27,548 bases of DNA. It comes from Neisseriales bacterium. GTDB lineage: Bacteria > Pseudomonadota > Gammaproteobacteria > Burkholderiales > UBA11063. The notes below the pieces were generated by a model. It was given only the letters and a program-made list of their open reading frames with translations. It was not told where the DNA came from and searched no databases. The stretch's first letter is position 1. Each line of letters begins with the position of its first letter. The stretch spans positions 1-27,548 of the forward strand of contig SSGY01000041.1 of the NCBI GenBank assembly GCA_008017145.1, read 5' to 3'. Both the position numbers and the translations under genes were made by a program. Below are positions 1 to 27,548 of the stretch, piece after piece.

Positions 1-2100
1 CGACGCAATTGCGGTTACCATTGCAATACCAGCCGAAGGTCCATCTTTAGGCGTTGCACCATCTGGGACATGGATATGAATATCTTTATTTTCATAAAAT
101 TTCTCATCAATACCCAAGGCGTTACTACGGCTACGCACCAAAGTGATAGCTGCCTGAATTGACTCTTTCATCACATCACCCAGTTGACCACTGCGAATAA
201 TTGCTCCTTTTCCTGGTATCGCTACTACTTCAATGGTTAAGATATCACCACCAACTTCAGTCCATGCAAGGCCTGTCACCCGACCAATACGGTTTTCTTT
301 GGCGCTAACCCCAAAATCATTAATTTGAATACCAAGATATTCGTGTAGATTTTCTTGAGTTATTTTAATTTTTTTGGAAGTTGTCTTTTTGGTATCTAAT
401 TTGGTTACAACTTTGCGACATAATTTACCAATTTGACGATCTAGATTACGCACCCCAGCTTCTGCGGTATAGTAACGAATAACATCAAGAATCGTGGCTT
501 CATCAACTGCGATTTCACTGGCTTTTAAACCATTATTTTTGATTTGCCGTGGAATTAAATATTGTTCTGCAATTTTTAATTTTTCTTGCTCCGTGTAACC
601 TGATAAGCGAATAACTTCCATCCGATCACGCAAAGGACCAGGAATATTCATTGAGTTTGAGGTACACAAGAACATAACTTGTGATAAATCAAATGGTACT
701 TCAGTATAGTTATCCACAAAAGCTTTATTTTGCTCAGGATCTAAAACCTCAAGTAGAGCAGCTGCTGGATCGCCACGATGATCAGCACCAATTTTGTCAA
801 TTTCGTCAAACAAAACCAAAGGGTTTTTAACGCCGCTTTTGGAAATGTTTTGCAATACTTTACCTGACATTGCACCAATATAGGTTTTACGGTGACCGCG
901 AATTTCAGCTTCATCATGAAGCCCACCTAAGGCGATCCGTACGTATTTACGGTTGGTTGCCTTCGCAATTGATTCACCCAGTGAAGTTTTACCCACACCT
1001 GGAGGACCTACAAAACATAAAATTGGCGATTTATTATTTTCTACTCTGCGTTGTACTGCTAAGTATTCCACGATACGTTCTTTAATTTTTTCTAAACCGT
1101 AATGATCTTTATCAAGAACTTTTTGTGCTTTATCCAAGTCGGTACTAACTTTAGTAGTTTTGTTCCATGGTAATTCAACCAAATGCTCTATATAATTGCG
1201 TACTAACGCACTTTCAGAAGACATTTGTGGCATCATTTTAAGTTTTTTAAGTTCCGCTAATGCTTTCTTCTCCGCTTCTTCCGGCATTTTGGCTTTATGG
1301 ATTTTGCTTTCTAGCTCTTGAATTTCATTTTGTTCTTCAGCTTCGCCGAGCTCTTGTTGAATCGCACGTTGCTGTTCATGCAAATAATATTCTTTTTGAT
1401 TTTTTTCAATCTGTTGTTTAACGCGCCCTTGAATTTTACGTTCAACATTGAGAATTTCAATTTCACGATTAAGTTCACGAAGCAGCAATGTCAAGCGTTT
1501 TTTTAGTGATGCAGTTTCGAGTAATTCTTGACGAATGCTTAGATCTACAATAACATGAGTAATGATTACGTCTGCCAGTTGCTCAATATTAGTAATTTTA
1601 GCAATTATTGAAACTACTTCATCAGGTACTTTTTGATTTAGTTTGGCAAATTCATCAAATAATTGAATTGCTTCACGGCGTTGCGCCTCCAATTCAATTT
1701 TAGTAATATCTTGTTTAGTTTGGATTTCTTCAACCTCAGTTGCCAAAAAGCCATGAGTATCCGTAATGTGTAAAGCCTTAGCGCGAGTTTTACCTTCAAT
1801 TAAAACTTTTTTAGTTCCATCTGGTAGCGGCAATATTTGCAAAATTTTAGCGAGTGTACCTGTTGTATGTAAGTTTTCTGGGTTCACATCGTTGTCATTG
1901 GGGTTTTTTTGGCTAAGTAGAATTACTTGCTTATCTTTTTTATCAGCTATTTCTAATGCGTTAATCGATTTTTGGCGACCTACAAAAAGTGGAACCACCA
2001 TATTAGGAAAAATCACCACGTCTTTAAGTGGAATAATTGGTACTAAATCATTGGCAATATCAATTTCATTAGCTAGGTTACTATTGTCCTGTGAAATCAT
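1..2100 (-). CDS. lon: ATP-dependent Lon protease, 3' end missing
   Basis: AAA+ serine protease that degrades misfolded and regulatory proteins in the cytoplasm. The 700 codons present run from the start to just past the catalytic serine. The N-terminal substrate-binding domain (opening with IPLKDVVIFPNMVVPLFVGR) is followed by a charged helical region, Walker A GPPGVGKT at about residues 365-372, Walker B LFDEIDKIG, and the protease motif PKDGPSAG with Ser near residue 689 (34-36 in the window). This numbering is close to E. coli Lon Ser679. The catalytic Lys and the C-terminus lie beyond the left edge. The start at 2100 is supported by AAGGAA a few bases upstream. The gene lies 63 bases downstream of the spoT stop on the same strand. 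The reading frame appears intact in the part seen. Confidence 0.97.
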   Translation of the reverse strand, partial: MISQDNSNLANEIDIANDLVPIIPLKDVVIFPNMVVPLFVGRQKSINALEIADKKDKQVILLSQKNPNDNDVNPENLHTTGTLAKILQILPLPDGTKKVLIEGKTRAKALHITDTHGFLATEVEEIQTKQDITKIELEAQRREAIQLFDEFAKLNQKVPDEVVSIIAKITNIEQLADVIITHVIVDLSIRQELLETASLKKRLTLLLRELNREIEILNVERKIQGRVKQQIEKNQKEYYLHEQQRAIQQELGEAEEQNEIQELESKIHKAKMPEEAEKKALAELKKLKMMPQMSSESALVRNYIEHLVELPWNKTTKVSTDLDKAQKVLDKDHYGLEKIKERIVEYLAVQRRVENNKSPILCFVGPPGVGKTSLGESIAKATNRKYVRIALGGLHDEAEIRGHRKTYIGAMSGKVLQNISKSGVKNPLVLFDEIDKIGADHRGDPAAALLEVLDPEQNKAFVDNYTEVPFDLSQVMFLCTSNSMNIPGPLRDRMEVIRLSGYTEQEKLKIAEQYLIPRQIKNNGLKASEIAVDEATILDVIRYYTAEAGVRNLDRQIGKLCRKVVTKLDTKKTTSKKIKITQENLHEYLGIQINDFGVSAKENRIGRVTGLAWTEVGGDILTIEVVAIPGKGAIIRSGQLGDVMKESIQAAITLVRSRSNALGIDEKFYENKDIHIHVPDGATPKDGPSAGIAMVTAIAS

Positions 2101-2163
2101 AAGTTTCCTTTTATTTTGTGTGTGTTAATCCAAGTCTGTTTCTTTGAGTGCAACGCCATGGTG

Positions 2164-4281
2164 TTAAATTCGAACAACTTTGATTACAAAATCATTCTCG
2201 GCAATACTAGTCAAAAGATCATCAATTTCTTTAGAAGAGTGTGTGGTAATTGTTAAGCGTACCACAACTAATGCATGATTCTCGCGTCGTTCTTGGAAAA
2301 TCTCTTCCATATTAATTTGACGCTCTGCAATAATTGAGGAGAGTTTATTAAACGTACCAGGCAAATTATCAATTGTGATTGATACTTTGGCTAAAAACTC
2401 CATCTCATTATCGTTCAATATGGTGACAGTGGTTAATTTATCAAGACCAATTGCACGATTTTTTGCACAACTATCGCGATGTAGCTCTAATTCACCCTTG
2501 CGAGTTATCTTAGCTAAAATTATCTCGTCGGGTAACGGGCAACAAGCGTCGTCTTGAATTATTGGTAGATTGCAATTAGTGACTTTAATTGGTAATGGCT
2601 CATTTTCGGCAATGCCTAATAACTCTTTTACAACTTTAAGAACAGATATCTCATTAACTCCGATTTTTTGTTCAAAATCAGCAACACTCAGACGTTTGTA
2701 ATTGCGCTTGATTAGTACTTGGAGTGCTTCATCATCTGCAATAATCTCACTACCTGCCATGTGTAGTGCTAAGCCTAATAAGCGTACTCCATTGCTGATA
2801 TCCTCATCGTATTTCTGCTCTTTGAGGTACTGTTTTATTTTACTGATAGCCCGTCCACTAATTACATAACTTAGCCATTCTGGATCTGGTTCGCTTTCAA
2901 TAGTTGTCATGACTTCCACGACATCGCCATTTTGTAATGGATGATTGATCGCTGCTTGGCGTTGATTTACCCGAGCTTTATGGAAGTGATTACCAATGTC
3001 GGTATGAATAGTGTAGGCAAAATCCAGCGGCGTTGCACCTTGTGGTAAATGAATAATTTTCCCACGCGGAGTAAATACATAAATATTTTTAGGTGAAAGA
3101 TCTTTTTTGATACTTTCTAAAAATTCAGTTGCCGAGAATGTGCTCGATTGAATGTCAAGAATATTATTTAGCCAAGTAGATGCCTGAGTTTTTGCTTTGT
3201 TGTCGACGTTATCTGTTTGCTGTTTTAGCCAGTGGCTGATAATCCCTTGTTCGGCAATTTCTTCCATTTCACGGGTACGGATATGGATTTGAATTGGCGT
3301 TCCATTTGGTCCCATCATTGTTGAGTGCAAGGATTGATAGCCATTGCTCTTTGGAATTGCGATATAATCCTTAAATTTACCGGGTACTGGTTGATATAAA
3401 TTGTGGATTACCCCAAGAGTGAGATAACAGTTTCCGATAGTTTCAACTATTACTTTGACTTCAAAAATATCATAGATACGATCAAATGATTGCTGTCTTT
3501 TAAGCATTCGGCTATATAAGTTATGGATTGTGCGTTGGCGATATTTGAATTCACCCTTAATTCCGTTGGATTTAAGCGCTCCATCAATGTTGGACATAAG
3601 CCCCTGAATGATTGGTAGTCTATTTTGGTGGGCAACTTCTGCAGCAGCAGACAAAACTTGATAACGGTAAGGGTAGATGTATTTGAAACTTTCTTCAGCT
3701 AATTCCAAGTGAACCTTATGTAGCCCGATTTTATCGGCAATTGGTACATAAATTTCCATTGTTTCCAATGCAATGCGGCGCTGCTTATCTGGACGCATTG
3801 AACCTAGGGTTAGCATATTATGCATGCGATCAGCCAGTTTGATCAGAATAACACGAATATCCTTAGCCATTGCCAGAACTACTTTACGGAAATATTCTGC
3901 ATGTGCAGCTTCTTCAGATTCAAAGTGAAGCTTATCTAATTTGGTGACGCTGTCAACTAGCTCTGCTATACTTGGACCAAAAATACGCGTGAGTTCTTCT
4001 TTGGTAACCGGGGTATCTTCAATTACATCGTGCATCAGAGCGCCAGCAATGGTCTGCTCATCCAAGCCCCATTCGGCAATAAATGTTGCAACTTCAATCG
4101 GGTGAGTAATATAAGGTTCACCACTTTTGCGAAACTGCCCCAAGTGAGCGTGGTTAGCTACCTGAAATGCCAAGTCAATAGTTTCAATGGCTTTGCCATG
4201 CATATTTTGGCGAGCTGTTTGCAAAAGCCTACGGCGCAAAGTGTCAACTAGCGCTTGATATTCACCATGATTGATTTCCAT
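2164..4281 (-). CDS. spoT: SpoT-type (p)ppGpp hydrolase (RSH family), synthetase site probably inactive
   Basis: RelA/SpoT homologue of 705 residues, full length, that sets cytoplasmic alarmone levels. The HD hydrolase domain looks intact: H60, HDVIEDT at 84-90, and KLADRMHN with the usual Asp and Asn. The synthetase domain keeps Asp271 (DIFEVKV) and KFKDYIAIPKSNGYQSLHS (302-320). However, the catalytic Glu normally found in the P-[IV]-E-[IV]-Q-I-R-T strand is Gln (PIQIHIRT, codon caa), and the ATP-binding segment R-P-K-H-I-Y-S-I-Y reads RQRTIHNLY. TGS (IYVFTPRGKI) and C-terminal ACT domains follow. It is the third gene of gmk-rpoZ-spoT, the order known from E. coli. I call it SpoT rather than a bifunctional Rel; loss of synthesis is an inference from the substitutions. 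Confidence 0.95.
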   Translation of the reverse strand: MEINHGEYQALVDTLRRRLLQTARQNMHGKAIETIDLAFQVANHAHLGQFRKSGEPYITHPIEVATFIAEWGLDEQTIAGALMHDVIEDTPVTKEELTRIFGPSIAELVDSVTKLDKLHFESEEAAHAEYFRKVVLAMAKDIRVILIKLADRMHNMLTLGSMRPDKQRRIALETMEIYVPIADKIGLHKVHLELAEESFKYIYPYRYQVLSAAAEVAHQNRLPIIQGLMSNIDGALKSNGIKGEFKYRQRTIHNLYSRMLKRQQSFDRIYDIFEVKVIVETIGNCYLTLGVIHNLYQPVPGKFKDYIAIPKSNGYQSLHSTMMGPNGTPIQIHIRTREMEEIAEQGIISHWLKQQTDNVDNKAKTQASTWLNNILDIQSSTFSATEFLESIKKDLSPKNIYVFTPRGKIIHLPQGATPLDFAYTIHTDIGNHFHKARVNQRQAAINHPLQNGDVVEVMTTIESEPDPEWLSYVISGRAISKIKQYLKEQKYDEDISNGVRLLGLALHMAGSEIIADDEALQVLIKRNYKRLSVADFEQKIGVNEISVLKVVKELLGIAENEPLPIKVTNCNLPIIQDDACCPLPDEIILAKITRKGELELHRDSCAKNRAIGLDKLTTVTILNDNEMEFLAKVSITIDNLPGTFNKLSSIIAERQINMEEIFQERRENHALVVVRLTITTHSSKEIDDLLTSIAENDFVIKVVRI

Positions 4282-4303
4282 CCCTAAGTTCCCCCAAAAG
4301 GAT

Positions 4304-4510
4304 TTATTCCACGCGGTTTAAAATTTGACTATCGACTTTATGATCTGCAATTTCGCGTAGGGCTATAACTGTTGGTTTATCGCCCTCTTCATGTTCAACC
4401 ATTATGTCACTACCTTTTTCAATTTGGCGAGCTCTTAAGGCTGCGGCAATCGTCATGTCAAAGCGGTTTTCTATTTGTTCCATACAGTCAGCTACGGTAA
4501 AACGAGCCAT
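4304..4510 (-). CDS. rpoZ: RNA polymerase omega subunit
   Basis: A 68-residue protein beginning [19 protein letters not shown], the typical RpoZ N-terminus that contacts the beta' subunit and helps RNA polymerase assembly. The R-A-R-Q segment ([11 protein letters not shown]) and the acidic middle are also usual for the family. Omega forms part of one of the ppGpp binding sites on polymerase in E. coli, which suits its place directly before spoT. It starts 13 bases after the gmk stop and ends 22 bases before the spoT start, so the three genes are probably co-transcribed. It is a little shorter than E. coli omega (91 residues), in the range of shorter proteobacterial forms. Confidence 0.95.
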
Positions 4511-4523
4511 AGGTACATTCCTT

Positions 4524-5129
4524 TTAAAAGTTGAATTGGGTTTTTATTTGTTCCAGCATACGCACAGTTTTGTTTCGTGGTGCTCGGATTATACTACACA
4601 AATCTTGTAGTGCGGTTTCAAAGTTATCATTTACGATTAAGTAGTCAAATTCTGGAGCGTGACTAATATCACTCATTGCCAGAGATAAACGTTTTTCAAT
4701 TACTTCCTGAGAGTCAGTGTTGCGTGCGCTAAGCCGTTGTGCAAGCACTTCCAATGATGGCGGCAAGATAAATATCAAAACAGCATCATTAAACATTTTT
4801 CGAATTTGCTGGGCACCTTGCCAGTCTATTTCCAGTATGATGTCTTTTCCGGTAGCCAAAAATTTTTTAATTGTATTTATGTTGGTGCCATAATAATTAT
4901 CATAAACCTGAGCATACTCTAAAAACTCATTAGCTTCAATCATTGCCTTAAATGAATCAACAGTTACAAAAAAATAATTAACCCCGTCTGTTTCACCTGT
5001 TCGCATTGGGCGTGTTGTATGCGAAATAGATAATTGGACTTGTGGATCTATTTTACACAATGCATTGACTAAAGTTGATTTTCCTGCACCCGATGGTGCT
5101 GCAATTACGTATATTCTTCCGCGGTTCAT
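4524..5129 (-). CDS. gmk: Guanylate kinase
   Basis: Phosphorylates GMP to GDP with ATP in purine salvage. The protein has 201 residues, the normal length. The P-loop [10 protein letters not shown] is at about residues 11-20, followed by the GMP-binding stretch [19 protein letters not shown] and the lid region. The Asp of [15 protein letters not shown] and the R-x-x-x-R pattern (EKRLSLAM) fit the family. It is the first gene of gmk-rpoZ-spoT. The start at 5129 gives the standard N-terminus [14 protein letters not shown]. The ribosome binding site is weak. The gene is divergent from tatD across about 150 bases that must hold both promoters. Confidence 0.96.
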
Positions 5130-5196
5130 TAATCAGGTTTTATTCCTAAAAGTATATTTGAGGAGCGCCTTTGTTTGCTGGCGATTTAGTGTTTTG

Positions 5197-5205
5197 TGCT
5201 ACAAT
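5197..5205 (+). promoter_or_regulatory. Extended -10 promoter element for the TatD gene
   Basis: TGCTACAAT is an extended -10 (TGn plus TACAAT) lying 75 bases before the tatD start. No good -35 is seen at 17 bases. The same nonamer occurs before the first RiPP-like precursor (21528-21536). Confidence 0.4.
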
Positions 5206-5279
5206 TTCGGTTCATAAGTAAATCATAAGTAAGATTTACACTAATGGAACCTATTATTTTATCAGATTAAGGCATTAAA

Positions 5280-6059
5280 ATGTTAGTAGATTCACACTGT
5301 CATCTGAATTTTCCTGAATTGCAAGAGAATCTAAGTGATTATTTGCAGCAAATGGCAACTAATCAAGTTAGTCATGCACTGTGTATTGCCACCCGTCCAG
5401 ATAATATAGCTGATGTTATTAAGCTTGCAGAACTTTACCCTAATTTATACGCAAGTGCTGGAATTCATCCTGATGAAAAATTACCAGATTTTAAGCTAAG
5501 CAATGAGTATTTACTTGAGTTTACCAAAAATCCTCGCGTTATCGCAATTGGCGAAACTGGGTTAGATTATTATTGGAATAAAGATCAAGATATGAGCTGG
5601 CAGCATGAACGTTTCCAAACCCATATTGAAGTTGCTAAAGCTGCTAATTTACCCCTCGTAATTCATACTCGTGATGCTGCTGCAGATTGTCTTCAAATGT
5701 TAAAAGATGGTCAGGTAGAACTCTGTGGTGCAGTGATGCATTGTTTTACCGAAAATATTGACTGGGCGCGTAAATTTTTAGATTTGGGGTGTTATATTTC
5801 TATCTCGGGAATTGTTACTTTTAAAAGTGCGACAGTAGTACAAGAGGTTGCAAAATTTGTGCCGTTAGATCGTTTGCTAGTGGAGACTGATGCTCCATAT
5901 TTAGCACCTGTTCCTTTTAGGGGGAAATTAAATCATCCGGCATTAGTGCGACATACCGCGCAGTATATTGCTGATTTACGCCAGATTCAACTTGCTGAAT
6001 TGGCTTCAGCTACAAAGAGTAATTTTTTTATGCTGTTTAAAAAAGCGCGGCTGATTTAG
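5280..6059 (+). CDS. TatD-family metal-dependent deoxyribonuclease
   Basis: A 259-residue TIM-barrel metallohydrolase of the TatD/YcfH/YjjV family, cytoplasmic nucleases acting on DNA ends and possibly on other substrates. All metal ligands are visible: HxH in VDSHCHL near the N-terminus, Glu in AIGETGLDYYW, His in LVIHTRDA, His in VMHCFTEN, and Asp in VETDAPYLAP. The length is standard and AAGG precedes the ATG by eight bases. It stands divergent to gmk and upstream of a small secreted protein gene. The family has several paralogues per genome, so I give no symbol. YcfH-type is the likeliest subgroup. Confidence 0.93.
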   Translation: MLVDSHCHLNFPELQENLSDYLQQMATNQVSHALCIATRPDNIADVIKLAELYPNLYASAGIHPDEKLPDFKLSNEYLLEFTKNPRVIAIGETGLDYYWNKDQDMSWQHERFQTHIEVAKAANLPLVIHTRDAAADCLQMLKDGQVELCGAVMHCFTENIDWARKFLDLGCYISISGIVTFKSATVVQEVAKFVPLDRLLVETDAPYLAPVPFRGKLNHPALVRHTAQYIADLRQIQLAELASATKSNFFMLFKKARLI

Positions 6060-6078
6060 CTTGAGGAGTTTATAAAAA

Positions 6079-6111
6079 TTGATTTAATTTGTAATTAACT
6101 AAGTGTATAAT
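6079..6111 (+). promoter_or_regulatory. Promoter for the small secreted protein and cmk
   Basis: A perfect TATAAT lies at 6106-6111, 35 bases before the ATG at 6146. TTGATT at 6079-6084 is the nearest -35-like hexamer, but the spacer is 21 bases, longer than the usual 16-18. The element lies after the tatD stop, so the next two genes can be transcribed independently of tatD. Confidence 0.45.
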
Positions 6112-6145
6112 TCCGTCTTTGTTAACTTATTGAAAGAGTTTTATT

Positions 6146-6406
6146 ATGCGTAAATTATTATTAGTGCTTATTCCTTGTGGTTCTGTTTTTGCTGCTTCTC
6201 TAGATATGTCTACTTTGGCGTGTAAAAGTTTGAAAATTAATAGTGCGACAACTCTTAGTGACGTGCAAAATAATTGCGTGATTAAAAAACAAGAAACTTC
6301 AAAAGGTCTATATAAAGTTGAATTTACTAATGATACAACTAAGAAAGAAGTTACTTGTTCTTTCCCATCCAATGATCCTAAAGCCTTGTTAAATAGTTGT
6401 AAATAA
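6146..6406 (+). CDS. Small secreted four-cysteine protein, unknown function
   Basis: An 86-residue protein with a clear Sec signal peptide: MRKLL, a hydrophobic stretch, then VFA-A at about residues 15-18. The mature part of about 68 residues has four cysteines (in LACKS, NNCVI, VTCSF and NSCK), an even number that suggests two periplasmic disulfides. I do not recognise the family. It has its own -10 and ends ten bases before the cmk start, with no terminator between, so it is probably co-transcribed with cmk. Codon use resembles the neighbours. The signal peptide and spaced cysteines make a real gene likely. Confidence 0.75.
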   Translation: MRKLLLVLIPCGSVFAASLDMSTLACKSLKINSATTLSDVQNNCVIKKQETSKGLYKVEFTNDTTKKEVTCSFPSNDPKALLNSCK

Positions 6407-6415
6407 TACGCTGCT

Positions 6416-7072
6416 ATGAAAGTTATTACTATTGATGGCCCGGCATCCTCCGGAAAAGGAACTGTTGCCCGTGTAATTGCAGAACGTTTAGGCTTTCATT
6501 ATCTTGAATCTGGTGCAATTTATCGTGCGCTTGGCTTATGGATACATAAAAATCAGCTTGGAGACTCGCCAAGTATTGCTCAATTGCTTGAATTAGTTGA
6601 GAAGATGCGACTCGAATTTCATAGTGGCAAAATTTGGCTCAATTCCGAAGATGTCACGATGGATTTACGCGAAGAGTTTGTTGGAATGCTAGCATCGAAA
6701 TATAGCGCAATCGCCGAAGTTCGTGCTCGACTTTTACAGTTTCAGCGTGATTTTGCAGTTGCTCCGGGCTTAGTGACAGACGGGCGTGATATGGGGAGTG
6801 TGGTTTTCCCCGACGCTGATTTAAAGGTGTTTTTGACCGCGAGTGCTGAGAAAAGAGCAGAAAGACGTTATAAGCAGTTGCAGCAGTTTGATAAATCTGT
6901 TACAATTGGGGCTATTTTGCAGGATATTGTGGTACGTGATGAGCAAGACTCCAAACGGAGTGTAGCACCACTTAGCTATGATTCCTCGTTTAAAGTACTG
7001 GATAACTCAGAATTAGGGATTGATGAAACCATTGATTTAATCCTTAGTTGGTGGGGTGAACTTGGTAGATAA
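6416..7072 (+). CDS. cmk: Cytidylate kinase
   Basis: Phosphorylates CMP and dCMP to the diphosphates. The protein has 218 residues, the normal length for the proteobacterial enzyme. The P-loop IDGPASSGKGTVA is at residues 6-18, YLESGAIYRALG is the CMP-binding segment, TDGRDMGSVVFPDA is the characteristic Arg/Asp motif, and the lid and C-terminal segment include RDEQDSKRSVAPL. It lies directly upstream of rpsA and ihfB, the conserved cmk-rpsA-ihfB order. The Shine-Dalgarno is weak; translation may depend partly on coupling to the preceding small gene. Confidence 0.96.
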   Translation: MKVITIDGPASSGKGTVARVIAERLGFHYLESGAIYRALGLWIHKNQLGDSPSIAQLLELVEKMRLEFHSGKIWLNSEDVTMDLREEFVGMLASKYSAIAEVRARLLQFQRDFAVAPGLVTDGRDMGSVVFPDADLKVFLTASAEKRAERRYKQLQQFDKSVTIGAILQDIVVRDEQDSKRSVAPLSYDSSFKVLDNSELGIDETIDLILSWWGELGR

Positions 7073-7137
7073 AAGGTGCATTTGCGCGTTTGGCGTGAAT
7101 GTGGTGGTTTAATTTTTAGTTTTTTTGGTAAGTATTT

Positions 7138-8808
7138 GTGGAAAATTTTGCAAGTCTTTTTGAACAACACTTAGCGCAATTAGAAATGCGTGAAGGTGAA
7201 GTAGTTGATGCAACTGTAGTAGCAGTTGATCATAAATATGTAACAGTTACAGCAGGTTTGAAATCTGAATCATCAATCGCAGTTAGCGAATTTAAAGATG
7301 ATCTTGGTAATGTTGAAGTTAAAGTTGGTGATGTAGTTAAAGTAGCTATTGAAGCTATTGAAGATGGTTACGGTGAAACCCGTCTATCTCGTGATAAAGC
7401 ACGTCGCATCGCGGCATGGGAAGAATTAGAAGGCGCATTAGAGCGTGGTGATATTTTAAATGGTATGGTTTATGGTCGCGTAAAAGGTGGCTTGGGTGTT
7501 ATGTACAAAAATGTACGCCTATTCTTACCAGGCTCATTAATTGATGTTCGTACTGTGCGTGATTTTGCACCATACGATAACAAATCAGTAGAATTCAAAG
7601 TAATTAAAGTTGATCGTCGTCGTAACAATATCGTTATTTCTCGTAAAGCTGTTTTAGTTGAAAAAACTGGTGAAGATAGTAAAGTTATATTCGAGCGCAT
7701 GCAAGAAGGTAACGTGGTTCAAGGTATTGTTAAAAATATCACTGACTACGGTGCATTCGTTGATCTTGGCGGAATTGATGGTCTATTATACATTACAGAT
7801 TTATCATGGAAACGTGTTAAACACCCTTCAGAAGTATTGACTGTTGGTCAAGAAATCGAAGCTAAAGTATTGAAATTTGATCAAGAAAAACATCGTGTTT
7901 CATTAGGTTTAAAACAATTATCTAACGATCCATGGGCTGGTATCGCAGAACGTTTCCCTGCTGGAACTCGTTTACACGGTAAAGTTTCTAACTTGACTGA
8001 CTACGGTGCGTTTATTGAATTAGAATCAGGTATTGAAGGTTTAGTTCACGTATCTGAAATGGATTGGACAAATAAAAATGTTAATCCATCTAAAGTAGTT
8101 AAACTTGGTGATGAAGTTCAAGTTCAAATTCTTGAAATTGATGCTGACAAACGTCGTATTAGCTTAGGTATGAAACAATGCATGGCTAATCCGTGGACTG
8201 ATTTTGCTGATAAATTTAAACGTGGTGATCGTGTAGCTGGACAAATTCGTTCAATTACTGACTTTGGTTTGTTTATTGGTTTAAGTGGTGGTATTGATGG
8301 TCTAGTACACGTATCAGATATTTCTTGGACTTTATCTGGTGATGCTGCTATCCGTAACTACAAAAAAGGTCAGGATGTTGAAGCTGTAATTATCTCTGTT
8401 GATGTTGAAAAAGAACGTATTGCTTTGGGTATCAAACAACTTGATAACGATCCATATGCAATGTTCTTGAATACTAACGACAAAGGTTCAGTTGTTAATG
8501 GTACCGTTAAAGAAGTTTCTGCTGAGCAGGCTACTTTAGAACTAAGCGAAGGTATCGAGGCAATTCTACCTGCCCGTGAAGCTTCTTCTGAGCGTGTGGA
8601 TGATTTGAGCAAGGTATTGAACGTTGGTGATGCGCTTGAAGTTATGATTACTAATATTGATCGTAAAACTCGTGTAATTAACGTGTCAGTTCGTGCTAAA
8701 GACTCTCAAGAAGAGAAAGAAGCCGTTAAGAAAGTTAGACAAGCCGAAAAAGCTTCTGGTACGACTAACTTAGGTTCATTACTACAGGATAAATTGTCTC
8801 AAGGTTAA
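7138..8808 (+). CDS. rpsA: 30S ribosomal protein S1
   Basis: Full-length S1 of 556 residues with six S1/OB-fold RNA-binding repeats, starting at about residues 20, 105, 190, 275, 362 and 450. Repeats 3-5 show the signature (I)TDYGAF(V/I)-L-G-I-(D/E)-GL-(L/V)-(Y/H)-(I/V)-(T/S). S1 recruits mRNAs with weak ribosome binding sites to the 30S subunit. The start is a GTG at 7138 ([10 protein letters not shown]), which gives the usual N-terminus. Only a poor purine tract precedes it, as is known for E. coli rpsA, whose leader is used for autoregulation; the same control here is inference. ihfB follows with a two-base gap. Confidence 0.97.
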
Positions 8809-8810
8809 TT

Positions 8811-9098
8811 ATGAATCGCTCAGATATTATCAAAAAAATCTCTGAACTTTATCCGAAGTTGAACCGGAAAGAAATTGAAGTAATAGTCAAAGAATTATTT
8901 TCTTCAATGGCTTCTAGTATAGCAACTGGTAAACGGATTGAGATACGTGGTTTTGGTTGTTTTTCTCTGAAACATCGTGCTGCTGGAAAAGTTCGTAATC
9001 CGCGTCATGGTGTTGCAGTTGAGTCTGGAGAGCGCCATGTGGTGTATTTCAGGGCTGGAAAAGAACTTCGCGAACGCGTAGATATTGTAAGTAAATAA
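8811..9098 (+). CDS. ihfB: Integration host factor beta subunit
   Basis: DNA-bending HU/IHF-family protein of 95 residues that pairs with IhfA in nucleoid architecture, recombination and promoter control. MNRSDIIKKI opens the family's helical body, and the DNA-binding arm has RGFGCFSLKHRAAGKVRNPR with the intercalating Pro. The C-terminus YFRAGKELRERV is typical of IhfB. It starts two bases after the rpsA stop, so it is translated from the rpsA transcript, as in E. coli. A strong terminator follows at once. Confidence 0.96.
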   Translation: MNRSDIIKKISELYPKLNRKEIEVIVKELFSSMASSIATGKRIEIRGFGCFSLKHRAAGKVRNPRHGVAVESGERHVVYFRAGKELRERVDIVSK

Positions 9099-9102
9099 AA
9101 AG

Positions 9103-9134
9103 AACCCCGTCATCAATTTGACGGGGTTTTTGTT
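9103..9134 (+). terminator. Rho-independent terminator of cmk-rpsA-ihfB
   Basis: A perfect ten-base stem, AACCCCGTCA (9103-9112) with TGACGGGGTT (9119-9128), has a six-base loop and is followed by TTTGTT. It begins five bases after the ihfB stop. Confidence 0.95.
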
Positions 9135-9194
9135 GTTTAAAGCTGCGTGATATTCAATTTTCTTCATTAAAGGGATGCTTTTAGCCGGTTTTTA

Positions 9195-9227
9195 CTGATT
9201 TAACATAAATTAATTTTAGTTTATAAT
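9195..9227 (+). promoter_or_regulatory. Promoter for the pilin-like gene
   Basis: A perfect TATAAT at 9222-9227 lies 29 bases before the first ATG. No good -35 is seen at 17 bases; CTGATT at 9195-9200 lies 21 bases upstream of the -10. No sigma-54 type GG-N10-GC element was seen. Confidence 0.45.
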
Positions 9228-9255
9228 GTAAAATTATTGTTGTTAGTAGTTAAGA

Positions 9256-10161
9256 ATGATGAGAATGATGAAAAAAGCTGGTTTTACTATAATTGAGTTA
9301 ATGATGGCAATAGCTATCATCGGTATTTTTGCGGCCTTGGCTGTTCCAGCGTATCAAAGTTATGTTAATCGCGCCAAAATTAGCGAGGGATATAATTTTG
9401 CCTCTTACTATACGGTTGCGATTGCCGAATATTATAATGAAAAAGGCAGTTTTCCGAATAACCTTGGACAGGTTGGTACACCGTCACAAGATGTACAAGC
9501 AAATTATGTATCCTCTGTGTGTATGCAAAATAGTGGTGCTTTTCAGGTCTTGTTTGGTGGTAATCCGACTACCGGAGCATTGCAATATGTGCCAACGGTT
9601 GGCGCATCTTCGGGAAGTGTTAATTGGGGATGCTATGGGATTTTGATTCCTAATGAATGGTTACCTAGCCAATGTAAGACTACTGATATCATTTATAACC
9701 AGAATGGTTTATTAATAATTAACCGCATTGTTAATGGTCAAACTAAAAAACTTGCTTATGCATATCCATGTCCAGAGTATCAATCAAGCAGTACGGCTGG
9801 AGTTTTGTCAAATTCTTCGATTGATTTCGTACAAAATATGTATGAATATATGCGTGATCGTTTTGGCTATACTAACGATCAAATTGCCACGGTTTATAAT
9901 TCTTATTCCGAATACTTGCAAAATATGCAGGAATCTTGGTATGTTGAGAATACTAGTGGCAACGCTTATCAAACGTTACAGTGTGGCAATGGTTACAGCC
10001 CTGGATATACCTTTGGTTATATGATTGAAATTGGTTCGGTAGTTAGTGCAGGAGTATGTCCTTCTTCAAATCCGATTATTTGGAATTGCCAAAAGTGGGC
10101 AAATGGTGCTTTTGTGGTCGATCCAAATTCTAGATGGACATGCGGACCAGATCACCCATAA
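9256..10161 (+). CDS. Type IV pilin-like protein, unusually long
   Basis: Class III signal sequence: short basic leader MMRMMKKAG, then F-T-I-I-E-L-M with the prepilin cleavage site Gly/Phe and Glu at +5, and a hydrophobic helix (AIAIIGIFAALAVPAYQSYV). This marks a type IVa pilin exported by the inner membrane and processed by PilD. At 301 residues it is about twice the size of a standard major pilin. The globular part is rich in Tyr, Asn and Gly and has eight cysteines, four of them in the last 60 residues. A start at 9265 or 9268 is equally possible and changes only the leader. It is a single gene with its own promoter and terminator, so it could be a variant major pilin or a minor pilin. 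Confidence 0.85.
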   Translation: MMRMMKKAGFTIIELMMAIAIIGIFAALAVPAYQSYVNRAKISEGYNFASYYTVAIAEYYNEKGSFPNNLGQVGTPSQDVQANYVSSVCMQNSGAFQVLFGGNPTTGALQYVPTVGASSGSVNWGCYGILIPNEWLPSQCKTTDIIYNQNGLLIINRIVNGQTKKLAYAYPCPEYQSSSTAGVLSNSSIDFVQNMYEYMRDRFGYTNDQIATVYNSYSEYLQNMQESWYVENTSGNAYQTLQCGNGYSPGYTFGYMIEIGSVVSAGVCPSSNPIIWNCQKWANGAFVVDPNSRWTCGPDHP

Positions 10162-10194
10162 AAAATTCGTTGGTATAAAAACCAGCGAATTTTT
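10161..10194. terminator. Terminator between pilin and rhodanese genes, usable from both sides
   Basis: Stem AAAAATTCGTTGG (10161-10173) with CCAGCGAATTTTT (10182-10194), one G-U pair, eight-base loop. A-rich and T-rich ends make it suitable for the pilin transcript and for the convergent rhodanese gene ending at 10203. Confidence 0.85.
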
Positions 10195-10202
10195 CATTTG
10201 TC

Positions 10203-10754
10203 TTATTTCTTTATACAATTAGCTTGGCACTGTTTTTTGTTGTAGGGTAAGAACATCAAGATATTTGCCATGCCACAAAATCCAGTCGCTCCAGCAAAAA
10301 ATAGCCCAGCACCGACAAAACCACTTAATAAAATAAATGCAGGATTTACTAGATAAGCTAAAACTACACCTAATAAGATTAAAGTTCCAGCAACCATTTG
10401 CACCTGACGCATTATTGGTAAGGGCGCTTTTTCATCTTGAATCGTTGCAAAACCGGATTTTTTCCACTCGCTGACACCACCTGTTAAAATATACACTTTA
10501 TCATGTTCTAAATTGGCAAATTTATTGGCATTCATTTTAGTACGGTTCCCAGATTGACAATGGAAAACTAAAGTTTTTCCTTTACCTATTTTATGTAAAT
10601 CATCGTGATGGAATGACGACAAGGGTGTATTGATTGCTTCAGCAATTCGCTCTCGATTGTGTTCATCTGGTTCACGAATATCACAAAGAATAACTTCGTT
10701 ATTAGCTGTAAGCTGTTGGTATTCGCTTGGAGTGATTTCAATAATCTTAGCCAT
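10203..10754 (-). CDS. Membrane-anchored rhodanese (YgaP type)
   Basis: A 183-residue sulfurtransferase. The N-terminal rhodanese domain (about 1-108) has the active loop HCQSGNR with Cys66, preceded by LCDIREPDEHNRERI. A DUF2892-type membrane part follows: two hydrophobic helices at about 118-165 joined by a Gly-rich turn. The C-terminal tail has three cysteines (FCGMAN, QCQANC). The architecture matches E. coli YgaP, which handles persulfide sulfur at the inner membrane, facing the cytoplasm. The gene stands alone, divergent from the E1-like operon. Its promoter carries two copies of a palindrome, typical of ArsR-family sulfide/persulfide repressors, though no such regulator is in the window. 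Confidence 0.92.
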   Translation of the reverse strand: MAKIIEITPSEYQQLTANNEVILCDIREPDEHNRERIAEAINTPLSSFHHDDLHKIGKGKTLVFHCQSGNRTKMNANKFANLEHDKVYILTGGVSEWKKSGFATIQDEKAPLPIMRQVQMVAGTLILLGVVLAYLVNPAFILLSGFVGAGLFFAGATGFCGMANILMFLPYNKKQCQANCIKK

Positions 10755-10808
10755 GATAGTTTCCTTAATTTAATTATAAATATAAATAATTGTTCATTTA
10801 TAGGTGGT

Positions 10809-10861
10809 ATTTTAGAATAATCTAATATGAATTGTCAAGGTTTAATTTAGAAAAATCTAAA
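10809..10861 (-). promoter_or_regulatory. Rhodanese promoter with two palindromic operators
   Basis: On the minus strand, -35 TTGACA (10838-10833), an 18-base spacer and -10 TAAAAT (10814-10809). One palindrome, TTTAGA-ATAA-TCTAAT (10811-10826), overlaps the -10 and spacer. A second, perfect one, TTTAGA-AAAA-TCTAAA (10846-10861), lies just upstream of the -35. Their centres are 35 bases apart. Overlap with the -10 argues for repression; an ArsR-type (BigR/YgaV/SqrR-like) repressor is inferred from the target gene. Confidence 0.7.
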
Positions 10862-10970
10862 ATATTTTACTTTTTGTTTTATAATAATAAAAGCTGAGGG
10901 TCTACTTTATTTCTAGTGCTCGTCATAGCAAATTTGTACATAATTGTTGAAATATAGCCAAGATACTCTA

Positions 10971-10979
10971 TGATATAAT
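10971..10979 (+). promoter_or_regulatory. Extended -10 promoter for the E1-like operon
   Basis: TGATATAAT at 10971-10979 is a perfect extended -10. Transcription would start near 10986. This excludes the upstream in-frame ATG at 10978 as a start and supports the ATG at 11035. A TTGAAA at 10947-10952 sits 21 bases upstream of the hexamer. Confidence 0.6.
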
Positions 10980-11034
10980 GCCCCCATTATTTAAATATAC
11001 TATGCTTTTACTCTTATCTAAGGAAGGGTTTTCA

Positions 11035-11898
11035 ATGATTAATCAGCTCTCAATTGACGATTTTTATCAGGAAATGACTAAAAAAAATATTGGTGTATAT
11101 ACGGAAGAAGAACAAGCAAGATTACGTAATAGTAAGGTAATAATTTTTGGTCTGGGCGGCGTTGGCGGAATGGAGTCAATTTTATGTGCAAGAAGCGGGA
11201 TAGGACACATTAGTGGTGTTGATCCTGATATTTTTGAGTTATCGAATACTAATCGCCAGATGTTGGCAATGACTTCAACCATGAATGAATATAAGAGTGT
11301 TGCTGCTGAACGCCATTTGAAAGATATTAATCCATATTTGAGTACTAATTTTCAAAATGTCAGAGTAACGGAAGAAAATGTCTTTGAATTAATGCACGGG
11401 CATGATTTGGTGCTCGAAGCTCTTGATGACATGCCTTCGCGGATTGTAGTGCATCGTGCCGCTCGTAAACTTGGCATTCCCAGTATTTCAATGTCTGGTA
11501 GTCCACCACATCGCGGTTTCGTTTCGGCTTTTTTACCTGATGGCATCTCTTATGAAGAAGCGTTAAATATTCAAACTCAAGGTAAATCTATCTCTGATCC
11601 TGAAGTTACTCAATTTGTGCAAGAAATTAAGAAGAAACGTGCCCAGTTTTCGGTAACTAAAGGCGCACCTCAGTCGTGGGCTGATGATTTTTGTAGTGGC
11701 AAAGCTGGCTGGATAATTACACCAATTCGCGCAACTTTGATAGCCGCCTTTAGCTGTCATGAAGCGGTTCAGATATTAATTGGTCAAAAACCCCTAGCTG
11801 CAGCTCCTAAGGGCATATATATTGATATGGATAATTTAATTAATCCGGTATCAGTAATTAATCCTGAGTGTGGACACTGGGAAGCTTATCAAATCTAG
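11035..11898 (+). CDS. E1/ThiF-like adenylating enzyme, first of a pair
   Basis: A 287-residue member of the ThiF/MoeB/HesA superfamily, which adenylates a carboxyl end (often a peptide C-terminus). The nucleotide-binding motif GLGGVGG is at about 43-49, followed by the VDPDIFELSNTNRQ segment with the Arg that contacts ATP, YKSVAAERHLKDINP with the conserved Lys, and LEALDDMPSR where ThiF has D-x-x-D-N. The paired CxxC zinc motifs of MoeB/ThiF are absent, so a role in thiamin or molybdopterin synthesis is unlikely. AAGGAAGGG precedes the ATG at 11035; the longer frame starting at 10978 overlaps the -10 and is rejected. The second paralogue follows 17 bases later. Substrate unknown. Confidence 0.88.
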   Translation: MINQLSIDDFYQEMTKKNIGVYTEEEQARLRNSKVIIFGLGGVGGMESILCARSGIGHISGVDPDIFELSNTNRQMLAMTSTMNEYKSVAAERHLKDINPYLSTNFQNVRVTEENVFELMHGHDLVLEALDDMPSRIVVHRAARKLGIPSISMSGSPPHRGFVSAFLPDGISYEEALNIQTQGKSISDPEVTQFVQEIKKKRAQFSVTKGAPQSWADDFCSGKAGWIITPIRATLIAAFSCHEAVQILIGQKPLAAAPKGIYIDMDNLINPVSVINPECGHWEAYQI

Positions 11899-11915
11899 TT
11901 TTGAGGAAATATATA

Positions 11916-12761
11916 ATGAATAATTTATCACAAGAAATTTACGCACGTAATTATGGTGTAGTAACCCATGAAGAGCAACAAAAACTAACCAATGCCAAAG
12001 TTACTGTAATTGGTGCTGGTGGGGTTGGTGGTATTACATTAATTAGTTTAGCTCGGATGGGTTTTGGTAATATCCAAGTTGTTGATATGGATGAATTTGA
12101 TTATAGCAATATTAATCGTCAGATGCTATCTGGCATTTCTCGAGTTGGTAAAAGTAAAGCCGAATGTGCACGAGATACGATTCTGGATATAAATCCTGAT
12201 ATCAATGTAACGGTTAGAAAAGAGAAATTAATCGAAGCGAATGCCGAAGAAATTATCGCTGGATCAGATGTTGTTATTGATGGGACGGATAATTTAATTG
12301 CTCGGGTAATCATTCATCGTGCAGCGCAAAAATTAAAAGTGCCATCAGTGTGGATAGCGGTTACTCCGCCATTTAGAGGTGGAGTAATGACTTTTTCGCA
12401 CGAGACACCAGCTTATGAATTAGTATTGCGACATCCATCTTATGGTAAAGAGCTAACGCCTGAAGTGGTAAAAGAAGTTTCGGCAATTAAAGATGAGCGT
12501 GCGAGAGTATCAGTTGAACATGGTGCCTTGGCTGATTGGGCGGAAAATTATTTAAACAATAATGCACCTTGGGCAGTCATTTGCCCGGTAGCAAATATTG
12601 TCGGAATATGTGCTAGCTTTGAGGCGTTTAAAGTAATCCTTAAACGGAATGATTTGCAACCAACCTATGCACCAAATTTGGTTAAAATTGATTTGTCGCA
12701 AATCAATATGGTTCAAGTACAAACACCAGTGGACGGAAGTTGGAATAATGCAGAGCTATAA
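11916..12761 (+). CDS. E1/ThiF-like adenylating enzyme, second of a pair
   Basis: A 281-residue paralogue of the preceding protein, with the same order of motifs and visible similarity throughout (Y-G-V-x-T-H/E-E-E-Q, S-N-I/T-N-R-Q-M-L, D-I-N-P, R-A-A-x-K-L, P-P-x-R-G). It has GAGGVGG, VVDMDEFDYSNINRQ, GKSKAECARDTILDINP and DGTDNLIARVIIHRA, the last closer to the classical ThiF D-x-T-D-N motif than in its partner. No zinc CxxC pairs. The start at 11916 has GAGGAA eight bases upstream; the frame opens further upstream but overlaps the previous gene. Superfamily members can work as dimers, so the two may form a heterodimer; this is inference. Confidence 0.88.
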   Translation: MNNLSQEIYARNYGVVTHEEQQKLTNAKVTVIGAGGVGGITLISLARMGFGNIQVVDMDEFDYSNINRQMLSGISRVGKSKAECARDTILDINPDINVTVRKEKLIEANAEEIIAGSDVVIDGTDNLIARVIIHRAAQKLKVPSVWIAVTPPFRGGVMTFSHETPAYELVLRHPSYGKELTPEVVKEVSAIKDERARVSVEHGALADWAENYLNNNAPWAVICPVANIVGICASFEAFKVILKRNDLQPTYAPNLVKIDLSQINMVQVQTPVDGSWNNAEL

Positions 12762-13761
12762 ACTACTATGTGCTGGAATTGTCGGGGTCTTGTTTTCGAA
12801 TGTGTATGCTTCTACAATTATATCAAATGAATACACTGTTCCATATACATCAGGGCAAACACTTTATCTCAAAGAAAAGAGATTATCTACAACTCAAACT
12901 GGTAAAGTTATTGTATTAATAAATCCTCTAAGCATTCCAGCGCTAAGTGCTTTTGATGTACCAGGTTATTCATTGATGGATGCACTAGCTGCAAAAGGTT
13001 ATGATGTTTGGGGAATTGACTTTACAGGTGAAGGTAGTGCATCTTATCCTGTTTCGATGAGCAAATTTCCCGCACCTAGCGGCGTCTATCCGCTTGAAGC
13101 CAAAGATGCAGTTAAAGAGCTGAAGGATGGAGTGGATTATATAGCTAAAAAAACTGGCAAAAAATCAGTTGATTTACTAGGGTGGTCGTGGGGATCTGTC
13201 GTTGCGGCGATGTATTCGATTCAGCATCCTAAGCAAGTTAATCATTTGGTGCTCTATGGCTCAATGTATTCTTCAAAATTAGCGGAATCTATTCAACCAA
13301 TATTTATTCAACCATTTGAGTCTCCAGCTGGTGTATTTAGTCAAAGTTTGCCAGCATATCAAAATATCCCATGGAAAGTAATCAATACTCACTGGAATAT
13401 GATGTTAGAGAGTAACCCAACTATTGCGAGCGAGAGCGCTATTGATGCAGTTGGCAAGGTTTATGTTAGTGCTGATCCTAAGCCAGTTATAGCAAATTCA
13501 TTACGACGACCAATGGGACCAATGAAAGATTTATTTGCAATCTGGAATTCTCAGCCGATATATGATATTAGTAAGTTAACTACGCCTACCTTAGTTATTT
13601 ATGGTGATCAGGATTTATTTGCTGATCATGAATTATATTCTAAATTAACTAATGTTAAAACTAAGCAAGAGATAGTACTCAACGGGGCAACACACTGGTT
13701 AATTTACGAAAAAACCAGAGCTGAATTTGTTGATGATGTTGCAGAATTTTTAAATAAGTAG
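12748..13761 (+). CDS. Exported alpha/beta hydrolase
   Basis: A 337-residue protein with a Sec signal peptide (MQSYKLLCAGIVGVLFSNVYA-S) and an alpha/beta-hydrolase fold: nucleophile motif LLGWSWGS (Ser in G-W-S-W-G), acid in VIYGDQDLF, and His in NGATHWLIYE near the C-terminus. A full Ser-Asp-His triad suggests an active periplasmic esterase, peptidase or acyl transferase. The chosen ATG (12748) overlaps the end of the preceding E1-like gene by 14 bases, which indicates translational coupling, and gives the signal peptide; the longer frame from 12649 would bury it. Substrate not deducible. It may release or mature the pathway product outside the cytoplasm. Confidence 0.85.
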   Translation: MQSYKLLCAGIVGVLFSNVYASTIISNEYTVPYTSGQTLYLKEKRLSTTQTGKVIVLINPLSIPALSAFDVPGYSLMDALAAKGYDVWGIDFTGEGSASYPVSMSKFPAPSGVYPLEAKDAVKELKDGVDYIAKKTGKKSVDLLGWSWGSVVAAMYSIQHPKQVNHLVLYGSMYSSKLAESIQPIFIQPFESPAGVFSQSLPAYQNIPWKVINTHWNMMLESNPTIASESAIDAVGKVYVSADPKPVIANSLRRPMGPMKDLFAIWNSQPIYDISKLTTPTLVIYGDQDLFADHELYSKLTNVKTKQEIVLNGATHWLIYEKTRAEFVDDVAEFLNK

Positions 13762-13768
13762 TTGGAAT

Positions 13769-15172
13769 ATGAAAAATGTAATTATACTTGATAGTACACT
13801 GCGTGAGGGTGAGCAATCTCGTGGTATTTGTTTTTCTGTCAAGGAAAAAATATTATTAGCGCAAAAACTTCGTGATTTTGGGGTAAGCATTATTGAGATT
13901 GGTCAGCCTGGTATTTCAAAGGCTGAGACGGATGCATGTATTGCAATTTGTGATGCTGTTTCGGATGTTGATTTGTTAGTACATGCTCGAGCTAACCGTA
14001 AAGATATTCTGGCGGCAAGAAAAACTTCCGCTAAATGGATTGGTATCTGGGCATCATATAATGATATTTCGCTAGCTACCAAGTTTAGCAATCGTTCACG
14101 CGAATGGATAAAGGAACAAGTTACTCAGTCAATCTCTCTGGCGAAAGAACTTGGTTTTATGGTCAGATTTAGTATTGAAGATGCATCGCGCACTTCCCTA
14201 GAACTTATTCATGATTTAGGTGTGAGTGCGGTTAATGCTGGTGCTGATAGAATCAGCCTAGCAGATACAGTAGGAATTTGGCATCCTAAAGAGTGCGAGA
14301 AAGCGGTTAAATTTGCGGTTGAGAATTTTAGTCGCGAGATAGAAGTTCATTTGCATAATGATCTTGGTTTAGCTCATGCTAATGCGGTTGCGGCAATTGA
14401 TGCTGGTGCGTCAGTTATTGATGCCTCGGTTCTTGGTTTGGGAGAACGTGCTGGAATCTGTGATTTAATTACGCTTGCAGCAATCTTGGACAAGAATTAT
14501 AATGTAAATAGTTATGATTTCAAATATGCTCAAGACTTAGCTCAGTCAATAACTCGCATAGCCTGCGGTTCTATTGAGCATAATCACCCAATAGTTGGTA
14601 GAAATTCATTTACTCATGTTTCTAAATATCATGTTAAAGCAGCAGATAATAATCCCGAAGCATATGAGGCGCTTAATCCAAGTTTTTACGGTCGAAGCAG
14701 AGGCTTTACCGCTAATACTTTGGAGCGGAAAGATCAGCAGCGGCTGAGTAACGATCTTGTGGTCAAGACACCATTTATTAAGGGTGCATCTGAATTATTA
14801 CATCATCGCGATGGTGTTGGTTTTAGATGGGTTTTTATGGATAGCCGGGTTGATGAACGTAGTCATGTGTATATTATTGAAAGAACTTTTGATAAAGACT
14901 ATGCTGGTCAAGCACAACCTCATGTTGATTCACATGCACATAATTGTGATAGCGTTTTTGCTTTTATGGGTAATTCTGCAGATGGAACTGGATTGACTGT
15001 TCGTGTAACGTTTGGCGAAGGTGAACAAGCAACCACACAAACTTTTGAAAGTCCGGCATCGGTTTATATTCCTGCCAATATTTATCATAGTTATGAATAT
15101 GTATCGGGTACTGGTCGATTTTTAAATTTTGTACTATCTCCAAATTATAATGAGAGTATAGTCAACCAATAA
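13769..15172 (+). CDS. HMGL-like (isopropylmalate/homocitrate synthase family) enzyme fused to a cupin
   Basis: A 467-residue two-part protein. Residues 1-about 330 are an HMGL-like TIM barrel: DSTLREGEQ at 8-16 (catalytic Arg and metal Asp), metal ligands in HLHND (194-198), GLGERAG, and FTHVSKYHV with NPEAYEALNP (282-304), as in the LeuA/NifV group that condenses acetyl-CoA with a 2-oxo acid. The LeuA-type leucine regulatory domain is missing. Instead residues about 335-460 look like a cupin with candidate ligands H385, H389, H391 and H440 (HAHNCD...G and PANIYH). The gene starts seven bases after the hydrolase stop. The fusion suggests condensation plus an isomerase, oxygenase or binding step. 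2-Oxo acid substrate unknown. Confidence 0.87.
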   Translation: MKNVIILDSTLREGEQSRGICFSVKEKILLAQKLRDFGVSIIEIGQPGISKAETDACIAICDAVSDVDLLVHARANRKDILAARKTSAKWIGIWASYNDISLATKFSNRSREWIKEQVTQSISLAKELGFMVRFSIEDASRTSLELIHDLGVSAVNAGADRISLADTVGIWHPKECEKAVKFAVENFSREIEVHLHNDLGLAHANAVAAIDAGASVIDASVLGLGERAGICDLITLAAILDKNYNVNSYDFKYAQDLAQSITRIACGSIEHNHPIVGRNSFTHVSKYHVKAADNNPEAYEALNPSFYGRSRGFTANTLERKDQQRLSNDLVVKTPFIKGASELLHHRDGVGFRWVFMDSRVDERSHVYIIERTFDKDYAGQAQPHVDSHAHNCDSVFAFMGNSADGTGLTVRVTFGEGEQATTQTFESPASVYIPANIYHSYEYVSGTGRFLNFVLSPNYNESIVNQ

Positions 15173-15177
15173 ATATT

Positions 15178-15220
15178 ATGGTTGTGGTAGTGATTTTTAT
15201 AAACTTATTACTACAACTAT
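15178..15220 (+). promoter_or_regulatory. Long RNA hairpin between the HMGL-cupin gene and the exporter gene
   Basis: The 15-base arms ATGGTTGTGGTAGTG (15178-15192) and TATTACTACAACTAT (15206-15220) pair fully if four G-U pairs are allowed, all in the plus-strand RNA. No T-run follows, so it is a poor intrinsic terminator. It could limit readthrough into the exporter gene or stabilise the upstream mRNA. Confidence 0.45.
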
Positions 15221-15242
15221 ACCTCTTTATAAACATAATCTA

Positions 15243-16436
15243 ATGCAAAAAACTCATTTTAATAAATTGCAGATTATAATGTTGATGGCGACGCTAGTCA
15301 TTCTGGGTGTTTCTGCTATTGATATTTATATTGCATCGCTTCCGCAAATGGTTCGTGAGTTTAATACTTTACCAGATACGGTAAATCTAACTATTTCTGC
15401 TTATACTTTAGGTATTGCAATTGGAGTGCTCTTTATTGGAGAACTTAGCAATCGCTTTGGACGTCGAAAGATAATTTTAAGTGGCATAATTTGTTTTAGC
15501 CTTAGTTCGTTTTTTATTGCTCTTTGCTCTTCAATTTATTGCATTGTTTTACTCCGCCTAATTCAAGCACTTGGCTGCTCTAGTTTTATAATTATTCCAC
15601 GGATGATAATTAGGGATACGATGAATGAAAAAGAGCAAATTAATGCCAATGGAACGCTATTACTCGGAATGATTATTTCTCCCGCAATCGCTCCAGTTAT
15701 CGGTGCTTATATCAACCAATACCTGGGGTGGCGTTATTGCTTCGTTTTTAGTTCGGTTATTGGCATTATAATGACCTGTATTGTCTATAAGTGTTTACCA
15801 GAAACTAATTTATCCCAGCTAAAAAAATTAGCTAGCATAAAACAATACTTCACGATTTATCAGCAATTATTCTCAAATACATCGTTTATTGCCTTGACGG
15901 TAATTTATGCCACAACTGTTGGTGCTTACTTTGCCTTTCTTGGAATCTCGAGTTATTTATATATTGATTTTTGGCATTTATCCCCGATCAACTTCTCATA
16001 TGTTTATGTGTTATTGGCAGCTGCATATTTTGCGGGCAATTATGTAATGCGAGCATTAAATAAAAATGGTTTGTCTCCTGCTAGAATTATCGGCATTGGC
16101 GTTTATTCTGCATTTATTGGTATTGTTATAATTGCATGTGCTAATTTATTAGGTGGTATTTGTTTGATTATAATGGTTACACTTGGTGTAATATTTATGC
16201 GCTCAGCTAATGCGATAATTATTCCTCCAACTCAGATTAGAGTTATGAGTAATTTTGCGCCACATAGTGCACAAGCTCTTGGACTTAATATGTGCATTGG
16301 ATTTATGTGTAACAGCTTAGCGACTTATGGCGTAACATTGTTAAAGTTTGCACCACTGGCTAATTTGATGATAATCTCAATTATTCCAATACTTATTAGT
16401 GCATTGTTTTATATAAGATTCAACAAGGTTCTATAA
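15243..16436 (+). CDS. MFS drug/metabolite exporter, Bcr/CflA type
   Basis: A 397-residue integral inner-membrane protein with about twelve hydrophobic helices, typical of the 12-TM drug:proton antiporters. The loop 2-3 signature GELSNRFGRRKI is present, and the N-terminus (VSAIDIYIASLPQMVREF) matches the Bcr/CflA pattern of an early charged residue followed by LP. It follows the HMGL-cupin gene after 70 bases on the same strand with no strong terminator, so it may export the product of the pathway or give self-resistance. No clear ribosome binding site is seen. It converges on the TetR gene. Confidence 0.9.
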   Translation: MQKTHFNKLQIIMLMATLVILGVSAIDIYIASLPQMVREFNTLPDTVNLTISAYTLGIAIGVLFIGELSNRFGRRKIILSGIICFSLSSFFIALCSSIYCIVLLRLIQALGCSSFIIIPRMIIRDTMNEKEQINANGTLLLGMIISPAIAPVIGAYINQYLGWRYCFVFSSVIGIIMTCIVYKCLPETNLSQLKKLASIKQYFTIYQQLFSNTSFIALTVIYATTVGAYFAFLGISSYLYIDFWHLSPINFSYVYVLLAAAYFAGNYVMRALNKNGLSPARIIGIGVYSAFIGIVIIACANLLGGICLIIMVTLGVIFMRSANAIIIPPTQIRVMSNFAPHSAQALGLNMCIGFMCNSLATYGVTLLKFAPLANLMIISIIPILISALFYIRFNKVL

Positions 16437-16477
16437 GATCATTTCTACAGCAGTTAGGAACGTTATCAGCAGATTTT

Positions 16478-17008
16478 CTATAAGTAGAGTTTAATTATCT
16501 GAAGTTCCAGATTGTTAAATTGTGTTGTGTCATGCATTAATCGGCTGCGTACTAGTAAACCCTGAAGTTGTGAGAAAAGCAACTGACTTTTTGCCTGTGC
16601 ATGTTCTTCGCTATCATTATTCGCGATGAATAACTGAGTTAGCCAAGCTTCATTCTTGTGATAAAAATCTTGTACTTGTTGCTGTGCGCTAGAGGAAATA
16701 GTCATGAAATCTGATGCATACATCATGCATAGACAAATTTTATCCTGAGTTTGAGTAACTTGATTAAATAGTTCAATATATGCTTTTAAGCGAGTTTCTG
16801 AACTTTGTTCAGGTGGGGATAGTTGTGCCATAAAATTAGCACTATACTGCGCTAGAATTTCCTGTGCTAAATCATCTTTAGCTGGGAAGTAATGATGAAT
16901 GCTGGCTTTCGCAATCCCAATCTCTTTGGCTAAATCACTATAGCTAAATGCATTAATTCCATACTTTTGTGCTAGATTTGTTGCCAGTTGAATTATTTTT
17001 GCTTTCAT
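16478..17008 (-). CDS. TetR-family transcriptional regulator
   Basis: A 176-residue repressor. The N-terminal helix-turn-helix (about residues 20-50: YSDLAKEIGIAKASIHHYFPAK) has the family's typical S-x-H-H-Y-F-x-x-K-x-x-L. The C-terminal ligand domain is generic, with Cys in LCMMYAS. It lies 65 bases downstream of the SDR gene in the same direction, convergent with the exporter gene. Palindromes before the SDR gene and just before this gene share CTACC/GTAG half-sites and are the probable operators, giving autoregulation. The inducer is unknown; related TetR-SDR pairs often respond to electrophiles, which is inference here. Confidence 0.92.
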   Translation of the reverse strand: MKAKIIQLATNLAQKYGINAFSYSDLAKEIGIAKASIHHYFPAKDDLAQEILAQYSANFMAQLSPPEQSSETRLKAYIELFNQVTQTQDKICLCMMYASDFMTISSSAQQQVQDFYHKNEAWLTQLFIANNDSEEHAQAKSQLLFSQLQGLLVRSRLMHDTTQFNNLELQIIKLYL

Positions 17009-17030
17009 CTTACATTATCCATAGAATATA

Positions 17031-17058
17031 GAAACAACCTACCAGAGTAGATTGTTTC
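17031..17058 (-). promoter_or_regulatory. Palindrome upstream of the TetR gene, probable operator
   Basis: GAAACAA (17031-17037) and TTGTTTC (17052-17058) are perfect inverted arms, and CTAC-CAGA-GTAG lies inside. The site is 22 bases upstream of the TetR start, in the SDR-TetR gap. No T-run follows, so it is not a clear terminator. Confidence 0.5.
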
Positions 17059-17073
17059 TGAATTATTTTTATT

Positions 17074-17832
17074 TTAGTTGCGTCCTGCCATAACGCCGCC
17101 ATCAACATCCCAGATTGCGCCTGTTACCCATGATGCTTCTTCTGAAAGTAAGAAGTTTACCGCATTTGCAACATCTTCTGCAGAACCAATTCTACCAATA
17201 GGGTGAAAAGAATTAAAACCAGCCAACGCATCTTTAACTTCTGCTGAAGGAATAAAATTTTCGTAGATAGGAGTTGCAACCACGGCTGGTGAAACGGCGT
17301 TTACACGAATGCCAGAATCTGCTAATTCCATTGCTAGATGTTGGGTTAATGAATGTAAACCTGCTTTTGCCATCGAATAAGCCGAAGATGGTGTCGCTTT
17401 GATTGCTTGTTTTGCCCACATTGAGCCAATATTCACAATGCTGCCAGTTCGATGTTGTTGCATATGTTTTACTACCGCTTGTGTCATAAAAAAGAAAGCT
17501 TTGTTTAATGCCATATATTTTTCATAATCTGTCTCATTATGTTCAGTAAATGCTTTTGGGTTAAAATATCCAGCGGCATTTACTAGTTTGCTAATTTGCC
17601 CGTTATAATTATTAATAAACTGGATGAAATTAGCAACTTCTGTCGGATTATACATATCTAATTGGTAAATTTCAATTTTCCCGATAGTGCTTAGCTCTTG
17701 TTGGGTTGTATGTAGTTTGTTTAAGTCGCGTCCAGTAATGATTACTTGATGTCCGTCTTGTAAAAGTTTTTGTGCAGAAGCTTTACCCATTCCTGTGCTG
17801 CCGCCGATAATTAGAGCTGTTGTTGTTTTCAT
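17074..17832 (-). CDS. Short-chain dehydrogenase/reductase (classical SDR)
   Basis: A 252-residue NAD(P)-dependent oxidoreductase. The cofactor motif GGSTGMGKA is at about 10-18, GRDLNKL at the end of beta-2 suggests NADP(H) preference, VNAAGYF is the structural NAG-type motif, and the catalytic Ser (NIGSMW) and Y-S-M-A-K complete the active site; the C-terminus [12 protein letters not shown] is typical. The start at 17832 has AGGAG upstream and gives the N-terminus [11 protein letters not shown]; a longer frame to 17892 has no support. First gene of an SDR-TetR operon. Substrate not deducible. Confidence 0.92.
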
Positions 17833-18286
17833 TGTTTTTTTACTCCTGAAAGTGTATTTTATGATGATATTTACTTTAACTGATATTTGCAAGTAAGTTT
17901 ATTTACAGGAGCTATTCTACCAACTGGTAGATAGAATAGCAAATTTAAATTATAGATTTATGTTGTTGAGGAGAAGGGGTTCTGAAATTTTGATTATTAA
18001 TTTGATTATAATCAGTTTGTTATGTTGATTTGTTTATTGAGGTTAGTTTTGTGGAAAAGAGAATTATTCATACAAATTTGCGGGAGCAAGGTAAAGAATT
18101 TTTGATCTGAATTAATGATTTGATAGGCTTAAGTAAGTACGGTGTTTTTATCTTGCAAAAATGGGAATTAACTATCTATATATGGGAAACCACTTAAAGT
18201 TTAGCAATGATACTATACCGTCATGAAGTTGAGGGAAGCTTCCTAATACGTTCCAAACATCCTGTTAATATATGATGGAGTCTATC
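17833..18286. other. Divergent control region between the SDR and lipoprotein genes
   Basis: A 454-base gap with no gene. The SDR side holds a promoter on the minus strand, TTGCAA (17892-17887), 17 bases, TATCAT (17869-17864), plus the palindrome at 17911-17940. The lipoprotein side holds an extended -10-like TGATACTAT (18208-18216) and a ten-base palindrome GGAAGCTTCC (18234-18243) in the leader. The AT-rich middle (about 17945-18200) shows nothing I can identify. Confidence 0.5.
17911..17940. promoter_or_regulatory. Nested inverted repeats upstream of the SDR gene, probable TetR operator
   Basis: Inner palindrome CTACCA-AC-TGGTAG (17917-17930) sits within an outer perfect repeat GCTATTCTA (17911-17919) and TAGAATAGC (17932-17940). 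The half-site CTACC/GTAG recurs before the TetR gene at 17031-17058. It lies about 18 bases upstream of the SDR -35. Confidence 0.6.
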
Positions 18287-20230
18287 ATGAAAAAGAAATT
18301 ACTAAATGTTCTATTGGCCTCAGTTTTGGCTGCAAGTACTCTTGCTGGTTGTAATTCTGGAGAAGGAAGCGCTAACAACTCTAACACTAATAGTAATACG
18401 GCACAAACTGCTACTCAAACTGACTCTCAGCAGTCTATTGGTGCAGAAGGTGGATTATTGAGTATCATAGGTGGCAATATTGAAGAAGCAATTACCGAGC
18501 AAGTTGGCTCTGCATTGTGGAATTTGATAACTAAAGGTCAGGCATTTCCACAAACCGCTGCCGAATGGGATAAGCAAGCCTTGATTTCAATTCAGCAAAA
18601 TATCCAGCAAATTGAAGCGCAACTAAATGTCCAAAATGCCAAACTAAATACTATTATTCAGGATATTGACAACACAGCGCTTAGTGGGTCAAATTTAAAA
18701 GTATCTAATTATTTATCCAACATCACTGATGAAACTACTGATGTTGAGAATTTGGTACAGAATACGCTGCCTAGCAATCAATCATCGACTACTATTATCA
18801 ATGATCTTATTACTGGTAGTGTACAACCATTTAGTAGTCAACAAGTAGAGTCACTAACCAGCTATGTAAATAACTATAGCATTACAACATTGGTGCCAGG
18901 ATTTACATCGTCTAAAATTGATACAACCGAGCAGCAACTATCTTGTGACCCATCAACTACAGGGAATACTTATTATATTTTAAATAATGAGTCACAAAAT
19001 GCGATTAGTCATCCGATGCCAAATTTATCCAGCAACTGTTTGTTAAGTGTCGCCCTGAATAATGCTTACAATAATTTAACTCAAAATGTGCAGGTGGCTA
19101 CAGGTTCTAATGTTTTATACGATTTACAAAGTTTTGACCAAATGCTTGATACTCAGTATTTACAAATTGTTCAAGCACTTACTGCTGCCTATTATCTGGA
19201 TCAATTACGTTTATATTTGTATGTTAACTTGCAGCCAAATCACCAAAACCATATTTCACCATTGTTAACAGTTGACCCTAATAGTAATAGTTTAGCAAAT
19301 CTTTCAACTGCTCAAGCTGAGCTACAATTGGCATATAATACCCGCTTAAGCTTTATTCAAGCATTATTTGCTCAAACTAAGCAAAACGCATTCAATCATT
19401 ATACCAATACAATCCAAACTAATAGTTTGGCAAGCAATTGTAACTTTAGCTATGGTGCAATTGACTCGCTTAGCCCAGAGTCACTAAATGCAAGCATGTC
19501 TTCCGGTGGGAATTCTTATGCTTGGGATGGGCAAACCCTAACCGCAACCTGCAAAAATATTGGATTAGGAACAATTACTACGACTATCAATGTTTCAACT
19601 TTGTGCTTAAATCCAAGTTTACAGGTATCCAATGGCTATATTTCCTGCGGACCGTCTGCATCTAACTATCAAGTTTCAAATGAATTTATTAATGTTCCAC
19701 AGTATTCAAATATTACTAATAATTATGGTGGTGCTTCTTTCAACCAGCTGTACTCATTCTATTCTAGTGGAACTCTTGATGTTTATTTCGATAGCAATTA
19801 TCCATTAACCTATACTGGAGGTATCAATGATTTAATCAACGGTGCAACGCAAATCAGTAATGTTTCGAGTACTGGATTTATAGATACTATTGATCCAGCA
19901 AACCAAGCAGGGGCATTGCAAATGGCTCCAGTCAGTGATGGTGTGCATACATATCTAATTGGAGCAGGAGATATCTATCATATGGTATCCGATGATCAAG
20001 CATATATGATTTTGAGTTGCATTCCGGGAGATAATAATTGCCAAGTTGCAAATTTTCCGAATCCCAATAGTCCTGTTCAGGGGCAAGAAGCTTATAATGC
20101 GCTAGTGTTTAGTAATGGCGATATAATTTCAATGTACAATCAATTTACAGATCACTATCATGGTAATTACTATATTCAGAACTATTACAATAATACTGCA
20201 CCATCATATTTTACCCAGTACTTACAATAA
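18287..20230 (+). CDS. Large lipoprotein of unknown function
   Basis: A 647-residue protein with a lipoprotein signal peptide (MKKKLLNVLLASVLAASTLAGC, lipobox L-A-G-C) and then a Ser/Asn/Thr/Gln-rich linker of about 30 residues, as expected for an envelope-anchored protein. A helical segment at roughly residues 75-105 (IQQNIQQIEAQLNVQNAKLN) could form a coiled coil. The rest is Asn-, Ser- and Tyr-rich and beta-prone, with several cysteines in the last 250 residues. I recognise no domain. The ATG at 18287 has GGAG six bases upstream; the earlier ATGs at 18272 and 18275 overlap this site. A strong terminator follows. Confidence 0.88.
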   Translation: MKKKLLNVLLASVLAASTLAGCNSGEGSANNSNTNSNTAQTATQTDSQQSIGAEGGLLSIIGGNIEEAITEQVGSALWNLITKGQAFPQTAAEWDKQALISIQQNIQQIEAQLNVQNAKLNTIIQDIDNTALSGSNLKVSNYLSNITDETTDVENLVQNTLPSNQSSTTIINDLITGSVQPFSSQQVESLTSYVNNYSITTLVPGFTSSKIDTTEQQLSCDPSTTGNTYYILNNESQNAISHPMPNLSSNCLLSVALNNAYNNLTQNVQVATGSNVLYDLQSFDQMLDTQYLQIVQALTAAYYLDQLRLYLYVNLQPNHQNHISPLLTVDPNSNSLANLSTAQAELQLAYNTRLSFIQALFAQTKQNAFNHYTNTIQTNSLASNCNFSYGAIDSLSPESLNASMSSGGNSYAWDGQTLTATCKNIGLGTITTTINVSTLCLNPSLQVSNGYISCGPSASNYQVSNEFINVPQYSNITNNYGGASFNQLYSFYSSGTLDVYFDSNYPLTYTGGINDLINGATQISNVSSTGFIDTIDPANQAGALQMAPVSDGVHTYLIGAGDIYHMVSDDQAYMILSCIPGDNNCQVANFPNPNSPVQGQEAYNALVFSNGDIISMYNQFTDHYHGNYYIQNYYNNTAPSYFTQYLQ

Positions 20231-20237
20231 TTAGAGT

Positions 20238-20280
20238 AAACAGTGCCGCTGAAAATAATAAGTGGCACTGTTTGTATTTT
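20238..20280 (+). terminator. Rho-independent terminator of the lipoprotein gene
   Basis: Stem AAACAGTGCCGCT (20238-20250) with AGTGGCACTGTTT (20261-20273), one G-U pair, a ten-base loop and a T-rich tail (TTTGTATTTT). It starts eight bases after the stop codon. Confidence 0.9.
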
Positions 20281-20328
20281 CTGTCGTGAATTAGTCTGTT
20301 AACAATTGAGGAAGCCGTATAAAACATA

Positions 20329-21435
20329 TCATTGACAGCAACCACGTGCGTCAATTGTCCAGATATCAACTACATAATCATTTTCAGTAATATAGAAGTA
20401 GTCAAAGAGGTTAATCGTAGGGTCGCAATGAGCTATAACTAATTCAAGAACTTTTCCAAGAGCTGGCAAATTTCCACTAACTGCAGTGACTTTACCATGC
20501 TCATCACCAAAACCATCCCAATCATAATGAAGATTTTCGTGACTAATGATTCGCGGTTTAGTCGCAACTCTATAAAGCGCTTTAGTACCAGCATCAACTG
20601 TGACATGAGTTGGATGATTATTACTGATTACGGTTGTGAGCATTGTCATTGCTGGTAAAAATTGCTGTTCTTTATATTCAATATCGCTATACTCCTGATC
20701 CATAACACAATACGATCCAGGCTGAATTTCACTAACTGTGGTTAATTCGGCATCAAGACTAAAAGTTCCAGTACCGCTACCGGTTTGAATCTGACAATCA
20801 ATTCCTTGTGCTAATAACTGAGTTTTAATCTCACCCGCGGCTTGTAATATCTGATGTGAGAGCATACGTCGTTGCGCTAAATCACTGATATGTTGTAAAT
20901 GTCCAGCGTAGCATTGTATACCTTTAAGTTTTAAGTTGCTAAATTGGTTTATTCTATGTGCGCAATTTATCGCTTTATCCAAAGCAACTCCTGTGCGTCC
21001 GATTCCAGCATCAATATCCAGTAAGACATTTAGTGTTAAATTGCGCTCTTGGAAACCTTGGTTAAGTTTTGCGGCATTGTCAAGATTATCAACTACCAGC
21101 ATTGTATCTGGAGCTTGTCGAACAACGTCTGTTAGCTGATTGATTTTATTATCTGTTACAATAGGTGAAGTTATTAATATGCCGTTGATCCCCGCTTGTG
21201 CCATCACCTGTGCTTCGGAAAGCTTGGCAACACAGATGCCAATTGCTCCATATTCTAACTGGAGCTGGGCAATCTTGCTACATTTATGTGTTTTGGCATG
21301 CGGGCGAACGTTAACTCCCTTATCTTTGGCTAATTGCTGCATTAGCGATAAATTACTTAGCAATTTACTCTTGTCAATGACTAAGCATGGTGTAGGTAAC
21401 TGATTTTTGTGAAGCCCTAAGTATTTGTGTGGCAT
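20329..21435 (-). CDS. D-threonine aldolase / D-serine dehydratase family PLP enzyme
   Basis: A 368-residue cytoplasmic enzyme of the fold-type III (alanine-racemase-like N-terminal) metal-activated group that cleaves D-beta-hydroxy amino acids. PLP lysine in RPHAKTHK at residues 44-51 (probably K48), substrate/PLP segments LLDIDAGIGRTGV and GSGTGTFSLD, and the metal-site motif AHCDPTINLFD near the C-terminus (His and Cys). Family sequence alone does not settle aldolase versus dehydratase. AAGGA lies six bases before the ATG at 21435, so this start is preferred over the TTG/ATG-like extension to 21450. It is divergent from the first RiPP-like precursor gene; a link to it is possible but not shown. 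Confidence 0.88.
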   Translation of the reverse strand: MPHKYLGLHKNQLPTPCLVIDKSKLLSNLSLMQQLAKDKGVNVRPHAKTHKCSKIAQLQLEYGAIGICVAKLSEAQVMAQAGINGILITSPIVTDNKINQLTDVVRQAPDTMLVVDNLDNAAKLNQGFQERNLTLNVLLDIDAGIGRTGVALDKAINCAHRINQFSNLKLKGIQCYAGHLQHISDLAQRRMLSHQILQAAGEIKTQLLAQGIDCQIQTGSGTGTFSLDAELTTVSEIQPGSYCVMDQEYSDIEYKEQQFLPAMTMLTTVISNNHPTHVTVDAGTKALYRVATKPRIISHENLHYDWDGFGDEHGKVTAVSGNLPALGKVLELVIAHCDPTINLFDYFYITENDYVVDIWTIDARGCCQ

Positions 21436-21527
21436 AACAATCCTTCTCATTTTGATATTTCTCTATCTTCAGGCTTTATTGTACCGTAAAAAATGTTGCT
21501 ATGTATACAAGCTAAGAGACATTTATG

Positions 21528-21536
21528 TGCTACAAT
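21528..21536 (+). promoter_or_regulatory. Extended -10 promoter for precursor gene 1
   Basis: TGCTACAAT lies 36 bases before the precursor 1 ATG. No convincing -35. The second precursor (TGCTAAAAT, 23670-23678) and the LysR gene (TGCTATAAT, 24161-24169) have the same type of element. Confidence 0.5.
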
Positions 21537-21572
21537 TTGGTACTGTACATCAATTTTATGAGAGATAAATTT

Positions 21573-21701
21573 ATGGAAAATAATAATTTAAATAAATTAG
21601 CATATCAAAAACCTGAATTAAAGTCATTCGATTTATCTGATTCTATCCAATCCGCAAATGGTGCTGGTGATGATGGCCTTGGTGGTGGACTTGGTAGTTA
21701 A
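21573..21701 (+). CDS. RiPP-like (lasso-type) precursor peptide 1
   Basis: A 42-codon gene. The leader contains K-L-A-Y-Q-K-P-E-L (residues 8-16), which fits the Y-x-x-P-x-L motif bound by lasso-peptide RRE proteins. Its first half matches precursor 2 (23712-23840) almost residue for residue, while the C-terminal parts differ, the pattern of leader versus core. Aligned to precursor 2, the core would be SANGAGDDGLGGGLGS, with Ser1 and Asp8 (or Ala1 and Asp7 if it begins one residue later). The usual Thr at -2 is Ile, and the tail is nearly all Gly, Leu and Ser, which would not plug a lasso ring well. It has its own extended -10 and converges on the cyclase-like gene. A non-threaded macrolactam or another RiPP is possible. 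Confidence 0.75.
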   Translation: MENNNLNKLAYQKPELKSFDLSDSIQSANGAGDDGLGGGLGS

Positions 21702-21804
21702 ATAAATCAAGCGTAAAAGTTGAGTAAATTTGATTTGATTATATCTGGCTAATAAATGACTGTTTATACTTGTAAATAAAATACATTTTTTAACGCATTT
21801 TAGC

Positions 21805-23598
21805 TTATTGGTCGAGATAACCAGCGAAAGATATGCAGCGTGATAAAACCATCAAGCGAGTTGTTATTTGATTATCTGGTTTGTCTGGGATTTGTGAATA
21901 CTCTTTAAAAAAGCCAAACATTTTATCTTTGTCAAAATATTTCCAAATTATTGATTGTGTCGCAGGTTTAAGGTTGTTTAACCTATCCAGCCATTCTTGG
22001 TGGTGAATATTGTAAGATAAGTAAAAATCCGACGCTTGCTCACCACGGTAGATACTCTCTGTAATAGTACTTGGTAAGATATCTTTTAAACCTTCGCGGA
22101 CTAATAGGCGACGATTTATCGTTTTGTTGTCTTTATAGAAAACCCACTGTGGTAGGCTATAACAAAATTCAGTCAGCTCTTTGTCAATTGTCGGATCAAG
22201 GTTTTTTGCTCCGTACCATAACTGGAGAGCATAAGCCGTTGATTTCAGTGCTGTTGGTGATTTAGTAAGCATATATGCTTGACTATCTGAAACAAATCCT
22301 CGGTTAAATATAATCTCTTGCCCGAGTTTGCTTGCTAAAAGATCTTGGTTTACATAGTCAAAGAAATTATTAAATACACTGCGGGGCTTCAGTTTTGATC
22401 TTAAGTAAGAGCGAATTTTACCGAGCTTATTGCGGAATGATTCGCCAGTCCATGAGATGGTTGAATTTCCTACTGCTCCAGTTAAGATAACTCTTGAGTT
22501 ATTTTTCGTCGCAAAATAATAGGAGCTAAGTATCCATTCGATATTAGCTACATTGCGGATTGGCTGGTCAATATATAAATTGAGTACATCCAATTCTCGA
22601 TAAATATCTTCGTCAACCTTAGAATAATGCTTGTGATGAATAATGTTGGGATACATCTTCAACACTGATTCGACAATTGGCATCTCATGATAGTACCAAT
22701 TTTTGCGATTGCTCGAACCTTCTAAGCCATTGGGGAGTGCCGTAAATGAATATAATTTTCTATTTTCTTTAGCAAGGATTATCGCCACTTGTGCACTTAC
22801 GGATGACGAATCCATTCCGCCACTGATCTGGCTACAGTTCTCATTGATATTTCTTAGGCATGAAGTTACTGCTTTACAGAATAATTTTCTAAATTCCTGA
22901 TAATATCCTTCACGACTCATCTTGGGTAATTTGGATTTTTTTAGTTCCCAATAACAATATTCTTTGCATTCTGTTTGATTGACAATTAAATAATGTCCAC
23001 CTTTAAGCCTAAAGACTTCTTGATAGCTAGTTTCAGTCATGGAAAAAGTATCCAAAGTTATTTCTAAGAAATGGCGTTCATTAATTGTAAGTTGCGAAGA
23101 TAGCTTTCTAAATGGTGAAAACTCATTGGCGCAAATAAACTGTTTGCCAGCTTCATAGCTATAATAAAGAGGATTATTACTGAATTGATCAACTGCAGCA
23201 AATAATTCATTTTTAATTGGATCATAAATAACAAAAGAAAAATATCCAGATAGGTAGTTTAAACAATCATAGCCGTATCTGCGATATGTGCTTAAGATTA
23301 GTTTGGCATCCGCAGTTGATTTATTTACGTCAAGCAACTCACACAAATAATCATGATTAGTCAGATAAACATCAGCATTTATCCAGATTTGGCTTTCTTG
23401 ATCCTGATAGGGCATTAAACAATCGGTGCATTGTGGAGTGATAAATCTTTGCGTTGCGGATAGACCAATTTTCTCATCATTAATGATGGCGTGATGATCT
23501 GGCTGCCAATGTGGTGTATCAAAAGTACATTCAGATAATTTGTTGTGATTACTTAAAGAAGTGTCACTTAAATTTAGGCGTGCGATTATTCTATTCAT
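21805..23598 (-). CDS. Asparagine-synthetase-like macrolactam synthetase (lasso cyclase-like)
   Basis: A 597-residue AsnB-family protein. The N-terminal glutaminase-like domain (about 1-200) is present, but residue 2 is Asn, so the Cys nucleophile needed for glutamine hydrolysis is missing; DQFSNNPLYYS and GYFSFVIYD are the remnants. The C-terminal ATP-PPase domain has SGGMDSSSV at 259-267, which adenylates a carboxylate. This combination and the length match lasso-peptide cyclases (the C protein), which activate Asp/Glu at position 7-9 for attack by the core N-terminus. It lies between two precursor-like genes and starts 113 bases from precursor 2, divergently. Beta-lactam synthetase-like or another amide-forming enzyme is an alternative. 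No B1/B2 partner is seen. Confidence 0.85.
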   Translation of the reverse strand: MNRIIARLNLSDTSLSNHNKLSECTFDTPHWQPDHHAIINDEKIGLSATQRFITPQCTDCLMPYQDQESQIWINADVYLTNHDYLCELLDVNKSTADAKLILSTYRRYGYDCLNYLSGYFSFVIYDPIKNELFAAVDQFSNNPLYYSYEAGKQFICANEFSPFRKLSSQLTINERHFLEITLDTFSMTETSYQEVFRLKGGHYLIVNQTECKEYCYWELKKSKLPKMSREGYYQEFRKLFCKAVTSCLRNINENCSQISGGMDSSSVSAQVAIILAKENRKLYSFTALPNGLEGSSNRKNWYYHEMPIVESVLKMYPNIIHHKHYSKVDEDIYRELDVLNLYIDQPIRNVANIEWILSSYYFATKNNSRVILTGAVGNSTISWTGESFRNKLGKIRSYLRSKLKPRSVFNNFFDYVNQDLLASKLGQEIIFNRGFVSDSQAYMLTKSPTALKSTAYALQLWYGAKNLDPTIDKELTEFCYSLPQWVFYKDNKTINRRLLVREGLKDILPSTITESIYRGEQASDFYLSYNIHHQEWLDRLNNLKPATQSIIWKYFDKDKMFGFFKEYSQIPDKPDNQITTRLMVLSRCISFAGYLDQ

Positions 23599-23669
23599 CG
23601 TTTATATTTTACTTATGGTTTATGGTGCTGAATTATAACAAAAAGTGATTCATTTAATTTATGATTTTA

Positions 23670-23678
23670 TGCTAAAAT
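23670..23678 (+). promoter_or_regulatory. Extended -10 promoter for precursor gene 2
   Basis: TGCTAAAAT lies 33 bases before the precursor 2 ATG, in the short gap that also serves the divergent cyclase-like gene. GGAG follows at 23700-23703 as the ribosome binding site. Confidence 0.5.
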
Positions 23679-23711
23679 GTGCCCCTGTTTAATTTTTTTG
23701 GAGTGGCTTAT

Positions 23712-23840
23712 ATGGAGAATACTAGCAATTTAGCTAAATTAGCGTATCAAAAACCTGAAATCGAACTACTCAATGCTGGTGATGTTACCTATGCTGAATC
23801 AGGAACACGTTCTGATGGTATTATCGACCAAGCTAGTTGA
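23712..23840 (+). CDS. RiPP-like (lasso-type) precursor peptide 2
   Basis: A 42-codon gene, the same length as precursor 1, with leader K-L-A-Y-Q-K-P-E-I (residues 9-17) fitting Y-x-x-P-x-[LI]. Thr26 lies at -2 relative to Ala28, as in most lasso precursors. The predicted core is AESGTRSDGIIDQAS, 15 residues, in which Ala1 and Asp8 could join as an eight-residue macrolactam with the tail GIIDQAS. The layout (T-x-Ala1, Ser at the C-terminus) resembles paeninodin, whose ring is Ala1-Asp9. GGAG stands nine bases before the ATG. The cyclase-like gene is divergent. The cut site and ring are predictions. Confidence 0.82.
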   Translation: MENTSNLAKLAYQKPEIELLNAGDVTYAESGTRSDGIIDQAS

Positions 23841-23852
23841 CTTTAGGTTTTA

Positions 23853-24048
23853 TGTCTTTGGCTTTTATTTAGCACTACTTCTTTTGCCATCAATTTACCT
23901 TGTGATGGCTTTACACTTTTTTGTCATATCCTCTTTTAGGACATCGTGATCCATCTGTAATTCAGCATACATTCGCTTTAATCTATTATTCTCTGTCTCA
24001 AGCTAGAATGTTGATTATTTGTGGTTCAGTAAACTTTGAGCCATTCAT
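23853..24048 (-). pseudogene. Remnant of an IS3-family transposase (OrfA, start of OrfB)
   Basis: Read on the minus strand from the ATG at 24048: MNGSKFTEPQIINIL, the typical IS3-family OrfA start ([KR]-S-[KR]-[FY]-T-E-x-Q-I-I). After a frame change and an apparent internal deletion of about 40 codons comes ENNRLKRMYAELQMDHDVLK, the OrfA C-terminal leucine-zipper segment, then a stop and a piece resembling the OrfB start (MAKEVVLNKSQ). Inverted repeats and the rest of the element are not visible. It is non-functional. It ends 13 bases from the stop of precursor 2 and shows past transposition at the locus. Confidence 0.8.
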
Positions 24049-24136
24049 GTTTAATACTTTTTTGATGCTAGTCGATCCTGTAAATCTCTCCACTCTTCAA
24101 GAGCACTTTTTTTAAGAGTTTTATCTATAACAAAAA

Positions 24137-24169
24137 TTGATAATCTAGAGAATTATTTAGTGCTATAAT
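24137..24169 (+). promoter_or_regulatory. Promoter for the LysR-type gene
   Basis: Perfect extended -10 TGCTATAAT (24161-24169), with TTGATA (24137-24142) 21 bases before the hexamer. The ATG follows 40 bases later. Confidence 0.55.
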
Positions 24170-24209
24170 CGCATGATAGATTAATTTTTAAAAATTATTA
24201 GAGGGCAGT

Positions 24210-25109
24210 ATGGTAGATAATATTATTCTCTTTCTCCACCTTTGTGAAACCAAAAATTTTTCTGTATCTGCGTCACTACTAAATTTACAAGCTTCGACGT
24301 TTAGTCGACGTATTAAGAGTTTAGAGGATAAATTAGGCAAACAATTGATTGTAAGGACATCCAAAACATTTGAAGTGACAGATTTTGGTAATTATATTTA
24401 CAATCAATTTAAACATTTGCCAGATTTTGTAGATTATACATTAGAGAGGTATGATCGGGTTGTTAAGACCAATCAGATAAGCGGAGCTATTAGTTTAGCA
24501 TGTGGTGAACCCGTCGCAGAGAAAATAATTACACCGAGATTGCCAGAGTTTCTTGCCAAATATCCTAATATCAGCCTCAATATAAGTTGTATCAATAACA
24601 TGAGTAAATGGCCATCTGAAAATATTGATATTGTCTTATCTCCGGCTTATGTAAAAGGCAATAATTTGCTAAATCGCTTTGTCAAAACTGAATATATGCA
24701 GTTATTTTGTTCTGCTGATTATGCGATTAAAAATGGCACACCTCAGGAAATTGACGAGCTAAAAGATCATAAAATCATTGGTATGGTAGATGATAAATTT
24801 CAGCCGATGGAGTTCGTTAAGGTATCTCATCTTGATTCAAAAAAAGAACATATTTTAGATTTAAGGCATAATTTTCTGAATATAAACAGTGGGATTCAGC
24901 AATATAGAATAGGTAATAGCCTTGACTATTTATTTTGTACTTTTAAGTCAATTGTTAATACTGAGCTGAAAAATGGTACTGTCATACCTATTCTCCCTAA
25001 TTGGTCATTTTATGAATTAAATTTTCATATCGTGACAAATAAAAAAACATCTTCAGAAGAAGATATTGTTATTGATTTTCTTTATCATTGCTTTAGACTA
25101 AGCTCCTAA
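24210..25109 (+). CDS. LysR-family transcriptional regulator
   Basis: A 299-residue regulator with the N-terminal winged helix-turn-helix (about 1-60: LHLCETKNFSVSASLLNLQASTFSRRIKSLEDKLGKQLIVR), standard for LysR, and a periplasmic-binding-protein-like effector domain starting at about residue 90 (ISGAISLACGEPVAEKII). The length is normal. GAGGG stands before the ATG. It follows the precursor/IS region on the same strand and could control the cyclase-precursor locus, but LysR regulators usually act on a divergent gene and none is present here, so the target is uncertain. Confidence 0.92.
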   Translation: MVDNIILFLHLCETKNFSVSASLLNLQASTFSRRIKSLEDKLGKQLIVRTSKTFEVTDFGNYIYNQFKHLPDFVDYTLERYDRVVKTNQISGAISLACGEPVAEKIITPRLPEFLAKYPNISLNISCINNMSKWPSENIDIVLSPAYVKGNNLLNRFVKTEYMQLFCSADYAIKNGTPQEIDELKDHKIIGMVDDKFQPMEFVKVSHLDSKKEHILDLRHNFLNINSGIQQYRIGNSLDYLFCTFKSIVNTELKNGTVIPILPNWSFYELNFHIVTNKKTSSEEDIVIDFLYHCFRLSS

Positions 25110-25144
25110 TGTGTGGAGAAAAGTAGATAGCTAGAAGGAAAAAG

Positions 25145-25190
25145 ATCTACAGACGGTAAGTGGCTTATTTTATTACTGCCTGTAGATTTT
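25145..25190 (+). terminator. Probable terminator of the LysR gene
   Basis: Arms ATCTACAGACGGTAA (25145-25159) and TTACTGCCTGTAGAT (25173-25187) pair with one mismatch and one G-U pair, followed by TTTT within GATTTTG. It lies 36 bases after the LysR stop. Confidence 0.7.
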
Positions 25191-25260
25191 GAGGATTTAG
25201 TCTGTTGTTATCTTGTCATTGTAATGCATTTTATCCCTAACTTTACAAACCTGTTATTTG

Positions 25261-25297
25261 AAAAAATAGCTAGTATCAGGGATGAACTGACACTAGC
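25261..25297 (-). terminator. Probable terminator of the lectin-like lipoprotein gene
   Basis: Arms GCTAGTATCAG (25269-25279) and CTGACACTAGC (25287-25297) pair with one mismatch. Read on the minus strand the hairpin is followed by TATTTTTT. It lies about 130 bases after the stop of the convergent lipoprotein gene. Confidence 0.7.
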
Positions 25298-25429
25298 CAA
25301 AAGGTTAGATTTTTGTTATTAAAGTTATCTGGATGAAGTATTTAATATCAGATTTTCATTAGTGTCCAGAAGCAAGGTTAATTTTAATATTGCACCAGCA
25401 CGTGCACCTTATGTTACGTTTGGAGAAGT

Positions 25430-27548
25430 TTATTGTAACTTAGTTATTGGAGTGCATTTTCTATCACCCCATGAATCGCAAACCACTCCGCGATAGTAAC
25501 CATCACTAAAAAGTGCCATAAGATCACTACGTCCATTATCCTGTAAGAAGAAATCACAACCATAAAGAACAAATTCAATACCAGCTCCCCATTGCCCCAT
25601 TGTTGCGAATGTTGGATTACTACTACCAACACCATCTCCATAACCTACAAGGTTATAATCATCTTGGAACATTACATAGAATGCTGATATTGTGTTAACT
25701 TGTAAAAACTTTGAGCCATTTGGCAAATAAGTTGTAAGTCGCTGTGTAGCTGGGTCTATGGCTATTTTACAGTCTTTTGATTGATAAAATTTTACATTTG
25801 TTGTATCTGCAGTAGTTCGTAAGTAAAATGTACTACCTCTGAACTGGACTATGTCTGGATTAGCGATTAGCGTATAGTCTCTTTTACTGCCATCTTTAGC
25901 CACTACCGAAATTGTAAATGGCTTGGTATAACCAGTTGATGGATTGCCATAACGTGCCAGATAGTCATTTTTAGTGACGCCACTGATCTGTTCTACTCCA
26001 TTTATAAGTACTTTATTACCTGTTAAACTAAAGGTGGCGGCATGTCCTGCTGGATCTGTTAGCCATGTACCATAAGGTAGATTAAGCGTAATCGTATTTG
26101 CTGTATTATCTATAGTCGAACTTCCGCCATAGACAGCAAATGAAGTCAAGGTTTTTTTATCATCAGTTAAATTACCCGTGATCGGACGTAAAACTGAGTT
26201 ATAGGTAGTACTACCATTATTAACCGTAGCTACCGCATTTATCGAACTAACGCCGTAATTAATACCGTTACCGCGTATAGTCAAAGTTGCCTGACATGAA
26301 GAGTTAGCTGCAATTATCTGGCAACTGCTCCAGTTTAGCGTGGTATTAGCTGGGATAGATGTACTTACTGCTAAGTTTTGGATACTAACACTTTGATTAG
26401 ATAAGTTGTCTATCTTAATCGTAGTTGTTGCCGATGTCTCAACACCGATATTTACAGTCTGGATTGGGCTACTTAAAACTACTTTACCATTAGTAATCGT
26501 ACGCTGCCAGCCAACATACTGCGTAAGAGTCACACTCTGAGTAGTCACTCCACTTTCTTTGTAGTTTGCAAGAACCTTAAATGTTGCCGCTCCTGCATTC
26601 TGTGATGAACTCTTCAGTGTTACATTTACTGTACAGCGACTACCTGATTCTAGGATATTATTTGGTTCGTTTTTAAAACACGTTCCATAATCAAGACCAG
26701 TTCCCGATTCAATACCAAACGATAATGCTGACTCAATGTCTCCACGGCTAATCGTTACTGGTACATTACCGCTATTTGCTATAGTATGGGTAATATTGGC
26801 GGCGATTGTTCCAGCAATATTTATCACTGAAGCCCCTGTAGTAAAGCTAACCACAACTGTTTTATTTTTACTTGGTGCAGTTACGTTTAATAGTTGGTCT
26901 AAACGCGTGATTTGTTTAGATGCACTATTGATTATATTACTCAGGAATCTAACATTACCTGGAGTTAATTTGGTTCCATCAATATAAACTGGAATTATCT
27001 CGCCCGCCTTGATCTTGGTAAGTTCTTTATGATTGATAATTGCACTTTCATGACCAACAAAAGCAGTATTGTTTAAATCATAAGAGGCATCATGATTACC
27101 TGTAGCATAAAGGTAAGTTGTCGATTTGCTATTATTATCAATGAAAGTATTCGCTAGATAAACTCCAGGCTGTGTCCCATCAGTAACTCCCTGAAACTCA
27201 AGTAATTGCTCAGTACTAGCCGGAGTATCACCTAGGGCAAGATTTGCATGTGCCGTATATGATAGGCTAGGGTTTGCAGATCTTTGTAAATCCACATGTG
27301 CGGTTAATGTACAATCAGCATGTGCTTTAATTGTCTTACAGCCGGTTATTGTAACTGGACTACCTGGCATATTATCAAACTCAAGGTTATGAATATCTGA
27401 ACTGGTAGTATTACTAACTAGAATCTTAATGTCATTTGTTTTATCATAAAACACTGGTATTACACCTGTTTTTGAGAAAGTCAGGTAATTCGCTTGATTA
27501 CTAGCTGCTTGACTTGTAGCACCTGAACTACAGGCACTAACCAATACA
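25430..27548 (-). CDS. Lipoprotein with Ig-like repeats and a bulb-type lectin-like C-terminus, 5' end missing
   Basis: At least 704 residues, open to the window edge. The visible N-terminus reads V-L-V-S-A-C-S-S-G, the end of a lipoprotein signal peptide with the lipid-modified Cys, so only the first 15-20 residues are missing; the TTG at 27544 is not the real start. Three or more beta-sandwich repeats each carry a Cys pair (around GCKTIKAHADC, CFKNEPNNILESGSRC, CQIIAANSSC). At about 455-570 is a segment resembling a DUF5018/cadherin-like domain (ending in GSKRDYTLIAN). At 627-635 QDDYNLVGY matches the B-lectin mannose-binding motif Q-x-D-x-N-x-V-x-Y, with a weaker copy (LQDNGRSDLMALF) 30 residues on. 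Probably surface-exposed and carbohydrate-binding. Confidence 0.8.
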   Translation of the reverse strand, partial: VLVSACSSGATSQAASNQANYLTFSKTGVIPVFYDKTNDIKILVSNTTSSDIHNLEFDNMPGSPVTITGCKTIKAHADCTLTAHVDLQRSANPSLSYTAHANLALGDTPASTEQLLEFQGVTDGTQPGVYLANTFIDNNSKSTTYLYATGNHDASYDLNNTAFVGHESAIINHKELTKIKAGEIIPVYIDGTKLTPGNVRFLSNIINSASKQITRLDQLLNVTAPSKNKTVVVSFTTGASVINIAGTIAANITHTIANSGNVPVTISRGDIESALSFGIESGTGLDYGTCFKNEPNNILESGSRCTVNVTLKSSSQNAGAATFKVLANYKESGVTTQSVTLTQYVGWQRTITNGKVVLSSPIQTVNIGVETSATTTIKIDNLSNQSVSIQNLAVSTSIPANTTLNWSSCQIIAANSSCQATLTIRGNGINYGVSSINAVATVNNGSTTYNSVLRPITGNLTDDKKTLTSFAVYGGSSTIDNTANTITLNLPYGTWLTDPAGHAATFSLTGNKVLINGVEQISGVTKNDYLARYGNPSTGYTKPFTISVVAKDGSKRDYTLIANPDIVQFRGSTFYLRTTADTTNVKFYQSKDCKIAIDPATQRLTTYLPNGSKFLQVNTISAFYVMFQDDYNLVGYGDGVGSSNPTFATMGQWGAGIEFVLYGCDFFLQDNGRSDLMALFSDGYYRGVVCDSWGDRKCTPITKLQ

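Follow-up and report, generated by a model that had tools for sequence, protein, structure and literature searches.

Two predicted lasso peptide precursors flanking a cyclase in a Neisseriales bacterium and a possible maturation hub acting in trans

Two very short genes on either side of an AsnB-like gene raise the question of whether this locus of a Neisseriales bacterium makes lasso peptides and, if so, from where the leader-binding protein (B1) and the protease (B2) for their maturation are supplied. The window, i.e., the whole 27,548-nucleotide stretch of contig SSGY01000041.1 that was analyzed, contains, as a preliminary description of the DNA had stated, two 42-codon ORFs with the common leader residues K-L-A-Y-Q-K-P-E-[LI]. 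The P1 precursor gene (21573..21701 (+), 42 aa), identified by its ORF, a homologue at locus L002 and its profile family, divides at the predicted leader/core cleavage site into MENNNLNKLAYQKPELKSFDLSDSIQ and SANGAGDDGLGGGLGS, while the P2 precursor gene (23712..23840 (+), 42 aa), identified by its ORF and the close homologues P0107, P0112 and P0114, is predicted to divide into MENTSNLAKLAYQKPEIELLNAGDVTY and AESGTRSDGIIDQAS. Sequence and alignments place the YxxPxL motif of P1 at 21603..21620 (+), codons 11-16 and leader positions -16 to -11, and the YxxPxI motif of P2 at 23745..23762 (+), codons 12-17. The P1 leader has Y(-16), P(-13), L(-11) and I(-2), and its predicted core (21651..21698 (+), 16 aa) has D7, D8 and a C-terminal Ser; the P2 leader has the Tyr, the Pro, I(-11) and T(-2), and its predicted core (23793..23837 (+), 15 aa) has D8 and a C-terminal Ser. 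Both peptides combine a YxxPx[L/I/V/F] leader and T (or I/V) at -2 with Asp/Glu at core position 7-9, the features by which family membership was judged. The YxxPxL motif of P1 is the expected B1/RRE binding site, by analogy with the parts of PMC10368454 and PMC13381572 drawn on here.

P1 and P2 go beyond chance, as is seen from a peptide in another assembly, from matches in a large protein set and from a motif scan against shuffled sequence. A P1-like peptide with a near-identical core is encoded at the corresponding place of another assembly (L002 1234-1356 (-)), and its C-terminal residue is Phe. When a 5.8-billion-protein set was searched with a profile of nine precursors, 20 proteins were returned, which comprised 6 query rows and 14 others. 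The six-frame motif scan of 662,318 bases (fetched loci plus the window, with 5 shuffles as control) gave 22 distinct matches against a shuffle mean of 9.2, and 17 against 1.2 when a C-terminal Ser was also required; because the scanned loci were mostly picked for holding precursors and partly overlap, these counts speak to specificity and not to genome-wide frequency. Within the window, only P1 and P2 matched. Among related precursors from the window and genome loci, in rows chosen by hand and placed by Y-P, Thr/Ile/Val was found at -2 (counted from the leader Tyr) in 15/15, an acid (D/E) at core position 7, 8 or 9 in 15/15 and a C-terminal Ser in 14/15; with 13 metagenome proteins added, the counts were 28/28, 28/28 and 26/28, respectively. 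The spacing from Y(-16) to -2 was exact in all homologues scored, and the Y and P of the motif were invariant in 9/9 and 17/17 aligned precursors.

Several other candidates were set aside: a relic with stops (L091), an interrupted copy of the P2 type (L003), a motif match at L037 3861-4022 (-) that was taken as chance, a profile match in G211:C83 (E 0.0017) in which -2 is Ala and positions 7-9 are without an acid, and weak profile matches in G206, G203, G204, G205:C1 and G212, which lie inside long frames and were not counted as precursors. We also noticed that one precursor type is recurrently paired with a lipoprotein family, and that some precursors stand alone with no cyclase near them.

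Between P1 and P2 lies the gene for a lasso-type macrolactam cyclase (C; 21805..23598 (-), 597 aa). Its AsnB-like product begins with MNRIIA and, as had been described, keeps SGGMDSSSV and lacks a Cys at position 2. With Asn2, the protein is without the catalytic Cys2 of a glutamine-hydrolysing asparagine synthetase and has the combination expected of an AsnB-like cyclase, i.e., no glutaminase Cys and a retained ATP-binding SGGxDSS. In the tree, it stood apart from eight true asparagine synthetases, all of which have Cys2 (8/8), by a branch of 99/98, and it joined the cyclases of B2-bearing genomes (96/96). The profile search proposed in the preliminary description yielded a match to NF033535 (E 4.1e-59, 200.8 bits) but not the curated cut-off of 525, which does not separate proteins here because it was reached in 0/23 genomes of the family to which the window's nearest relative belongs. 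NF033535 also matched true asparagine synthetases in 6/14 control genomes, E. coli included, so that a match alone decides nothing and the profile was dropped as a discriminator. No match was found to the window cyclase in a PDB sequence search at 1e-5, or in viral contigs searched with cyclase patterns. Second AsnB-like matches in the family were rejected as cyclases and taken for true synthetases on account of MCG at or near the start; L070 and L065 are cut at contig ends, and the start of G217 is not visible.

The small genes recur next to cyclase homologues at homologous loci. The preliminary description had made its reading depend on such recurrence and on a grouping away from true synthetases, and its view of RiPP leader/core genes beside a lasso-type cyclase is upheld by the Y(-16)-to--2 spacing, the tree and the homologous loci. 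That P1 and P2 are precursors of two different lasso peptides, and the 21805-23598 protein the cyclase that would close them, is thus a well-supported prediction. The precursors had been placed on either side of the cyclase in different orientations; they do flank it, but both are on the (+) strand, and since the cyclase is on (-), P1 is convergent with it and P2 divergent from it. The layout had also been called non-standard for lasso peptides, which holds, although the oddity lies more in unlinked maturation genes than in the flanking precursors.

Neither B1 nor B2 was found in the window, a point on which the preliminary description was silent, and no kinase was found there, while P1 and P2 both end in Ser. 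Among the 23 family genomes, B2 is present in six, one copy each, and in 5/6 it adjoins B1 or a kinase. A PqqD search in 12 of the 23 was positive in 6/6 genomes with B2 (two matches in G211) and 0/6 without it. Precursor profile A3 matched 6/6 B2-bearing genomes at E 8e-5 or better and 0/17 others below 0.03, and with profile A1 three accepted precursors scored weakly (E 0.039, 0.066 and 0.32) and genomes without B2 reached 0.097; these tests are partly circular because most rows come from B2-bearing genomes, and the G201 match is in neither profile. The hub B2 scored 75.7 bits against NF033537 (cut-off 33), with no match at 0.01 in a PDB sequence search for B2; the hub B1 matched the lasso RRE TbiB1 (5v1u) at 3.7e-8 and scored 63.6 against NF033536, below the cut-off of 80; and the hub families PF05402, PF07475 and PF14907 were above cut-off. 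The kinase of the G001 hub scored 39 bits against PF07475 (cut-off 33.3), those in the hubs of G002, G201, G202 and G205 were identified by eye, and none was found on the G211 hub contig, though the G211 precursor ends in Ser.

In G001 and G002, the two nearest relatives, B1, B2 and the kinase are unlinked from cyclase and precursors. The G001 hub, with the order B2-kinase-B1-NTP-ABC, occupies C4:2044-6695 of a 112.9-kb contig that has no cyclase or precursor match and holds the only B2 and the only PqqD match; the window-type cyclase is at C53:23240-25030 of a 59.2-kb contig, with over 23 kb on either side, and the precursors are at 86.4 kb of C39 (120.6 kb) and 24.2 kb of C23 (95.3 kb). In G002, a precursor lies at 99.4 kb of C1 (305.3 kb), the cyclase at 70.0 kb of C10 (84.0 kb) and the hub on C2. 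Among the six hub genomes of the family, all with fragmented assemblies in which misbinned contigs are possible, the split lies inside long contigs in these two only; the remaining four have linked genes, or genes whose linkage across contig breaks is plausible. Maturation genes far from the cyclase and precursors would be atypical of a lasso peptide system, and no description of lasso B1/B2 unlinked from the cyclase was found in the open-access (PMC) literature as far as it was covered, a body of text that mostly leaves subscription journals outside.

The locus might instead be part of an ordinary linked lasso cluster, with B1/B2 just past the window or an assembly break through the island, and no component acting in trans. 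The window ends only 3.9 kb past the cyclase start on one side, the genes of G211 are linked on one contig, and linked clusters are found in G352, G442 and G513 of the class sample, all of which agree with such a cluster. G201, G202 and G205 may be ordinary clusters as well, because their gaps sit at or near contig ends (within repeat-rich lipoprotein genes in G202 and G205), and the clusters of G202 and G205 may be whole, because their contigs end in the repeat kinds (Kelch, RCC1) that start or end their hub contigs. It is, however, unlikely that the window is explained in this way, given the 20.3 kb before P1 without B1/B2, the long flanks of the G001 cyclase with the sole B2 and PqqD on C4, and the separate contigs for cyclase and B2 in the class sample, on which the genes are at least several kb away from the contig ends in G295 and G084, and B2 is near a contig end in G447.

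Two further explanations concern the products and the enzyme. The island might yield cyclised-unthreaded or linear phosphopeptides similar to linear polyphosphorylated peptides (LPP), which have the kinase, RRE and nucleotidyltransferase in common with paeninodin-type lassos, with the stand-alone precursors of such a kind: as described in the portions of PMC13381572 cited here, LPP clusters share with these genomes a kinase, an RRE, a nucleotidyltransferase, a YxxP leader and some precursors without a nearby cyclase, and the glycine-rich tail of the P1 core (GLGGGLGS) has no bulky plug. The LPP pathway differs, according to the same source, in being without a cyclase and in using a protease of signal-peptidase type, whereas here the cyclase is flanked by P1 and P2, all scored precursors carry T/I/V at leader position -2 and an acid at core position 7-9, and the hub protease scores above the cut-off of NF033537, the lasso B2 family; we regard LPP-like products as quite improbable. 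The remote position of the AsnB-like protein, which falls short of the NF033535 cut-off and has no PDB sequence match at 1e-5, could point to an unrelated amidotransferase-like ligase, the small ORFs being due to chance or another system; this reading is already contradicted by the two tree branches (99/98 and 96/96) and by the small genes recurring beside homologues, and it deserves very little credence.

Our preferred explanation, with a probability of roughly 0.7, is a phospho-lasso system like those of paeninodin and bsf. In the lineage of the window, a single maturation hub would work in trans for dispersed precursors, which would retain cyclases of their own. A hub in the lineage of the window is assumed here from its relatives. 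B1, a PqqD-like RRE protein from the distant hub operon, would bind YxxPx[LI]; the HPr-kinase-like hub enzyme would phosphorylate the precursor at its C-terminal Ser; B2 would cleave after leader residue -1; and the local cyclase would link the freed N-terminus to Asp8 in P2 and to Asp7/Asp8 in P1. The nucleotidyltransferase-like hub protein may decorate the phosphate, and the hub ABC transporter would export the product. Every precursor in a genome would depend on the same B1/B2, with the cyclases remaining with their own precursors. Since non-cognate leaders are bound by a lasso RRE from an actinobacterium (PMC13381572), and Ile(-2) has been validated for bsf, which also has a kinase (PMC10368454), it is plausible that one B1 is shared.

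Known systems resemble this proposal in part, as far as the cited portions of their descriptions extend. The bsf system of Bradymonas sediminis comprises seven genes in one 7.2-kb cluster and, like the genes here, includes a kinase (K), a nucleotidyltransferase (N), separate B1 and B2, an ABC transporter and a YxxPxL leader with Ile at -2, as in P1; BsfK phosphorylates Ser3 and the C-terminal residue of BsfA is Asp, unlike the C-terminal Ser of 14/15 precursors here, and the unlinked genes of G001 and G002 are a further difference (PMC10368454). The phospho-lassos paeninodin, ThcoA/SyanA (SyanA being proteobacterial) and pseudomycoidin share the kinase and the C-terminal Ser, and the nucleotidyltransferase-like protein that adds hexoses to pseudomycoidin has a counterpart in the hub, but all are described as clusters (PMC9266682, PMC8498205), and paeninodin leaders have WxxP in place of YxxP (PMC13381572). 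In the case of citrulassin, a lasso pathway enzyme (PAD) is also encoded far from the cluster; the distant gene there is for one tailoring enzyme, whereas here it would be the class-defining B1 and B2 (PMC9266682, PMC12971885).

A more specific version holds that, in this lineage, a single hub (B1, B2, kinase, nucleotidyltransferase and exporter) matures in trans a set of lasso precursors dispersed around the chromosome. Some of these would have a cyclase of their own, belonging to one of at least three lineages, and others would be single and paired with lipoprotein-family members; we consider the chances of this version to be evenly balanced. Its logic would be that of the prochlorosins, lanthipeptides in which one modifying enzyme serves genome-scattered precursors. 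The shared enzyme of the prochlorosins makes the rings, while the shared parts here would be leader binding and removal. Lasso genome mining seeks adjacent A, B and C genes, and would miss cyclase islands without B1/B2 and single precursors without a nearby enzyme. Should many precursors depend on one hub, its B1/B2 would have to tolerate cores of different kinds and leaders with T, I or V at -2; such tolerance would be useful for lasso libraries, and one could then test whether core specificity is set by the cyclase or by B1/B2. The pairing of a precursor type with a lipoprotein family offers a concrete lead to function.

With regard to regulation, scanning for consensus promoters returned 16 sites where shuffles gave 12.8, which is uninformative because the count is near shuffle level, and a terminator scan was likewise at shuffle level. 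The intergenic stretch CAGG-TTTATTGTACCGTAAAA (21470..21491 (+)), conserved in the alignment with L002, lies upstream of both P1 and the divergent gene 20329-21450 and is a possible shared control region of the two.

The island consists of two 42-codon ORFs for probable lasso precursors, P1 (21573-21701, + strand) and P2 (23712-23840, + strand), and of the ORF between them (21805-23598, - strand), which encodes an AsnB-like cyclase of 597 aa. The window ORFs confirmed that, as the preliminary description had it, the two small genes share the leader K-L-A-Y-Q-K-P-E-[LI] and flank a protein that lacks the glutaminase Cys and keeps SGGMDSSSV; the N-terminus of this protein is MNRIIA, without Cys2, and a domain search found GATase_7 and Asn_synthase domains in it. 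The different orientations claimed for the precursors hold with respect to the cyclase (P1 converges with it, P2 diverges from it), but not in the sense of opposite strands. The other window genes are of housekeeping or unknown kind and encode Lon, RelA/SpoT, guanylate kinase, TatD, cytidylate kinase, ribosomal S1, HU, a pilin, a rhodanese, two ThiF proteins, a hydrolase, an HMGL-like protein, MFS, TetR, SDR, a BhcC-like protein and LysR, as well as two proteins with no Pfam match. The two ThiF-family genes have about 30 bases in common, and an alpha/beta hydrolase frame comes after them (10978-12761, +). Neither a B1-like (PqqD-like leader-binding, RRE) nor a B2-like (leader protease) protein was found among the scanned window ORFs.

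The lasso cyclase model matched the window protein at 4.1e-59, below the model cut-off, and it matches true asparagine synthetases as well. A tree of 28 proteins, including 8 Cys2 synthetases, was therefore built. A branch (99/98) set all 8 synthetases apart, and the window protein grouped with the database proteins P0014, P0022, P0043, P0056 and P0061 (100/100). This group next joined the B2-linked cyclase of genome G513 (96/96), the branch of which is long and its placement unsure. Among the cyclase homologues are proteins whose names come from a Neisseriales bin, a Chlamydiae bin and Legionella pneumophila. Within the family, i.e., the 23 genomes around the nearest relative, the tree contained three cyclase lineages: the window type (window and contig C53 of G001), a second lineage (G001:C33 and G202:C71) and the hub type (G202, G205, G211, G201 and G002:C10), in which G201 was tagged as B2-linked by inference, its B2 being on a different contig. 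In bin AWTP1-26, two contigs end within window-type cyclases (L002 1-90 and L003 8825-8917). P0001 and P0009 share 96% and 77% identity with the window protein, and for both the longest contig listed is 69457 bases, so that two cyclase copies may lie close together. The window-type cyclase of G001 (locus L001) is beside ProS and a transglycosylase, a location other than that in the window and AWTP1-26; thus, the island seems to be mobile.

Tyr and Pro are invariant in an alignment of nine precursors from the window and relatives' loci. A nine-row profile search of 5.8 billion proteins returned 20 proteins (E up to 10), including 6 that were query rows; 17 rows returned 24 at E up to 1, and the 14 new proteins all had the same layout by eye. 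When cores were placed by counting 16 residues from Tyr, each of the 15 precursors of the window and loci had T, I or V at -2 plus an acidic residue (D or E) at core 7-9, and 14 had a C-terminal Ser; with 13 metagenome proteins added, these counts were 28/28, 28/28 and 26/28, in rows that were hand-chosen and placed by Tyr-Pro, with no use of the acid, the residue at -2 or the final Ser. Chance can also supply the acid, since P0113, one of the 28 and a frame-shifted P0106 copy, has a nonsense core and yet an acid at 9. P0113 is an L002-type precursor copy from another assembly with the frame shift before the core, which reflects sequencing error, decay or phase variation. The P1 core recurs in L002, where the stretch ANGAGDDGLGGGL differs by synonymous changes only, and more distantly in P0108, P0110, P0111 and G202 (SNANSGDDGLGFFSGS), the leaders being very different. 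The P2-type peptides P0107, P0112 and P0114 keep the leader and vary in the core. Judged by sequence, P1 and P2 are different precursor types. The -2 residue is mostly I or V in P1-type leaders and T in P2-type leaders; Ile(-2) is functional in the kinase-bearing bsf system, according to the part of PMC10368454 seen. The sequence at 21470-21491, upstream of P1 and of the divergent BhcC-like gene, is conserved in L002 and is a possible operator.

The GTDB contigs contained three loci in two bins, L001 in G001 and L002 and L003 in G002, the two nearest relatives. A PF13471 search found one B2 in each of them and a single copy in 6 of the 23 family genomes. PqqD (PF05402), searched in 12 of the 23, was present in 6/6 genomes with B2, in two copies in G211, and in 0/6 without. 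In G001, B2 (L006 2044-2520) belongs to a hub that continues with a kinase (2504-3385), B1 (3404-3691), a nucleotidyltransferase (3692-4849) and an ABC transporter (4998-6695) and is preceded by methyltransferase and sulfate-activation genes. A PDB search matched B1 to TbiB1 and to a second lasso PqqD chaperone, and the kinases carry, by eye, the H-K-D-D residues that the portion of PMC9266682 seen gives as conserved.

Profile A3 matched 6/6 B2-containing genomes at E 8e-5 or better and 0/17 of the others below 0.03, four of which matched at 0.033 to 0.605; the G201 match is absent from the rows of both profiles, A1 and A3. Profile A1, whose rows excluded single precursors, found two of these at 5.8e-10 and 1.1e-4 and three weakly (0.039, 0.066 and 0.32); A1 gave E as low as 0.097 in genomes without B2, and the three weak ones were accepted on motif. 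Among the proteins read, Cys-less AsnB-like proteins occurred only in genomes with B2, no one cyclase search covering every cyclase lineage; in genomes without B2, the AsnB-like starts read were MCG, two proteins being cut at contig ends and one start not visible.

In G001, the hub contig C4 (112.9 kb) had no match to cyclase or precursor searches. The window-type cyclase and its precursor (core FNNGGNSDSMAFES) lie on C53, with more than 23 kb of contig on each side, and single precursors on C39 (at 86.4 of 120.6 kb) and C23 (at 24.2 of 95.3 kb); the second cyclase with its precursor (C33) and a further single precursor (C38) are near contig ends. G002 has a single precursor on C1 (at 99.4 of 305.3 kb), a hub-type cyclase on C10 (at 70.0 of 84.0 kb) with no motif precursor nearby, the hub at the end of C2, a window-type cyclase and a P1-type precursor both at contig ends, and two decayed copies of precursors that contain stops. 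G211 has a linked cluster of precursor, cyclase, B2, ABC transporter, nucleotidyltransferase and B1 on one 8.7-kb contig, on which no kinase was seen. The genes of G201 (C98: precursor, RCC1 lipoprotein, cyclase, kinase and B1; C24: B2, ABC transporter and nucleotidyltransferase) probably form one cluster, as do probably those of G205 (C167: hub with cyclase, starting in RCC1 repeats; short contig C253: precursor and RCC1 lipoprotein) and possibly those of G202 (C107: hub with cyclase, ending in Kelch repeats; C71: three precursors, the second cyclase and a Kelch lipoprotein truncated by the contig end). Thus, the support for a trans arrangement comes from two genomes, G001 and G002, which are nearest to the window.

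Matches were found in 3 of 200 genomes of the order at 1e-20 (G001 and G002 included in the sample) and in 6 of 369 of the class at 1e-30. Six genomes outside the family have a lasso cyclase; three of them (G352, G442 and G513) carry B2 no more than a few kb from it and the other three (G295, G084 and G447) on a separate contig, such that unlinked B2 may be recurrent in kinase-bearing lasso systems. In G295 (L110 2850-5552; L109 5944-7848) and G084 (L111 2299-6242; L112 4015-7610), both with kinase-bearing lasso genes, the distance of the cyclase and B2 genes to the contig ends is several kb or more, and B2 is near an end in G447. In the literature as far as seen, known relatives are gene clusters, and the distant lasso enzyme is the citrulassin PAD. 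No description of lasso B1/B2 genes lying apart from the cyclase gene was found in the literature covered, which held few subscription journals.

The genes, their motifs and their distribution are observed directly. By analogy, the most likely route combines the hub B1, kinase and B2 with the local cyclase: B1 would bind the leader, the kinase would phosphorylate the C-terminal Ser, B2 would cleave at -1, and the cyclase would close the ring onto Asp8 (P2) or Asp7/8 (P1), chemical steps modeled on paeninodin, pseudomycoidin and bsf as described in the parts seen of PMC9266682, PMC8498205 and PMC10368454. It is plausible that one B1 serves several leaders, given that an RRE from outside the Bacillota bound precursors foreign to it about equally well (PMC13381572, seen in part). 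Because the P1 tail has few bulky residues, the role of plug might, speculatively, fall to a phosphate or hexose on Ser16.

The core of eight precursors (L035, L040a, L088, L090, L092, L093, L095 and L106) is of an ES acid-Ser type, GGGxxxxESQGGG..S or the like. Five ES-core precursors adjoin a secreted protein or lipoprotein gene (L106 298-3318; L088 1727-2876; L102 6614-7834; L040 1-770; L035 667-1908), the products of which share a homologous N-terminal part of ~200 aa (pairwise E 7e-94 to 0.004) and vary at the C-terminus (RCC1, Kelch and other). No lipoprotein gene was seen alongside the L093 precursor; a sixth homologue, at L092, is weak and its reading interrupted, and the L095 precursor adjoins an unrelated PLD-type lipoprotein.
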